Assembly (NCBI RefSeq): GCF_000263735.1
Contig: NC_017946.1
Span: 351,348 to 415,347 of the forward strand
Direction: 5' to 3'
DNA from: Pyrococcus sp. ST04
Lineage (GTDB): Archaea > Methanobacteriota_B > Thermococci > Thermococcales > Thermococcaceae
Length of the DNA: 64,000 bases
Part shown: positions 1-64,000 of the stretch, piece after piece
Layout: each line of letters begins with the position of its first letter
Position numbering within the stretch: position 1 is the first letter of the stretch
Program-made: the position numbers and the translations under genes
The notes under the pieces: generated by a model
Told to the model about the DNA's origin: nothing
The model's input: only the letters and a program-made list of their open reading frames with translations
Database searches by the model: none

Positions 1-142
1 ACAAAATGCAGGAGCTGCAGTAAATGGTTATTGGTGGTGGGTAATTCCACCAGGACTTGCGATAGCTCTGGTAGCATTGACATTCGTGCTATTAGGTACT
101 GCATTGGATAGAGTTCTTAACCCAAGACTCAGGAGATTGTGA
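1..142 (+). CDS. ABC transporter permease, C-terminal end only (partial)
   Basis: The window opens inside a gene. The frame from base 2 reads about 46 residues to a TGA at 140-142. It has a hydrophobic stretch (PPGLAIALVALTFVLLGTA) followed by a short basic tail (DRVLNPRLRRL). That is the typical end of a DppC/OppC-type permease: last membrane helix, then a cytoplasmic tail. Ten bases later begin two Opp/Dpp-type ATPases, which fits the usual order of such operons. The substrate cannot be told from this fragment. Confidence 0.75.
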   Translation, partial: QNAGAAVNGYWWWVIPPGLAIALVALTFVLLGTALDRVLNPRLRRL

Positions 143-152
143 GGTGGGTAAT

Positions 153-1112
153 ATGGCGAAAAAAGTCCTTGAAGTTAAGAATCTTAAGATGTATTACTTC
201 ACCTCTAGGGGTCCAGTTAAGGCCGTTGATGATGTTTCCTTTGACCTAGAAAAGGGAGAAGTAATGGGACTTGCAGGAGAGAGCGGCTGTGGAAAGTCTT
301 CAATAGGGTTCACACTAATGGGAATGCCTCAGCCTCCCGGAAGAATTGTTGGAGGTAGCATAAAGATCGATGGAAGAGAAATAGTCGGACTTCCAGAAGA
401 TGTTCTAAGAAGAGAAATTAGATGGCAGAAAATCTCAATGATATTCCAGGGAGCTATGAATGCTCTGAACCCAGTTTATACAATAGGGTACCAAATGATT
501 GAACCTCTAATTTATCACAAGGGAATGGACAGAGAAGAGGCATTAGACAAAGCAATGAAATATCTAGAAATGGTGGGACTTGACCCAGAGATAGTTTATC
601 GGTATCCTCATGAACTTTCAGGTGGTATGAAGCAGAGAGTCGTTATAGCCACGGCATTACTACTTGAGCCCGACATTGTCATAGCCGACGAGCCGACAAC
701 AGCATTAGACGTTGTAGTTCAGGCTCAGATAATAAACCTCATGAAGAGACTCAAAAAGAAGCTCGGTCTTTCAATGATATTCATTACTCACGACCTTAGC
801 ATTCTCGCAGAGATAAGTGACAAAGTTGCCATAATGTACGCTGGCAAAATAGTCGAGATAGGACCCAGCGAGAAGATATACAATGAGCCAGCCCACCCAT
901 ATACACAGAAACTCCTTGCTGCAATTCCAAGGTTGCATGAAGATGTTGAAAAGCTTGAGTTCATCCCTGGAAGTCCACCAAACCTCATAAATCCACCGAG
1001 CGGATGCAGATTCCACCCAAGATGCCCATATGCAATGGATAGGTGTAAACAGGAGGAACCAAAGCTTGTTGAAGTTGATAAAGATCACTATGCTGCATGT
1101 TGGCTCCTGTGA
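153..1112 (+). CDS. Oligopeptide/oligosaccharide ABC transporter ATP-binding protein (OppD/DppD type)
   Basis: First of two ATPases that would power an Opp/Dpp-family importer at the cytoplasmic face of the membrane. Visible are Walker A (GESGCGKSS), the ABC signature (LSGGM), Walker B (VIADEPTT) and an H-loop (ITHD). The C-terminal oligo_HPY extension carries the conserved CRFHPRC cysteines. I chose the ATG at 153 over the GTG at 144 because GAGGTGGG lies just upstream of 153. Length (319 aa) is normal. In archaea this family moves peptides or oligosaccharides such as cellobiose; with the binding protein outside the window, the substrate stays open. Confidence 0.92.
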   Translation: MAKKVLEVKNLKMYYFTSRGPVKAVDDVSFDLEKGEVMGLAGESGCGKSSIGFTLMGMPQPPGRIVGGSIKIDGREIVGLPEDVLRREIRWQKISMIFQGAMNALNPVYTIGYQMIEPLIYHKGMDREEALDKAMKYLEMVGLDPEIVYRYPHELSGGMKQRVVIATALLLEPDIVIADEPTTALDVVVQAQIINLMKRLKKKLGLSMIFITHDLSILAEISDKVAIMYAGKIVEIGPSEKIYNEPAHPYTQKLLAAIPRLHEDVEKLEFIPGSPPNLINPPSGCRFHPRCPYAMDRCKQEEPKLVEVDKDHYAACWLL

Positions 1113-1123
1113 GGTGAGAGGGA

Positions 1124-2131
1124 ATGGCTGAACCCGTGCTTAAAGTTGAAAATCTCAAAAAGTACTTTCCTGTTAGAAGAGGGCTGTTGGCTTCACTAAG
1201 AGGGGAGCCCCCAAAGTTCGTTAGGGCAGTTGATGGGGTTAGCTTTGAAGTTTACAAGCAGGAAGTGTTTGCGTTAGTTGGTGAGAGTGGTTGTGGTAAG
1301 ACAACAACAGGAAAGCTCGTAATGAAGCTGTTGGAACCAACGGACGGAAAGATATACTTAGAGGGCGTAGATGTTACTGAGTTAAGAACCAAGGAGGAGA
1401 TTAAGGCATACAGAAGAAAAGTACAGATGATATTCCAGGATCCGTTCAGTTCAATGAATCCAAGATTCAGGATATATGATGTCCTTGAAGAACCTCTCCT
1501 TATTCATGGAATAGGAGAAACAAGGGCAGAGAGAGAAGAGCTTATATACAAGGCCCTTGAAATGGTAAAAATAGTGCCTCCAGAAGAGTACGTTCACAGA
1601 TTTCCCCACATGCTCTCTGGAGGTCAAAGGCAGAGAGTTGCAATTGCTAGGGCTCTCATCTTGAATCCAACGTTTATAGTGGCTGATGAGCCGGTCTCAA
1701 TGCTTGACGTTTCTATTAGAGCAGAGATCCTGGAGCTTATGAAAGAGCTTAAGGAGAAAATGGGTGTTACCTATCTCTACATCACCCACGACCTCTCTAC
1801 GGCAAGATACTTTGCTGACTGGATAGCAGTGATGTACCTTGGAAGGATAGTTGAAATGGGCCCGGCCAAGGAGGTTATAGACAACCCAATACACCCATAC
1901 ACAAGAGCTCTATTAGCGGCTGTTCCGGAGCCTGATCCAACAAGAAAAGACGTTATAAAGGAGCTACCGATCAAGGGTGAAGTTCCAAGTGCCGTGAACA
2001 TACCACCGGGATGCAGATTCCATCCTAGATGTGTCTACTTCAAGAAGGGTCTTTGCGACAGAGAGGAGCCCAAACTCATAGAATATTCCCACAACCACTG
2101 GGTTGAGTGTCACCTGGCTGGGAAGATATAA
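1124..2131 (+). CDS. Oligopeptide/oligosaccharide ABC transporter ATP-binding protein (OppF/DppF type)
   Basis: Second ATPase of the importer, 335 aa, 11 bases after the first and probably its heterodimer partner. It has Walker A (GESGCGKTT), signature LSGGQRQR, Walker B with D-loop (VADEPVSMLD) and an H-loop (ITHD). The C-terminal CRFHPRC motif is typical of the family. The ATG at 1124 follows a GAGGTGAGAGG ribosome binding site. Nothing looks damaged. Confidence 0.92.
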   Translation: MAEPVLKVENLKKYFPVRRGLLASLRGEPPKFVRAVDGVSFEVYKQEVFALVGESGCGKTTTGKLVMKLLEPTDGKIYLEGVDVTELRTKEEIKAYRRKVQMIFQDPFSSMNPRFRIYDVLEEPLLIHGIGETRAEREELIYKALEMVKIVPPEEYVHRFPHMLSGGQRQRVAIARALILNPTFIVADEPVSMLDVSIRAEILELMKELKEKMGVTYLYITHDLSTARYFADWIAVMYLGRIVEMGPAKEVIDNPIHPYTRALLAAVPEPDPTRKDVIKELPIKGEVPSAVNIPPGCRFHPRCVYFKKGLCDREEPKLIEYSHNHWVECHLAGKI

Positions 2132-2142
2132 CGGTGCCGAAG

Positions 2143-2676
2143 ATGGGAATGCTTAAAGCTTTGAGATATCCTACGATCCTAGTAGGACTTTTTCTTCTTT
2201 TTATATCCCTTGGAATAGCCTTTACAGCTATGAAATCCGAGCTTGTTGAGAAGACGCTATCAGGACAGCTTACTCCCGGAACGCACTTAGTTGGAGACAG
2301 TGATATAGTTATAATTGTTGATGCTAATTTAACGCTGTTCTCTGAAGATGCTAATGTTTCTGTTTCATGGAGGGGAAAGTATTATTCATTTGAACTTAAA
2401 AATGAAACAAGGATTTTTAAAGGACTTACGGATTTCCCTATAATAACCACGGATGGGAATGTGAAATATGAACTAACTGTTGTTGGATATTCATATCCAT
2501 ACTCTTGGCTTTCTCCAGTAGGTTTTGTTGTAATGATAGCTGGAAGCGCTCTTTCTTTGTTAGGGTTCGCGAGCTATCTTCAGGGAGAGATGGAAAAGGT
2601 CAAAAGGAAGAAAAGAAAAAACACTGGTGGTGGTGAAGATGTACAAGGAGCCACTTGGCGTAAGGGTGGACTTTGA
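2143..2676 (+). CDS. Small membrane protein with two transmembrane segments, unknown function
   Basis: Unrecognised protein of about 177 aa. An N-terminal hydrophobic helix (YPTILVGLFLLFISLGIAF) leads to an extracytoplasmic region of about 90 residues predicted to be beta-rich. A second helix near residues 130-150 precedes a strongly basic tail (KVKRKKRKN). The start is uncertain: GTG 2134, ATG 2143 and ATG 2149 are all in frame, and the first in-frame GTG (2107) lies inside the previous gene. The 3' end overlaps pgi by 38 bases in another frame, so the two are probably cotranscribed and translationally coupled. No function is assigned. Confidence 0.7.
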   Translation: MGMLKALRYPTILVGLFLLFISLGIAFTAMKSELVEKTLSGQLTPGTHLVGDSDIVIIVDANLTLFSEDANVSVSWRGKYYSFELKNETRIFKGLTDFPIITTDGNVKYELTVVGYSYPYSWLSPVGFVVMIAGSALSLLGFASYLQGEMEKVKRKKRKNTGGGEDVQGATWRKGGL

Positions 2677-3208
2677 AACTGGGGTAATAGAGGGAGCGAA
2701 GAAGATAGTTAGAAAGCTCAGCGACATGAAGGGATACTTTGTAGATGAAGATGCGTGGAGGGAACTCGTTGAAAAAGAGGATCCAGTAGTCTATGAAGTA
2801 TATGCGATTGAGCAGGAAGAAAAGGAGGGTGACTTAAACTTTGCTACTACAGTTCTATACCCTGGAAAAGTTGGAAAAGAGTTCTTCTTTACGAAGGGCC
2901 ACTTCCATGCAAAAAAGGATAGAGCAGAAGTATATGTTGCCCTCAAGGGAAGGGGCGGAATGTTGCTCCAAACCCCAGAAGGGGAGGCTAGATGGATCCC
3001 AATGGAGCCTGGAACTGTAGTTTATGTTCCTCCTTATTGGGCTCATAGAACCGTAAATACTGGAAGTGAACCTTTCATATTCTTGGCAATTTATCCTGCA
3101 GATGCTGGCCACGATTATGGGACAATAGCGGAGAAAGGATTTAGTAAGATAGTCATTGAGGAGAATGGGGAAGTCAAAGTCGTTGATAATCCAAGATGGA
3201 AGGCCTGA
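2639..3208 (+). CDS. pgiA: Glucose-6-phosphate isomerase, cupin type
   Basis: Interconverts glucose 6-phosphate and fructose 6-phosphate in the modified archaeal Embden-Meyerhof pathway. This is the archaeal cupin-type enzyme, unrelated to the usual PGI fold. The 189-residue length equals the P. furiosus enzyme as I recall it. The metal ligands are present: His88 and His90 in GHFHAK, Glu97, and a later His in PPYWAHRTV (about 136). The ATG at 2639 follows GGTGGTG and lies inside the end of the upstream membrane protein gene; a longer in-frame start at 2627 is less likely. Confidence 0.95.
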   Translation: MYKEPLGVRVDFETGVIEGAKKIVRKLSDMKGYFVDEDAWRELVEKEDPVVYEVYAIEQEEKEGDLNFATTVLYPGKVGKEFFFTKGHFHAKKDRAEVYVALKGRGGMLLQTPEGEARWIPMEPGTVVYVPPYWAHRTVNTGSEPFIFLAIYPADAGHDYGTIAEKGFSKIVIEENGEVKVVDNPRWKA

Positions 3209-3209
3209 T

Positions 3210-3234
3210 TATTTTACATTTTTATGTCAAAATA
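3210..3234. promoter_or_regulatory. Candidate purine operator upstream of purS
   Basis: An imperfect palindrome lies 45-70 bases before purS: TTTTACAT (3212-3219), spacer TTTT, then ATGTCAAA (3224-3231). Seven of eight half-site positions match. A related element (GACAT...CTGTAAAA) lies before purL. A shared operator for purine synthesis genes in Pyrococcus is plausible; the binding protein is not identified here. Confidence 0.45.
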
Positions 3235-3278
3235 ATGCTTTTAAACATCTCTTTTTTACACGATTTTGGTAATGCGAG

Positions 3279-3521
3279 ATGAGGTGGAAAGTTAGGGTTC
3301 TCGTTAGGCTAAAGGAGGGCCTTAATGATCCTGAGGGAAGAGTCATTGGAAATGCACTGAAGAATCTTGGCTATAGAGTGGAGAGTCTTAAAGTGCCAAA
3401 GTGCTTTGAATTCTTCTTGGAAAGTGAAAAGCCTGAGGAAGAAGTAGAAGAGATGTGTAGAAAGCTTCTGGCTAACCCCCTAATTCATACATGGGAATAC
3501 ACAATTGAACCGGTGGAGTAA
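3279..3521 (+). CDS. purS: Phosphoribosylformylglycinamidine synthase subunit PurS
   Basis: Small structural subunit that links PurQ and PurL in the three-part FGAM synthase of purine biosynthesis. The 80-aa length and the opening [18 protein letters not shown], with a later [11 protein letters not shown] strand, are characteristic of PurS. It ends with TAA at 3519-3521, and purQ begins 1 base later, so the two are translationally coupled. A candidate palindromic operator lies upstream. Confidence 0.93.
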
Positions 3522-3522
3522 T

Positions 3523-4194
3523 ATGCCCAGATTTGCAGTAATAGTTTTCCCCGGGACAAATTGCGACTTTGAAACTGTTGACGCGATAAGAAAGGCGGGT
3601 GGAGAAGCGGAGAGAGTTTGGTACAAAGAGTCCATAAAAGATTATGATGGGGTTGTTTTGCCAGGCGGATTCAGTTATGCTGACTACCTAAGAGCAGGAG
3701 CAATAGCGGCGAGGCAGAAAATAATTGAAGAAGTTAGAGAACTCGCTGAGAATGGAAGTCCAGTACTTGGAATATGCAATGGGTTTCAGATTCTTACTGA
3801 GGCAGGCCTTTTGCCTGGAGCATTAAGACCAAATAAAATTCCTAGGTTTATCTGCAAATGGGTAAATCTCCGAGTTATGGACACAGAAACAGCTTTTACA
3901 AGTTTATATGAGCCTGGAGAGATAATAAGAATGCCCATAGCTCATGCTGAGGGCAATTACTATGTTGATGACCCATATAAAGTTCGCATTGTCTTTCAAT
4001 ATAGCGATGAAAGCGGCAAAGTGGATGAGGAGAGTAATCCAAATGGCTCTGTGATGAATATAGCAGGAGTGGCAAATGAAAAGGGAAACGTCCTTGGTAT
4101 GATGCCACATCCAGAAAGAGCTAGTGATATTTTCCTTGGAAGCGAAGACGGTCTTAAAGTATTTAGAAGTATGGTTGAGTGGGTTAAGAGATAG
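3523..4194 (+). CDS. purQ: Phosphoribosylformylglycinamidine synthase subunit PurQ (glutaminase)
   Basis: Class I glutamine amidotransferase subunit that supplies ammonia to PurL for making FGAM. The nucleophile Cys sits in LGICNGFQ and the His-Glu pair in MMPHPERA. The N-terminal strand [11 protein letters not shown] is also typical. The ATG at 3523 follows GGTGGAG, which lies in the last codons of purS; a longer in-frame start at 3505 would overlap purS and lacks a ribosome binding site. Length is 223 aa. Confidence 0.95.
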
Positions 4195-4228
4195 AATTTT
4201 TTCATTATTCTTTTTGCAGAGGACTTCT

Positions 4229-4305
4229 ATTAGACATTTTTCTGTAAAAATAAGTCTTAAAAATGGGATTATTTTTACATTAATTCGTCAATAAAAAGGA
4301 GGGTT
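4229..4305 (+). promoter_or_regulatory. purL promoter/leader with candidate operator
   Basis: The 115-base gap between purQ and purL starts with a T-rich run after the purQ stop (4196-4215), a possible terminator. It then holds an imperfect palindrome (TAGACAT 4231-4237, CTGTAAAA 4242-4249) resembling the one before purS. A second TTTTTACAT copy lies at 4272-4280. An AAAGGAGGG ribosome binding site precedes the ATG at 4310. purL thus seems to have its own promoter within the same regulon. Confidence 0.4.
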
Positions 4306-4309
4306 TCCC

Positions 4310-6424
4310 ATGTTTCCTCATGAAGAAAAATTCATACGTGAGAGACTTGGAAGGGAGCCAAACGAGTTGGAATGGTCAATGCTCGAAGTTATGTGGAGCG
4401 AGCATGCCTCCTATAAGTCGAGCAGGCCGTGGCTTAAGCTTCTCCCAACTAAAAATGAGCACGTGATTCTTGGCCCCGGGGAAGACGCCGGGATAATAAA
4501 GTTCGATGAAGAAACGTGGATAGTTGCAGGTATAGAAAGCCACAACCATCCCTCTGCAGTAGAACCTTATGGAGGGGCTGCTACTGGAGTTGGGGGGATA
4601 GTTAGAGACATCTTGTGTATGGGGGCGAGGCCAATAGCCCTTCTTGACCCGATACGCTTTGGACCTCTTGAGAAAGATAGGAATAGGTACCTCTTTGAGT
4701 ATGTGGTTAAGGGGATAGCGGATTATGGAAACAGGATAGGGGTGCCAACGGTTGGAGGAGAAACTGAGTTTGATGAGAGCCTGGATGGGTACACCTTAGT
4801 TAACGTTGCATGCATCGGGATAATGAAACCAGAACATTTGGTTCACAGCTATGTAACCGAGTCCGGGCTTAAGCTAATTTTAGTAGGGAACAGAACAGGT
4901 AGGGATGGCATCCATGGAGTAACATTTGCTAGTGAAGAGCTAAGCGAGAACGCGGAAGAGGAAGACAGATCTGCCGTCCAGATTCCAGATCCATTCACGG
5001 AAAAGTTGCTAATAGAGGCAACTCTTGAAGCTGTGTATACAGGCAAAGTTAGAGCCCTTAAAGATCTTGGAGGTGGAGGTTTAACATGTGCTGCTTCAGA
5101 AATGGCTGGAAAAAAGGGATTTGGGGCAATAGTCTATGCAGATAGGGTGCCTCTTAGAGAGCCAGGGATGAATGTCATTGAAGTTATGATATCCGAAAGC
5201 CAGGAAAGAATGTTGCTAGCTGTTAAGCCCGAGGACGTGGAAGATATAGGAAAGATATTCGAGAAGTACGAGCTTGAATGGACGGTTGTTGGGGAGATAA
5301 TAGAGGAGCCGAGATTCATAGTTTACTGGCACGGTGAGAAAGTTGCAGATCTTCCAATAGATCTTCTGACGGACGTTCCTGTAATTAAATGGCCAACAAA
5401 ACCGTATAGTGTTGAGAAAGAAGTTGAGACGCCAAGCATAAGCCTTGAGGAGGCCTTCGAGAAGGTATGGAGAAGTCCCAACATAATATCCAAAAGGTGG
5501 GTATGGGAGCAGTATGATCATGAAGTTCAAGGGAGGACAGTGGTTAAGCCCGGCTTTGATGCTGCAGTCCTTAAAATAAACGACAGCTATGGCCTAGCCT
5601 TTGTTGCCGATGGAAATCCCGGTCACAGTTATCTCAACCCATACCACGGGGCTATGGGTGCTGTTGCTGAAGTTGTGAGGAACTTAGTCAGTGTTGGAGC
5701 TAGGCCTCTAGCCTTGATAGATAATCTGAACTTTGCCTCTCCTGAGAGACCTGAGGTTTACTGGGCCTTTGGAGAAACCGTTAGAGGCCTTGCGGATGCT
5801 GCTAGGGCATTTGGCTTGGCTTATGTTAGTGGAAACGTTAGCTTTTATAATGAGATTGTTGACAGGCCAATAAAGCCTACCCCGGTAGTTGCCGGTCTTG
5901 GGAAGGTCAAGCTTGAGAAGATACCGGGAGGCCCAGAGGAAGGGGACTTAGTGGCTATAATAGGAGAGACAAGAAGGGAACTCGGTGGTTCTGAACTCTA
6001 TAGGATTTTGGGCATTAAAGAAGGAATTGCGCCAAGAGTTTACCTTGAAAAAGAAAAAAGGAACGCAGAGGCAGTTTTAAGGCTGATAAATGAAGGATTA
6101 GTAAGCTTTGTCCATGATGTCTCAAAGGGTGGTCTAGCCATTGCATTGGCTGAGCTCTCTTCGTGGTTTAACGTTGGACTTAAGGCGGAATTCTCAACAG
6201 ATCTTAAGCCGATAGATTTTGCATTCAGCGAAAGCCATGGGAGATATCTCCTAACGATTCCTGAAGAAAATTTGGATATTGTTAAGGAATTTGTTCCGGT
6301 CAAAGTAGTTGGTAGAGTTGGGGGAGAGAGCTTTGCTATTAAAATCAACAGAGAAAAAGTCGAGAAGAGCTTGGAGTGGCTCTCGGACATTTACTGGAAT
6401 GAGTTATATCGGATCATGGATTGA
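4310..6424 (+). CDS. purL: Phosphoribosylformylglycinamidine synthase subunit PurL
   Basis: Synthetase subunit of FGAM synthase (704 aa, the short form that needs PurS and PurQ). Catalyses ATP-dependent amidation of FGAR in purine synthesis. Visible are the N-terminal catalytic region [32 protein letters not shown] (nucleotide and metal binding, here cited as a family landmark), and the second AIR synthase-like half beginning near residue 390 with DAAVLKI and [14 protein letters not shown]. The last bases overlap a convergent small gene by 11 bases. Confidence 0.95.
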
Positions 6425-6584
6425 ATCTCTCGTACCATCTTAGTGCTAGGAATAGGACTATGAAAAATACCGTTATGTAGTAGCTTACTTGGTATGGGAC
6501 ATAGCCAAGAATCCCGAATGTATATAGGATAGTTAGGGGAATAACGAGGGCAAGTAAGAGACGGTAGAGCTTTTTCTTTTCCAT
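6414..6584 (-). CDS. Small two-helix membrane protein (56 aa), unknown function
   Basis: A short open frame with a good ribosome binding site (GAGGGAG just before the ATG at 6584). It encodes 56 residues: a basic start (MEKKKLYR), a hydrophobic helix ([19 protein letters not shown]), a polar turn (YVPYQ), a second helix ([17 protein letters not shown]) and a short tail ERFNP. Thus two transmembrane segments joined by a short loop. It lies 13 bases after the NAD(P)HX repair gene and is probably the last gene of the citrate synthase operon. It overlaps the purL 3' end convergently. No function is assigned. Confidence 0.65.
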
Positions 6585-6597
6585 ATTTCTCCCTCTG

Positions 6598-8040
6598 CTA
6601 AAACTCTAGGATTTTCTTCAATGCTAGAGGAAGCCTCCTAGCAACGTCCATAGCAGTGAATGCTTCCCCCATTTCTTCTTTTGTTAAATCTCCTGCATAT
6701 CCAACCAAAAATGTTCCAGCAGCAGCCGCTCTTAGTTGGCTGTTCCCTAATGCTAAAAACGCTCCTACGGTTCCAGCTAAGATATCTCCAGTTCCGCCCG
6801 TAGTCATACCTCTGTTTCCTGTTTTGTTGTATAGCCAAGTCTTGCCATCGCTTATTATATCGTACTCGCCCTTCAGAATTATTGTTCCACTAATCTCCCT
6901 AGCCTTCTCCATTACTATTCTCGCCTTCTCTTCTAGGCTCCCTTCTGGCTTTATTCCGAAAAGCTTTGAGAACTCTCCTGCATGAGGAGTTAATATGAAG
7001 GTTTTGTCCGCAAGTACTTCTAAGTGTTCTGAGATTATCTTAAGCCCATCGGCATCTATAACTACTGGTTTTTCTACTTTTTCAATGAACTCTCTAACAA
7101 AAGCTTTTGTCGGCTCACTAATGCCCAATCCTGGCCCTATAACTACTGCATCCACTTTCTCTGATATCTTTAGGGCTTCGTCAACATGTCTTGCTGTTAA
7201 GTTATCTCCTTTCACTTCCCTTATTATCAGGTCTGGATCATTTATCTTGCGCGAGACTCTCTCTGGCGTTAGAAGAAACACTAAGTCTACAAGATAACTT
7301 GCCGCCTTTGCTGCTAAATATGGGGCTCCATAGTAGTTTTCACTCCCTCCAATTACCAGTAGCTTTCCATTTTGTCCCTTGTGGCTTCCCTTTCTTCTGA
7401 ATGCAAACTTGACATGTGCAGGTCCCACTAAGTGGTAGAGCTCCTTGGGATAGCCTATTTTTACTACTATCCTTTCAAACCCTTCGTATTCCTCCTTGTC
7501 CCATTGAAATGTGACAGCAAAATCAGCTTTTACCATTATTTCGCTTGGATAACCACTTGGCAAGTCAATACTGACGATTTTGACCTTTCCGGAGTGTTCG
7601 TTTATCTTTTCTATTGCACTCTTTATTGGCTCTCTTGGTGTTCCTTTAGTTCCGGCTCCAAGAAGGGCATCAACTATAACATCGAATTCACTCAAATCCA
7701 GCTCTTTTATCTGACTCGAATCCTTGAGTATCCTTATATTTACAAAGTCGAGGTTTTTGAGTATATTCCAATTAAGCTTGGCCTCTTCGCTTCTTATTTT
7801 TGTTTCTTCCCCTACCAGGAACACTGTTACACTGTTCTCATAGCTTAAGTGCCTTGCAACTACGAAACCATCTCCTCCATTGTTTCCTGTTCCACAGAAC
7901 ACTGCAATTTTTAGACCTTTTCCATATTTTTCTTCAATAATCCTTGCAACTCCTGCTCCTGCGTTTTCCATAAGTTGAAACGGTGTGATTCCAAGCCATT
8001 TGGCATTGATGTCCCAGATATAAACGTCCTCTATCCTCAT
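6598..8040 (-). CDS. nnrD: Bifunctional NAD(P)HX epimerase / ADP-dependent NAD(P)HX dehydratase
   Basis: Repairs hydrated NADH and NADPH, which form quickly at high temperature. The N-terminal half (about 1-210) is the YjeF_N epimerase fold, with FCGTGNNGGDGFVVARHL. The C-terminal half is the ribokinase-like dehydratase, with VIGPGLG, ILTPHAGEF and the catalytic-loop motif TTGGTGDILAG. The ATG at 8040 follows GGGGAG; a TTG at 8052 is in frame but less likely. It lies 54 bases after aconitase, and a TATA-like CTTATATTC in the gap could give it its own promoter. Being next to an NADPH-producing dehydrogenase is sensible. Confidence 0.93.
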   Translation of the reverse strand: MRIEDVYIWDINAKWLGITPFQLMENAGAGVARIIEEKYGKGLKIAVFCGTGNNGGDGFVVARHLSYENSVTVFLVGEETKIRSEEAKLNWNILKNLDFVNIRILKDSSQIKELDLSEFDVIVDALLGAGTKGTPREPIKSAIEKINEHSGKVKIVSIDLPSGYPSEIMVKADFAVTFQWDKEEYEGFERIVVKIGYPKELYHLVGPAHVKFAFRRKGSHKGQNGKLLVIGGSENYYGAPYLAAKAASYLVDLVFLLTPERVSRKINDPDLIIREVKGDNLTARHVDEALKISEKVDAVVIGPGLGISEPTKAFVREFIEKVEKPVVIDADGLKIISEHLEVLADKTFILTPHAGEFSKLFGIKPEGSLEEKARIVMEKAREISGTIILKGEYDIISDGKTWLYNKTGNRGMTTGGTGDILAGTVGAFLALGNSQLRAAAAGTFLVGYAGDLTKEEMGEAFTAMDVARRLPLALKKILEF

Positions 8041-8094
8041 GGTGCTCCCCAATTATATGAAAAAATAGTGGAATATAAGCATGACCATCTAGAA

Positions 8095-10608
8095 TTAATT
8101 TCTGGATGAGGAAAGAAGTTCCTTGAGAGCAAATCTTAATATTCCGCCGGCTTTTATGTACTCGACTTCAATGGGTGTTTCGAGTCTAACTATTGCCTCA
8201 AACTCTATCTTTTCTCCATTGGGCCTCTTTGCTATGACCTTTACGATTTTCCCTGGATATAGGTCGTTAAGTCCTTTTATTGTGTATACTTCATCCCCTT
8301 TAAGGAGACTTCTGGTTGTTGGATCCTTAAACTGGAGGGGGAGTATTCCCATGCCAACTAAGTTACTCCTATGTATCCTCTCGAAGCTCTCGGCTATTAC
8401 CGCCCTGACTCCGAGAAGTGCGGGTCCTTTTGCAGCCCAGTCTCTACTACTACCAACTCCGTACTGTTTTCCGGCAATTATTATTACAGGGATTCCTTCT
8501 TTTCTGTATCTCATTGCGGCCTCGTAAACACTCATCTCTTCTCCGGTTGGCCAGTAGACCGTTTTGAACCTCGCAAATGTTCCGCGCATCATGACCTCAT
8601 GGTTGCCCCTTCTAGCTCCGTAGGTGTGGAGGTTTTTGACACCAAGTGATCTTAAGTACTTGCCAGCTGGACTTTCGGAGTCTATCTTTCCAGCTGGACT
8701 TATGTCATCAGTACTGATTCTATCTCCAAGCATTATTAGAACTCTTGCATTTTCAATGTCTCCTTTTATCGGTTCGAGCTCAAAGAACGGGGGCTTCCTT
8801 ATATACGTCGACTTCTCATCCCACTCGTACAGTTCTCCCGAATTCGCCTTAATTACCTTCCAACTTTCGCTCTCAAAGAGGTTTTCATAGACTTCTCTGA
8901 ACATGTCTTCTCCAATTTCGCTTTCTAACGCCTTTATCTCTTCCCTAGTTGGGAATATGTCCCGAAGATATACTGGTCTTCCATTTGGATCATAGGCTAT
9001 TGGCTCATTTTCAAAGTCTACATTAATCCTTCCTGCTATCGCAAATGCGACAACCAGGGGTGGGCTGGCTAGGTAGGTGTGCTCTATTTTTGGATTTATC
9101 CTCCTTCTAAAGTTTCTGTTTCCACTGATGACAGCCGTGGCAGTTAGACCACTGTCTATGGCTTTCTCAACCTCATCCTTCAATGGTCCACTGTTTCCTA
9201 TACAGCTTGCACACGCGAATCCATTCACATGGAATCCTAGTGCTTCTAGATAGCTCATTAATCCCAGCTTTTCTAAGTATTTAACAACAACCCTGCTACC
9301 TGGAGTGAAGCTTGTTTTTACCCATGGTTTTACTTTGAGACCAAGTTCAACAGCTTTCTTTGCTAGGAGAGCCGCTGAGAGGATGTTGTAGGGATTTGAT
9401 GTGTTTGTGCAACTGGCTATTGCGGCGAGTGCGACTATGCCGTCCTCTACCTCAGTCTCGGCGTTTTCAATTAATATCTTAATTTTCTTCCTGCTATCTT
9501 TAAACTGTTCTTTTGCTTTTCTAAGGGGTATTCTGTCTTCTGGATGATGTGGTCCTGCTATGGAGGGTTCAACTTTAGATAGGTCCACTCTTATCTTTTC
9601 ATCGAATTTGGGCTCGTTTTCTCTAAACAACATGTTCATTTTTGTATACTTCTCAACGAATGCTGCCTTCTCCTTTCCTCTCGTTAGTGAGATGAATCGA
9701 AGTGTTTCCTCATCAATTGGAAAGTATCCTACTGTTGCTCCGTTTTCGGGAGTCATGTTTGCTATTACAGCTCTGTCAAATGATGTAAGTGCCTCAAGAT
9801 TTCCTGTATACTCCAGGAATTTTCCTACGACTCCTTTTTTCCTTAGCTTTTCGGTGATTGTCAAAACGATGTCTGTGGGGGTTACTTCTGGGGCGGGCTC
9901 TCCCTCAAGAATCACCCCAACGACTTCTGGAACTCTCATATAATAGGGTTGACCTAAAAGTGCGGCTTCCGCCTCTATTCCTCCTACACCCCACCCAAGA
10001 ACTCCTATTCCATTAACCATCGGAGTGTGGCTGTCGGTTCCTAAGACCGTATCTGGATAAGCGATACCGTTTTCATAGAACACTATCCTGGCTAAATGCT
10101 CAACGTTTATCTGATGTATTATTCCCTTTCCTGGTGGAACAACTCGAAAGTTCTTAAATGCACTAGATGCCCACTTGAGTAGTGAGTATCTCTCCCTATT
10201 TGCCTCTAACTCTGCTTTCATGTTTTCGCGGAGGGAATATCTGGTTCCGTGGTACAGAACTATTAGGGAGTGATCTATTACCAGCTCGACGGGTATTAGG
10301 GGGTTTACTTTCGTTGGATCTCCTCCCTGCTCAGCAACGTGATCTCTCATTGCTGCTAAATCAACGACCGCTGGAACGCCTGTGTAGTCCTGCATTATTA
10401 TCCTTGCAGGATAAAACGGGATTTCTCCTTTCCTCTCAAAGACGTTTGCTAGATGTTCCTCTGTTACAATGCCATTACCAATGTGTCTTAAAATGTTTTC
10501 AACAAGAATTCTAAGGGAGTATGGGAGAGAATGGACGTCATATCCTTCTCTCTCGAGCTTATTTAAGCTGTAGAATTTAATCCCTTCTCTCTCTTCTAAA
10601 TACATCAT
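8095..10608 (-). CDS. acnA: Aconitate hydratase (AcnA/IRP type)
   Basis: Isomerises citrate to isocitrate through cis-aconitate. The 837-aa length and domain layout fit the AcnA/IRP-type monomeric enzyme. The [4Fe-4S] cysteines appear in AIASCTNTSNP and in FACASCIGNSGP. The substrate-binding region VLGTDSHTPMVNG and the swivel-domain motifs GARRGNHEVM and GSSRDWAAKGP are present. The start codons (tandem ATG at 10608 and 10605) overlap the icd stop, indicating translational coupling. Confidence 0.96.
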   Translation of the reverse strand: MMYLEEREGIKFYSLNKLEREGYDVHSLPYSLRILVENILRHIGNGIVTEEHLANVFERKGEIPFYPARIIMQDYTGVPAVVDLAAMRDHVAEQGGDPTKVNPLIPVELVIDHSLIVLYHGTRYSLRENMKAELEANRERYSLLKWASSAFKNFRVVPPGKGIIHQINVEHLARIVFYENGIAYPDTVLGTDSHTPMVNGIGVLGWGVGGIEAEAALLGQPYYMRVPEVVGVILEGEPAPEVTPTDIVLTITEKLRKKGVVGKFLEYTGNLEALTSFDRAVIANMTPENGATVGYFPIDEETLRFISLTRGKEKAAFVEKYTKMNMLFRENEPKFDEKIRVDLSKVEPSIAGPHHPEDRIPLRKAKEQFKDSRKKIKILIENAETEVEDGIVALAAIASCTNTSNPYNILSAALLAKKAVELGLKVKPWVKTSFTPGSRVVVKYLEKLGLMSYLEALGFHVNGFACASCIGNSGPLKDEVEKAIDSGLTATAVISGNRNFRRRINPKIEHTYLASPPLVVAFAIAGRINVDFENEPIAYDPNGRPVYLRDIFPTREEIKALESEIGEDMFREVYENLFESESWKVIKANSGELYEWDEKSTYIRKPPFFELEPIKGDIENARVLIMLGDRISTDDISPAGKIDSESPAGKYLRSLGVKNLHTYGARRGNHEVMMRGTFARFKTVYWPTGEEMSVYEAAMRYRKEGIPVIIIAGKQYGVGSSRDWAAKGPALLGVRAVIAESFERIHRSNLVGMGILPLQFKDPTTRSLLKGDEVYTIKGLNDLYPGKIVKVIAKRPNGEKIEFEAIVRLETPIEVEYIKAGGILRFALKELLSSSRN

Positions 10609-11807
10609 TCATCCCCCTCAATGGCTTTTATAACCTCGTTTGTGAACTCTTCGGTGCTCAAAGCTTTTTGCTTGTCTTTTGCCAAATCGGCTGTAACTTT
10701 CCCAGATTCTATGGTTTTTCTAACGGCTTTCCTTATGAGATCGGCAGCCTCCTCCCATCCGATATATTCTAGTAATAGGGCAACGCTTAGTATAGCTGCT
10801 GAGGGGTTTGCTATCCCCTTTCCTGCTATATCTGGGGCTGTTCCGTGAACTGGCTCGGCGAGTGCTATGTGATCTCCTAGATTTAGGCCTGCAGCCATGC
10901 CTACTCCGCCAACGAGTGCGGCCGCTGCGTCGCTTATGTAGTCTCCGTTGAGGTTAGGTGTCACTATTATATCATATGCCCATGGTTTGAGGATTATCTG
11001 CTGAAACATGTTGTCCGCTATTCTGTCGTTTACTAGTATTTTCCCGGGTTTTTCTTCTCCTATGCTGATGTAATCTCCGAATTCCTTCTCTGCAACTTCA
11101 TAGCACCATTCCCTGAATGCTCCTTCTGTGAACTTCATTATGTTTCCTTTATGCATTATCGTAACACTCTTTCTTTTTTTGTCAATTGCCCACTGTAGTG
11201 CCTTTCTCATAATCCTCTGAGTTGCGAATTTTGATATTGGCTTAAGGCTAAGTCCAGAATCTTCCCTTACTTTTATCCCAAATTCTTCCTCAAGAAACTT
11301 CATGACTTTTTTAGCTTCTTCGCTAAAGGCTTTCCATTCGATTCCTGCATAAACGTCTTCTGTGTTTTCTCTAAATATTATAAAATCAACATGTTCCGCG
11401 TATGCAAATGGAGTTGGAGCGCCGTAATATTTAACTGGCCTTACGTTGGCATATAGGTCAAGTACTTTCCTTAATGTAACGTTTAAGCTTCTGTGTCCGC
11501 TTCCTACTGGAGTTTCGAGAGGTCCTTTTATGGCAACCTTCGTTAGTGCTATTCCCTCTATGGTTTCCTGGGGCAGTAACTCTCCTCTTTCTTTTAGCGC
11601 CTTTTTTCCTGCCAGAAGCTCCCACCATATTATTTTTCTTTTTCCGCTGTACGCAACTTCCGTTGCCTTGTCTGCAACTTTTAGTGCCGATGGTATGACT
11701 TCCCTTCCTATTCCGTCTCCTTCTATGTAAGCTATGATCGGCTCATTTGGAACTCTGAGCTTTCCATTTTTAACTTCGATTATTTTACCCTCTTGGGGAA
11801 GCTCCAT
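10605..11807 (-). CDS. icd: Isocitrate dehydrogenase, NADP-type
   Basis: Oxidatively decarboxylates isocitrate to 2-oxoglutarate, yielding NAD(P)H. Family landmarks are IEGDGIGREV, the isocitrate-binding loop GSGHRSLNVTLRK, IFRENTEDVYAGIE, the catalytic Lys region ITIMHKGNIMKFT-like (VTIMHKGNIMKFTEGAF), metal-binding Asps in NLNGDYISDAAAALVGG and the nucleotide-binding HGTAPDIAGKGIANPSA. The ATG at 11807 follows AGGAGGTGG. Its TGA overlaps the aconitase start. Length is 400 aa. NADP rather than NAD preference is inferred from the family, not proven here. Confidence 0.95.
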   Translation of the reverse strand: MELPQEGKIIEVKNGKLRVPNEPIIAYIEGDGIGREVIPSALKVADKATEVAYSGKRKIIWWELLAGKKALKERGELLPQETIEGIALTKVAIKGPLETPVGSGHRSLNVTLRKVLDLYANVRPVKYYGAPTPFAYAEHVDFIIFRENTEDVYAGIEWKAFSEEAKKVMKFLEEEFGIKVREDSGLSLKPISKFATQRIMRKALQWAIDKKRKSVTIMHKGNIMKFTEGAFREWCYEVAEKEFGDYISIGEEKPGKILVNDRIADNMFQQIILKPWAYDIIVTPNLNGDYISDAAAALVGGVGMAAGLNLGDHIALAEPVHGTAPDIAGKGIANPSAAILSVALLLEYIGWEEAADLIRKAVRKTIESGKVTADLAKDKQKALSTEEFTNEVIKAIEGDE

Positions 11808-11848
11808 ATAGCCACCTCCTAAAAGTTATGGAGAGAAGAGTGAGGGAG

Positions 11849-12967
11849 TTATTCTCTCATCTCTATTGGAACGTATTTTTTGCCAACCTCCCCAACATAT
11901 TGGAGCCTCGGCCTGATTAGTCTGTTGTGAGAAATATACTCAGCTAGATGAGCTGTCCACCCTGCTATTCTGCCCATCGCGAATATTGTTGTGTACAGCT
12001 CTATTGGGATTCTCATTGCATGGAACACTATACCTGACCAATAGTCAACATTTATACTAACCCCTTTTTTGCTTAGGTGTTCTTGAACCAATGCTTCCAG
12101 CTTTTCGGCTATTGCGTATAATCTTTTATCTCCGAGCATCTTTGCATATTTTTTGAATATCCTAGCTCTTGGGTCGTACGTTTTGTAGACTCTATGGCCT
12201 GCTCCCATTATCTTTCTCTTTTCTTTCAGGGCGTTAAAAAACCATTCTTCGACCTTCTCTGGACTTCCTATCTCCATGAACTGCTTTATTGCTCCTTCAA
12301 CAGCACCCCCATGAAGAGGTCCCTTTAGCGCTCCTATTCCTGCAACTATTGCGGAGTAATAGTCACTTAGCGTTGAGCCGACTGTCATAACTGTTAGGGT
12401 TGAGGCGTTTATCTCATGCTCTGCATACAGAATCAAGGCTACGTCCATAGCTCTTTCCCACTCTTTGGGGGGCTCTTCTCCGTGTAGCATGTACAAAAAG
12501 TTTGCTGCATGGCTGAGTTTTTTGGAAGGTTCAATGGGTTCAAGTTCATTCCTAAGTCTGTACATAGTTGCAACTATTGTGGGGATTTTTGCGGTAATGC
12601 TGATTCCTTTTTTTAATACGTCCTCCATTGTTGCACTTGGTTCCCCATTTAAATTCCCAAGGAATGAAACGGCAGTTCTCAAAACTCCCATAGGATGGGC
12701 TGCTCTGGGCATCTTTTCTAACAAATCGAGAAGTTCGGAGGGTAGCTTTCTATTTTTCACAAGGTTTTCTGAAAATTCTTTGAGTTCCCTCTTTGTTGGT
12801 AGCTTTCCAAACCATAGGAGATACGTGACTTCTTCAAACGTACTCAGCTCGGCCAATTCCTCTATGCTGTAACCTCTATAGTAAAGCCTTCCTCCTCTGC
12901 CATCTATATAGCATATGCTCGATTGATCTATGTAAACATTTTCAAGACCCCTAATTGTTGTGCTCAC
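11849..12967 (-). CDS. Citrate synthase
   Basis: Condenses acetyl-CoA with oxaloacetate; first gene of the 2-oxoglutarate-forming operon. The 372-aa length is that of the small archaeal/Gram-positive type. Catalytic motifs are [27 protein letters not shown] and [10 protein letters not shown]. The start is a GTG at 12967 (complement of CAC), preceded by GGAGGTGA. The promoter lies in a 370-base AT-rich region shared with the divergent glutamate synthase genes. Confidence 0.96.
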
Positions 12968-13337
12968 GACTTATTTCACCTCCGAAGGTTTTCGGATATC
13001 ATTATACTTTATATTATTATTGGACAATTTTTGGTAAAATGTGCAATAGATCTTGATGTTTGTAAAGTATAATTTTGGATACATGTTTAAAATATGCACA
13101 TTTTATGATAGATAAATAAAGAAAAGTGTGAAATCATCATATTAAAAAAATTTTCGTTAATATTGTTTATTTATTGGAGAATATTCTAAGTTAATGTGCA
13201 TTAATGTCCAGCGATACATTTTCGAACATTATTAGGTTAATTAGCTAATTTTGTCAAAATATTTTAGACCAAAATAGAAAAATATAAAAAATATTCCTGT
13301 ATCACTATGAGGGATAAATTGAGAAGGGTAGAGAGCC
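12968..13337. promoter_or_regulatory. Divergent promoter region between citrate synthase and glutamate synthase, with repeated ATGTGCA motifs
   Basis: A 370-base, very AT-rich stretch with no open frame I would call a gene. ATGTGCA occurs at 13039-13045 (+), 13095-13101 (complement strand) and 13194-13200 (+). A near copy follows immediately, so 13191-13200 and 13201-13210 form a tandem pair (TTAATGTGCA, TTAATGTCCA). TATA-like stretches lie near both genes, for example CTTTATATTA at 13010-13019. The regular motif suggests a shared transcription-factor target controlling 2-oxoglutarate supply and glutamate formation. Confidence 0.55.
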
Positions 13338-14447
13338 ATGAGGTTCAACGATGATAAGGACTTTTCGGCGTGCGGTATTTTTGGCATAATGGACAGGGCA
13401 GGGAGAAGGTTCAGCGGAAAGCTCATAGTAGAAGCTATGTCTCTAATGAAGGTTAGAGGAAATGGTCTTGGAGCAGGATTTGCTGTTTATGGCCTTTACA
13501 AGAAGTTCAAGGAGTACTATGCCCTTCACATAATGCTTGACAACAAAGATGCAAAGGAAAAAGTGTACAGTTATATAAGTGCAAACTTTGACATAATCTA
13601 TGAGGACGAGATCCCTGTAAATGACAAGGCGAATGTAGTTGATCCCCCCAAATTTATAAGGTATTTTGTTGCTCCAAGAAAGAAAGGTACGGAGAAGTCC
13701 CTTAGTGACGAGGACTATGTAATAAAAAAGGTCATGTATGTTAACAGACACATCGAGGGGGCTTACATAATTTCATCTGGAAAGAACATGGGGGTTTTCA
13801 AGGGAGTGGGGTTTCCAGAGGATATTGCAGATTTCTTCATGATAGAGGAGTACAGGGGGTATATTTGGACTGCACATACTAGATTTCCAACGAACACCCC
13901 TGGCTGGTGGGGAGGGGCACACCCCTTTAGCATTCTTGATTGGAGTGTTGTCCATAACGGTGAAATAAGCTCTTACGGTACAAATAAGAGATATTTAGAG
14001 ATGTATGGATATTACAGCACTTTAAAAACGGATACTGAGGTTATGGCATACATTTTTGACCTCCTCATGAGAAGACAGGGGCTTCCAATAGAGGTTGTTG
14101 CAAAGATCCTTGCTCCTCCAATGTGGGATGAAATAGAAAGGATGTCCGAGAAAGAGAGAAAATTCTACAAGGCTCTCAGGATGACATATTCACCGTTGCT
14201 AGTTAATGGCCCCTGGGCTGTTATAGTCGCCAGACATGGAGAAATGTTCGGGCTTACGGATAGAATAAGACTCAGACCCTTAACTGCCGCGGAGAGGGGA
14301 AGTCTGTTCATGATATCATCGGAGGAAGCTCCAATAAGGTATCTCTTTCCGAAAGTTGACAAAGTTTACACTCCTTATGGTGGAGAACCAATAGTTGCGA
14401 GACTTGAAAAAGATGTTAAAAAATTCGTAGAGGGTGAAATAACGTGA
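13338..14447 (+). CDS. Glutamate synthase, glutaminase (class II amidotransferase) subunit
   Basis: Releases ammonia from glutamine for glutamate synthase; equivalent to the N-terminal domain of bacterial GltB, here a separate 369-aa protein. The Ntn-type nucleophile is Cys12 in SACGIFGIMD, so 11 residues must be removed to expose it. Other landmarks are TAHTRFPTNTPGWWGGAHPF and VVHNGEI with TDTEV. The end overlaps the next gene by 4 bases (GTGA). First gene of a three-gene operon; an NAD(P)H-oxidising beta subunit is not in the window. Confidence 0.92.
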   Translation: MRFNDDKDFSACGIFGIMDRAGRRFSGKLIVEAMSLMKVRGNGLGAGFAVYGLYKKFKEYYALHIMLDNKDAKEKVYSYISANFDIIYEDEIPVNDKANVVDPPKFIRYFVAPRKKGTEKSLSDEDYVIKKVMYVNRHIEGAYIISSGKNMGVFKGVGFPEDIADFFMIEEYRGYIWTAHTRFPTNTPGWWGGAHPFSILDWSVVHNGEISSYGTNKRYLEMYGYYSTLKTDTEVMAYIFDLLMRRQGLPIEVVAKILAPPMWDEIERMSEKERKFYKALRMTYSPLLVNGPWAVIVARHGEMFGLTDRIRLRPLTAAERGSLFMISSEEAPIRYLFPKVDKVYTPYGGEPIVARLEKDVKKFVEGEIT

Positions 14448-15952
14448 TATCCCACGTACTTCCGGAATTTTTGGTTGAGAGGGACGATGAGAGGTGCATA
14501 AAGTGCGGTGCTTGTGTGTACCAGTGCCCCTTTGGAGTGCATCAGTGGAATGAGGACAAGACAGACATACTTATTGACTACACCAAGTGCGTTGGCTGTC
14601 AGAGGTGCGTTGTGTTCTGCCCTACAGATGCCTTAATAGTTAGGCCGTATCCTGGCTCCTACAGACCAAATGCTTACTGGACCAAGGATATAATCACGGA
14701 CATAAAGAGGCAGGCAGAAGGTGGGGGAGTTCTTCTTACAGGAACTGGGAACGATAAACCCTACAAGGTTTACTTTGACCATATTCTATTGAATGCATCC
14801 CAAGTTACTAATCCTCCAATAGACCCGTTAAGGGAGCCTATAGAGCTGAAGACATTCATAGGGAGGAAGCCAAGGCAGTTGGAAATTGATCCAGAGAACA
14901 TTGAAATAAAAACAGAAATTCCTCCCAATCTTGAAATAGAAGCTCCAATAATGTTTGCCGGAATGAGCTATGGAGCCCTCAGCTACAATGCTTTTCTTGC
15001 AATAGCGATGGCTGCTAAGGAATTTGGGACCATGTTTAGTACTGGCGAAGGTGGCTTGCCACCTGAGCTCAGGAAGAAGTACGGGGATCATGCAATAGTT
15101 CAAGTAGCAAGTGGAAGATTTGGGGTTGATCCAGACTACCTTAACTCCGCTGCGGCCATAGAGATAAAGATAGGTCAGGGAGCAAAGCCGGGCATTGGAG
15201 GTCATCTGCCGGGGGAGAAGGTTACTGAGGGAATTGCTAGAACAAGAATGATACCACCTGGAACAGATGCTCTTTCTCCAGCTCCCCACCATGATATTTA
15301 TTCAATTGAAGATCTGGCAACCTTGATACATGCAATAAAAGAGGCAACGAATTATGAAAAGCCTGTATTTGTTAAAGTTGCAGCTGTACATAACATAGCG
15401 GCTATTGCAAGCGGTATAGCTAGGGCTGGAGCAGATGCAATAGTTATAGACGGATTTAGAGGAGGAACGGGAGCGACACCAAAGATAATCAGGGATCACG
15501 TCGGGATCCCCATCGAACTTGCGTTGGCAGCAGTGGATAGGAGATTAAGAGAGGAAGGAATTAGGCATGAGGTCTCAATAATAGTCTCGGGAGGGATTAG
15601 GAATTCTGCAGATGTTGTGAAGGCGATAGCGTTGGGTGCTGATGCTGTGTACATAGGAACCGCTGCCCTAATAGCAATTGGGTGTACAATGTGTCAGAAG
15701 TGCTACACGGGCAAGTGTCCCTGGGGCATAACAACTCAAGATCCGGTTTTAATGAGGAGATTGAGCCCCAAAGCCGCGTCTAAGAGATTGGTAAATCTTC
15801 TAAAGGCGTGGAGTTTGGAAATAAAGGAGATGCTTGGTGCAATGGGAATTAATGCTGTTGAAAGCCTTCGCGGGAATAGAGAACATCTTAGGGGAATTGG
15901 GCTGGAGAAATGGGAGCTTGAAGTTTTAGGAATTAAGGGGGCGGGAGAATGA
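14444..15952 (+). CDS. Glutamate synthase, FMN-binding synthase subunit with ferredoxin domain
   Basis: Core of the archaeal-type glutamate synthase: adds ammonia to 2-oxoglutarate and reduces the imine on FMN. The N-terminus has two [4Fe-4S] binding motifs (CIKCGACVYQCP and CVGCQRCVVFCP). The rest is the FMN TIM-barrel, with FAGMSYGALS, STGEGGLP, FVKVAAVHNI, IVIDGFRGGTGA and a cysteine cluster CTMCQKCYTGKCPWGI that would hold a further cluster. Start is GTG at 14444, overlapping the previous stop. Length is 502 aa. Confidence 0.94.
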   Translation: MISHVLPEFLVERDDERCIKCGACVYQCPFGVHQWNEDKTDILIDYTKCVGCQRCVVFCPTDALIVRPYPGSYRPNAYWTKDIITDIKRQAEGGGVLLTGTGNDKPYKVYFDHILLNASQVTNPPIDPLREPIELKTFIGRKPRQLEIDPENIEIKTEIPPNLEIEAPIMFAGMSYGALSYNAFLAIAMAAKEFGTMFSTGEGGLPPELRKKYGDHAIVQVASGRFGVDPDYLNSAAAIEIKIGQGAKPGIGGHLPGEKVTEGIARTRMIPPGTDALSPAPHHDIYSIEDLATLIHAIKEATNYEKPVFVKVAAVHNIAAIASGIARAGADAIVIDGFRGGTGATPKIIRDHVGIPIELALAAVDRRLREEGIRHEVSIIVSGGIRNSADVVKAIALGADAVYIGTAALIAIGCTMCQKCYTGKCPWGITTQDPVLMRRLSPKAASKRLVNLLKAWSLEIKEMLGAMGINAVESLRGNREHLRGIGLEKWELEVLGIKGAGE

Positions 15953-16782
15953 GTTTGGAAATTGGGATTGTAAACCCCTACCTGGAGAGAGTGAGGAAGT
16001 TAGATGACCTGAGCTCCTACATATTGAAATTTGAAAGTGGCGTTGCCGAGATAAATGCAAGGGATTTAACTCATAAGGAGGTCAACGACCTAATAAGGGA
16101 GTGCGTCATAAGAGGAGCTAAAAAAATAATTTTGAGAAACGTTTTTGGGCAGAGGTTCATTGGCACAAGGCTTGCTCTAAACGGTATCAAAGTTGAAATT
16201 GAAATACACGGCATCCCAGGGAACGACCTAGGTGCGTTTTTAGCGGGACATAGGATTGTTGTTTATGGAAATGCTCAGGATGGTGTCGGGAACACCATGG
16301 ATTCTGGTGAAATAATAGTACATGGAAGGGCAGGAGACGTCGTCGCAATGAGCATGAGGGGTGGAGAAATTTACATACGAGACGGCGTTGGCTACAGGGC
16401 TGCAATCCACATGAAGGGATACATGGAAAGAAACCCAATCCTTGTGATAGGACAAAGTGCTCAAGATTTCCTTGGGGAATATATGGCGGGTGGAAGGGTT
16501 GTTGTGTTTGGAATTGGAATTAAAAGGCACAGGGCTAGATACATAGGCACAGGGATGCATGGTGGGAGAATACTAATAAGGGGAACTGTTGAAGAGCACC
16601 AGCTTGCGAAGGAAGCTACATTCTCTCAACTGACAGAAGAGGATTGGAAACTAATTGAAAAATCTGCAGAGAAGTTCTGCAATTACTTTGGTTGTGAGAA
16701 AGACGAAATTATTGAGGGCGATTGGAAAGTCGTGGCGCCGAAAAGCAAGAGACCTTATGGAGCCCTATATTCTGGCGAATGA
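15949..16782 (+). CDS. Glutamate synthase, GXGXG (GltB C-terminal) subunit
   Basis: Third part of the split glutamate synthase, equivalent to the beta-helix domain at the GltB C-terminus, which is structural and shapes the ammonia tunnel. Right-handed repeat motifs are visible (GNDLGAFLAGHRIVVYGNAQDGVGN, broken by GEIIVHGRAGDV and GGEIYIRDGVGYRAAIHMKG). The ATG at 15949 overlaps the preceding TGA. Length is 277 aa. The protein ends with a short C-terminal tail with two Cys (KFCNYFGCEKD) that may be worth noting as a possible metal or disulfide site. Confidence 0.9.
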   Translation: MSLEIGIVNPYLERVRKLDDLSSYILKFESGVAEINARDLTHKEVNDLIRECVIRGAKKIILRNVFGQRFIGTRLALNGIKVEIEIHGIPGNDLGAFLAGHRIVVYGNAQDGVGNTMDSGEIIVHGRAGDVVAMSMRGGEIYIRDGVGYRAAIHMKGYMERNPILVIGQSAQDFLGEYMAGGRVVVFGIGIKRHRARYIGTGMHGGRILIRGTVEEHQLAKEATFSQLTEEDWKLIEKSAEKFCNYFGCEKDEIIEGDWKVVAPKSKRPYGALYSGE

Positions 16783-16786
16783 AACT

Positions 16787-16835
16787 TTTTGTTTTATTTG
16801 CAACATTACAATTCTTTTTGTAATATCAATTACAA
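16787..16835 (+). promoter_or_regulatory. argG leader with candidate operator shared with argX
   Basis: Positions 16787-16807 differ by one base from 19527-19547 before argX; both contain the core ATTTGCAACATT. Overlapping its end is a perfect 7-bp inverted repeat (ATTACAA 16805-16811, TTGTAAT 16818-16824, 6-base loop), and a further ATTACAA is at 16829-16835. This looks like a regulator binding array for arginine/lysine genes. The regulator is not known from the window. Confidence 0.55.
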
Positions 16836-16879
16836 AAGAAATAAAAATATGTTATTTTTGGTAAATTTTGGTGACAAAC

Positions 16880-18124
16880 ATGAAAGTCGTGCTAGCTTAC
16901 TCTGGTGGTCTCGATACATCGGTAATACTCAAGCTCATGCAGGAAAAACTTGGGGCTGAAGTTGTTACTGTAACGGTAGATGTCGGTCAGAAAGACGATT
17001 TTGAAAAGATTGAGGAAAAAGCATACAAGTTTGGGGCAGTTAAACACTATTACATTGATGCCAGGGAAGAATTTGCAAATAATTATGTGTCAAAGGCTAT
17101 AAAAGCCAATGCACTATATGAGAAAGCTTATCCGCTAGCTACGGCCCTGGCAAGGCCGTTGATTGTTGAGAAGCTTGTAGAGATTGCCAAAAAAGAGGGA
17201 GCCAATGTTATAGCTCACGGCTGTACTGGAAAAGGAAATGATCAGGTCAGGTTTAACCTTGGAATAAAGGCCCTCATGCCAGAAGCTGAGATTCTCCAGC
17301 CAGTTGCAGAATGGAATCTCACCAGGGACTGGGAAATGGAGTATGCAAAAAAACATGGAATACCTGTAAGCGACAAAATTTACAGTATCGATGAGAACAT
17401 CTGGGGGAGGAGCATAGAGGGAGGGGTTTTGGAGGATCCTTTTGCAGAGCCACCTGAGGAAGTCTTTGAGTGGACAGTTTCTCCAGCAAAGGCCCCCAAC
17501 GAGCCAGAATATATAATGCTGGAATTTGAAAATGGTATACCTGTTGCTTTGAATGGAGAGAAAATGCCTCTCCTTGAGCTCATCATTAAGCTGAATGAGA
17601 TCGCTGGAAAACACGGAGTAGGGAGGATAGACCACATTGAGGACAGGACCGTTGGAATCAAGAGCAGGGAAGTTTATGAAGCACCAGCAGCAGTTACTAT
17701 AATAAAGGCCCATTACGACCTTGAAAAGCTCACACTAACCAAGTGGCTCATCGAGTTTAAAGACATCGTGGATTCAAAATGGTCTTGGCTGGTTTACAAT
17801 GGGCTCTGGTATGAACCCCTCAGGCATGCTTTAGAAGGGTTCATAGAGGAGGCCGAGAAGGCTGTTAATGGAGAAGTCAAGGTGAAGCTTTGGAAGGGCA
17901 ATGCGATAGTAGTGGGAAGGACATCAGACAACGCCCTTTATGATATAAAAGTTGCAACCTACGAGAAGTTCAGTAGCTTTGATCAGAAGCTCGCCAAGGG
18001 CTTTATTGAGCTCTTTGGAATGCAGAGTGTTCTGGCCTACAATGTCATGCACGGGGTTAAAACTATAACAACAATAGACGAGCTCAAAGAAGCTTTAAAG
18101 GAAGCTGAAAAGCTTGCTGGCTGA
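16880..18124 (+). CDS. argG: Argininosuccinate synthase
   Basis: ATP-dependent joining of citrulline and aspartate, the penultimate step of arginine synthesis. The N-terminal PP-loop [26 protein letters not shown] and the family block [19 protein letters not shown] are present. I chose ATG 16880 because GGTG lies 6 bases upstream; GTG 16871 is a second option. Length is 414 aa. argH follows after 42 bases. Confidence 0.96.
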
Positions 18125-18166
18125 TGCACTATTTTCACTTCTAAATATTTTGCAGTGGTGAATACA

Positions 18167-19510
18167 ATGTACCGGAAAGCTCTTCTGGGCGAAACAAATG
18201 AGCTTGCTCTTAAATATATCTCTTCAATGGAAGAAGACAGGGAAATCGTGGGAGAGGTTATAGAGTGTCTAATTGCTCATGTTAAAGGTTTACTTCATTC
18301 TGAGCTAATACCTCCAGACAAGGGCGAACTCATTCTAATGGAACTTTTAGAGCTTAAGAAGAATCCTGAACCTCTCTTTTCGATAGAGGCTGAGGACATT
18401 CATGAGGCGGTTGAGATATATCTAAAAAAGAAAATAGGGGGAGATGAAGGCTATCTGCCTCTTGGCAAAAGTAGAAACGATCACGTTGCGTGTGCTCTTA
18501 GGCTTAAAACAAAGAAAATCCTAAAAGAGCAGATAAAAGAAGTTCTCTCGCTTCGAAAAGTCCTAATTGAAAAGGCCAAGGAGAACTTGCAAACTTTGAT
18601 GCCCTCCTTTACTCATCTTCAGCCAGCCCAGCCATCAACCTTTGCTCACTATCTGTGCTCTATAGTAGAAACACTTGAGATGTATACGGACATGCTTTTC
18701 TTTGCACTGAAAGTAGTTGACAAATCACCCCTTGGAGCTGGAGCGATCGGTGGAACCACGGTACCGCTCGACAGGGAATACATCGGGAAGCTATTATTTT
18801 CTAGTGTAGTTGAGAACTCTATATATGCCACAAGTAGTAGAGACTTTCTAGCCGTGGCGTGCTCTGCGGATGTGTTACTGTCAATATCCCTTTCCAGGGT
18901 TGCTGAGGATCTAATTATATTTTCAACTCCCAACTTTAACTACATCCAACTTCCCAGGGAGCATTTAGCGACTAGTAGTATGATGCCCCAGAAGAAGAAT
19001 CCCGTTACAATGGAGGTTGCCAGAGCATGGGGCGGTGAGGCACTTGGTCACTTCGTGGCTTTGATGACAATATTAAAGGGTCTTCCGACTGGATACAACT
19101 TGGACATGCAGGAAGCCAACAAGCATGCCCTCAAAATACTGCAGGGAACCCTTGAAACGCTCAGAATATTTAAAAACGCTTTCGAGGGAATTAAGATTAA
19201 TCCAGAAAACATGATTAGGGACTCGAAAGTGTTCCCAATACTCGCAACGGACATTGCTGAAAAAATTGCTTTAGCGACTGGGAAACCATATAGGGATGTT
19301 TATGTGGAGATTGCTTCGATTATACGGGATTCTGAGAGTGTAGAGGAGTTCTATTCGAGAATATCTAAAAAGTATGGAATAGATGTTTCACTTGAGGAGG
19401 GCATTCTGAAGCCTGTTTTGGGGTCTCCAGATCCCGAACAGGTTAAAAATTTCCTGTGGAGGGCCGAGAAAAAATTGGAGGAAGACTCTAGAAAATTGAA
19501 GGAGATATAG
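18167..19510 (+). CDS. argH: Argininosuccinate lyase
   Basis: Splits argininosuccinate into arginine and fumarate. Fumarase/aspartase superfamily; signature SSMMPQKKNPVTME is clear, with KSRNDH-type (GKSRNDHVACALR) and SFTHLQPAQPSTFAHYL motifs. The chosen ATG at 18167 has GGTGA upstream; in-frame GTGs at 18155 and 18158 are alternatives. Length is 447 aa. Cotranscription with argG is likely. Confidence 0.95.
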   Translation: MYRKALLGETNELALKYISSMEEDREIVGEVIECLIAHVKGLLHSELIPPDKGELILMELLELKKNPEPLFSIEAEDIHEAVEIYLKKKIGGDEGYLPLGKSRNDHVACALRLKTKKILKEQIKEVLSLRKVLIEKAKENLQTLMPSFTHLQPAQPSTFAHYLCSIVETLEMYTDMLFFALKVVDKSPLGAGAIGGTTVPLDREYIGKLLFSSVVENSIYATSSRDFLAVACSADVLLSISLSRVAEDLIIFSTPNFNYIQLPREHLATSSMMPQKKNPVTMEVARAWGGEALGHFVALMTILKGLPTGYNLDMQEANKHALKILQGTLETLRIFKNAFEGIKINPENMIRDSKVFPILATDIAEKIALATGKPYRDVYVEIASIIRDSESVEEFYSRISKKYGIDVSLEEGILKPVLGSPDPEQVKNFLWRAEKKLEEDSRKLKEI

Positions 19511-19526
19511 GTTATGTCCGTCTTTA

Positions 19527-19598
19527 TTTTGTTATATTTGCAACATTTAAATTACAATATAACAAAAAAAGTTACAAAAGTGATTTAAATCTTACAAA
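19527..19598 (+). promoter_or_regulatory. argX leader: shared motif, 10-bp inverted repeat and 20-bp phased TTACAA repeats
   Basis: The 113-base gap before argX carries the same motif as argG (19527-19547). It also has a perfect 10-bp inverted repeat (TTGTTATATT 19529-19538, AATATAACAA 19556-19565). TTACAA hexamers start at 19552, 19572 and 19592, exactly 20 bases apart, about two helical turns. A GGGGAGG ribosome binding site follows. The phased layout suggests several protein dimers binding one face of the DNA. Confidence 0.55.
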
Positions 19599-19623
19599 TG
19601 TCATGGCTAGGGGAGGTTAAATA

Positions 19624-20445
19624 ATGAAGATAGGGATAACTTTCACAATACTCAGAAAGGAGGAGCTCATGCTCAAAAAAAGGGCGGAGAAGTTTGGGGA
19701 AGTTGTAATGCTTAATGATAGGGAGATTGTGTTCCCTGGTGACTTTGATGTGGATGTCGTAATAGTTAGAGATGTTAGCCATTTCAAGGCTCTCTACATT
19801 TCCAAGCTCTTTGAGGAGAATGGCATACCTACAGTTAACCCCCACTGGCTTATCTATGAAGCGGGGGACAAATTGCTCGCAACCTTAAGACTCGCCAAAA
19901 AAGTCCCAGTTCCGGAGTGGGCGGTCGCCTTTGACAAAGAAAGTGCCGTGATTGCTGCCAGAAAGCTTGGTTACCCTGTAGTGTCGAAGCCTGTTTTTGG
20001 GAGCTGGGGAAGGTTAATAGCTAAGATAGAAAATGACAATGTTGCAGAGGGGATATTTGAGCATAGGGAGTGGATGGGTAATCCGCTCTATAAAGTCTAT
20101 TACCTTCAGAAATTTGTCGAGAAGCCCGGTCGTGATATAAGGGCAATAGTCATTGGGGGCGAGTTTGTAACGGCAATATATCGCTACTCAAGTCACTGGA
20201 TAACCAACGCTGCTAGGGGGGCGAAAGCTGAACCTTGTGAAGATGAGGAAGTTAGAGAGCTGGCTATTAAGGCATGGGAAGCTTTTGGTGAGGGAGCGTT
20301 AGCTATTGACATCTTTGAGAGCAGGAAGGGCTTACTCGTTAACGAGGTCAACCCTACAATGGAATTCAAATCTGCCTATGAGGCTACAAAGGCAGATATT
20401 GCTGGTAAACTTGTCGAATACGCTGTGAGCATTGCAAAAAGGTAA
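19624..20445 (+). CDS. lysX: LysW-glutamate/aminoadipate ligase, ATP-grasp (ArgX/LysX family)
   Basis: RimK-like ATP-grasp ligase, 273 aa. In Thermococcales the homologue attaches glutamate or 2-aminoadipate to the carrier protein LysW, starting arginine or lysine synthesis. ATP-grasp features are seen: GYPVVSKPVFGSWGRLIAKI, YYLQKFVEKPGRDIRAIVIGGE and the metal-binding VNEVNPTMEFK. The position next to argG-argH and the shared leader motif support an arginine/lysine role. LysW and the other pathway genes are not in the window. Glutamate versus aminoadipate preference cannot be settled by eye. Confidence 0.85.
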   Translation: MKIGITFTILRKEELMLKKRAEKFGEVVMLNDREIVFPGDFDVDVVIVRDVSHFKALYISKLFEENGIPTVNPHWLIYEAGDKLLATLRLAKKVPVPEWAVAFDKESAVIAARKLGYPVVSKPVFGSWGRLIAKIENDNVAEGIFEHREWMGNPLYKVYYLQKFVEKPGRDIRAIVIGGEFVTAIYRYSSHWITNAARGAKAEPCEDEEVRELAIKAWEAFGEGALAIDIFESRKGLLVNEVNPTMEFKSAYEATKADIAGKLVEYAVSIAKR

Positions 20446-20455
20446 AAAAGAGGGC

Positions 20456-23137
20456 TCACTCTCCAATGTTAATTCCTAGAATGATGTCTGTTTTCCCACC
20501 TGAAACTCCCTTGAGTCTGAAAAGTGCCGTCCAGGATTTGTGGGGAATTCCAGAGTCATAGTCCCAATCGAAGTAGTCATCATCTAGCAGGATCGTAAAT
20601 CCGATCCCACCCATTGGGTCATCATCGTCTCCCCACTTCTCAAGGTCTTCCTCCCATCCCTGGTATTCAAAGTAAATGAACGGGGTCTGGGGAGCATTGA
20701 GGTCTAAAATCGTTGCATTGAACTTTAACTCTCCCTTATTCCCCTCAACTATCCCTCTTTTTAGGCCTTTTTCGAGAACACATTTGCCGGCTGAAAACGA
20801 TGAAATGTTGAATACTGTGTTTTTGGCTTTCTTTAGCATTACCTTCTCGTAGCGTGGAAATACGTAGGACGTACCTGAGGGAACGAGTGGGTAGACATGA
20901 ACCTTTGAGTCTGGTATATTCTTGTATTTTTCGAGCTTTTCAAACCCTGTGCAGGCTCTAGTATAGAAGTAATACTCATCCTCAAACTCGTCCGTATCCT
21001 TGATGAACCTAACGCTGTGGAGAGTTATTTTTGCAGCAGTCTTTTTCAAGGTTCTTGGCACTTCGACTTCATATATAAAGTACCTAACTAACATGTTTCC
21101 ATTGTCGGAAATGACCTCTATCTCTCTTCCATTTGGATACCTGCCAGCAGTAATTCCCGTGCTGGCTATTCCAACTTTATCAGGTTTTGCCCCTATAAGC
21201 CAGTTAAAGACATTTCCCCACTCTGTACTGATGCCTTGCCCAGATGCCAATAAGTAACTTGTTTTTGCAGCATCATATCCCCACTTTGCCGCTGTTCCTA
21301 GCTCAGCAGTTGCCAGTCCTACTGCTAGATCTATTAGCATTCCCGCTCCGAGCGTTACATATTCTCCGGGATCGTCATTGTCCCATGCAACGGTTTTCAG
21401 GATTATGGATCTGTACTCTGAGGTTTCATTTAGTGGCATTGAGAAAACTGGATATCCGTTTATAAACCGGTAACTTATGTTCCCCAAGGCCTGTGGAACG
21501 TGGTAGAGAAGTCTGCTTTTATCCTCTGCTTCCACCCATCTAACCATTGGATATCCAAAAGTATAGACGGGTCCATATGTGAATGCTGGACCGTTTTTGT
21601 GTCCATAAGCGTAAGCCCATGATGCTATCTGAATTTCTCCCTCTCTGTCGTCTTTGTTGCCTTTTATGTATATGTCTTCCACTACTATAACGAGGTACCT
21701 CTCAACGTCTTTATCTACCACTATTCCCTCCCTGGCATCGACTATAATGTTGCTTTTCTTTGGAAATCTTATATTGGCTCGGGGGCTTGATATCCATGTA
21801 AGAAATTCCCTCTTCCCGATGTATCTAAAAGAATTCTCAAATGTGTAGTCTACTCTCAATGTCCCTCCCCTGCTGAGAATTTTCCCCCTTCCGGAACTGA
21901 GTAGCTTTCCATCTCTCTTCCTATAGAGTTTCCATACCAGCCCATTTATGGAGATGTAGTACTCTTCACTGCCATCCATGTCGGTGTCTATGTACATCTT
22001 CATCGGCATGCTATTGTGAAATGTGCTTCCATCCTTAAAGTGTAAGATCATGCCGAATCCGTATGAGTATGCCTTGAAAGTTACACCTTCGAAACCATTG
22101 ACTTCCTCATAATATCCGGCTGATGTGTAGTAAGTTATCCATCCCCTCTCTCCTTCTAAGAGGAGATATCCGCTTTTTGGATAGGATAGTCTGCTTTTTC
22201 CACAATTCCCTCTTATCTTAAGGAACACCTGTTGCGGGAATACTTCCGAATAATTTCTGATAGTTAGAGTTGCGTATCTCCCTTTGAATGTAATGTTGCC
22301 CCTTTGAATTTCCTCCCCATAGGCGTCTTTTAAAATGTAGTGACCTGAGGGCGATATTAATCCAGAATACAGCTCAAGCTTCCAGGAGTTTCCAAACTCT
22401 CTCCCCGTGGTTATCTCAACGACCGTAGGTTCAGGAGATATGATTTTTCCTCCCGGCATGTAGAGCTTCTCTATGTGGATGCAGTCAGTAGGGAGGCTCT
22501 CGTTTGCAAATTCTAACGTTAGCGTAACTTCCGCTCCTGGATTTTTTAGTGATGTTTTTGCACCTACAGAAGCTATTATCGATGTGTCGTTGGGTGCAAT
22601 GGCTACTGAACCGACATCCGTCAGTTGTTCTGGTTTCAAAATGCTCACATATTTCCCTGGAGTTATGATTATACTGTTTAACTTTGGCACCATGGAATCT
22701 TCCAGCTTAATACCCATGTTTATCCCTTCAATAACCTCAACTCCTTCTGGGAGCTCTATTGGAACTTCTTCCTCTTCTTTCGGCTCTTGGGTTTGAGTTG
22801 GAGTTTGTGTTTTGGTTTCTGTTTTTTCGTTTTCTCTGGTTTCTGTACTTGTCTGGGTTTTTGTGGGGGTTGGAGTTTCAGTTTCTACATCCTCCCGGTG
22901 TTCATCGGGTGTCTGGGCTGGGGTTGTTGTCGGTGATGTTGTTTCTGTTTGAGTTTTGCCTGAGCTTTCTGGAGAGGGTGGGGACTGTGTTGACGTTGTC
23001 TGCTGGTGCTCGGAAGAAGTTTGCGTCTCTTTACTATTCCTCTCTTCTCCCTGAGTTTTGTAGGGAATTTCAGGGCTGATACACCCACTTATAAACACCA
23101 AAATTAACAAGAGCACTCCAAACATAAGTTTCCTCAT
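20456..23137 (-). CDS. Large surface lipoprotein with Thr/Pro/Glu-rich linker, unknown function
   Basis: An 893-aa protein with a lipoprotein signal: basic start, hydrophobic core (MFGVLLLILVFISG), then lipobox Cys19. Residues about 20-125 are a low-complexity stretch dominated by T, E, Q, P and S, probably an extended, glycosylated stalk. From about 126 on lies a long globular region rich in beta strands and aromatic residues, with an AG-rich helical stretch in the middle (LGAGMLIDLAVGLATAELGTAA). No catalytic motif is recognised. The ATG at 23137 has GGAGG upstream. Likely an anchored exported protein. Confidence 0.8.
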   Translation of the reverse strand: MRKLMFGVLLLILVFISGCISPEIPYKTQGEERNSKETQTSSEHQQTTSTQSPPSPESSGKTQTETTSPTTTPAQTPDEHREDVETETPTPTKTQTSTETRENEKTETKTQTPTQTQEPKEEEEVPIELPEGVEVIEGINMGIKLEDSMVPKLNSIIITPGKYVSILKPEQLTDVGSVAIAPNDTSIIASVGAKTSLKNPGAEVTLTLEFANESLPTDCIHIEKLYMPGGKIISPEPTVVEITTGREFGNSWKLELYSGLISPSGHYILKDAYGEEIQRGNITFKGRYATLTIRNYSEVFPQQVFLKIRGNCGKSRLSYPKSGYLLLEGERGWITYYTSAGYYEEVNGFEGVTFKAYSYGFGMILHFKDGSTFHNSMPMKMYIDTDMDGSEEYYISINGLVWKLYRKRDGKLLSSGRGKILSRGGTLRVDYTFENSFRYIGKREFLTWISSPRANIRFPKKSNIIVDAREGIVVDKDVERYLVIVVEDIYIKGNKDDREGEIQIASWAYAYGHKNGPAFTYGPVYTFGYPMVRWVEAEDKSRLLYHVPQALGNISYRFINGYPVFSMPLNETSEYRSIILKTVAWDNDDPGEYVTLGAGMLIDLAVGLATAELGTAAKWGYDAAKTSYLLASGQGISTEWGNVFNWLIGAKPDKVGIASTGITAGRYPNGREIEVISDNGNMLVRYFIYEVEVPRTLKKTAAKITLHSVRFIKDTDEFEDEYYFYTRACTGFEKLEKYKNIPDSKVHVYPLVPSGTSYVFPRYEKVMLKKAKNTVFNISSFSAGKCVLEKGLKRGIVEGNKGELKFNATILDLNAPQTPFIYFEYQGWEEDLEKWGDDDDPMGGIGFTILLDDDYFDWDYDSGIPHKSWTALFRLKGVSGGKTDIILGINIGE

Positions 23138-23166
23138 TATCTAATCCTCCACTTTCAAGCCCAAGC

Positions 23167-23215
23167 CGTGAGAATAAACTCACGAACTCGAACTTGAATA
23201 TGCTTAAAAATTTTT
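23167..23215 (-). promoter_or_regulatory. Lipoprotein gene leader: hairpin and TATA-like box
   Basis: A perfect 6-bp stem with 6-base loop (CGTGAG 23167-23172, CTCACG 23179-23184) lies 30-48 bases before the lipoprotein start. A TATA-like AT run (23204-23216) is further upstream on the minus strand, so the hairpin would fall at or near the 5' end of the transcript. Role unknown. Confidence 0.35.
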
Positions 23216-23268
23216 AATGTATTAGAACTACTTAAGGCTTCTCATTTACAAAAAGCAAAAAGAAAATT

Positions 23269-24873
23269 TCAATAAGCCTCGGCAAGGCTTGGTCTATACT
23301 CCCACCTATGTTCATCAACTTCTATCTTTATGTCAAGTGGCTCAAGATTCTTCACTTCAAATCCCTTCCTCTTTCCCCACTTCTCTATCTGCCTTAGAAC
23401 TATTCTAACGCCGATTCTTGCTAGTGGGAAGAAGGGGATTAGGAATGGGTTTCCTCTCATAACCTTTGGTAGCCCCTTAAGAATTTCCCTGGCCATATGC
23501 TTCCATGCGTAGTAGAGGTGGAGGAACTGACCGTATGTTATCATATCTTCCACTCTGTAGAATTCTTCCCCTTTTAGGACTCCCATTGGTACAAATGCAA
23601 GTGGGGTAACTGTGAAGTGGGCTCTATCCCCTAATTTTTCCTCCAGTTCTTTTTCCATAGTTATTATCAGCCTTGCGGTCATAATCTCTGCTTCGTCATT
23701 ATCTCCTGGAAGGCCCAGGATTGTAGTATACGCTGGGAACCAGTAATTCTTGTTAAAAACGTAAGTTCCATTGAGTAGAACCCAAGGCCATTCCTCTGGT
23801 GAAAAGGGCTTCATCTTATTGTTCATTAGCCTGCCTATTATCTCTGGGTCTGCGGTTTCCATTCCAACTTGTATTCCAATCCAATGATTTTCATTTGCAC
23901 CAACTATCCTAGAAATTTCTTCTATCATCCCGGGAATTGCCAATGCTCCGGCAACCGTTCCATGTGTTGGGTTGACGTTCCTTGTGTACTTTCTTGCCAT
24001 TTCAAAGAGCTCAATTACAGCTTCTGCATTTGGATAGAAGTTCTTTCTGTCCTCTACCTTGTACAAGAATATGTCCTCGCTGTGTAGCCAGGCATGGTCT
24101 ATCCCAGCGCTTACGTTAACTTTAATCTCTTCCTCAATTTTGTCCAGAGGAATGAACCTCGCCACCCTCAAATTCGGTTCGCAGAATCTACACCCTCTCC
24201 CGCATCCTCTCATAACTTCAACAAGCCCCTTATAAGATGGCGCGACGATTGTGGGGATTTCCTCGATCCTTGGCCATCCTCTTATGAAAATAGTTTCCTC
24301 AGCCCCTTCTTCGATTATCTTTTTAAATATCTCGCATACAGCATGTTCTCCCTCACCAATTACTACGTGGTCTATTTTTAGTCTTTCACGCTCTTCTTTT
24401 CTGATTTCCAACTGCCATGCTCCGGGACCGCCAACGACTATCTTGAACTTTAAATTTTTCCTTTTCCTAATGGCGTTGAGTCTTCCAACAAGTTCTCTGA
24501 ATTTAACCGAAGTATAGCTCTTCCACTGCCCTCCGTTGGTAAACATCATTGTTACTGGGCCCAACCCTAAGGGATCCATCTCATAGAGAGCCACTATCTC
24601 AGTATTTTCATCTATAAACTGTTCAACCTTCTTTGGATGTGCTACTACAACATCTTCCCGTGAAAAGCATCTTAAGAGTGCCGCTTCAATTTTTCTGAGT
24701 CCATAAGGTGCTTGCGTCAGTTTCCCATTTTCATCTGGTAGTTGTGAATCGAGAAGCCTGAACACCCATTTTGGAAGCTTATCATATGGTGCACACCCGA
24801 GAAAATCGAGTAGAGGGACGTCATGATATGTGCTCGTCAACGTTTCGTCTGTGGTCAAGACGATCTTTGTCAT
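23269..24873 (-). CDS. Radical SAM protein (B12-binding-domain-like N-terminus), unknown substrate
   Basis: A 534-aa radical SAM enzyme. The [4Fe-4S]/SAM motif CGRGCRFC (CxxxCxxC) occurs near residue 220 after MRG. The preceding 200 residues resemble the cobalamin-binding-like region often found in this superfamily, including a VVGGPGAWQLE stretch and VIGEGEHAV. The start ATG at 24873 is 5 bases after GGAGGTGA; an in-frame GTG at 24882 overlaps that site. A conserved archaeal family by look; substrate unknown. No obvious partner gene adjoins it. Confidence 0.85.
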   Translation of the reverse strand: MTKIVLTTDETLTSTYHDVPLLDFLGCAPYDKLPKWVFRLLDSQLPDENGKLTQAPYGLRKIEAALLRCFSREDVVVAHPKKVEQFIDENTEIVALYEMDPLGLGPVTMMFTNGGQWKSYTSVKFRELVGRLNAIRKRKNLKFKIVVGGPGAWQLEIRKEERERLKIDHVVIGEGEHAVCEIFKKIIEEGAEETIFIRGWPRIEEIPTIVAPSYKGLVEVMRGCGRGCRFCEPNLRVARFIPLDKIEEEIKVNVSAGIDHAWLHSEDIFLYKVEDRKNFYPNAEAVIELFEMARKYTRNVNPTHGTVAGALAIPGMIEEISRIVGANENHWIGIQVGMETADPEIIGRLMNNKMKPFSPEEWPWVLLNGTYVFNKNYWFPAYTTILGLPGDNDEAEIMTARLIITMEKELEEKLGDRAHFTVTPLAFVPMGVLKGEEFYRVEDMITYGQFLHLYYAWKHMAREILKGLPKVMRGNPFLIPFFPLARIGVRIVLRQIEKWGKRKGFEVKNLEPLDIKIEVDEHRWEYRPSLAEAY

Positions 24874-25023
24874 CGATGTCACCTCCAGCTATGAAAGAAT
24901 ATTTTCATACTTAAGAAAATTACGCAACAAAAAAAGTAAATTTGACAAAATTTTTGTTAGTTTACTGTGGAACTTGCATTTTTCAATCAAAAATACCAAA
25001 AAATAATCACACAAACGTTAATA

Positions 25024-25665
25024 ATGATGAAGAAGAAGGAGCTTGAAATAATCCTTTCAAAGCTTGAAGGGTTTGAGAATCCAAAGCCCCACTTAGAGCA
25101 GTATAGAACTCCAGGACGAGCCGCTTCAGAGCTATTATGGCTTGCATATTCACTTGGGGATATTCAAGGGAAAACAATTGCCGATTTAGGTGCTGGGACG
25201 GGAGTTTTAACAGTTGGGGCCCTTTTATTAGGTGCAAAAAAGGTTTATGCGGTTGAAGTTGATCCAGATGCAGTTCGCATTCTTAAGAGAAATTTAAAGA
25301 AGCTGGGATTTGAGGATAAGGTTGACATTCTTAACTCCAATGTTTCTGAATTCTTTGAAAGAGTTGATACCGTCATTATGAATCCCCCCTTTGGAAGTCA
25401 GAAGAGACATGCTGACAGACCATTTCTACTTAAAGCATTTGAAATAGCTGATGTTGTTTATTCAATTCACCTTGGGAAGAAAGAGGTTAGAATGTTCATT
25501 GAAAAATTCGCTCGGGACAACGGATTCGTAATCACGCACAGACTAACAACATCAATAGAGATACCTGCTCAGTTTTTCTTTCACAGGAAGAGGTTGGAAA
25601 GAGTGGTAGTGGATATCTACAGGTTCACTATTCTGAACCAAAGTGCTGTTAAGAGTCTTTATTAG
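25024..25665 (+). CDS. METTL5-like methyltransferase (N6-adenine type)
   Basis: SAM-dependent methyltransferase, 213 aa. It has the QYRTPG motif and the SAM site [27 protein letters not shown]. The catalytic motif NPPFGSQ indicates methylation of an adenine N6 or related exocyclic amine. The family resembles METTL5, which modifies small-subunit rRNA in eukaryotes; an RNA target is inferred. The start is uncertain: tandem ATG at 25024 and 25027 matches the expected family start, while an in-frame GTG at 24967 gives an unconserved-looking extension. No clear ribosome binding site. Confidence 0.85.
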
Positions 25666-25680
25666 AAAACTTGGGACACT

Positions 25681-25931
25681 GACCCCCTCCTCGCCCTGTA
25701 GGGCGGGGGTTCCTCTTGGGCGTCAACGCCGGAGCTAAAGTTTGGAACAGAGTAAATACCTCAGGCGACAACAGTTCTTCCAGGGGCAAATCGTGGATTT
25801 CAATAAAACAGAAAAAGCTAATCATGGGGAGTTTAAGAAGGAAATTAGTTCAGCCACAGTCCAGCAAATGGTTAATCCTTAAATTTTTTCTTTTGAAAGC
25901 CTTGTTCCTGGGTAGTATGAGATCCCCGTAA
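25681..25931 (+). pseudogene. Probable remnant of an IS200/IS605-type (TnpB/OrfB) element, 3' end
   Basis: The 298-base gap between the methyltransferase and the polymerase holds an unusually GC-rich hairpin: CGCCCT (25692-25697), GT loop, AGGGCG (25700-25705), extended on both sides. A frame then reads to 25931 with GVNAGAKVW, GKSWISIKQKK and GSLRRK. This tail resembles the C-terminal end of many archaeal TnpB proteins (VNA..., S.KQE). There is no start, RuvC or zinc ribbon region. I read it as the scar of a lost element; a structured RNA or terminator is the alternative. Confidence 0.4.
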
Positions 25932-25963
25932 AAACATCTAGAGGCCCCAAAGCAAGGTGGAAG

Positions 25964-28900
25964 TCACTTCTTCACCTTAATCCACGCTCCTAGTCCTACT
26001 TGTCTGCTCTTCTGGTATTTAAGATCCTCCTTTTTATAGCCAAAGGCCTCAAGGATTCTCAAGACGGCCGGGAGTACTTGGTTCTCGATGTAGTATTCTG
26101 CATCATATTTATTCTTTCTGGGATCATACTCTTCAGCAAGGATTGCCCTCTTGCTAATTGGACCATCTCCACGTAGCACGATATACCCTATAACCATTCC
26201 TGGTCTTACTTTAACTCCCTTGGCTGCTAGCCTCTTGGCGACTGCCACATGAGGACCTATAGCTTTATATTCATTCAGCGGCCTTGTTATCTGTTCATAT
26301 ATCACAAGCTTCTCTGGAGGTACTTCATACTTCATTAGCTTTTCCGTAACTTCCTTTACTATTTTCACGGCCTTTTCAACGTTACCCTCCTTGAGAATAG
26401 CCTCAAGGACTTTTGCCTGTGTTTCTTTAGCTATCTCGCTCCAGTCTCTTCTAACTATCTCGAGCCCTCTTGTAATGATCTTGTCTTCTTCATCAATTAG
26501 TGCGTACTTCTTCTTTGTCACGAAGAAGCCTCTTCTGTAGAATCCCTCATACTCGAGCTCTAGAAGACCTGGCAGTTTCTCATTTATATACCTCACGAAC
26601 TCTAGAGCCTTCTTCTTTATTTCTGCTGGATCTCCTCTGGGTATCGTGGCGTAGAGTCCGTCTGTATCTATGTACAACACCTTGAAGCCGAACTTCCCTT
26701 CGAGCTCCTTTCTCACGAGCTCTATGTACTCCCTTCCCCACGCTGTAACGCTCTCTGCGCACTCTTTACAGTACCAGCGAGCTTTTGCATAGCCGTAGTA
26801 TCCGTAGTAGCTGTTGTGGGCATAGAGAAGGCCAAAGCCTACGAGAAAGTTCTCATCTTCCTCAACACTGAGGTCGTACACGTATCCTTCATAATCCTCA
26901 ACTTCAACACTCTTGACTCTGTCTAGTGCTATGTCCCCCTTTAGGAGCCATTCAATTTTCTTTGCTTTCCCCTCATCAAGTTCTCCGCTCTCAATGAGTT
27001 CCTGGACTTTTTCATACCCTATATCCTTCTTTAATGTCTTTCTCAAAACTTCCTCAAGGACGTCTTTTGGAAGGGAGTAGGGATTGTATGCGTTCTTCTT
27101 TTCTGAGAGTTCTTCATTTATGTAAACTGAATAGGAGTTGCTATCTTTATCTATCTTAATTGACGAAACGCCTAGGGAGTTTAGGAGGAAGATAATTTCA
27201 TTTGTCAAAAGCTCGCTTTTGATTAAAAACTTGCTGGTGTGAATATTTCCATTTAAGTACCCCTCAAGGAAGGCCAAGCGAACGTTATATGGAGATGTGA
27301 AAATTTGTTCTGGGATTTTTTTCTCTAAATGATTTCCACACAGACCCTTGAACAGCAGATATGCAGTCTTTTCAGGAATTTCAATATAATCCTGTGCCCT
27401 TTTTATCTTTCCAAAGAACTTTATCGCGAGCTTCTCTATGTCATTAAGAGCTTTGCTGTCTCTACTGTATAGCCTCACCATGCAGTTCTGGCTATTCCTT
27501 AGCTTCTCTGCACTTCCCTCCCTTACATAGTGACCGAGAAGCTTTGCAAAGTCGTTGTCGAGTTCTATAAAGGGTTTCATCCTGAAGCCATTGTTGCTAC
27601 TTATGTACCATTCCTTAAGCTCCTTCTCGGGCATTAGGGGAAGGACATCTCTGATTGCATTAAAATTGACTAGGTATTCTCCCTTATCTTTGTTGTATTG
27701 AATCACTTTGACCAGCCTTTCATAGAGTTTCCTGTATTCTCTGAGTGCGTCTTCATTCAAGACCTTGTACCCTGTTTTCGTAAGCTTTAGGTAGTTAAGT
27801 CTCTCAAGATGCTCAAGGTAGCGTTTTGCTGTTTTAGGTCTCTCTTCTTCCCCAAAAATCCAGCGTAGGGTTCTTAGCATCTCATTGAAAAAGTTCTCTC
27901 TTCCCTTGATGGGGATTGTCATGGTGACATCCGAGGTTTCTTCGGGCGGGAGGGAGAGAAGAATCTCGACGATGTTAATTCTTTCGGGTTTTTCGGGAAG
28001 CTTGATCCTCATTGGAACGGCTATTAGGTCTCCTTCTCTTACTTCTTCACCCTTCACTTCAATAAGATCCCCATTTCTGAAGACAAAGAGGCTATGTCCG
28101 TGAGTTATTTTTATTGTCCTTCCGGATGTCAGCTTTATCTTATAAATATTCCCTGAGTAAGAATGCCTGATAACTGCTTTGATCGGCTTAACTCTTGAGG
28201 TCTTTGTTTTTCTGTCAAAGGATATTGCCATAATGTTTTTGGTCTCGAGAACTTCTGTACTGCCGTTTCTAATGACAAGATTTGCATTCCTTTTTATTAA
28301 GTTATCAATGAACTCCCCAATCCTGTAGAACTTTAGTCTTCCATTTTCAAGTATGGGAATCCACTCGTCTGGTAGAATGCTATTTGCAAGGATTTTGATA
28401 GCTTTCTGCCTGTAATCGAGAAGTTTTTTCTCAACGGGGTTTATTGTAGCTTTCATCTTCCGCTTTATTTTCTGCCTTTCCTCAAGGAGATGGCCGAGTA
28501 GGCTTGGAATAAATCCTTCCACATCCTTGCAGAATTTATGTCCGACCTCTGGAGCAATATCGTATTTCCTGCAGCCTTCCCTATTTAGTGTATCTGGAGA
28601 AACGTTGTGTGTGATTATTATAGAGGGGTATAGAGAGTTGTGTGTCAAAATGCCGTTTGCAAAGTAATAAGGAGTTCCTTCGAGTGTCAGGTCATATACC
28701 TTGCCCTCGTAGTATTCGGTAGTTACTTCAAAGTCTGAGAGTTTATAGAAGGAGTTGTTTCCAATATTATTGCTCTCTCTAATAATTTCAGCAAGGGTCT
28801 GGTTCTTCGCTTTACTAATGAACCCTATCATAGTCTGGAAGAGTATGAGGCTGTCCTTTCCTTTGATTTCCAGGATGTACTTTGTTAAAGGTTTTCCATT

Positions 28901-30886
28901 TTCAGAGTAAGTGTGCTCGGATATGCTGTGCGGAATCCCAAGCTTCTCTAGTAACTTTGATATTAAGCTTAATTTCCATTTCTCTTCTGCTTCTTGAGTT
29001 GCAACAATACTTTTTTCGGTCTTATCAACTATCCCACAACCTTCGAAGAATCCTTTGAGTACCGAAGGAGCGTGAAGTTTCTCGATATCATTAATAAGCC
29101 TTTTAATTTTGGAGTATGCTTCTTCTTTGGCAACTTTTAGAGTCATCGCGTTGGATCCGTCCTTTTGTAATACAGTGGGGGTCACTCCAAACAGACGTTG
29201 GAGGATGTATGTAATCCTTTGGATAACTTCCTCTCCGTTTTCTCTAATTGTTATCTCTATTCCATTCTGGTGAAAAGTTGTTCCTTTGTTCCCAGCAAGT
29301 ATTATTCCGGCCAGTTCTCCTTTGAGTACATCCTCCTCAGGTAGTTTGGTTTCCTCAATTTTTCCAATCTTTTCAAAGAATGGTGTTGTTATTAATTTGC
29401 CCTTGATACCCTCTGTTAGGAGGGATTTTGCAAGAATATCATGTATCAACGCTTGTTTACCGTTTCCGCTAACTACAGGTAGTTTGTGGTTGGGAGTGCA
29501 TTTAAGGCCGTTTACGTTGATGAGCTCGCCCTTGTAGTTGTATTCCCAGACTTTTTGTACCTTCTGCCATCCATCGATTCCAAGGACGTAGTCTCCTTCC
29601 TTGACTTCGCTTATATTAACAATCCCGCGACCCTTAACAATGACTTTAGTATCAGGGGGATGACATCTGAAGTCTAGATAAACTATGTTTTCCCATAACC
29701 CCCTTTCTGGCTCTTTCACATATCCGCCAGCGTAGCTCTCTCTAAGCCTCCTCTCATATTCTCTCTCATCGGGCTTATTTGGGGCAAGCTCATTTCTTTC
29801 GTAAGCTTTCCTTAAAAGATACCATTCCACTAAATTCCCAGTTGATGACCGTGAGACGTCCCAGAGAGGTTGTCCAACTAGCCTGGTCAACTGAACTTCC
29901 ATGGGAAAGAACTCTTTTCCAAGTTCATAAGTTACTTGGGCGTCTTCCATTGAATATTTGGCAACTCTCTCTAGTCCTTTTCCAGTTTCCCATGCCTCTG
30001 CGATTTCATGTGCATACACCTTCTCCTTAGGCTTCCCAAAGATTGCCTCGTAAACGGCCTCGAGTGTGTAGGTTGGCAGGTTAATGGTTCTCCTGACGAC
30101 ATGGTATAAGTCGAAGTGTATTCTTCCCTTTATCTCTACCGCGTTCATGTCCCCAAGTCTCTGCATCTTTGGTGGGCTTCCGTCCCTTCCGAGTGGTAGT
30201 TTTATTCCAAGCTTCTCCGCTCTCTTAACTAAATATGGAAAATCGAAGGAGTCCCCGTTGTAAGTTATTATTACATCCGGGTCTTTCTCTCTAATGACTT
30301 TCAGAAATCTTTTTATCATCTCTCTCTCGCTCGACACGACTTCAACATATGGCAGATTAATTCTCTTCCATGTAATGACCTTTGCTCCTTCTTCGTCTGC
30401 GTAGCTTATCATCAGAATTGGACCCTTTCCAAACTCTTCCCCCTCGTGGTAGAGGGTCTCTATATCAAATGCTAGAAGCTTCAATTCTTCATCCCCATCC
30501 ATTGGGACTATTCCTTTGTCTATTAGATATCTCTTGGCGAAGGGTATGTCGTATTCAAAGATTTCAACGACTGCTGGGTGTTCTCTGATCTTTTCCCTAA
30601 TTGCGGGCACATCCTGTGGGTGCTCAAAATACAGCTTCCAGACCTCAATCGGTCTTCCGAGATATTTCTTCTTTACCTTCTCAACATCGATTATTCTAAC
30701 TATTTTCCCATGTCTCTCGGCCGTTACTTTTCTAACTTCATCAATTGCTGAATCATCTTTAAGGAGGGCATAGATGTATGGCTTAAACGTTCTGTCGTAT
30801 TCGATCTTAAATTCTCCATTTTCCTTTTTAAAGAGCCTTATAACGGGCTTTCCATCTTCGGTTATGTAGTCAGCGTCAAGTATCAT
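25964..30886 (-). CDS. pol: DNA polymerase B precursor interrupted by two inteins
   Basis: Replicative/repair family B DNA polymerase with 3'-5' proofreading. The 1640-aa precursor consists of exteins 1-407, 751-835 and 1359-1640 (774 aa after splicing) and two inteins. The exonuclease motifs are DIE (141-143), [10 protein letters not shown] and [10 protein letters not shown]. Polymerase motifs after splicing are DFRSLYPS (Asp405), KILANSYYGY and YIDTDG (mature Asp541 and Asp543, the same numbers as in P. furiosus Pol as I recall). The N-terminal domain that senses uracil is present. The ATG at 30886 follows GAGGG. Downstream lies only the transposon-like scar. Confidence 0.97.
26813..28381 (-). 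other. Intein at the pol-b site, 523 aa, homing endonuclease probably damaged
   Basis: Precursor residues 836-1358, inserted in KILAN/SYYGY. It starts with Ser (SILPDEW), ends with LLYAHN, and is followed by Ser. It matches the well-known Pyrococcus GB-D (PI-PspI) intein along its length, but is 523 rather than 537 aa. The first LAGLIDADG motif keeps its acid (LLGHYVREG), whereas the second reads [10 protein letters not shown], where the GB-D protein has, as I recall, FLEGYFIGDGD. So the second catalytic Asp seems lost, with a small deletion. Splicing blocks ([27 protein letters not shown]) look intact. Confidence 0.92.
28637..29665 (-). other. Intein at the pol-a site, 343 aa, homing endonuclease probably dead
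   Basis: Precursor residues 408-750, inserted in DFR/SLYPS. It starts with Cys (CHPPDTKV) and ends with ILTHN, followed by Ser as the +1 residue, the normal splice-junction chemistry. The splicing blocks appear intact (TPNH for block [21 protein letters not shown] for F and G). The endonuclease motifs are LAGIILAGN and LKGFFEGCG; both lack the catalytic acidic residue at position 8 of LAGLIDADG (Gly and Cys instead). Splicing is expected, cleavage is not. Confidence 0.93.
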
Positions 30887-30980
30887 CCCTCACACCAAGA
30901 TTACTATAGAACACGCTTTCAAAAAAGATTTTCCACCACGCTTAAAAACCACTTATGTGAGTTTATTGCGGAGGGGTGGG

Positions 30981-31793
30981 ATGATAGAGATAACTTTTCT
31001 TGGAGGGGGCGGAGGAAGGTTCGTTACTATAACTCAAGCAAGGGCTACTGGGGGCTTCTTCATAAAGGCCAGTAAAAATATATACGTGGATCCTGGGCCT
31101 GGAGCATTAGTGAGGATGTGGAGGTATAAGATAGATCCCAGGAAAATAGATGTCCTCTTTATATCTCACAGGCACACAGATCACTGCAACGATGCCGAGG
31201 TTTTAGTTGAGGGGATGACATATGGGGTTACGAAAAAGAGAGGCGTTCTAATAGGTTCCAGAAGTGTTGTTCATGGTGATGAAAATCATACACCTGCCCT
31301 GAGCAAGTACCATTTAGATGCACTTGAGGAAGTTCATGCTCCAAATCCGGGTGACAGATTCAAAATTGGGATGGAAGAGATGGTGATAACTCCTTCTATT
31401 CATAGCGACCCTACGACCATAGGATTTAGGCTTAAGACCTCCTATGGGGATATTTCCTACATCCCGGACACGGAATATTTCGAAGAGCTCGTTGAGTGGC
31501 ATGATGGGGCTAGGGTCTTGATAGCCTCTGTAACAAGGCCTAGGGACATGAGGATTCCCTACCATCTCTGCACGGAGGATATTGTTTATATGCTCAAAGC
31601 AATGAAGCAGAAGCCAGAGGTTCTCATAATGACTCACGCTGGAATGAAGATGCACTTCGCGGGCCCTTATAAGGAGGCCCAGTTCATTCAAAATGTAACA
31701 GGGGTCAAAACGTACGTCGCGAAGGAGGGGTTTAGGGTAACCATTGGAAAGGACATAACCGTCAAGACTTTAAGGCCGGCTAGATTCGTCTAG
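30981..31793 (+). CDS. Metallo-beta-lactamase fold hydrolase
   Basis: MBL-fold metal-dependent hydrolase of 270 aa, substrate unknown. The metal site is seen in SHRHTDHCND (HxHxDH), with later ligands in SIHSD, IPDTEYF and MTHAGMKMH. The ATG at 30981 follows GAGGGGTGGG; an in-frame upstream start (30957) has no such site. Its promoter region is shared with the divergent polymerase gene. The 3' end overlaps the convergent PP-loop gene by 4 bases. Confidence 0.85.
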   Translation: MIEITFLGGGGGRFVTITQARATGGFFIKASKNIYVDPGPGALVRMWRYKIDPRKIDVLFISHRHTDHCNDAEVLVEGMTYGVTKKRGVLIGSRSVVHGDENHTPALSKYHLDALEEVHAPNPGDRFKIGMEEMVITPSIHSDPTTIGFRLKTSYGDISYIPDTEYFEELVEWHDGARVLIASVTRPRDMRIPYHLCTEDIVYMLKAMKQKPEVLIMTHAGMKMHFAGPYKEAQFIQNVTGVKTYVAKEGFRVTIGKDITVKTLRPARFV

Positions 31794-32530
31794 GCTTTTA
31801 GGATATCGATTATCAGCTCTCTCGCCATGTCCTTTGTTAGTGCTCCGGCTCTGAGCTCCCTCAAAACCCTTTGTATTGCAAACCTTTTCATTATGGGGGC
31901 TCTCTTTACTGCTTCTCTCCAGAGAGGACAACCATAAGATAACTTATAATCCTTCCATCCAAGTATTTCAAGGAGTATCTTCTTATTTAAGGCTAGAAAA
32001 GCTGGGAGATTTAAAATTACAATGTTTCCATTGTAGTAAATTGAACCACTTCCAACACTTAGCATGTCTCCGCTGGCCAATATCTCAGCCCCAATTTCTT
32101 TCGCTTTTTTCTCAACGGCGCTCATGACCATTGAATGGCATCTTCCGCATATTGGAGCCCTTTTGTTCATGAGTCTCTCCATCTCTTCTAAATATCCTGG
32201 TACATCAACGAGTATTGCTCCTTTTTCTTTGATTTTCTTGATAGTATCTTCACTCATTTGAGGAAGCTTGGCCGTTACTGGGATAGCGTCAAACCCTGCC
32301 CATCTAAGTATTTCAAGCGTTGCTGTACTGTCACTACCTCCAGAGTATGCAACTGCAACTTTTGAGGATATATTCTTTCTTTCAAAAGGTTTCCCATATA
32401 GTCTCATCTCTAAAAGGTTCCTTAGCCCGATATAGGCTTCATGAGAGATGAATGCCTTAACTCTTTCGAGAGCCCTCAAGCTTGCCTTTAATCTGAACTC
32501 CTCAATGAAGCTTTCTGCCCTTGGAAGCAT
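31790..32530 (-). CDS. PP-loop ATPase family protein (possible tRNA thiolase-like)
   Basis: Adenylating PP-loop enzyme of 246 aa. The loop is AYSGGSDSTATL (near residue 62). A CGRCH motif near 130 and YGCPLW near 205 contribute cysteines, as in several sulfur-handling PP-loop proteins, so RNA or cofactor thiolation is conceivable but unproven. No ribosome binding site precedes the ATG at 32530. A TTTTTAAA/TTTTAAAA run in the 32-base gap after enolase suggests a leaderless transcript, though readthrough from enolase is possible. Confidence 0.75.
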   Translation of the reverse strand: MLPRAESFIEEFRLKASLRALERVKAFISHEAYIGLRNLLEMRLYGKPFERKNISSKVAVAYSGGSDSTATLEILRWAGFDAIPVTAKLPQMSEDTIKKIKEKGAILVDVPGYLEEMERLMNKRAPICGRCHSMVMSAVEKKAKEIGAEILASGDMLSVGSGSIYYNGNIVILNLPAFLALNKKILLEILGWKDYKLSYGCPLWREAVKRAPIMKRFAIQRVLRELRAGALTKDMARELIIDILKA

Positions 32531-32562
32531 GAAAAAAGAATTTTAAAAGGGTTTAAAAACCT

Positions 32563-33855
32563 TCAGAAGAAGACTTTTCTAAACTTCTTGCCAGCATAAA
32601 CTGCGACTCCTTCAAGCTCCTCTTCTATTCTAATTAACTGGTTGTACTTTGCGTTTCTGTCGCTCCTTGCTGGTGCTCCGGTTTTTATCTGGCCCGCATT
32701 CAGGGCTACTGCAAGATCTGCTATTGTTGAATCCTCAGTCTCACCACTTCTGTGCGAAACTATGACTCCATATCCTGCTCTAAAGGCAGTGTATGCAGCA
32801 TCAATGGCCTCGCTTAGTGTTCCTATTTGGTTAACCTTTAGGAGAAGGGCATTTGCTGCTCCCATCTGGATTCCCTTGGCGAGTCTTTTTGGATTGGTGA
32901 CAAAGAGGTCATCACCAACTATCTGAACCTTGCTTCCGAGCTCCTTGGTTATCATGACAAAGCCTTCCCAATCTTCTTCGTGGAATGGGTCCTCAATTGA
33001 GACTATTGGATATGTTGAAGTCAGCTCCTTGTATAGCTCGAGAAGTTCACCCCTATCGTACTCTTTTCCTCCTACCACGTATTTCCCAATTTCCTCGTTA
33101 TAGAACTCGCTAGACGCTGCATCTAATGCAAGGGCTATCTCTTCCCCTGGCTTGTATCCGGCTTCTTCAATTGCCTTTATTAGGACGTCAAGGGGTTCCG
33201 TGACCTCTTTCATTGGAGGCGCGAATCCGCCTTCATCACCAACATTTACCGCGTTCTTTCCGTACTTCTCCATGATAACCTTTTTGAGAACGTGGTAAGT
33301 TTCGCTGACCCACCTTATTGCTTCCCTGAATGAGTCCGCTCCTATCGGCATTATCATGAACTCCTGAAAGTCAAGCTCATTGCCCGCGTGAACACCTCCA
33401 TTAATGACATTGCTGAGGGGAACTGGGAGAACATAGGCATTTACTCCTCCCAGGTACTGATATAGTGGTAGCTCAAGGGAGTTTGCAGCAGCCTTTGCAA
33501 CTGCCAGTGAAACTGCAAGTATTGCATTGGCACCGAGGTTGCTTTTGTTTTCAGTACCGTCAAGTTCAAGGAGGAGCATGTCAATTTCTCTCTGCCACCT
33601 AACGTCCATTCCAATGAGCTCTGGCGCTATTATCTTATTGACGTTTTCAACGGCCCTTCTTACTCCCTTTCCATGATATCTCTTTCCCCCGTCTCTCAGC
33701 TCAACTGCTTCGTGTGTTCCTGTTGATGCACCACTTGGGACTGCTGCTCTTCCCATTGCGACATTTGTGTAAACGTCAACCTCAACTGTTGGATTCCCCC
33801 TACTGTCGAGTATTTCTCTAGCAACTACAGCCGTAATCTCATAGGGGTTCTCCAT
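32563..33855 (-). CDS. eno: Enolase (phosphopyruvate hydratase)
   Basis: Converts 2-phosphoglycerate to phosphoenolpyruvate. Length 430 aa is normal. Clear landmarks are [32 protein letters not shown], the Mg-binding [30 protein letters not shown], the catalytic Lys region [12 protein letters not shown] and SHRSGETED. The ATG at 33855 has GGTGGTC upstream. A TATA-like TTTTTAAGG lies in the 40-base gap after maf, so it probably has its own promoter. Confidence 0.97.
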
Positions 33856-33895
33856 ATTCGACCACCAAAGGTGATATCCTTTCCATCCTTAAAAA

Positions 33896-34453
33896 TCATG
33901 TCTTTGGTTTGAGGCCTAGTTTCATCAATTCGACAACTACCTTAATGGGCAGGCCGACCACGTTATAGTAGTCTCCCTTTATCCATTCCACGAAAACTGA
34001 TGCATACCCTTGAATGCCGTACCCTCCTGCCTTGTCTTTCCATTCTCCTGTTTTGAGGTACCATTCTATAAGCTCCTTGCTCAGCTTTCTGAACTTAACT
34101 TCTGTAATCTCTGCCCCTTCTATTCTCTTTTCTCCCTTAATTATGCAGTACCCTGTGATAACTTTGTGGATATTATCGCTTAATAACTCGAGCATTTTTC
34201 TTGCTTCGTGTTCACTCCTGGGTTTTCCTAGGATCATATCATTGAGAACCACGGTAGTATCGGCGGCAACTATTATCTCCTTAGGATACCTCTTTGCGAC
34301 TGCAAAGGCTTTTCTCCTAGCTATCTCAATAGCCCTTTCTTCCGGTGAACTTGCCATGCTTGTCTCTTCAACATTGCTGGGGACTACTTTAACGTCAAAG
34401 AATCTCTCTAGAATTTCTCTTCTCCGGGGGCTTGCAGATGCTAAGATTACCAT
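33896..34453 (-). CDS. maf: Maf-type nucleoside triphosphate pyrophosphatase
   Basis: House-cleaning pyrophosphatase that hydrolyses non-canonical or dTTP/UTP-like nucleotides. The opening LASASPRRREIL and the ADTTVVLND motif are family hallmarks. Length is 185 aa. No ribosome binding site precedes the ATG at 34453. A TATA-like box sits 22-32 bases upstream (34475-34485), which indicates a leaderless mRNA. Confidence 0.92.
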   Translation of the reverse strand: MVILASASPRRREILERFFDVKVVPSNVEETSMASSPEERAIEIARRKAFAVAKRYPKEIIVAADTTVVLNDMILGKPRSEHEARKMLELLSDNIHKVITGYCIIKGEKRIEGAEITEVKFRKLSKELIEWYLKTGEWKDKAGGYGIQGYASVFVEWIKGDYYNVVGLPIKVVVELMKLGLKPKT

Positions 34454-34474
34454 CGGACTAAACTTTTAACTAAA

Positions 34475-34485
34475 GATTTTTAAAC
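34475..34485 (-). promoter_or_regulatory. TATA-like box of maf (leaderless promoter)
   Basis: On the minus strand TTTAAAAATC ends about 22 bases before the maf ATG. With no ribosome binding site, transcription probably begins at or next to the start codon. Confidence 0.5.
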
Positions 34486-34523
34486 TCCCCCCTTCCACCA
34501 CTGAATGCATGATCACTAAGCAT

Positions 34524-34573
34524 GGCTCGGGGGTGTCCGTGAAAGGAGCCCTCCGGGCCCTGGAGGGAGGTGG
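34524..34573 (+). promoter_or_regulatory. GC-rich structured leader before ribosomal protein L44e
   Basis: In an otherwise AT-rich intergenic region, this stretch is strongly GC-rich. It can form GGCTC (34524-34528) with GAGCC (34546-34550), and CCCTCC (34549-34554) with GGAGGG (34562-34567). The second stem holds part of the ribosome binding region GGAGGGAGGTGG, and the two stems share bases, so they may be alternatives. This could be a control switch for L44e-S27e translation. Confidence 0.5.
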
Positions 34574-34578
34574 AAAAT

Positions 34579-34863
34579 ATGAAGTATCCGAAGCAGATAA
34601 GGACGTACTGTCCGTTTTGTAAGAGGCACACTATTCACAAAGTTGAGAAAGTGAAGAAGAGGCCTAGGAGTGAGCTTAGTGCGGGTCAGAGAAGGTTCAG
34701 GAGAATCCTTAAGGGTTACGGTGGATTCCCAAGACCAAAGCCAGAGGGAAGAGAAAAGCCAGTTAAGAAGCTTGACCTTAGGTTCAGATGCACTGTTTGT
34801 GGAAAGGCCCACACTAGAGGTAGAGGATTCAGGGTTAAGAGGTTTGAGCTAGTGGAGGTGTGA
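34579..34863 (+). CDS. rpl44e: 50S ribosomal protein L44e
   Basis: Large-subunit ribosomal protein near the E site, 94 aa as in other Pyrococcus. It has a four-Cys zinc ribbon: CPFC near residue 12 and CTVC near 74. The basic central region ([20 protein letters not shown]) is typical. The ATG at 34579 follows GGAGGTGG; an in-frame codon at 34570 lies inside that site. S27e follows after 4 bases. Confidence 0.95.
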
Positions 34864-34867
34864 TGCC

Positions 34868-35065
34868 ATGGCTCTCCCAAAGAACATAATTCCCATGCCG
34901 AGGTCAAGGTTCCTTAGGGTTAAGTGCATTGACTGTGGAAATGAACAGATAGTCTTTAGTCACCCAGCAACAAGGGTTAGGTGCTTGGTGTGCGGTGCAA
35001 CGCTAGTTGAGCCCACTGGTGGAAAGGGAATAGTAAAGGCTAAGATCCTTGAAGTTCTAGAGTGA
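34868..35065 (+). CDS. rps27e: 30S ribosomal protein S27e
   Basis: Small-subunit zinc-binding ribosomal protein, 65 aa, cotranscribed with L44e. Cysteines CIDCG and CLVCG form the zinc site. The 3' end overlaps the convergent PTPS gene by 26 bases. Confidence 0.95.
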
Positions 35066-35501
35066 TCTCGGCATAGCTTCTGGGATCTTCCCATATCCTC
35101 ACTTTGATTTTCTCAACATTTTTCCCAGCTTTTTCGAGAATCCTCTCGGCAAACCACTCTGCTAGGTATTCTGCAGTAACGTTCGGCTTGTCTATCACAA
35201 CTACTTCATTTTTTGGGAGTTCTATTTTCTTCCCATTCCTCTCTATCTGCACTTTGTCATTCGAAGCTTTTACCCATCTTTCGCTGACTATTATTCTGTG
35301 ATCCAGAAGCTTTGCTAGCTCTGAAAGGTGGTTGAAGTCGAATATCATGCCGTTCTCGTTTAGTTCTCCTTCAATTTCTACTTCCACCCTGTATGTGTGT
35401 CCATGTATTCTGAGGCATTTACTTTCGTAAGGTAGTTCAAGAAAATGGCTGCTGTCAAAGTCTTTTGTCCAATAAATCTTTTTCCTTACCTTCATCTCCA
35501 T
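35040..35501 (-). CDS. 6-pyruvoyl-tetrahydropterin synthase / QueD family protein
   Basis: Pterin-type enzyme of 153 aa acting on 7,8-dihydroneopterin triphosphate. Zinc ligands are His19 (FDSSHFL) and His33/His35 in IHGHTY. The catalytic Cys29 precedes HGH, as in QueD and classical PTPS. Later FDFNHL and LDHRIIV match the family. In archaea it may serve the preQ0 (archaeosine) or pterin route; the sequence does not decide. The ATG at 35501 lacks a ribosome binding site and sits about 20 bases after a TATA-like TTTATACT, so it is probably leaderless; ATG 35495 is an alternative. Confidence 0.85.
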
Positions 35502-35562
35502 CGGAATATAATTAGTATAAAGTTTAAAAGAAGGTAACTCTACTCATCACCGGGTGTGAGAG

Positions 35563-36783
35563 ATGATCCTCCAAGTTGCTCTTGATTTAACTGACATAGA
35601 GCAGGCCATTTCAATAGCCGAGAAAGCTGCTCGTGGCGGCGCTCACTGGCTTGAGGTTGGAACCCCATTAATTAAGAAAGAGGGGATGAGAGCTGTCGAA
35701 CTTCTCAAGAGAAGGTTTCCTGACAGAAAAATCGTTGCAGATTTAAAGACAATGGACACTGGAGCCTTGGAAGTGGAGATGGCTGCCAGGCATGGAGCCG
35801 ATGTCGTTTCAATTCTTGGAGTTGCAGATGATAAGACAATAAAGGATGCTTTAGCCGTTGCGAGGAAATATGGAGTAAAAGTAATGGTCGATCTGATTGG
35901 AGTTAAGGATAAAGTCAAGAGAGCCAAAGAGCTTGAGAAGATGGGAGTTCACTACATTCTAGTCCACACTGGGATTGATGAGCAAGCTCAAGGAAAAAGT
36001 CCACTTGAAGACTTAGAGAAGGTTGTTAAGGCTGTTAAGGTTCCAGTCGCCGTTGCAGGCGGTTTAAACCTTGAAACAATTCCGAAGGTTATAGAGCTTG
36101 GAGCCACGATCATAATAGTTGGTAGTGCAATAACAAAGGCCAAGGATCCGGAGGAAGTAACGAGGAAGATAATAGACCTGTTCTGGGATGAATACATGAA
36201 AACTATAAGGAAGGCAATGAAGGACATCACCGAGCACATCGAGGAAGTTGCAGAGAAGCTTAAGCTTGAGGAGGTTAGGGGATTAGTGGATGCAATGATA
36301 GGGGCAAATAAAATATTCATATACGGAGCAGGAAGAAGCGGGCTCGTTGGAAAGGCCTTTGCAATGAGGCTAATGCACCTCGACTTCAATGTTTATGTTG
36401 TTGGTGAAACGATAACCCCAGCATTTGAACCGGGTGACCTCCTCATAGCCATAAGTGGTTCTGGTGAGACAAAAACGATAGTAGATGCCGCTGAGATAGC
36501 TAAGCAGCAGGGAGGAAAAGTTGTTGCGATAACGTCCTATAGGGACTCAACACTTGGAAGGCTTGCGGATGTTGTGGTAGAAATACCAGGAAGGACTAAG
36601 ACGGATCTACCTACCGATTACATAGCAAGGCAAATGCTTACCCAGTATAAGTGGACGGCTCCTATGGGAACTTTATTTGAAGATTCTACCATGGTGTTCC
36701 TTGACGGTGTGATAGCCCTTCTCATGGCTACATTCCAGAAGACGGAGAAGGACATGAGGAGAAAGCATGCCACTATAGAGTAG
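35563..36783 (+). CDS. hps-phi: Fused 3-hexulose-6-phosphate synthase / 6-phospho-3-hexuloisomerase
   Basis: Two enzymes of the ribulose monophosphate pathway in one 406-aa chain. Residues about 1-210 form the HPS barrel (QVALDLTD, VADLKTMD, VHTGIDEQ, VAGGLNLETIPK). Residues about 211-406 are the SIS-fold isomerase (YGAGRSGLVGKAFAMRL, ISGSGETKTIV, the final SDIARQML-like YIARQMLTQY). In Thermococcales, which lack the oxidative pentose phosphate pathway, it runs in reverse to make ribulose 5-phosphate and also fixes formaldehyde. The start at 35563 follows GGTGTGAG. Confidence 0.96.
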   Translation: MILQVALDLTDIEQAISIAEKAARGGAHWLEVGTPLIKKEGMRAVELLKRRFPDRKIVADLKTMDTGALEVEMAARHGADVVSILGVADDKTIKDALAVARKYGVKVMVDLIGVKDKVKRAKELEKMGVHYILVHTGIDEQAQGKSPLEDLEKVVKAVKVPVAVAGGLNLETIPKVIELGATIIIVGSAITKAKDPEEVTRKIIDLFWDEYMKTIRKAMKDITEHIEEVAEKLKLEEVRGLVDAMIGANKIFIYGAGRSGLVGKAFAMRLMHLDFNVYVVGETITPAFEPGDLLIAISGSGETKTIVDAAEIAKQQGGKVVAITSYRDSTLGRLADVVVEIPGRTKTDLPTDYIARQMLTQYKWTAPMGTLFEDSTMVFLDGVIALLMATFQKTEKDMRRKHATIE

Positions 36784-36826
36784 TTCTTTGATATTTCTCT
36801 CCTTCTCACATTTTGGAGGAATATCA

Positions 36827-37570
36827 ATGAGGCCCATATTTGTGGGCATCGGAAATTATGGTATGAAGGTGGTTTGGAGCATAAAATATAGTAAGGCTAG
36901 AAAACTCTTCCTTAACCCTACTCTATACCTTTTTAGAAAGGAACTTTTCTTAAAAAAGCTTGAAGAAGTGTTCTGGAGCATTGAGAAAGAAGCTCAGATA
37001 TGGTTCATATTTGAGCCAAAATCAGTAAATTTGGAAATACTATCACATATCCTAGAAAACTCACCTTCAGACTTAATGAAGATTGCATATGTTTTAATCC
37101 CCGGTAGAGAGCTTGTACTTGAAGAAAAACCTGAGTGGGTGCATTACTTTGAAACAGTCTTCTATGACTCCTTTTGGGAATTTCTAAAAGGTCGAGAAGA
37201 TAAGCCAATTTGGCAGGCTTATCTTGAGGCATCTGCATCAATAGGGGAGATGTTCACGCGACTTTACAGTTACCTTGACAATCAAATGCTGGTAAATGTT
37301 GATCTGGCAGATTTTCTTCAAATAATCAAAGGAGGAAACGTTGGAATTTTGCGGTTATTGAAAACCGTAGATTTCAATTGGCACTGGGGTATATGGGAGA
37401 GGGGGTTGATCAATATACTCGCAAATAGCAGTACATCACTAGAAGACGTGATTAATATTCTAAAAAGGTTCCAAGAGATATTAAAGGAAAAAGACATAAT
37501 ATGGGGAGTCAAGATGGATGATAGTATCAAAAGTACAGAAGTACTGGCACTATTGGTGAGAAAATGGTGA
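36827..37570 (+). CDS. Divergent FtsZ/tubulin superfamily-like protein lacking the GTP-binding T4 loop
   Basis: A 247-aa protein with no obvious annotation. It can be laid along FtsZ. VGIGNYGMKVV (6-16) resembles the T1 loop; MLVNVDLADFLQIIKGGNVGIL (154-175) matches FtsZ LINVDFADVKTVMKNGG, keeping the NxDxxD catalytic T7 loop (Asn157, Asp159, Asp162); GLINILANSSTSLEDVINIL matches the GVLVNITGG...EVNEA strand-helix; DIIWGVKMDDSI (223-234) matches ANIIWGVKIDDSL. The glycine-rich T4 loop (GGGTGTG) is absent, replaced by FEPKSVN. Shorter than FtsZ (about 370). The ATG at 36827 follows GGAGGA. Function inferred only by pattern; could be a filament cap or regulator. Confidence 0.6.
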   Translation: MRPIFVGIGNYGMKVVWSIKYSKARKLFLNPTLYLFRKELFLKKLEEVFWSIEKEAQIWFIFEPKSVNLEILSHILENSPSDLMKIAYVLIPGRELVLEEKPEWVHYFETVFYDSFWEFLKGREDKPIWQAYLEASASIGEMFTRLYSYLDNQMLVNVDLADFLQIIKGGNVGILRLLKTVDFNWHWGIWERGLINILANSSTSLEDVINILKRFQEILKEKDIIWGVKMDDSIKSTEVLALLVRKW

Positions 37571-38229
37571 GAATAAGAGCAATATTCTTTGACTTGGATG
37601 GAACGTTAGTGAGTGAATGGCCCCTGGTGATGACATTTCTTCCAATAGTTTACTCTGAGATTTCGAAGAAAATAGGAGTTCCAAAATATAAGGCTAGGGA
37701 GATATTCTTAAGGGAGATAGAAAACCGAAAAGGCACATATGAATGGCACGACTGGAACTTCTTCTTTGAGCTTTTTAAGTTGCCCTTCAAATTTGAGGAC
37801 TTCTTACTTAGATACCCGGATCGCATTGAGGTTTTCTCTGGTGTTCCAGAAGTCCTTGATAGCTTATCTCGGAAGTACATTTTAGGAGTAATAACAAGTG
37901 GACCTAAGTATCAAGAATTAAAACTAGCCCTTACAAATCTCCGCAAGTATTTCGATGTTATTATAACGCGTGATCATGTAAAAGCTGTGAAACCAGACCC
38001 TAAAATATTTATTGCAGCCCTTGAAAAGGCTGGAGTTGAGGCTGGAGAATCCCTTATGGTGGGAGATAATTTGGAGCAGGATGTGCTTGGGGCTAAAGGA
38101 GTTGGCATGAAAGCAGTTTGGATAAACCCCAGTAATGACAACAGTTATAATATTGCGGATTTTGAGATAAAATCGATTCTAGAACTTCCAAGAATCTTAG
38201 AGGTGATTGAGAATGAAGAAGATATTTGA
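37564..38229 (+). CDS. HAD superfamily phosphatase
   Basis: Haloacid dehalogenase-type hydrolase, 221 aa, with an alpha-helical cap domain between motifs I and II. Motif I DLDGTL (nucleophile Asp11 in FFDLDG), motif II Ser/Thr in VITSG, motif III Lys in KAVKPDP, motif IV GDNLEQDV. Resembles phosphoglycolate phosphatase-type members; substrate unknown. The start overlaps the end of the FtsZ-like gene by 7 bases, so they are coupled. Within 37564-38229 nothing looks damaged. Confidence 0.88.
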   Translation: MVRIRAIFFDLDGTLVSEWPLVMTFLPIVYSEISKKIGVPKYKAREIFLREIENRKGTYEWHDWNFFFELFKLPFKFEDFLLRYPDRIEVFSGVPEVLDSLSRKYILGVITSGPKYQELKLALTNLRKYFDVIITRDHVKAVKPDPKIFIAALEKAGVEAGESLMVGDNLEQDVLGAKGVGMKAVWINPSNDNSYNIADFEIKSILELPRILEVIENEEDI

Positions 38230-38398
38230 AAAGGAAGGAATTTTCGTAGAGTACAAAGAAAAGATAGTCAAAACGGCAAGAGATGATGTGCTGCTCCATA
38301 AAGAGGAGAATCCTACGAGGTTGTGGTGGGAGTTGAAGGAGGCGATTAAGGGTAAGAGGGTTAAGATAGTTGTGTATGAGGTAGATGGAAGTGATTGA
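38213..38398 (+). CDS. Small conserved-looking protein (61 aa), unknown function
   Basis: Short acidic/basic mixed protein (MKKIFEKEGIFVEYKEKIVKT...), no cysteines, no membrane segment, with WWELKEAIKGKRVKIVVYEV suggesting a helix followed by a strand. The ATG at 38213 lies inside the end of the HAD gene, 6 bases after GAGGTGA. It overlaps the following DUF4392 gene by 14 bases. Such overlaps on both sides make it likely to be a real gene. Function unknown. Confidence 0.7.
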   Translation: MKKIFEKEGIFVEYKEKIVKTARDDVLLHKEENPTRLWWELKEAIKGKRVKIVVYEVDGSD

Positions 38399-39176
38399 TC
38401 ACCTTATTGCTACAGACATAGGAGGGAGGGGAGTAGAGAAGTTATATTTAAAGTATAAGCTAAAGAGACCTCAATACCTTTCAAATGCAGCTAATATTCT
38501 TTTAAGTTCTGAGAGAGTCTTAATAGTGTCTGACTTTCCAATACCCCCTTCCATGACTCCTGAAACAGATGGGCCCCCAGGAGCCCTTGCCTTAGCATTA
38601 GCTCTAACATCACTTGGGAAAAGTGCAACAATCCTAACGCAGGATATTGTAGCAGATGCGTTAAAGGATTTTTATAGGGATGTTATCACAAAATTTCCAA
38701 ACATCGAGAAATACTCGTGCTTAGTAAGCATAGAAACTCCTGGTAGGGCCAGGGATGGGAAATATTACTCATTCTCTGGCCTAGAAATAAGGGTTAGGCC
38801 TTATGATGAGCTCTTTCTTAATGCCTCAGAGAAGGAAATACCAACAATAGGAATTGGGGATGGAGGAAATGAGATAGGGATGGGCAACTTGGAGCTTAAA
38901 GGCAGATATTATTCTACGGTTAGAACAACGGAGTTAGTAATTGCTGGAGTATCAAACTGGGGGGCATATGGCCTTGTTGCAGAGCTTTCGATCAGAGAGG
39001 GAGTTAACTTGCTTAGAGAATTTGATGAAAAGTCTGTTGTCACTAGTCTCGTTGAAGCCGGGTTAATCGATGGCATAACGAAAAAGAGAGAGTCAAGTGT
39101 TGATGGTTTGCCTCTCGGCCTTCATGAAAAGATAATATCGCTCTTAAACGAAATAATAGACATTAAAATAGCGTGA
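38385..39176 (+). CDS. DUF4392 / D-glutamate cyclase-like protein
   Basis: 263-aa protein resembling DUF4392, the domain of D-glutamate cyclase (D-glutamate to 5-oxo-D-proline). Characteristic stretches are TDIGGRGVE, VSDFPIPPSMTPETDGPPGALALALAL and IGIGDGGNEIGMGNL. The actual substrate in Pyrococcus is not known to me. Start at 38385 overlaps the 61-aa gene; GTG 38391 is an alternative with better-spaced GAGGT. Last gene of the four-gene operon; it overlaps the convergent HD gene by 14 bases. Confidence 0.75.
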   Translation: MEVIDHLIATDIGGRGVEKLYLKYKLKRPQYLSNAANILLSSERVLIVSDFPIPPSMTPETDGPPGALALALALTSLGKSATILTQDIVADALKDFYRDVITKFPNIEKYSCLVSIETPGRARDGKYYSFSGLEIRVRPYDELFLNASEKEIPTIGIGDGGNEIGMGNLELKGRYYSTVRTTELVIAGVSNWGAYGLVAELSIREGVNLLREFDEKSVVTSLVEAGLIDGITKKRESSVDGLPLGLHEKIISLLNEIIDIKIA

Positions 39177-39768
39177 TTTCCTTCTTTAACTCCTCTAGAA
39201 AGTCCTCGACGATTTTATGCCTCTCCTCTGCAATTTTCTTTCCAGTTTTTGTGTACATGAGGTCTTTTAGTTTCAGTATTTTCTCCTCAAAATGTCTAAT
39301 TGAATCCTCTATGCTTCTGCCGTGCTCGCCAGAGTACATAAACACCCTCGCTATCCCTACTGCTCCAAGTGCGTCTATCTTATCTGCATCACTAAGGATT
39401 TTTGCTTCTAATGTCCTTGGCTCCACACCTCTTGAGAACCTGTGGGCCTCTATTGCGTGGACTACTTCTTCAATTTTCGGATAGTTGTTTAGTATGTCCC
39501 TGGCTATCTTAGCGCTTTCTTTGGCATGATCTTTGATCAATCCTTTTTCCTCTAGTGGCCTTGCAACATCGTGAAGAATCGCTGCTAAAGCTAAAACTTC
39601 TAGATCTGCACCTTCTTTTTTGCCGATCTCTAGGGCCAGCTTTAACACTCTCTCAGTATGAGAGAGGCCGTGACTACCTTCCCCCAGCATCTCTTTTGCA
39701 ACTTCTATTGCTCTCTGGATTTCTGGTTTAATACTCCCTAGGTGCTTCACAATTATCTCTTCGAGCAT
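39163..39768 (-). CDS. HD-domain phosphohydrolase
   Basis: HD superfamily metal-dependent phosphohydrolase of 201 aa. The motif series H...HD...D is visible: GLSHTERVLKLAL, AAILHDVARP, AIEAHRFS, and ILSDADKIDALGA. Possible substrates are nucleotides or cyclic phosphates; unknown. The ATG at 39768 follows GGGGGA. It is divergent from the acetyltransferase gene. Confidence 0.87.
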   Translation of the reverse strand: MLEEIIVKHLGSIKPEIQRAIEVAKEMLGEGSHGLSHTERVLKLALEIGKKEGADLEVLALAAILHDVARPLEEKGLIKDHAKESAKIARDILNNYPKIEEVVHAIEAHRFSRGVEPRTLEAKILSDADKIDALGAVGIARVFMYSGEHGRSIEDSIRHFEEKILKLKDLMYTKTGKKIAEERHKIVEDFLEELKKEITLF

Positions 39769-39784
39769 TTTCGTCCCCCATACC

Positions 39785-39793
39785 TTTTTAAAA
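39785..39793 (+). promoter_or_regulatory. TATA-like box of the acetyltransferase gene (leaderless)
   Basis: TTTTTAAAA ends 22 bases before the ATG at 39816, which lacks a ribosome binding site. This is the expected geometry of a leaderless archaeal promoter. Confidence 0.55.
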
Positions 39794-39815
39794 CCGGCAG
39801 TTTATCTGTTCTTCG

Positions 39816-40292
39816 ATGAGTGAAGTCACAATAGAGAGGCTCAAAGAAATTAATGAAAAAATTCTCCGGGAGCTCATTGAGGTTTACATGAGTGGATATA
39901 AGGGACTGGAAGAGTATGGAGGGGAAGGGGAGGAGTATGCGAGAGATTACATTCTTTGGTGCTGGAAGAGGGCTCCAGACGGGTTCTTTGTGGCCAAGGT
40001 TGGGAATAAAATAGTCGGGTTTATCGTTTGTGATAGAGATTGGTTTAGCAGATATGAGGGAAAAATCGTTGGTGCGATTCACGAATTTGTTATAGATAAA
40101 GAGTGGCAGGGTAAAGGAATTGGAAAGAAGTTGCTGAAGACATGTTTGGACTTTCTTGAGAAATATAATGACACAATAGAATTATGGGTTGGGGAGAAAA
40201 ACTTTGGGGCAATGAAATTATATGAGAAGTTTGGGTTCAAAAAGGTAGGTAAGAGTGGTATTTGGGTGAGGATGGTTAAGCAAAATTTATAA
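39816..40292 (+). CDS. GNAT family N-acetyltransferase
   Basis: Acetyl-CoA-dependent acetyltransferase, 158 aa, of the RimI-like kind. The acetyl-CoA loop is DKEWQGKGIGKKLL (Q/RxxGxG), preceded by IHEFVI and followed by LWVGEKNFGAMKLYEKFGFKKVGK, a typical GNAT motif B. It may modify protein N-termini or a small amine; not decidable. Its stop codon lies inside the TATA-like box of the following tRNA gene. Confidence 0.88.
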   Translation: MSEVTIERLKEINEKILRELIEVYMSGYKGLEEYGGEGEEYARDYILWCWKRAPDGFFVAKVGNKIVGFIVCDRDWFSRYEGKIVGAIHEFVIDKEWQGKGIGKKLLKTCLDFLEKYNDTIELWVGEKNFGAMKLYEKFGFKKVGKSGIWVRMVKQNL

Positions 40293-40294
40293 AT
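40286..40294 (+). promoter_or_regulatory. TATA-like box of tRNA-Arg
   Basis: TTTATAAAT is centred about 31 bases before the tRNA 5' end (40321). It overlaps the acetyltransferase stop codon (40290-40292). Confidence 0.6.
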
Positions 40295-40320
40295 CAACAT
40301 CATAACTTAACCCCGAGTGT

Positions 40321-40397
<77 letters not shown>

Positions 40398-40600
40398 TTC
40401 TTCTAATACCAAATTCCATACACTTCGTCTTCTCCAAGTGTTCATTTGGAATGTTTTTGGCAATTTGATTATGGTATCTAGACTGGCCTTCATGAATAAA
40501 TCATAATTAGTAGCTAGATCCATCAATAGTCAAAACAATAAATTTACCAAAAATATAAACATCTGAACCTGGAAAATATTATCATTGAAAGCACTCTGAT
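40398..40600. other. Gene-poor AT-rich spacer after tRNA-Arg
   Basis: Part of a 321-base stretch between the tRNA and the next membrane-protein gene. I see no convincing frame, RNA motif or repeat in 40398-40600; a T-rich patch just after the tRNA (40398-40406) could end its transcript. The remaining part holds the 34-residue frame listed next. Sequence near tRNA 3' ends is a common integration target, but no duplicated tRNA end was found in this window. Confidence 0.5.
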
Positions 40601-40705
40601 TCAGTATGTTGTTCTGATTAGTTCGTTTAGAACAAAGAACGCAAGAACAGTTGTTACAAAGTATGCAAGGCTTAGTAGACGGTACATCAAACTAACATCA
40701 AGCAT
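40601..40705 (-). CDS. Possible 34-residue single-helix membrane peptide
   Basis: A short frame 13 bases after the GT-C-like gene: basic/aromatic MYRLL, a hydrophobic helix (LAYFVTTVLAFFVLN) and a polar end ELIRTTY. The composition is that of a small membrane peptide and the context is a membrane enzyme. There is no ribosome binding site, so it may be chance. Confidence 0.35.
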   Translation of the reverse strand: MLDVSLMYRLLSLAYFVTTVLAFFVLNELIRTTY

Positions 40706-40718
40706 TGAAAGGCCAGTC

Positions 40719-42179
40719 TTATCTTTTCACCCTCATAATTGTCACGTTTCCAATCCTGTAAATTGGAGATGCCACGCAGCTCATATTAACTTGTCCCCAC
40801 CGTTCGTGAATAAAGGGCTCGAGGATAATATACTTAACATGGTATTTTTTGATAATGAGCTTTTTCTCATTGCAATCTCCTGTAAACAGCTTTTCTAAGT
40901 CCTTTCTCCTTTGCTCGTTGTCGAGAAAAGTGTTCCCATGTCCATACATCGTGGCTATAATCGGTCTTCCAGTTAATGCATTTAACATCATTCCAGCCTC
41001 TTCGCTCGTTGCTATCGTATCATCTCGGTTGGTATTGGTCAGTATCCAGTCTCTGACCTCTAGAAAGTGCTCTCTTGGAAAATAATTGGAGAAGTCTACT
41101 CCAGAAACTTTCACAAAAGGATCTCTCCTAATGGAGTCCCAAAAATTCAACGCCCCGGCCACAGGGAAGAGGAATACCATGATGATTAGGAGCATTGTGG
41201 CCATTTTCCTAGAAGATATCTCAACGATGGAGACACCATATGCCGCTAGGAGGGTATAAGTGTACGGAAGCAAGCCACTGAATCGTGACGACCACAGTAT
41301 TATCCCAAGGGGTTTGAGAAGCTCCGGAGAAAGTCTAGCAACCCATATAAGTCCGATGAATAAGAGCAACGTTGTAACAGTAGTTTCTTTCCTCTTTCTC
41401 CAGTTTATAATAGCCAGCCCGAGAAATGGAATAAGGTAAAGAGGAGGGAGCAGGCTAGTGAGTTTCCTTTCCAAGGTGTCCGTTTCCCAAAACCTGTATA
41501 TATCTTCGATCTGAGGTGCAGTTTCGGCATGAATAAGGGCGTTAATAATGAAGGGAGAGAAGACGGCTAATGCTATGATGAATGTCAACAATGCCCGCTT
41601 TTCTCTCTTTAGAATCCCGACCACTATAGGGAGAGCGAGTAAAGGCAGCACGAACGCATAGTGGGTCCACAGAGCGAGACCCATTAAAATGCCTGAGATT
41701 ACCCATTGCCGCCTGATGAAATGGAGAAGAGACAGTACTCCAAACAGTGGAGCGAGTTCCTTTGGATTAGGGTAAATGTGAGCGGTTAATAGCATTAAGG
41801 AGAGAGATGCCGCCGCTATTCCGGCATTCTCTCCCCAAAGTTCTTTGGCTACGTGGAACATAACTAGTATTGTTGAGAGTGCCAGAGCCGCCTGTAGTAT
41901 CATCATGCTTTTCTCAATTGGGAAGCCAAATCCCCACGATATCCCCGCGACGAGGAAATGGTAAAAGAACGGGTACCAGTTCGGATACACGTTATAGGTC
42001 TGATCTAGGAAGGGACTCCTTCCAAGTAATATTCCTCGGGCTATTGCTGTATGAACGAGTGTGTCTCCACCTATGATATACCCTGGCGGAGTTTTCCTCG
42101 TTAAGAAGTAGGGAAGAGTAATTAGGATTGTCACAAGGGTTATGTAGCAGAGCAAGTGTTTTTCATTTGCGTTTTTCAT
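40719..42179 (-). CDS. Polytopic membrane protein, GT-C glycosyltransferase-like
   Basis: A 486-aa integral membrane protein with about 9-11 hydrophobic helices and a soluble C-terminal domain of about 130 residues. An acidic residue in the first external loop (GYIIGGDTLVHTAIARG) recalls the catalytic Asp of GT-C enzymes that use lipid-linked sugars. The C-terminal part includes GRPIIATMYGHGNTF. Assignment to GT-C is by topology and that motif only. The ATG at 42179 follows GGGGTTG. No neighbouring sugar-transfer gene is adjacent. Confidence 0.65.
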   Translation of the reverse strand: MKNANEKHLLCYITLVTILITLPYFLTRKTPPGYIIGGDTLVHTAIARGILLGRSPFLDQTYNVYPNWYPFFYHFLVAGISWGFGFPIEKSMMILQAALALSTILVMFHVAKELWGENAGIAAASLSLMLLTAHIYPNPKELAPLFGVLSLLHFIRRQWVISGILMGLALWTHYAFVLPLLALPIVVGILKREKRALLTFIIALAVFSPFIINALIHAETAPQIEDIYRFWETDTLERKLTSLLPPLYLIPFLGLAIINWRKRKETTVTTLLLFIGLIWVARLSPELLKPLGIILWSSRFSGLLPYTYTLLAAYGVSIVEISSRKMATMLLIIMVFLFPVAGALNFWDSIRRDPFVKVSGVDFSNYFPREHFLEVRDWILTNTNRDDTIATSEEAGMMLNALTGRPIIATMYGHGNTFLDNEQRRKDLEKLFTGDCNEKKLIIKKYHVKYIILEPFIHERWGQVNMSCVASPIYRIGNVTIMRVKR

Positions 42180-42435
42180 AATTCAACCCCTAATATTACT
42201 CGTTGAAGTGTTTTATTATAAGGCTATTTTCAAGTTCATTCAAGGTCATTTTCTATCTCGTTATATGAGACTTTAGATTATGAGGTGATTGTTATTGGGA
42301 AGGATAATTTCTAAAAAACAAAAAATATGTTTTGGGGGCTTTGAATAATCTCCTAAAACTGATGGAAGAAAATAGAAAAAGTTTTAACTTTTCATGTAAA
42401 CCTAAATCAGAACGTTAAAATTGGAGGGGCGGAGA

Positions 42436-43014
42436 ATGGCAAAGAAGGTTAAGGTAATTACAGATCCAGAAGTCATTAAAATAATGCTTGAGGACACTAG
42501 GAGGAAAATTCTCCAGCTTTTGAGAAATAAAGAAATGACAATATCCCAATTGAGTGAAATACTTGGAAAAACTCCCCAAACAATATATCACCATATAGAG
42601 AAACTCAAGGAGGCGGGCTTAGTTGAGGTTAAAAGAACCGAGATGAAAGGGAACCTCGTTGAAAAATACTATGGTAGAACTGCTGACGTATTTTATATAA
42701 ACCTGTATCTTGGCGATGAGGAGCTAAGGTACTTTGCCCGTTCGAGATTGAAGACAAAGCTTGATATCTTCAAAAAGCTTGGTTATAAGTTTAATGACGA
42801 AGAGTTGCTTGACTTGATGGATAAGATGCTAATGAAGGAATATGAGACAAAAGTTAAGATATCGAAAGAGATTGAGGAAAATGAGGAAGCTCTAAAGGAG
42901 TTTTCCAATGAGGATATAATACATGCTGTTGAATGGCTTTCAATGGCTGAATTGGGAAGAGATGAGGAATACATAGAATTACTTAAAAAGCTAAGTCAAA
43001 TTCTTAAGAGGTGA
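42436..43014 (+). CDS. ArsR-type winged-helix transcriptional regulator
   Basis: 192-aa HTH protein. The recognition region is MTISQLSEILGKTPQTIYHHIEKLKEAGLVEVKRTE, a winged helix close to ArsR/HTH_20. The long C-terminal part is helical and acid-rich, probably for dimerisation. The ATG at 42436 follows GGAGGGGCGGAG, and upstream in-frame TTG 42421 lies before that site. First gene of a tight three-gene set with a DUF211 gene and a paralogous regulator. The 250-base upstream region (42181-42435) is AT-rich and otherwise empty. Confidence 0.85.
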   Translation: MAKKVKVITDPEVIKIMLEDTRRKILQLLRNKEMTISQLSEILGKTPQTIYHHIEKLKEAGLVEVKRTEMKGNLVEKYYGRTADVFYINLYLGDEELRYFARSRLKTKLDIFKKLGYKFNDEELLDLMDKMLMKEYETKVKISKEIEENEEALKEFSNEDIIHAVEWLSMAELGRDEEYIELLKKLSQILKR

Positions 43015-43024
43015 CGGGGAGAAG

Positions 43025-43330
43025 ATGGCCAAGGGGATAAGGCTCCTTGTTTTAGATGTTCTGAAGCCCCATCAACCCTTAGTTACAGAGCTTGCCCTAG
43101 GACTGAGCGAACTTGAGGGAGTGGAAGGAGTGAATATTACGCTAGTCGAGATCGATAAAGAAACTGAAAACGTAAAGATAACGATTGTGGGTGATAATCT
43201 GGACTATGAGGAAATAGTTAGGACAATCGAGGAGTTTGGAGGCGTTGTTCACAGTATTGACATGGTTGCCGCGGGTAAGAAAATAGTCGAAGAGGGAGAA
43301 ACCCCCCAGGATAAGCTGGAGGAATATTAG
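43025..43330 (+). CDS. DUF211 protein
   Basis: 101-aa protein matching the archaeal DUF211 family (ferredoxin-like fold, small oligomers), with IRLLVLDVLKPHQPLVTELALGLSELEGVEGVNI and the strand-rich VEIDKETENVKITIVGDNLDYEEI. Biochemical function is not known to me; a ligand-sensing role is possible. It lies between two paralogous HTH regulators, 10 bases after one and 1 base before the other. Confidence 0.85.
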   Translation: MAKGIRLLVLDVLKPHQPLVTELALGLSELEGVEGVNITLVEIDKETENVKITIVGDNLDYEEIVRTIEEFGGVVHSIDMVAAGKKIVEEGETPQDKLEEY

Positions 43331-43331
43331 G

Positions 43332-43889
43332 ATGTGTAGGAAAGATGTTATGATAATCTCAGATCCAAAGCAGTTGAAAGTGTTGTCAGATCCAACCCGT
43401 ATAAGCATATTAGGCCTTCTTAGGTATCACCCAATGACAGTTTCAGAAATAGCACAGGCCCTGGGAAAGGACAGATCTACAATATATAGGCATATAAAAG
43501 CTTTGGAAGATGCTGGACTGGTAGAGGAGGTTGAGAAGGTTGGAAATGAAACCGTTTATGGAAGAGTAGCTTTGCTGTTTTTAGTCAGAGTTGGGCCTGA
43601 TAAGGATACCGAGGAATTCAGAAGAACCTATCTCATGAGAGAAATGGCGAAGTTAATAGAGATTCTTGGAAAGGCTGGAATAAGAATAAAAGACAAGGAA
43701 AGATTTTCTAAACTCCTTGAAGAGGTTTTTCATGGCATAGAGTCGGACTCTCAACCACTTATAGAAAGGATATCCTCCATAGACCTTGATGAAATAACGC
43801 TAATCCACTTTTTAAACTTCTTGACCCTAATCTACTCTCCAAAGTATACTAACAAGGTCAAGGAGTTAAAGGAATTATTGGACATTTAA
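43332..43889 (+). CDS. ArsR-type winged-helix transcriptional regulator, paralogue
   Basis: 185-aa HTH protein related in layout to the regulator two genes upstream: ISDPKQLKVLSDPTRISILGLL, MTVSEIAQALGKDRSTIYRHIKALEDAGLVEE, then a helical C-terminal part. The start at 43332 is only 1 base after the DUF211 stop; ATG 43350 (MIISDP) with AGGAAAG upstream is an alternative. Probably cotranscribed; targets unknown. Confidence 0.85.
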   Translation: MCRKDVMIISDPKQLKVLSDPTRISILGLLRYHPMTVSEIAQALGKDRSTIYRHIKALEDAGLVEEVEKVGNETVYGRVALLFLVRVGPDKDTEEFRRTYLMREMAKLIEILGKAGIRIKDKERFSKLLEEVFHGIESDSQPLIERISSIDLDEITLIHFLNFLTLIYSPKYTNKVKELKELLDI

Positions 43890-43946
43890 TCCAACTTGGA
43901 AAATTTTATATATGTAAAATTGGTCCCCCATGTTAGGTGGTTAGAG

Positions 43947-45350
43947 GTGGCTGGAGAGCTGGATTTTCTATTTTACCCTAAGAGCGTTGCAGTAATTGGG
44001 GCCTCTCACGTCCCTGGGAAAATAGGAAATGCAATAATGCGTTCAATCACGGCGAACTTCAAGGGCAAGGTTTATGCTGTGAACATAAAGGGTGGTGAGA
44101 TTGAGGTCAACGGAAAGAAATTCAAAGTTTACAAGAGCATCAAGGATATTCCAGATGAAGTCGATGTTGCAGTAATTGCAGTACCTGCAAAATTTGTTCC
44201 AGATGTTGTTGAGGAGTGCGGGGAGAAAGGGGTAAAGGGAGTTGTTGTAATATCTGCTGGCTTCAAGGAGGCTGGAAGGGCTGATTTAGAGGAGGAGCTC
44301 GTTAGAAGGGCCAAGAAGTGGGGAATAAGGGTAGTTGGTCCTAACTGTCTTGGAGTCACAAACCTTGAGAACGGCTTTGACTGTAACTTTAACCCGCCCG
44401 AGAGGCAGGCAAGACCAAAATTTGGGCCAATAGCCTTTATGAGTCAGAGTGGAGCATTCGGTGCAGCAATTCTTGATTGGGCAGCGAGGCACGAAGTTGG
44501 TATGAGCAAGTTCATAAGTCTTGGAAACATGGCCGACCTCGATGAGAGTGACTTCATGCTCTACTTGAAGGATGATCCAAAAACAAAGGTCATAACTGCT
44601 TATATTGAGGGAGTAAAGGACGGAAGGAAGTTCTTCAATGCGGCTAAAGAAACTACGAAGGTTAAACCCGTTATAGTTCTCAAGGCTGGAAGGACTGAGG
44701 CTGGAGCAAAAGCTGCCGCTTCCCACACTGGTTCGTTAGCGGGAAGTTATAAGATCTATGAAGCAGCATTCGAGCAGACTGGTGTTCTTTCGGCCAAGAG
44801 CATGAGGCAACTTTTCAATTATGCAAAGGCATTGGCCATGCAGAAGCCCGCTAGCGGGGATAGGGTTGCGATAGTTACCAATGGTGGCGGGGCTGGAGTG
44901 ATGATGAGTGATGGCCTCCTTGAGGTGGGCCTCAAGCTTGCGGAGCTAAGTGAAGAAACTAATGAAAAGTTTAGAAAGGCTATAGAGGAAGGTAAGCTCC
45001 CAGAACACATGAGCTACAGGAACCCAATTGATGTCATTGGCGATGCTCCTTCAAGCAGGTATGAGCTTGCAATTAGATACGCCCTTGAGGATCCAAACGT
45101 TGATATAGTGGCAGTTATAGCCCTCTTCCAAAGCCCGGCGTTGGATGAGGGAATAGTTGATGTGATGGAGAGGGTTCAGGAGTACGGAAAGCCTATAGTA
45201 TTCGTCGCTCCGGGTGGAGAGTTCCCTGAGAAAATGGCAAGGAGAATTGAAGAGAAAGGAGTTCCAGTATTCGAAACTGTTGAGGATGGAGTTGACGCCG
45301 TGTACGCCTTAGTCAAGTATGGGTTATATCTTAAGGAGCTTTCTGATTAG
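43947..45350 (+). CDS. Acyl-CoA synthetase (ADP-forming), alpha subunit
   Basis: Alpha subunit of the archaeal ADP-forming acetyl/acyl-CoA synthetase, which makes ATP from acyl-CoA, ADP and phosphate in the last step of sugar or peptide fermentation. CoA-binding opening FYPKSVAVIGASHVPGKIG, GPNCLG, and phospho-His in ASHTGSLAGSY. I chose GTG 43947 because GGTGG lies 6 bases upstream; the in-frame codon at 43896 lies in a TATA-like stretch (TTTTATATAT). Length 467 aa. The beta subunit is not nearby. Substrate class unclear. Confidence 0.9.
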   Translation: MAGELDFLFYPKSVAVIGASHVPGKIGNAIMRSITANFKGKVYAVNIKGGEIEVNGKKFKVYKSIKDIPDEVDVAVIAVPAKFVPDVVEECGEKGVKGVVVISAGFKEAGRADLEEELVRRAKKWGIRVVGPNCLGVTNLENGFDCNFNPPERQARPKFGPIAFMSQSGAFGAAILDWAARHEVGMSKFISLGNMADLDESDFMLYLKDDPKTKVITAYIEGVKDGRKFFNAAKETTKVKPVIVLKAGRTEAGAKAAASHTGSLAGSYKIYEAAFEQTGVLSAKSMRQLFNYAKALAMQKPASGDRVAIVTNGGGAGVMMSDGLLEVGLKLAELSEETNEKFRKAIEEGKLPEHMSYRNPIDVIGDAPSSRYELAIRYALEDPNVDIVAVIALFQSPALDEGIVDVMERVQEYGKPIVFVAPGGEFPEKMARRIEEKGVPVFETVEDGVDAVYALVKYGLYLKELSD

Positions 45351-46423
45351 AGTTTTTGGAATTCTTTCTCAATTATTTTCATTTGATGCTCATCAAGGAC
45401 TCTGGGGTTTATGACAAGTAAAATGCTCCCGTTGTTCTCTATTGCAATATCTTTGACAGTGTATAAGAATTTCATTGCTGGATTAAATCCATTTTCGAGA
45501 ATCAAAAATTCGAGGCAATCTATATACAGTAAGTTATACCCAACCTTGAATGCCTTTGCAATAAGATCCGTTAGAATGTCAATCTTTGTTGGTGATATAG
45601 CATAAACGTTCTCTCTTATTTCTCCTTCCCTAACCTTTGTTACCCAATACACTAACGTTGAACTGTTTATTTCATTTGTTGGGTGCTTCCTAGTTATCAT
45701 TACTGTGTTCATCTTTGAGGCTATGTCCAGTGCTTTCCCTTCATCGGTAGTCCAATAGGCTCCTGGCTTTATAACTAAATGTGGGGTTTTCTGTGGGGTT
45801 TTAGGGACGAATATTACCATCTTTAAGGCTCCTATAGCCGCAATTAGTCTGAAGATTGCTGCTCCGAGGAATGCTAGTGGATAGAACCAGTCTACATGCC
45901 TTGTAAATGGGTAAGTCAGGTTTAATACTCCTACCCCGGCAATTCCAAGTGGAAATAAAGCTTGAAGACTTCTCTTCTCCACAACATGTTCCCATAAGAT
46001 GAATGCCAGGTAAACCAAAGCACCTCCAAGGATTAAGGATGGACACAAGGAGGATAGCATAAAGTTTCCTCTAAACATGCCAACTGCCATTGCAAATATC
46101 CATGCATATGATGCCACTAGAACTATCCCAATTATTGTGATGTGTCTCGGTCTTATTGTGTCATACTTTAACATAAACGCGGCTCCTAAGAGAAGTATTC
46201 CTATGTAGAAACTTGGTATTTTGCTGACAATGGGGTATATGTGAGGGTCTATCGTTATGCCTAATGGCTTCAATATGTAGTTTTCAATATCAAGCATTGC
46301 TATGAAAAATGCAACGGAAAGTATTGTCCAGCCTTTTTCCTTGGTTTTTATAGCTTTATACGTTGCAACACCAAACAGTATCCCCCTCGACAATAAATTA
46401 AGGAGGGGGATTATAGAGCTCAT
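45347..46423 (-). CDS. DUF835 membrane protein
   Basis: 358-aa protein with about seven N-terminal transmembrane helices (residues 1-210) and a cytoplasmic C-terminal domain of the archaeal DUF835 type (PGAYWTTDEGKALDIASKM, VMITRKHPTNEI, LYIDCLEFLILENGF). DUF835 domains look like signalling modules of RecA/KaiC-like derivation; role unknown. The ATG at 46423 overlaps the TGA of the upstream nucleotidyltransferase gene. The end overlaps the synthetase gene convergently by 4 bases. Confidence 0.78.
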   Translation of the reverse strand: MSSIIPLLNLLSRGILFGVATYKAIKTKEKGWTILSVAFFIAMLDIENYILKPLGITIDPHIYPIVSKIPSFYIGILLLGAAFMLKYDTIRPRHITIIGIVLVASYAWIFAMAVGMFRGNFMLSSLCPSLILGGALVYLAFILWEHVVEKRSLQALFPLGIAGVGVLNLTYPFTRHVDWFYPLAFLGAAIFRLIAAIGALKMVIFVPKTPQKTPHLVIKPGAYWTTDEGKALDIASKMNTVMITRKHPTNEINSSTLVYWVTKVREGEIRENVYAISPTKIDILTDLIAKAFKVGYNLLYIDCLEFLILENGFNPAMKFLYTVKDIAIENNGSILLVINPRVLDEHQMKIIEKEFQKL

Positions 46424-47682
46424 TTTTCTATCACCGTTTTCTCTTGCTTGACAACAACAAGAACACCTGGTGGAATGTTCTTGTCGACTATGACTCCGGG
46501 ACCTACAAAGGCGTTACTCCCTATCTTTCTTCCCGGATATATACTTACGTTTATTCCGACCTTCACATTATGGCCTATTATCGCCCCGAGCTTTCTTCTC
46601 CCTGAGTCCTCTAATTTTCCTTTTACTTCAACTTTTACCGTTCCTTTGTCGTGTCTGAGATTTGCCGTTATCGTTCCTGCTCCTAAATTTGTATTCTCTC
46701 CTATTATTGAGTCTCCAACATAGTTCAAGTGTGGGGCGTTGCTATTGTCCATTATTATTGAGTTCTTTATCTCGACTGCATTTCCTATGTGGCAGTTGTC
46801 CCCTATACTTGTATAGGGCCTTATGAAGCAGTTTGGCCCTATCCTAGAATTCTTTCCAATCTTCACCGGCCCTATTATGTAGCTTCCCGCCCTAACGACT
46901 GTTCCCTCCCCAATTTCTACTGGAGGAATTATAGTTGCTCCCTCCTCAACGATGCCTTTGATCTCGTGTTTTAGCTTGGTTTTTAGGATGTACTCGTTAA
47001 CCTCTAGGAGATTCCATGGTCTCCCGATATCGTTCCAATAACCTTCGTATTTGTAGAAAACGACGTTCTTTCCCGCTTCAATCATGAGATTTATTGTGTC
47101 CGTTATCTCGTACTCGCCCCTCTCGCTTTCCTCGGTTCTCTCTATGAATTCAAAAACATCATCTTTGAAGATATAAATTCCGAGATTTGCAAAGCCCTTG
47201 ACATTTCCTGGCTTCTCAAGTATTTTCTTTACGTATTTTCCCTCTACTTCTACCTTTCCAAATTGGCTGAGGTCTTCAAATTCTTTAACTACTAGAGCTG
47301 CGTCTCCATTGTTCTTTCTAAAGGTATGTAAGAGTCCTCTGATGGCATCTTGCTCAAAATATATATCCCCATTGACTGCGAAGAACGCCTCTCCCTTTTC
47401 TATAAATTCTTTTGCAGAATATATCGCCTTTGCCGTTCCTTCTCCTTCGACTTGATCTACGTAGGTTATTGGTTTTCCGTGGAATTCATCTCCTAATAAA
47501 TCGATTAGTTTTTCTTTCATATATCTAACTACTATAATGAACTCGTCGACGAAGGGATCAAGGTTTTCGATTACATACTCTATTATCGGCTTGTTCGCGA
47601 CCTTAAGCACTACCTTTGGTCTATCATCTGTTAGTGGCCTTAATCTTTCTCCCTTTCCGGCTGCTAAAATCACGGCCTTCAT
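46420..47682 (-). CDS. glmU: Bifunctional sugar-1-phosphate nucleotidylyltransferase / acetyltransferase (GlmU-like)
   Basis: 420-aa enzyme. The N-terminal nucleotidyltransferase domain opens with KAVILAAGKGERLRPLTDDRPK. The C-terminal left-handed beta-helix has hexapeptide repeats (IGEGTVVRAGSYIIGPVKIG and on). The archaeal relatives make UDP-GlcNAc or other activated sugars for glycans. ATG 47682 follows GGGGAAG; the in-frame upstream start (47730) gives an unlikely extension. Coupled to the DUF835 gene. Sugar specificity not decidable. Confidence 0.88.
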   Translation of the reverse strand: MKAVILAAGKGERLRPLTDDRPKVVLKVANKPIIEYVIENLDPFVDEFIIVVRYMKEKLIDLLGDEFHGKPITYVDQVEGEGTAKAIYSAKEFIEKGEAFFAVNGDIYFEQDAIRGLLHTFRKNNGDAALVVKEFEDLSQFGKVEVEGKYVKKILEKPGNVKGFANLGIYIFKDDVFEFIERTEESERGEYEITDTINLMIEAGKNVVFYKYEGYWNDIGRPWNLLEVNEYILKTKLKHEIKGIVEEGATIIPPVEIGEGTVVRAGSYIIGPVKIGKNSRIGPNCFIRPYTSIGDNCHIGNAVEIKNSIIMDNSNAPHLNYVGDSIIGENTNLGAGTITANLRHDKGTVKVEVKGKLEDSGRRKLGAIIGHNVKVGINVSIYPGRKIGSNAFVGPGVIVDKNIPPGVLVVVKQEKTVIEK

Positions 47683-47733
47683 TGTACTTCCCCAATTAGA
47701 AGGGTAAGTATGAGGAAGTACAAAAATCATGCG

Positions 47734-48570
47734 TTAAAGCCTAAGTATTTCAGGAACTATGCTTATCTTTGAAACGGGTGTGGGGATTGTATTTGTTACT
47801 GCTAATTCATCAACGGCATTGCTTACCCTTTCAATGGCTCCTTCTGCAAAAACTCCGTGTGTTGCAGCGACGAATATCCTCTTAGCCCCTAGTTCCCTGA
47901 GAAGATTTGCAGCTTTAATCATTGTTCCGCCCGTGCTTATTATGTCATCAACAATTAGGACGTTCCTCCCCTTTACATCAACATCTACTGGAGTCATCTG
48001 AACCTCTGTGGGTGATATTCTTTTCTTCTCAAAGTGGCTGTATTCGAGGTCTAATATTTCAGCAACGCTCTTTGCTCTCTCGAGCGCTCCCTTGTCGGGT
48101 GCCATTACTACTCCATCTCCTAACTTTTCCCTGAAGTATTCCGCTATGACTTTGGCAGGGGAGACATTTTCTGCTTTCCCTGGGAAGAATTCCAATGTTT
48201 TTGGATTGTGAATGTCGAACACGTAGAGTTCATCATAATATAAGCCGAGCATCCTCATTATGGCTCTCACGCTTATTGGTTCTCCCTCTTTGGTCACCCT
48301 GTCCTGTCTGGAGTAGGCGAGATATGGGACAACTATCCTTACCCTTTTATATCCCCTTTCCCGGAGGGCATCTCCTATGAGGATTGCCTCTATTATGTGT
48401 TCATCCTGGGGTCTGTACATTGACTGGATTACGGTTGCTTCTTCTCCCTCTTCGAGTATTCTTACGTACTTTTCTCCATCTGGAAATTTCTTTATCTCGA
48501 CGTTAATTATTTTTGCACTCCCCTCAATTTCCTTTTTTAAGTGTTGGGCGCCACTACCAATAACAAACAC
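47734..48570 (-). CDS. prs: Ribose-phosphate pyrophosphokinase (PRPP synthetase)
   Basis: Makes PRPP from ribose 5-phosphate and ATP for purine, pyrimidine and amino acid synthesis. Motifs: [13 protein letters not shown], the ATP-binding FDIHNPKT-like stretch and the PRPP loop [14 protein letters not shown]. 278 aa is the short archaeal class. Start is a GTG at 48570; its ribosome binding site GGAGGTGG is formed by the last codons of the ASCH gene, so translation is coupled. Confidence 0.95.
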
Positions 48571-48571
48571 T

Positions 48572-48925
48572 TTACCACCTCCAATTCTTTAAATTTACCC
48601 AGATTTGAGCCCCGTTTGGGATATCAACCTCTATAGGCGGATCAAACTTTATTGGATTTGCGAGAACCCACGCGTAAAGCTTTTTTCCATTGGAGTATTT
48701 TTTAAGAAAGTCATAGCTGGCAAGATGTTTGTTCTCATGATTTGCTAGCTCCTCTGGAGTAAATGGTCCAAGAACATCAACGAGCTCAACAACTCCGAGA
48801 GCTTTTTTCTCAGAAATTATCACTATTTTCCCTCTTATTTTAGTTGGAGTTTTCCTTATTTCCCAAGTCTTTTTCCCTTCTACTATCCATTTTGCGTAGG
48901 GCTGCCTTACTATTAGCCCTTTCAT
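48572..48925 (-). CDS. ASCH-domain protein
   Basis: 117-aa protein of the ASCH fold (PUA-like, RNA or nucleoside binding): [51 protein letters not shown] matches the family (W-E-I-R and xALG). Possible roles are RNA binding or modified-nucleoside hydrolysis; not decidable. The chosen start is ATG 48925; an in-frame GTG/ATG at 48937 is possible. Its last codons (NWRW) supply the prs ribosome binding site; the stop is 1 base from the prs start. Confidence 0.8.
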
Positions 48926-49003
48926 TAGGTCTCCCAAGGGAGAAAAAGGAGTTTAACCTATATAAATTCAACTTTTAAAGTTAAGAAAAGAAGAGGGCAA
49001 TAT

Positions 49004-49264
49004 TCACTTTATCTGCTCCAGGGCTCCAAGAACTTCCCAAATTATTGTTCTCGTATGAAGGGGCATGTTTGGATCCTCACTAATTTCTTCAAGTATTGCA
49101 ATTGCATCAGCAGCCCTTACGGCAGGTTCTTTTTCCTTGTTCATAAGGGCCTCAATAGCTTGCTCGGCGGCCCTCCTAATATTTCTTGGAACAACTGTAT
49201 CTTGGACAACCTGTTCCCTAAGTACTTGGATGATTTGGTTGATCCTCTCCTCAACATCTGTCAT
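49004..49264 (-). CDS. UPF0147 family protein
   Basis: 86-aa all-helical archaeal protein: MTDVEERINQIIQVLREQVVQDTVVPRNIRRAAEQAIEAL and EDPNMPLHTRTIIWEVL. Function unknown. ATG 49264 follows GGGGGTGATA; the track's longer frame adds an unlikely MGVIF. The 190-base gap to trpS holds a TATA-rich AT stretch and no gene. Confidence 0.88.
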   Translation of the reverse strand: MTDVEERINQIIQVLREQVVQDTVVPRNIRRAAEQAIEALMNKEKEPAVRAADAIAILEEISEDPNMPLHTRTIIWEVLGALEQIK

Positions 49265-49457
49265 AAATATCACCCCCAATCATTTACTCAAGGTTACTAA
49301 ACCCCCAGTAGTGATTATTTGGAATAAGCTAAAAAGTTTTTCTATAATTTCCAAATTCGCAAAATAACTGAGAAGTAATCTAAGCTCACCAGAACCTTAA
49401 AGGGGATGAAACTCTAAAGAAAAGAAAATAGGAAGGAACAGTTTAGCTTTAATTGGG

Positions 49458-50615
49458 TTACTTTTTCAATGGTTCTGGAATTGCCTTGTTCCACTGCTCT
49501 TGAGCTAGTTTTCCTGTGTATTTGAACTTCTCTACTAGCTTTTCTGCTTTCTTTCTCTTCTTTTGGTGCTCTTTCAAAAACTCTTGAACCTTCTGGATCA
49601 GGTATCTTTTACACTCCCCACAAGTTAACTCTCCATTTTTACAAGCATAATATCTCTCCATTAACTTCTTATCATCGGGTTCAAAGAATATTTCAAGCCA
49701 TTTGAATACAACACATTTTTCTGGGTTACCACCCTTTTCTCTTTGCTCTTTAAGAGTTGGTTGACCTCCTGTGAGGGCAAACTTCCATATTTTCTTTCCA
49801 GCTTCTTCTGGATCATCTGTCAGGTAAATTGCTGTCTCTGGTTTTGAGGCACTCATTTTTCCTTCCAGACCTGTTAAGGGTGGAACGAATTTTGAGTGAA
49901 GTGCGGCTGTTTTATAATAGCCAAGGCTCTCGGCAAAGTCCCTTTGGAGTCTCCAGTATGGGTCTTGGTCAATCGCGGCTGGGATTAAACATCTCTTTTT
50001 CTCAAAAAATGTTGGGGCTGCTTGTATTGCAGGGAAGAATATCATTCCGATTTTGCTCTGCTCTGTAAATCCAAAAACGGCTCTAGCCATAGAGAAGTTT
50101 ATCTTCTTCGCTATTGGAATTGCCATCTCATATATTTTTGTGAACTCACTATTCTGGAAGATGAACGTTTTGTCTGGATCAAAGCCAACCGCAATTATAT
50201 CAAGTATGTTCTGATATGCCCAGTACTTCGTATCCTCGAAGCTGAGCTTCTCTTTAAACAAGAATTTTTCATCATCTGTTATTTGAATATACAGGTTTAC
50301 ATCAAATTTCTCTTGTAGCCACTTGGTTGCGAAAAATGGGATTATATGTCCTATGTGCATTGGTCCGCTTGGCCCTCTACCCGTATATAAGAAAAAGCCT
50401 CTTCCACTTTCATAGTCATCCAAGACTTTGTCGTAGTCTCTGTGGGAGAAGAAGAACCTTCTTCTGAAGTAGATTGGCAATTCACTCCTTGTCAGCTTTG
50501 CTGTTCTTTCAAGCAAGTCATCAGTTAAGGGGCTCGTTCCGAACTGCTCTATCAGTTTGTCATAATCTACAATACCCTCTACGTCCCAGGGTGTAACTTT
50601 GAACTCATCTGCCAT
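49458..50615 (-). CDS. trpS: Tryptophanyl-tRNA synthetase
   Basis: Class I aminoacyl-tRNA synthetase charging tRNA-Trp, archaeal/eukaryal type (385 aa). HIGH motif is PMHIGH and the KMSKS loop is KMSAS. YTGRGPSGPMHIGH, AAIDQDPYWRLQRDF and the C-terminal Cys pairs near residue 340 (CKNGELTCGECKRYL) are typical. ATG 50615 is preceded by AGGAGGTG. Upstream a 10-bp inverted repeat lies in the divergent region. Confidence 0.96.
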   Translation of the reverse strand: MADEFKVTPWDVEGIVDYDKLIEQFGTSPLTDDLLERTAKLTRSELPIYFRRRFFFSHRDYDKVLDDYESGRGFFLYTGRGPSGPMHIGHIIPFFATKWLQEKFDVNLYIQITDDEKFLFKEKLSFEDTKYWAYQNILDIIAVGFDPDKTFIFQNSEFTKIYEMAIPIAKKINFSMARAVFGFTEQSKIGMIFFPAIQAAPTFFEKKRCLIPAAIDQDPYWRLQRDFAESLGYYKTAALHSKFVPPLTGLEGKMSASKPETAIYLTDDPEEAGKKIWKFALTGGQPTLKEQREKGGNPEKCVVFKWLEIFFEPDDKKLMERYYACKNGELTCGECKRYLIQKVQEFLKEHQKKRKKAEKLVEKFKYTGKLAQEQWNKAIPEPLKK

Positions 50616-50706
50616 TAGAACACCTCCTAATAGCTTTAGCTAGCTTAAGGATTGCAGAAGAGAGGAATTTAGTGAGTCCAAAAACCACCACCGAGCATGG
50701 GAGTTT

Positions 50707-50733
50707 AAAGGTTTAACAAAAATTTAAACCTTT
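50707..50733. promoter_or_regulatory. 10-bp inverted repeat between trpS and a divergent gene
   Basis: AAAGGTTTAA (50707-50716), 7-base spacer, then TTAAACCTTT (50724-50733), a perfect inverted repeat. It lies about 90 bases before trpS and 58 bases before the divergent 103-aa gene, amid further GGTTTAA-like half copies. Candidate operator. Confidence 0.4.
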
Positions 50734-50790
50734 TGGTTTGCGATAGGTATTTAACCTCCAAGAATAAAATAAATATGGAGGTGGTTCTAG

Positions 50791-51102
50791 ATGAATTCTG
50801 AAGTAGTCAAGGAGTTCTTAGAGGACATTGGCGCAGATTATATTGAGCTCGAGGGTGAGATACACCTCGAGCCTGAGGTTTTCTATGAGGTTTGGAAATA
50901 TGTTGGAGAACCTGAATTAAAGACCTATGTAATTGAAGATGAAGTTGTTGAACCGGGTGAGTACGATCCGCCTGAAATGAAGTATACGGAGGCGAAGAAG
51001 ATTAAGATAAAGAAGGTGTACTTTGAAACGCTCGATGGAGTTAAGGTCGTAACTGATTACTCTGAGTTCAACAAGATACTCAAAGAAAAAAGATCATCTT
51101 AG
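50791..51102 (+). CDS. Conserved acidic hypothetical protein, 103 aa
   Basis: Unrecognised, acidic protein beginning NSEVVKEFLEDIGADYIELEGEIHLEPEVFYEVWKYVGEP, without cysteines or membrane segments. A helix-strand mixture is likely. The ATG at 50791 follows GGAGGTGG. It ends 2 bases from the convergent regulator gene. Probably a Thermococcales-specific protein. Confidence 0.75.
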   Translation: MNSEVVKEFLEDIGADYIELEGEIHLEPEVFYEVWKYVGEPELKTYVIEDEVVEPGEYDPPEMKYTEAKKIKIKKVYFETLDGVKVVTDYSEFNKILKEKRSS

Positions 51103-51104
51103 CT

Positions 51105-52025
51105 CTAGAATTCCAATATTGATTTGTATCCCTTTCCATCTTTTCTAACCATTCTGGAGAATCTCGTTTTCATGTGCTCATTGTTTAATTCCGCGAACAT
51201 GTCCAAGTAGCCTATTGCGAGTTTCTCAACATATGGGCTAAATTCGAGGACTTTTCTTCCCAGATCTTCTTTTGAAGAGAAGAACCATTCTATGTAATAC
51301 CCTTTTGGCTTTAATATTCCCAACTTTATCTCGATATCTTTAAATCTTTCCAATAGTTCTTCTATATTCGCATTGGAGGCTATTCCAATGAATGACCTGT
51401 CGTAAATTGGTTCAATGTTTTCAATGTATGCATAAAAGCCAAGAATGACGCCATCTCTAATGAGTTTGTCTATCATAAACTTTATTGTTGGTCGACTTTT
51501 TCCTAGTTTTGTCTCAAGATCTTTCATCGGTGTTCTGGCATCGACTTTCAGTATGTCAAGAAGTACTGCATATTCATAGGGATACTCCCATTTCCCAAAC
51601 TCAACGTTTTCTCTTTTTCTTCCCCAAACCTCATAAAATTCGAAGTTGTCCGAGTACTTTGAGAGCATTTCAGGAATGTACTTTTCTTGATCAACTGGAA
51701 TGTGCATTATAGCCTGTATTCCATTTATGAATCCAAATATCGGTGTTATATGAGCAATGAAAGGATTTTTTAGCATTTCTTTAGCTTTTGTAGTTAGTTC
51801 TACTTTTGGAACATTGAGAAATGCGACGTAACTTTTCAGTCCTAACTTGACTATATTATATACTGCACTAACAAAAACATACTTTCCGTAATACTTGTCA
51901 TATATTCTCTTTATTTTATGGTAATCAATACCCTCGGAAGTCGCTATCTTTCTTAAGCTCTCCCTTGGATACTTGTTAAGAATTTCAGCCAACCACTCGA
52001 CCTCATTTTTATCTATTGAGGGCAT
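51105..52025 (-). CDS. Transcriptional regulator with two helix-turn-helix regions (Lrp/AsnC-like)
   Basis: 306-aa protein. N-terminal HTH-like segment (LAEILNKYPRESLRKIATSEGIDYHKIKRIYDKYYG), then an about 110-residue beta-alpha domain. A second HTH (DARTPMKDLETKLGKSRPTIKFMIDKLIRDGVILGFYAYI, near 170-210) precedes another sensor-like domain. This two-unit layout resembles tandem Lrp/AsnC-type archaeal regulators. Target unknown. ATG 52025; no strong ribosome binding site. Divergent from the adenosine kinase gene, which it may control. Confidence 0.75.
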   Translation of the reverse strand: MPSIDKNEVEWLAEILNKYPRESLRKIATSEGIDYHKIKRIYDKYYGKYVFVSAVYNIVKLGLKSYVAFLNVPKVELTTKAKEMLKNPFIAHITPIFGFINGIQAIMHIPVDQEKYIPEMLSKYSDNFEFYEVWGRKRENVEFGKWEYPYEYAVLLDILKVDARTPMKDLETKLGKSRPTIKFMIDKLIRDGVILGFYAYIENIEPIYDRSFIGIASNANIEELLERFKDIEIKLGILKPKGYYIEWFFSSKEDLGRKVLEFSPYVEKLAIGYLDMFAELNNEHMKTRFSRMVRKDGKGYKSILEF

Positions 52026-52159
52026 ATAACATCAGTAAAAATTGGTTACCACGACTAAAAACTCTTATGGTTGGGTTTCTTTAGAACCGATAATTCTACT
52101 AGGGGAAGGAAAAAGAAATAAAAGAAGGATCCTTGCTAAAGATCAAATGGTGGTGTGGC

Positions 52160-52648
52160 ATGGTGAGGATTGAAGTTATTGATATAGAAAAGCCAGAAGG
52201 CGTTGAGGTAATAATAGGACAAGGGAACTTCTCGATATTTACTGTCGACGACTTAGCGAGGGCACTTTTAACGGCCGTCCCTGGGATAAAGTTTGGGATA
52301 GCAATGAACGAAGCCAAGCCTCAGCTAACGAGGTACACGGGGAATGATCCAGAGTTGGAAAAACTAGCGGCTAAGAATGCCGTGAAAATTGGAGCTGGGC
52401 ATGTATTTGTGATATTAATGAAGAATGCTTATCCAATTAACGTCTTGAACACCATCAAGAACCACCCAGCAGTTGCAATGGTGTATGGGGCAAGTGAAAA
52501 TCCATTCCAAGTAATAGTGGCGGAAACTGAACTCGGAAGGGCTGTCATTGGGGTAGTGGATGGAAAGGCTGCGAACAAGATAGAAACTGAAGAGCAAAAG
52601 AAGGAAAGAAGGGAGCTAGTCGAGAAAATAGGATACAAAATAGACTGA
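52160..52648 (+). CDS. Adenosine-specific kinase-like protein (DUF355)
   Basis: 162-aa archaeal protein of the DUF355 family, whose Pyrobaculum member is described as an adenosine-specific kinase. Characteristic text: [46 protein letters not shown], and [24 protein letters not shown] start at ATG 52160, with GGTGGTG upstream; the upstream in-frame codon (52133) is less likely. It would salvage adenosine to AMP. Followed by rdgB after 10 bases. Confidence 0.82.
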
Positions 52649-52658
52649 GGGCTCTTCT

Positions 52659-53216
52659 ATGAAAATATTTTTTATCACATCAAACGATGGAAAAGTCAGA
52701 GAAGCTAAGGCCCTCCTAGAACCTTTAGGCGTTGAAGTAATCAAAAAGACTATTGAGTATCCGGAGATACAGGCTGGGTCTTTGGAAGAGGTAGTTGAGT
52801 TTGGGGCAAAGTGGCTTGCTGAAATATTAGATGGGCCTTTTATGATAGAGGATTCTGGTCTGTTTATAGAAGCTCTTAATGGTTTTCCAGGGGTGTATTC
52901 GGCTTACGTTTATAAGACAATAGGCCTCGACGGGATATTGAAGCTTCTTTCTGATGTGGAAAATAGGAGAGCTTACTTTAAGAGTGTAATTGGCTATTAC
53001 GATGGGAAACTCCATATATTTAAGGGAATCGTCTGGGGCAGAATAAGCACTGAGAAGAGGGGAATACATGGGTTTGGTTATGACCCAATATTCGTTCCAG
53101 ATGGTTACGAGAAGACCTTCGCCGAAATGACAACTGAAGAGAAAAACGCTATCTCTCACAGGGGAAAAGCTTTAAAAGAATTTCATAGATGGTTAAAAGA
53201 AAACCTTAAATACTGA
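52659..53216 (+). CDS. rdgB: XTP/dITP diphosphatase (RdgB/HAM1 family)
   Basis: Removes deaminated purine nucleotides (ITP, XTP) from the nucleotide pool, important at high temperature. 185 aa, opening [16 protein letters not shown]; the [19 protein letters not shown] and [24 protein letters not shown] and SHRGKAL motifs are typical. Follows the adenosine kinase gene closely and forms a nucleotide-hygiene pair with it. Confidence 0.95.
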
Positions 53217-53248
53217 ACATTCGCCAAATAACTAGAAAGGTGGTGATT

Positions 53249-53701
53249 ATGGCTGAAATCTTAGACAGGGTAGATAGGAGATTGCTTGAAGAACTAAAGA
53301 ATAATGCGAGGGAAAATATAGCCGCGTTAAGTAAAAAGCTTGGGATACCCAGGACAACTGTCCATTACAGAATCAAAAGGCTAGTTGAAGAGGGGATAAT
53401 AGAGAAGTTCACTATAAAGCCGAACTACAAGAAGCTTAACCTTGGAACCACAGCATTCATCTTGATAAGATATGATCCAGATTCTGGGTTGACTCAAAGG
53501 GAAGTAGCTGAGCAGATAGCTAAAATCCCGGGAGTTTATGAAGTACACATCATCGCTGGAGAGTGGGATCTTCTATTAAAGGTTAGAGCCTCTAATGCGG
53601 AGGAAATTGGTAAGATAGTAATAGATAGGCTCAGAGAGATTAAAGGGGTTGGCCAGACTGTGACAATGGTTTCCTTTGTTACAGTGAAGGAAGAAATTTA
53701 G
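53249..53701 (+). CDS. lrpA: Lrp/AsnC family transcriptional regulator
   Basis: 150-aa Lrp/AsnC regulator: HTH (ENIAALSKKLGIPRTTVHYRIKRLVEEGIIEKF) and a C-terminal RAM domain (GVYEVHIIAGEWDLLLKVRA). It looks like the P. furiosus LrpA type, which represses its own gene. ATG 53249 follows GGTGGTGA. A C/D sRNA starts at the first base after the stop codon. Confidence 0.9.
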   Translation: MAEILDRVDRRLLEELKNNARENIAALSKKLGIPRTTVHYRIKRLVEEGIIEKFTIKPNYKKLNLGTTAFILIRYDPDSGLTQREVAEQIAKIPGVYEVHIIAGEWDLLLKVRASNAEEIGKIVIDRLREIKGVGQTVTMVSFVTVKEEI

Positions 53702-53758
53702 AGGCGATGATCGACGTTCTCCTTGCTGAGCTATGATGATGCGAGGTTAGGTGAGCCT
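53702..53758 (+). ncRNA. Box C/D sRNA with a covarying C/D K-turn pair
   Basis: Terminal stem AGGC (53702-53705) pairs with GCCT (53755-53758). C box ATGATCG (53707-53713), D' box CTGA (53726-53729), C' box ATGATGA (53733-53739) and D box GTGA (53751-53754). Guide spacers are 12 nt (53714-53725) and 11 nt (53740-53750), and D' to C' spacing is 3 nt. C box position 6 is C instead of G while D box position 1 is G instead of C, which restores the K-turn pair. Guides predicted 2'-O-methylation of targets reading CAAGGAGAACGU (fifth base G) and CUAACCUCGCA (fifth base C). Confidence 0.78.
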
Positions 53759-53766
53759 TTTTAAAT
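53758..53766 (+). promoter_or_regulatory. TATA-like box of the RlmI-like methyltransferase gene
   Basis: TTTTTAAAT lies 31-39 bases before the ATG at 53797. Its T run also directly follows the sRNA, so it may double as the end signal for lrpA-sRNA transcription. Confidence 0.45.
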
Positions 53767-53796
53767 CCCCCTTTCTATTCTGCATTGGGGGTTGAG

Positions 53797-54987
53797 ATGG
53801 CGAGGGTAGTTGTTGATGCCCAAGCTGCGAGAGCCATAGGAAAAGGTGCAATGATAGTCTTCAAGAAGGGTGTCGTTAGGGTTGAAGGTGAGGTAAAGCC
53901 AGGTGACATTGTAGAAGTTTACACACGTGGCGGAAAGTTTTTAGGAAAGGGCTTTGCGAATCCAAACTCTAACATAATGGTGAGGATAGTTACCAAGGAT
54001 AAGGACGTTGAAATAAACAAGGATCTTTTTAGGGAAAGGATAAAAAAGGCAAACGACTACAGAAAGAAAGTTCTTAGGTATACAAACGTCTATAGAATGG
54101 TATACGGTGAAGCTGACTACCTTCCAGGATTGATAGTGGACAGATTTAACGACATAGCTTCTCTACAGATATCCAGTGCGGGCATGGAGAGATTTAAGAT
54201 GGATGTCGCGGAGGCTATAATGGAAGTTGAGCCGGAGATTGAAACTGTATTCGAGAAGAATACTGGAAGGAGCAGAAGAAGAGAAGGATTGCCAGAAATA
54301 GAGAGGGTTCTTCTAGGGAAGGAAAAATATAGGACAATAATACAAGAAGGAAGGGCCAAGTTCATTGTAGATATGAGAGGTCAGAAGACGGGGTTCTTCT
54401 TAGATCAGAGAGAAAACAGACTTGCCCTAGAAAAATGGGTAAAACCAGGGGACAGAGTTTTGGATGTTTTCACATATACAGGTGGATTTGCAATTCATGC
54501 AGCAATTGCTGGGGCTGAAGAAGTTATAGCAATTGATAAATCTCCAAGGGCTATAGAGACCGCGAAAGAAAATGCCAAATTGAATGGCGTTGAGGACAAG
54601 GTTAAGTTTATTGTGGGGAGTGCATTTGAGGAAATGGAAAAGTTACAAAAGAGGGGAGAGAAGTTTGACATAGTCATTCTCGATCCTCCAGCATTCGTTC
54701 AGCATGAAAAAGACCTTAAAGCTGGATTGAGGGCATATTTTAACGTAAACTTCGCTGGTCTTAACTTAGTAAAGGATGGTGGGATTCTAGTTACGTGCTC
54801 ATGCTCTCAGCACGTGGATCTCCAGATGTTTAAAGATATGATAATAGCAGCAGGAGCCAAGGCTGGAAAGTTCCTCAAGATGCTAGAACCTTACAGAACC
54901 CAAGCTCCAGACCACCCCATACTTATGGCGTCCAAGGATACTGAATACCTCAAATGCCTGTTCCTTTATGTTGAGAATATGCGCTAG
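53797..54987 (+). CDS. SAM-dependent RNA methyltransferase with PUA domain (RlmI-like, m5C type)
   Basis: 396-aa class I methyltransferase. N-terminal PUA-like RNA-binding domain (about 1-80), a linker domain, then a Rossmann fold: VLDVFTYTGGFAIHAAIAG, ILDPPAFVQ and the catalytic VTCSCSQHV. This layout matches 23S rRNA m5C methyltransferase RlmI and its Pyrococcus homologue. ATG 53797 follows GGGGGTTGAG; a longer in-frame start at 53785 is less likely. The end overlaps the convergent USP gene by 4 bases. Confidence 0.9.
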   Translation: MARVVVDAQAARAIGKGAMIVFKKGVVRVEGEVKPGDIVEVYTRGGKFLGKGFANPNSNIMVRIVTKDKDVEINKDLFRERIKKANDYRKKVLRYTNVYRMVYGEADYLPGLIVDRFNDIASLQISSAGMERFKMDVAEAIMEVEPEIETVFEKNTGRSRRREGLPEIERVLLGKEKYRTIIQEGRAKFIVDMRGQKTGFFLDQRENRLALEKWVKPGDRVLDVFTYTGGFAIHAAIAGAEEVIAIDKSPRAIETAKENAKLNGVEDKVKFIVGSAFEEMEKLQKRGEKFDIVILDPPAFVQHEKDLKAGLRAYFNVNFAGLNLVKDGGILVTCSCSQHVDLQMFKDMIIAAGAKAGKFLKMLEPYRTQAPDHPILMASKDTEYLKCLFLYVENMR

Positions 54988-55433
54988 CGGACTATCATGA
55001 CCGGGACGACTATTCTTCCTACAACGTCCTCCAGTAAGGATCCTATTCTTGTCTTTCCACTCTTACCATATGCTCCCATGACAACCATATCGTAGTTTCC
55101 AGAATTTGCCTCTTCAAGCACTTTATCCTTAGCGTGGCCCTCAACTATTTTAAACGAGCAGTTTATTCCCTCCCTGTGTCCCAGCTCAAGTAAGGTTGTT
55201 ATGACCTCCTTAACGCTCTTCTTCATGTCCTTCCATATTGTTTCTTCGAACTCCTGTATTTTCTCGAGACTCTCACTTCTCATGCTCAGGTGAAATGCTA
55301 GGGCCTTTGCTTCTCTTCTATCTAGAACTGAAAATAATGTTACCTTTGCGTTTTTCCTTTTAGCAACTGAAAACGCATAAAGAGCTGCTTTTTGGCTCCA
55401 TTTGCTTCCATCTACAAGTACTAGTATTCTCAT
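54984..55433 (-). CDS. Universal stress protein (UspA family)
   Basis: 149-aa USP. Opens ILVLVDGSKWSQKAALYAFSVAKRKNAKV and has the ATP-site motif VVMGAYGKSGKTRIGSLLEDVVGRIVVPVMIV (G-2x-G-9x-G). Probably binds ATP or AMP. It sits after an ArsB/NhaD-type transporter and a second USP-like gene, and may regulate that transporter. Confidence 0.88.
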   Translation of the reverse strand: MRILVLVDGSKWSQKAALYAFSVAKRKNAKVTLFSVLDRREAKALAFHLSMRSESLEKIQEFEETIWKDMKKSVKEVITTLLELGHREGINCSFKIVEGHAKDKVLEEANSGNYDMVVMGAYGKSGKTRIGSLLEDVVGRIVVPVMIVR

Positions 55434-55439
55434 AGCTCC

Positions 55440-56705
55440 TCACCCATATCTTAGGATCAAAATTAATGAACCTACACCAACTGTTAGCATCATAACTATA
55501 AACCCGACTTTTAGGAAGTCCTTAAATGTTATTCTTATTCCCTCCCTGTATGCAATTCCAAGGACAACTATGTTGGCACTTGCACCTATCGCGGTTCCAT
55601 TGCCCCCTAGGCATGCTCCCAAGCTTAATGCCCACCACAAGGGGTAGGTGTTTAATGTCGACCCCATGCTTTTTATCAGGGGGATCATGGTCGCTGTGAA
55701 TGGAATGTTGTCTATTACTGCACTCAATAGTGCTGATAACCAGGAAATCAAGAGGATTGCCTCGGTTTCATTGTGTATTTGCCTAACTATCCACTCTCCA
55801 ACTTGAGCAATAAAGCCCGTCTCTTCCAAGGAACCGACTATTATGAACAGGCCCCCAAAGAAGAATAGGGTCGCCCACTCGACTTTTTCTAAAGCCTTTT
55901 CTGGGGAGTATCCGCTCCATAGGAGGAGAAGTGATGCTCCTGCTAGTGCAATTACCGCAGGTTCGACACCCAGGGTATCGTGGAGGAAGAAGGAGAGCAT
56001 GACGAGGGATATGACGATTATTGATCTCCTAAACAGCTTCTTATCCCTTATTGCATCTTCTTCTCTAAGGTTCATTATTGCCAGACTTACGGTTTCCCTT
56101 GCTTTTTTCAGTTGTTTTCTATATAAAACGTAGACTAGACCTATCATGAGAATTAGATCAACGAAGGCTATGGGGGTCATATTTTTTATGAACTCATTGA
56201 AGCTCAACTTTGCTGCTGATCCTATCATTATGTTTGGTGGATCACCTATTAGGGTCGCCGTTCCACCGATGTTCGAGGCAAAGATTTCTGCTAGGAGATA
56301 GGGAACGGGATTAACTTTCATCTGCCTGGTTATGTAGAGTAGCATTGGAGTTAGAAGAAGAACCGTTGTGACGTTGTCAAGAAATGCACTTACGAGGGCT
56401 GTGACAATGGAAAAGAAGAGAAGAACTTTCATGGGATCTCCTTTAGATAGCTTCGCTGTTTTTATTGCTATATACTCAAAAAGTCCGCTCTCTCTGCTAA
56501 CGTTTACAACAACCATCATCCCAGCGAGGAGCAAGATCGTGTTAAGGTCTAGGTAATGAGAAACCTTTTCCCACGGAACTATTCCGAGGAGTAGGACTAT
56601 CGAAGCCCCAAACATGGCTGCTACTGTTCTGTGAATTTTTTCGCTTATTATTGCTGCATATACAGCTATGAATACGCTGAGTGCAATGATTTCTGAGATT
56701 TCCAT
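55440..56705 (-). CDS. ArsB/NhaD-type ion transporter (IT superfamily)
   Basis: 421-aa membrane protein with about 11-12 transmembrane segments. Two inverted repeats each carry the superfamily signature: NIGGTATLIGDPPNIMIG and GACLGGNGTAIGASANIVVLG. Candidates are Na+/H+ antiport (NhaD) or anion/arsenite export (ArsB); sequence does not decide. Position between two USP family genes suggests regulated transport. Confidence 0.85.
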   Translation of the reverse strand: MEISEIIALSVFIAVYAAIISEKIHRTVAAMFGASIVLLLGIVPWEKVSHYLDLNTILLLAGMMVVVNVSRESGLFEYIAIKTAKLSKGDPMKVLLFFSIVTALVSAFLDNVTTVLLLTPMLLYITRQMKVNPVPYLLAEIFASNIGGTATLIGDPPNIMIGSAAKLSFNEFIKNMTPIAFVDLILMIGLVYVLYRKQLKKARETVSLAIMNLREEDAIRDKKLFRRSIIVISLVMLSFFLHDTLGVEPAVIALAGASLLLLWSGYSPEKALEKVEWATLFFFGGLFIIVGSLEETGFIAQVGEWIVRQIHNETEAILLISWLSALLSAVIDNIPFTATMIPLIKSMGSTLNTYPLWWALSLGACLGGNGTAIGASANIVVLGIAYREGIRITFKDFLKVGFIVMMLTVGVGSLILILRYG

Positions 56706-56717
56706 AAGTTGGACCCC

Positions 56718-57281
56718 CTAGTATAGCAAGACTGGAATTTTAACATTCTGGAGCACTCTAAGTACTATTGGACTAACAGGATGCGTCTTTGTTGTTTCAG
56801 CACCATAATGTTTTGATATTATTATTAAATCAAAATTATCTGCAATATTCTCAACTATTTCAGCTTTATTTCCAGTTTTCAGCTTTAGCTCGATGGAAAA
56901 TTCCATATTGAGAGAAGATATAAGATTCTTAGCTTCAGCTAGAGCTTTTTCTCCTTTTTCGAGTTCTTTTTTTCTGAACAGTTCTGCTTCTTCTTCTCCA
57001 ATCGTCTCTCTAATAAGCCTGCATACTTCGCCATCTATTACATACAAGATTAGTATATGGGAACCTGGATATGCGGAGACATAATCAAGAACAGTTTCGG
57101 TAGGTTTTTCTGAATATCTATCAAGGGGGAGTATTATTTCTTCAATTTTGGGTATCGTAAACTCTTCTTCCGTAAGAAGGAATTCCTTATATGCCCTAAC
57201 AATTTCTTCATATCTCGGGGCTATGTTTCGGAACTTTCTCAGAATAATGTTTGAAAAGAGGCCCAATGGGGCCACCTTCAC
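56718..57281 (-). CDS. USP-like protein, 187 aa
   Basis: Protein with a C-terminal USP-like end ([40 protein letters not shown]), but without the strict ATP-binding GxxG-9x-G pattern, and a longer N-terminal part. A regulatory partner of the next transporter gene is likely. Start is uncertain: GTG 57281 overlaps the S27ae stop (GTGA) with GGAAG upstream; GTG 57275 is also possible. A longer reading from 57305 would lie inside S27ae. Confidence 0.65.
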
Positions 57282-57430
57282 TTCTTCCACTCTGTATAGC
57301 CACACTTACCACAAGCCCACCTATCTCCATGGTCGGCCATGAATACTCCCGGCCCGCATCTTGGACAGAACTTGTTCTTTCTTATAACCTTGCCATCCTT
57401 AACGATGTAGAGCTTCCACTTCTGACCCAT
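57278..57430 (-). CDS. rps27ae: 30S ribosomal protein S27ae
   Basis: 50-aa zinc-ribbon ribosomal protein, unmistakable: [38 protein letters not shown]. In eukaryotes this protein is fused to ubiquitin. The ATG at 57430 lies 1 base after the S24e stop, and its ribosome binding site is formed by the S24e codons for EEGE. The stop overlaps the next USP-like start. Confidence 0.95.
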
Positions 57431-57431
57431 T

Positions 57432-57734
57432 TCACTCACCCTCCTCCTTCTTTTCTATTATTCCATCTCTAATCAAGATGTACTCTGGCTCGATGTAGAG
57501 CATTCTCTCTTTATCATAATAGTACTTTGCGTATCCCTTTGAAATGTAGCTTCCGAAGTAGCTCCTTATATACTGAATAACTGTAGTTTCTGGGTTTAAG
57601 TCGAGCATTGCAACGAGCTTGCCCTTGACGTCCTTTCTACTTGGCGTTGGTTCTCCTGGGTGGTATATCTCAAAGTATATCTCCTTCCTTCCTATTAGCT
57701 TGTTCTCCTTAACCTCCGTTATTCTAATCTCCAT
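57432..57734 (-). CDS. rps24e: 30S ribosomal protein S24e
   Basis: 100-aa small-subunit protein: [23 protein letters not shown], then [36 protein letters not shown]. Acidic tail KKEEGE. Its ATG overlaps the end of the dephospho-CoA kinase gene by 11 bases. Confidence 0.95.
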
Positions 57735-58254
57735 TCCTCACCACCTCCATCTTTCTCATTATCTCAGCGCACCTGCGTTTGCATTCATGAGTTACCTTTA
57801 TAAGCACTATGCCTTCCCGGGGCTGGCCATAAATAACATATGAATTGTAGGGGGCATAGAGGACAGCTGGAATTGTTGCCAAATCTTCCTCTCCATTTAT
57901 AATTATGTGAACATTTTTACCTCGATTAACTAATAGATAGGCCTTTTTTATTGCCTTAAGGAGGGAGAGTGTTATCATTCCAGGGGGATTTTTAACGGTT
58001 AACATTATTGCATTTGTCTTAATATCTGGGCGGTACTCCCTTCTCTCAGTTTTGTGATCGTAAATTGCTAAATTTGGAGTTAAACCAACTTTCAAAATAT
58101 TTTCAGTAACAACATCACCAACAGTTATTAGGGGATTTGAAACTTTGTCCCTAATTTCTAAATACGGTCTTGGTATCTCTCCCCTTATCAGTTTACCCAT
58201 TGGCTTCTTCAGCTCATGCCTTAAGGAGAGTGGAAGTTTGAAAATGACTCTCAT
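57724..58254 (-). CDS. GTP-dependent dephospho-CoA kinase (DUF359)
   Basis: 176-aa archaeal enzyme that performs the last step of coenzyme A synthesis with GTP, as shown for a Thermococcus homologue. Text typical of DUF359: [40 protein letters not shown], and [11 protein letters not shown]-like ([15 protein letters not shown]) with [13 protein letters not shown] read contiguously as [19 protein letters not shown] overlap with the Spt4 gene gives coupling. Confidence 0.9.
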
Positions 58255-58439
58255 CAGCGCACCCTTATCGCATATTTTCCTGGAACTTTTGCTCCAATCC
58301 TCTTTGCTATCTCGCTGTTCTCAACGTCAATAATTATAACTAAATCAAACCACTCCTCACTTAGATCTCTACTTCCACAAACCGGGCACACGTCTTCTGT
58401 CGTTATATAATGACAGTTCCTACAGGCTTTTTCACTCAC
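58254..58439 (-). CDS. spt4: Transcription elongation factor Spt4 (RpoE'')
   Basis: 61-aa zinc-finger protein that pairs with Spt5 on RNA polymerase. Zinc ligands CRNCH and CPVCG; KYAIRV C-terminus. Start overlaps the Rpo7 stop (4 bases). Standard rpoE1-spt4 archaeal pair. Confidence 0.95.
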   Translation of the reverse strand: MSEKACRNCHYITTEDVCPVCGSRDLSEEWFDLVIIIDVENSEIAKRIGAKVPGKYAIRVR

Positions 58440-59002
58440 TTCTTACCCTCCTTCTCCTTTCTCTTTTCTTTCTCTATCCATTCAAACTTTCCAAGGCCAG
58501 GTTGTCTCATTGTTAATCCTATCCTATTCTCCCTAATAATCCTGCTTTTCGGACTAATTGCGATGATTCTGGCCCTTACTGGATCACCAAGTTTGAGAAG
58601 GTACTTCTTCTCTTTGCCGACAAACTGTTTGTTCCTTTCGTCATAAACTACGTAGTCATCCATAAGCTGGCTGATGTGTACTAGGCCATCCATTGGGCCT
58701 ATCCTGATGAAAGCTCCAAAGGGAACAACGTCAACGACAGTTCCTTCAACGACTTCGTGGAGCTTTGGTTCCCATACCAAAACATCAAATACTACTTCAT
58801 GGTACGTTGCCCCATCTCCTGGGACTATTATTCCGTCTCCGACTTCCTTAACTTCGACTATTGATAATATTACACCTTCATCTCTATCATAAGTTCCTTC
58901 ATAAGCCTCCCTGAGCACTATCATCGCGGCCTCTTTAGGATCCATTGTGAACATTCTAGGAGGAATCCTAACAACGTCCTTTACCGTGACTATTTTATAC
59001 AT
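58436..59002 (-). CDS. rpo7: DNA-directed RNA polymerase subunit Rpo7 (E')
   Basis: 188-aa stalk subunit of archaeal RNA polymerase, orthologue of eukaryotic Rpb7. N-terminal RNP-like domain (MYKIVTVKDVVRIPPRMF) and a C-terminal S1/OB fold (VVDVVPFGAFIRIGPMDGLVHISQL). GGAGGAGGAAG precedes the ATG at 59002. The pyrophosphatase gene ends 41 bases upstream. Confidence 0.95.
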   Translation of the reverse strand: MYKIVTVKDVVRIPPRMFTMDPKEAAMIVLREAYEGTYDRDEGVILSIVEVKEVGDGIIVPGDGATYHEVVFDVLVWEPKLHEVVEGTVVDVVPFGAFIRIGPMDGLVHISQLMDDYVVYDERNKQFVGKEKKYLLKLGDPVRARIIAISPKSRIIRENRIGLTMRQPGLGKFEWIEKEKRKEKEGKK

Positions 59003-59043
59003 AACTTCCTCCTCCTCGAGAAAAAAGTTTTAGATAAAGAAAC

Positions 59044-59580
59044 TCACTCCTTCTTTCCGAATTTCTCCTTATACATCTCAATGGCCCTAAGAATTTCTCT
59101 CTTTGCTGCCTCTGCTCCTTCCCATCCCTCAACGATGATCTCCTTACCTTGAAGCTCCTTGTATCTCTTGAAGAAGTGTGCTATCTCATCTAGGAAGGCC
59201 TTTGGAACATCGTCTATGTCTTTCCAATCCTTGAAGTATGGATCCTCTACTGGGACTGCAAGAACTTTGTAATCCTTGTCTCCGCTGTCAATCATCTTGA
59301 AGAGGCCTATAGGTCTTGCCTCTATTATGGTTAGTGGATAAGTTGGTTCTCTCATTATTACCATTATGTCAAATGGGTCGTCATCGTCATACCATGTTCT
59401 TGGGATTATTCCGTAGTCTACTGGGTAGAAGAAGGGGCTGTAGAGAACTCTATCGAGCTTTAGGAGCCCGGTCTTCTTATCGAGCTCATATTTGTTTCTG
59501 CTGCCTTTTGGTATCTCTATTAGGGCATAAACTACCTCTGGAACGTTGGGTCCGGGTTCAAGGTCATGGAATGGGTTCAT
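59044..59580 (-). CDS. ppa: Inorganic pyrophosphatase (family I)
   Basis: Hydrolyses pyrophosphate released in nucleic-acid and activated-substrate synthesis. 178 aa; catalytic motifs [40 protein letters not shown] and the downstream [10 protein letters not shown]. The start follows GGGGGGAG. It may be cotranscribed with rpo7. Confidence 0.96.
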
Positions 59581-59646
59581 TCACACTCCCCCCTGCTTGG
59601 ATTTTCTCCAACAGAAATATCGTGGGGTGGTGGATAGTTAATGCTT

Positions 59647-60492
59647 TTAAATTTTTAGCTCTTCCCACTTTTTCTTCATTAAAATTGCATCTCCCTCTAT
59701 GTTTGGGCTTTCACTTATAACAACCCCTTTAACTCCAAATTCTTTTAAGATTTTCAATAAATCCTCCCATTTAAGATCGCTCTCTTGAAGGTTAAGATGT
59801 CTTTTCTCACCTTTGTCTGAATACTCTATCCCGCTTATGTGAATGTGCATATTCTTAAGTGCTTCCTTACCTAGCTCGTTCTCTATTAAGGTCAGCATTT
59901 CCCTCCATTCTTCTTCTGAATTGCATTTCCCCTTATTCCTAGCATGCGCATGTGCAAAGTCTATTGCTGGAAGAACCATGTCGAGTTCCTGGCTTAATGA
60001 GATGAGCTCCCTCAGATCCCCAAACTGAGTAGGTTTTCCGGTAAGTTCTGGCCTGATCCAGACTTTTATTCCCCTACTCTTTAGTTCCTCAACTATATCT
60101 TCCAAGGCGGATTTTATAGTTTGATATACTTTCTCGGGAGGTTGTTTTAGGTAGTAACCAGCGTGAAAAACTAGACTCCATCCTCCGGCCTCGTAAAGTC
60201 TTTCTGCACTCTGAATTATCCTCCTTTTGCTTGCCTCAATCTTTTCTCTCTCCCTGGCATTTAGATTTATATAATAAGGGGCATGAGCTGTTAGTACCAC
60301 GTCATTCTTTTTTGCAACGTGCTTTATTTTCTTCGCAAGTTCGGGCTTCACGTTAATTCCTCTCACGAATTCTAGCTCCATAGCATCCAATCCTAACTCT
60401 CTCACTCTCTCAATACCGTTTATCGTGGAGGGTTTTGGGGTTGAAAGAGGAATCCCAGCCGTGCCGAATCTCAGCCTGTCAATTTTGAACAT
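59647..60492 (-). CDS. Endonuclease IV-like TIM-barrel protein
   Basis: 281-aa protein of the AP endonuclease 2 / sugar-phosphate isomerase superfamily. Metal-binding residues may be in AHAPYYINL, LVFHAGYYL, PELTGK, IDFAHAHAR and HIHISGIEY, a set like Nfo (H, E, H, D, H). A DNA-repair role for abasic sites is plausible; sugar isomerase is an alternative. The start at 60492 lies upstream of AAATGTTC region and after GAGGTGG. Confidence 0.82.
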   Translation of the reverse strand: MFKIDRLRFGTAGIPLSTPKPSTINGIERVRELGLDAMELEFVRGINVKPELAKKIKHVAKKNDVVLTAHAPYYINLNAREREKIEASKRRIIQSAERLYEAGGWSLVFHAGYYLKQPPEKVYQTIKSALEDIVEELKSRGIKVWIRPELTGKPTQFGDLRELISLSQELDMVLPAIDFAHAHARNKGKCNSEEEWREMLTLIENELGKEALKNMHIHISGIEYSDKGEKRHLNLQESDLKWEDLLKILKEFGVKGVVISESPNIEGDAILMKKKWEELKI

Positions 60493-60589
60493 TTCACCAC
60501 CTCTGTCGAAATTAGGGCTGTCTAAAATTTAAAGATGTTGGAGCACAATTTTTAAATCAACTCGTGGTAAAGTCTTTTGGGATGAAAAA

Positions 60590-60895
60590 ATGGGTGTAAT
60601 AATAGAGTTTTCCCTGATTCCCTTGGGAGAAGTGAGCGTTAGTAAGTACATAGCTAGGGCAATAAAGTTACTAGAAGAAAAAGGCGTCAAATATCAGTTA
60701 ACTCCGATGGGAACAATAATCGAGGTTGATAATCTAAAAGAGGGACTAGAAGTAATTAGAGAGGCCCATGAATTAATGTTCGAGCTGGGAATTAAGAGGG
60801 TTGTCACGTATATAAAGATCGACGAAAGGAGGGACAAAGAGAGGCACATGGAAGACAAAGTTAAATCTGTGATGGAGAAGCTTTCCTCACAATAA
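60590..60895 (+). CDS. MTH1187/YkoF family protein
   Basis: 101-aa ferredoxin-like fold protein of the thiamine-binding-type MTH1187 family: IIEFSLIPLGEVSVSKYIARAIKLLEEKGVKYQLTPMGTIIEVDN. Role unproven; thiamine or similar small ligand binding is reported for relatives. A TATA-like TTTTTAAAT (60549-60557) is upstream, and GGGATG before the ATG. The DUF373 gene follows after 10 bases. Confidence 0.87.
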   Translation: MGVIIEFSLIPLGEVSVSKYIARAIKLLEEKGVKYQLTPMGTIIEVDNLKEGLEVIREAHELMFELGIKRVVTYIKIDERRDKERHMEDKVKSVMEKLSSQ

Positions 60896-60905
60896 GGTGT
60901 GAGAG

Positions 60906-62015
60906 ATGAAAGTTCTTGTGCTGGCAATTGATAGAGACGATGACTTTGGTGTCAAGGCTGGGGTTAAAGGGCCTGTTATTGGGAGAGATAAATGTTTGGA
61001 TGCCGCTATAAAGCTTAGTTTGGCTGATCCAGAAGATAGCGACGCAAATACGCTCTATGCGGCGATAAAACTTTACGATGAACTAAAGGAAAGTGGTGAG
61101 TTTGAGGACGTTGAGGTTGCCCTGATAACAGGGCATCATAACGTTGGAGTAAAGAGTGATATGGAACTCAGCAGACAGCTTGAAGAAGTCCTTAAACAGT
61201 TCCCCGCTGATGGTGTAATCCCCGTAACTGATGGTGCTGAGGACGAGCAGATATTTCCAATAATAACCTCAAAAGTTCCGATAATCAGCACTCGGAGAGT
61301 AGTTGTTAAGCAAAGCCCAGGGATAGAAACTACGTGGTACATCATTGTGAGGTACATGAAGGAGCTTCTAAACGATCCTGAAGTGTCTAAAGTTGTTTTA
61401 GGTATACCGGGATTGATAGTTCTCCTGTATGGCATCGCTAAGCTGGTCTCCATCAAGTATCCTCCAAGTGCTCAGATAGTTTCCTCAACGGTAAGTGGGA
61501 TTGTTATGCTGATAGTTGGCGGTTACTTCTTCATAAAGGGGGTTAAGATAAGACCGTTAGAGCTGATAAGCAGGGGATTCATCACCTTTATTGGCCTTAT
61601 CACGGGACTAATAGTTATCCTTGGAGGTGCAATTAACGTCTACTTAACTCTTGAAAGTATCTCTCAGGAGATGATAGGTGGCATTCCAAGCAGTGACCTC
61701 ATAGCGGTGTTGATATACCTGAATGCTGTTAATCCTTATGCCATCTTAGGAATTGCAATAATACTTCTCAGCAAGACGATTCAGGAATACCTGCGTCGTA
61801 ATACGCATATCTGGTATTATATTACCGGAATTATAATGCTCCCAGCGTTCTGGAAAGTTATAGACATGATAACAAAGTACTCAAATCCATTAATAAAAAA
61901 GACTCCAGGAGATATATTTCTGGGGATTTTCATAGTGGCTATAGATCTCGCAATTAGCGTTCTGGTCGGTATAAAGTTAAGGGAAAAAGTAAAAAGCTGG
62001 GAAGAAAAAGACTAG
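60906..62015 (+). CDS. DUF373 membrane protein
   Basis: 369-aa archaeal protein: soluble N-terminal half with VLAIDRDDDFGVKAGVKGPVIGRDKCLDAAIKLSLADPEDSDANTLYAAI, followed from about 160 by about six membrane helices. Acidic DRDDD may bind metal. Function unknown; widely kept in archaea. Cotranscribed with the MTH1187-like gene. The end overlaps the convergent surface-protein gene by 4 bases. Confidence 0.83.
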   Translation: MKVLVLAIDRDDDFGVKAGVKGPVIGRDKCLDAAIKLSLADPEDSDANTLYAAIKLYDELKESGEFEDVEVALITGHHNVGVKSDMELSRQLEEVLKQFPADGVIPVTDGAEDEQIFPIITSKVPIISTRRVVVKQSPGIETTWYIIVRYMKELLNDPEVSKVVLGIPGLIVLLYGIAKLVSIKYPPSAQIVSSTVSGIVMLIVGGYFFIKGVKIRPLELISRGFITFIGLITGLIVILGGAINVYLTLESISQEMIGGIPSSDLIAVLIYLNAVNPYAILGIAIILLSKTIQEYLRRNTHIWYYITGIIMLPAFWKVIDMITKYSNPLIKKTPGDIFLGIFIVAIDLAISVLVGIKLREKVKSWEEKD

Positions 62016-64000
62016 CTTCTCCTCCTAAAGTATATTAGTAGGGTTATTAATATCGCTAAAACTCCAGCTCCAATAGCCATCTTCTTCAGCTTCTCTTTTT
62101 CTTCAACGTTTTCATACACTGGGATCTTTATTGTATGCTCAAAGATATACACGTTATCATCTCCTTTATCCCTGTCCCCGACTGCCCTGATCCTTATCAG
62201 GATGTTGTAGGTCTTCGGAATGGCGTCTTTGTCTACTGTTAGTGTTATAACACCTTGGCCAGTTTGGTTCGGCTCAAGTGTTCCAACATAGTCAGTCCTC
62301 TTAACGACTGTGAAGGGTTGGGACGATCTAACAACTCCTTCAACCACAGCACTCTCGGCTTTTTCTCCACCAATGTTTTTGAGCGTTATATAAATGTCGA
62401 CGTCTTTTCCTTGAAGGGGCTTGGGCTTGTATGTAACATTGACAACAATTATATTTGGTTTTTCTGCAATTATTATAGGAATGTCGAGTTTTATTTTCTT
62501 GAATCTTCCACTTGGATCCTTATATGTTACCTCTATTGGGATATTGTATCTTCCTGGTTTTGCATTCTTATCTACATCAACCTTAAATGAGGCCTGGGCA
62601 GAGTCTCCCTGTCTCAGAGTTCCAATATTTATTATTTGATCACTAGTTTCACTCAACTTTAGTGGGTAGCTCGGGAGTGGTTTGAGCAAGATGTATCTTG
62701 CTTCACCACTCCCAACATTTTCAACGGAAAACGATACCTCGACGTTTGATGTGCCTGGGAGAATTCTTGAGGGGGATGTAGAAACTTTGCTTATAACAAG
62801 CATCTCCGTTCCAGTAACCTCTATTCCGACTATTCTCTCATCTGAAAATGCTTCATCATTGGGGGAGGACAGGTAAGTGAGCTGTATCTTAAGAGGGTAA
62901 ACATTATTTTCCAGCCTGTTGTTTGCCTTAAGTTGGAATGTTATCTTGATTGTTTGATTTGGAAGTATTATCCCATCGTACCTAACGTTGTCCTCCCCTA
63001 TTGGTAGGAAAGAAAGTGCTCTTTCTACGGCCAGCCCCTGCATGAGCTGATTTATTGCTAGTTGCAAGTTCTCAGATAATTTCTCGCTTTGAGGAAGTGG
63101 GAGTGTAGCGAGCTGTGACAGGTCGACTTTTTTAATTTCTCTCTGGATTAGAACTTCCGTTGGAATTATTTTTACTTGAAGGCCCTTTGCATATCCTTCA
63201 CCAACATTCTTCAGGACTAGGGTCATGTTGAATGAACTTCCGGGTTCTATTTTCTCTGGCTTTAGAGTTACGTTCTCTATTTCTATGAATGCTGCCCTTC
63301 TCCTAATCACAGTTGTTGAAAATGTAAACTCTTGCGTTACCTGTTGGAGACTATTTCCAGAGTAATAAGTTAACCTAAGCTTAAACACATAAGTTCCGGT
63401 TTTTGCACTCTCATCCACGTGAAGGAGGAAGGTTCTCGTTATGTTCATACCCGGTTCAACAAACTTAACGTAAAAGGAACTTGGGGACTTAGGGGAAAAC
63501 GGTCTCCCCTTTATATCTTCAAGTATGATCTGTCCTCTTATGTCCTTAGCCGTGTCTATACCGCTATTAACGAGGGTAACTGTGACGGTGAAATCTTCTC
63601 CAGGATGAACTATTTTTGGAATTTCCTGTTTTGAGATAGTGAATGTTGCTTCGTAATCCCTGGATATTGTCACTACACTAGAATCGTAGAGGACTCTTTG
63701 ATTGAGATTTTCTCCAGTAGTGTATGCAAAGTATATTACTGTCAAGTACAGCGGATAATCTCCTGGCCTAGCGTTCTCGTTGGCCTTATAAAGGAATGTT
63801 ATAACTTTATCTTCTCCCGGCTCTATAAAGTCAACGTACTTCATTGTCGTTGAGACAGGGTATAGGCTACTTTGGGCGATTCCAGTTTGAGAGAGTGTCT
63901 GAGGTATTATCGAGGCGGCACTTTCTTCTTTGCTTGTGGTTTCTGGAATTACCGGGGTTGGGGAGAGTATCACCGTGACGAATCTAACTTTTCTCGACCC
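62012..64000 (-). CDS. Surface-anchored protein with repeated NEW3/CARDB-like domains (5' truncated by the window)
   Basis: Open to the window edge, so the true start and signal sequence lie beyond 64000; the visible part is about 663 residues. At least four beta-sandwich units share the pattern 'ENVTLKPEKIEPGSSFNMTL...NVGEGYAKGL', 'GTSNVEVSFSVENVGSGEARYI', 'GKDVDIYITLKNIGGEKAES', typical of NEW3/CARDB domains. The C-terminus is a membrane anchor (GAGVLAILITLLIYF) with an RRRS tail. Probably an S-layer-associated or transport-related cell-surface protein. Confidence 0.78.
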   Translation of the reverse strand, partial: GSRKVRFVTVILSPTPVIPETTSKEESAASIIPQTLSQTGIAQSSLYPVSTTMKYVDFIEPGEDKVITFLYKANENARPGDYPLYLTVIYFAYTTGENLNQRVLYDSSVVTISRDYEATFTISKQEIPKIVHPGEDFTVTVTLVNSGIDTAKDIRGQIILEDIKGRPFSPKSPSSFYVKFVEPGMNITRTFLLHVDESAKTGTYVFKLRLTYYSGNSLQQVTQEFTFSTTVIRRRAAFIEIENVTLKPEKIEPGSSFNMTLVLKNVGEGYAKGLQVKIIPTEVLIQREIKKVDLSQLATLPLPQSEKLSENLQLAINQLMQGLAVERALSFLPIGEDNVRYDGIILPNQTIKITFQLKANNRLENNVYPLKIQLTYLSSPNDEAFSDERIVGIEVTGTEMLVISKVSTSPSRILPGTSNVEVSFSVENVGSGEARYILLKPLPSYPLKLSETSDQIINIGTLRQGDSAQASFKVDVDKNAKPGRYNIPIEVTYKDPSGRFKKIKLDIPIIIAEKPNIIVVNVTYKPKPLQGKDVDIYITLKNIGGEKAESAVVEGVVRSSQPFTVVKRTDYVGTLEPNQTGQGVITLTVDKDAIPKTYNILIRIRAVGDRDKGDDNVYIFEHTIKIPVYENVEEKEKLKKMAIGAGVLAILITLLIYFRRRS

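Follow-up and report, generated by a model that had tools for sequence, protein, structure and literature searches.

A 56-base element directly behind an Lrp/AsnC-family regulator gene of Pyrococcus sp. ST04 is very probably an archaeal C/D box sRNA, presumably derived from the lrp mRNA, that guides 23S rRNA ribose 2'-O-methylation near the peptidyl transferase centre, with Gm2681 as its predicted product and, less securely, Cm2611. It represents a near-universal Thermococcales C/D sRNA family of ordinary mechanism that is missing from Rfam. The window, the whole stretch of DNA analysed, spans 64,000 nucleotides (positions 351348-415347 of a 1,736,885-bp genome in one contig), and the locus contains the following features.

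53240..53701, + strand: Lrp/AsnC-family regulator gene, probable start ATG 53249 (Pfam AsnC_trans_reg and HTH_24)
53702..53757, + strand: C/D box guide sRNA, 56 bases, of a family without an Rfam entry
from 53702, + strand: AGGC, 5' end of the sRNA (from sequence)
53703-53705 and 53755-53757, + strand: terminal stem, GGC paired with GCC (from sequence)
53706-53708, + strand: GAT bulge of the terminal K-turn (from sequence)
53707..53713, + strand: C box ATGATCG, base 6 (53712) being C (column T 50, C 36 in 86 copies)
53714..53725, + strand: D' guide ACGTTCTCCTTG, 12 nt, predicted Gm2681 of 23S rRNA (presumably E. coli 2568)
53726..53729, + strand: D' box CTGA (sequence and 86-copy alignment)
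between D' box and C' box: GCT linker (from sequence)
53733..53739, + strand: C' box ATGATGA (sequence and 86-copy alignment)
53740..53750, + strand: D guide TGCGAGGTTAG, 11 nt, tentatively Cm2611 of 23S rRNA (presumably E. coli 2498)
53751..53754, + strand: D box GTGA, base 1 (53751) being G, partner of C 53712
53758..53766, + strand: TTTTTAAAT (from sequence only)

The sequence-only reading had proposed that all parts of a C/D guide RNA are present at the right spacing, with C at position 6 of the C box and G at position 1 of the D box, and every box, both guides (12 and 11 nt) and the two bases (53712 and 53751) can be read directly in 53702-53757. The terminal K-turn consists of the GGC/GCC stem, the GAU bulge, G.A and A.G pairs, a U.U pair and then C53712-G53751. 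The C/D motif can form a K-turn and the C'/D' motif a K-loop, each with two sheared G.A pairs, as expected of the class, and the C6-D1 pair in the window is C-G, in keeping with the Watson-Crick pair expected of an archaeal C/D box sRNA. L7Ae would bind both the K-turn at C/D and the K-loop at C'/D', and Nop5 and fibrillarin would then join. An alternative C box, GCGATGA at 53704-53710, was rejected as it leaves 15 nt up to the D' box and creates a G.G mismatch with the D box.

At the DNA level, a search recovered the locus from 85 of the family's 94 genomes, and the similarity in BLAST matches to Thermococcus stops at the 3' end of the RNA (query 138, window 53757), its last paired base. We built a covariance model from 16 copies. 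With scores of more than 50 bits it detected homologues in 88 of the 94 genomes, with one strong copy in each, and it gave no match in 21 genomes of the phylum sample outside the family; matches below 37 bits resemble other C/D RNAs. A pattern scan of the genome contigs returned 23 matches, all in Thermococcales assemblies. The family is thus conserved across six genera with the same synteny, and the boxes are invariant or nearly so in an alignment of 86 copies (69 distinct rows). Two finished genomes, G006 and G016, lack the sRNA, which indicates that it is dispensable. The sequence behind the lrp gene in G006 (L033) is unrelated to the sRNA; this complete genome keeps both 23S sites and is a natural loss mutant.

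None of the Rfam 15 sR families reached its gathering cut-off for the window or its orthologues. The best scores, 23.4 bits to sR1 (RF01152) and 22.4 bits to snoPyro_CD (RF00095), reflect the same box layout, but they lie far under the gathering score of 45 and the guides differ from those of the lrp sRNA. A literature text search with the letters of the RNA returned unrelated matches only; another published list, such as a supplementary table, may already name this RNA.

The orthologue in Thermococcus kodakarensis has been sequenced as RNA. Table 1 of PMC9014305 lists a 61-nt circRNA, "TK2109", at 1894519-1894579, with 28 circular reads among 14,240 from small RNA and 857 among 1,092 from total RNA; its circles nearly disappear without the RNA ligase TK1545, and RT-PCR failed to confirm the circle. 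We read this interval on the G023 assembly in KOD1 coordinates, where the 23S rRNA gene (2024590-2027618) agrees with the table. Its minus strand, AGGGCGATGATCGGCGTTCTCCTTTCTGATTTGTGATGATGCGAGGTTTGGTGAGCCCTAC, contains the sRNA orthologue base for base. The protein gene named TK2109 lies on the opposite strand to the sRNA and ends at 1894522, so that the sRNA is antisense to its last bases. C/D homology was noted for all such circles, but "TK2109" was classed as protein-coding (PMC9014305); as published, it stands outside the authors' C/D sRNA count and carries neither guide targets nor an alias. The small RNA on which the sequence-only reading had staked its case is therefore on record for the orthologue, whose published reads document a stable species within the expected 50-70 nt. 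Two other circRNAs listed under protein genes in the same table, TK0058 and TK2034, bear C/D sRNA aliases, which suggests that more circRNAs may be mislabelled. The low scores against the generic Rfam C/D models (22-23 bits, below gathering) might be expected of a chance resemblance in an intergenic spacer, as might single-strand folding no better than that of shuffled sequence (z -0.15), although weak folding is the expected behaviour of C/D RNAs. Such a coincidence is vanishingly improbable in view of the covariation, a sequenced RNA and conservation over six genera in exact synteny, and the RNA-seq reads of the orthologue already refute it.

The C6-D1 pair shows strong covariation. In the 86 copies it is U-A 37 times, C-G 36 times, U.C 12 times and U.G once, and never G-C. 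It is paired in 89.9% of the 69 distinct rows, 30 of which differ from the commonest pair on both sides, and its covariation score is 0.819 versus 0.432 for shuffled columns (0/500); the double changes vanish when the partner column is slid. The lrp gene tree requires about 11 changes of state, compared with 36.8 when the labels are shuffled. With midpoint rooting, U-A occupies the deepest group, the pair has switched between U-A and C-G several times, and the ancestral pair was likely U-A. We conclude that the pair is selected and that, as far as the data reach, it did not originate from G-C inside the family. The sequence-only reading held that both bases had changed together from the usual G-C and that this argues for a real, selected K-turn. 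The repeated covariation on the tree justifies the word compensatory and the pair has been kept through double changes, but the supposed G-C starting point occurs in no copy. The 12 unpaired U.C copies carry the textbook D box CTGA, which indicates that pairing is favoured and not essential. The pair (4b-4n of the K-turn) would thus be held as C-G or U-A by double substitution, without change to the U.U pair or the sheared G.A pairs. Such tolerance fits the report that L7Ae folds K-turns of the same class irrespective of which pair follows the G.A pairs, a result obtained for the 3b,3n position (PMC5061560).

The swap had also been called uncommon, which proved correct, but it is not unique, being common to the whole family and to sR38. 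Among 47 other C/D RNAs of the same genome, compared by eye, all but one have G6-C1, a rarity that is approximate because the RF00095 search used to collect them favours canonical boxes. The exception is sR38 (RF01121), whose terminal K-turn (GGCGATGATT...ATGAGCC) carries the reversed pair U-A. Its guides are different and the lrp sRNA scores 13 bits to RF01121; paralogy of the two is possible. We regard the swap as real, shared, tolerated and not exotic. That pyrimidine-C6/purine-D1 RNAs (the sRNA family and sR38) form a functional K-turn subclass, selected against G-C for, e.g., assembly order or circularisation, as opposed to drifting along a ridge of paired states, seems unlikely.

Targets were predicted by the +5 rule. 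The D' guide forms 11 bp (one G.U) with 23S 2678-2688, which predicts Gm2681; it thus has the features expected of a guide, namely a length of about 10-12 nt and an rRNA or tRNA complement whose target lies opposite the fifth nucleotide upstream of the D or D' box. The rRNA complement of at least 9 nt that the sequence-only reading proposed to look for is therefore present, at 11 nt. The 10-nt core CGTTCTCCTT is invariant in 86/86 copies, the flanking guide positions vary, and the 23S site is identical in 20/20 sequences examined. Among shuffled guides, 31/1000 match at least as well, and the pairing taken alone is only moderately significant.

The D guide forms 7 bp with 23S 2610-2616, which predicts Cm2611. 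Over the whole rRNA this match is at chance (529/1000 shuffled guides), while 953/20000 do as well within 100 nt of the D' site. This chance-level score, together with free variation in the 3' half of the guide (86 copies), could mean that only the D' guide acts on 23S rRNA and that the D guide either lacks a target or serves tRNA-Ala(CGC), a possible but doubtful reading. In a scan of the tRNAs, tRNA-Ala(CGC) was the only one to equal the rRNA match (7 bp, CCUCGCA, in the anticodon region). It is the less plausible target, as the +5 rule points to an unusual site, the nucleotide just 5' of position 32, and the guide base opposite A37 is unconserved. The divergent D guides of two genera, moreover, still match 23S 2604-2628: that of genus g4 forms 8 bp with 2604-2611 (50/20000) and that of genus g6 forms 10 bp, one G.U, with 2619-2628 (27/20000). 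These matches to the same loop support a role on 23S rRNA with shifting sites, and judging from the guide sequences the D guide may have been retargeted to nearby nucleotides in these genera. In genus g4 (L100, L102-L106 and L108) the D guide has been exchanged and in most carries GTAGCAAG, which overlaps the segment served by the D' guide of sR3, an apparent retargeting by 5 nt.

sR3 (RF01133) resembles the lrp sRNA as a double guide on the same 23S loop and the A-loop region, but it has a canonical G6-C1 pair, addresses other nucleotides and lies at another locus. Under the same scoring, sR3 of the same genome is predicted to target C2604 (10 bp) and U2665 (11 bp); it lies at L161 1501-1555 (1014933-1014988 of its own genome) and is a clean double guide whose targets bracket the D site of the lrp sRNA. 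We take 23S U2665 to be E. coli U2552, and the presumed E. coli equivalents of the two lrp sRNA sites, 2568 and 2498, follow from this A-loop anchor with an offset of 113. The 23S-guide reading of the lrp sRNA thus has the D' guide directing Gm2681 and, less securely, the D guide directing Cm2611, with neighbouring nucleotides predicted in other genera. RlmM is the enzyme that forms Cm2498 in E. coli (PMC11542601). RiboMeth-seq data for P. furiosus are available as GSE153501; PMC7758197 itself gives no values for individual sites, and PMC4644070 contains nothing on Pyrococcus.

The stop codon of the lrp gene (TAG) ends at 53701 and the sRNA begins at the next base, exactly as first described. 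The gene name lrpA given in that description is not established, since the product scores 56.7 bits against an NCBIfam LrpA cut-off of 250. Aligned homologues follow this same lrp gene, the first base of the sRNA lying -2 to +20 nt relative to its stop codon; one copy, L009, was missed by the synteny motif search, and inspection by eye shows its stop and spacing to be the same. The gene 3' of the sRNA varies, and a PUA-domain RNA methyltransferase gene (53797-54984 in the window) follows it only in Pyrococcus. The product of that gene has as its best NCBIfam match the 23S C1962 m5C methyltransferase, at 308 bits and below the cut-off of 575, and scores 223 bits to the C2499 methyltransferase model, whose namesake site adjoins the predicted D-guide target, probably by coincidence.

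A constant upstream regulator gene and a variable downstream gene would also be expected of a K-turn-forming element of the lrp 3' UTR through which L7Ae regulates either the stability of the lrp mRNA or the next gene, and L7Ae is reported on mRNA K-turns (PMC5539422). Such an element is very unlikely to account for the invariant D' core complementary to invariant rRNA, for two K-turn motifs with guide spacings typical of guide RNA, or for the processed 61-nt species that accumulates from the T. kodakarensis orthologue. For a guide RNA, the fixed position behind the lrp stop points to processing from the lrp transcript, the presumed host, whose mRNA 3' end would be the source. Archaeal C/D RNAs are often promoterless and carried on the transcripts of adjacent genes (PMC7994747), so this biogenesis would be ordinary. 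Nucleases would trim the transcript to an RNP-protected RNA of about 56-61 nt, part of which the RNA ligase Rnl would circularise. The adjoining TTTTTAAAT may be the TATA box of the next gene and/or the T-rich end of the lrp-sRNA transcript; a scan with bacterial patterns only found no promoter or terminator support there.

These results give a well-studied archaeal order a near-universal guide RNA absent from Rfam, and they identify, and predict targets for, a published circRNA that had been recorded under a protein gene. The C6-D1 variants C-G, U-A, U.G and U.C provide a series of natural mutants of the K-turn pair, which prediction programs assume to be Watson-Crick; the K-turn test of SnoReport demands such a pair between C-box nucleotide 6 and D-box nucleotide 1 (quoted in PMC7994747). 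The sRNA also leads to two methylation predictions for the surroundings of the peptidyl transferase centre, both open to test.
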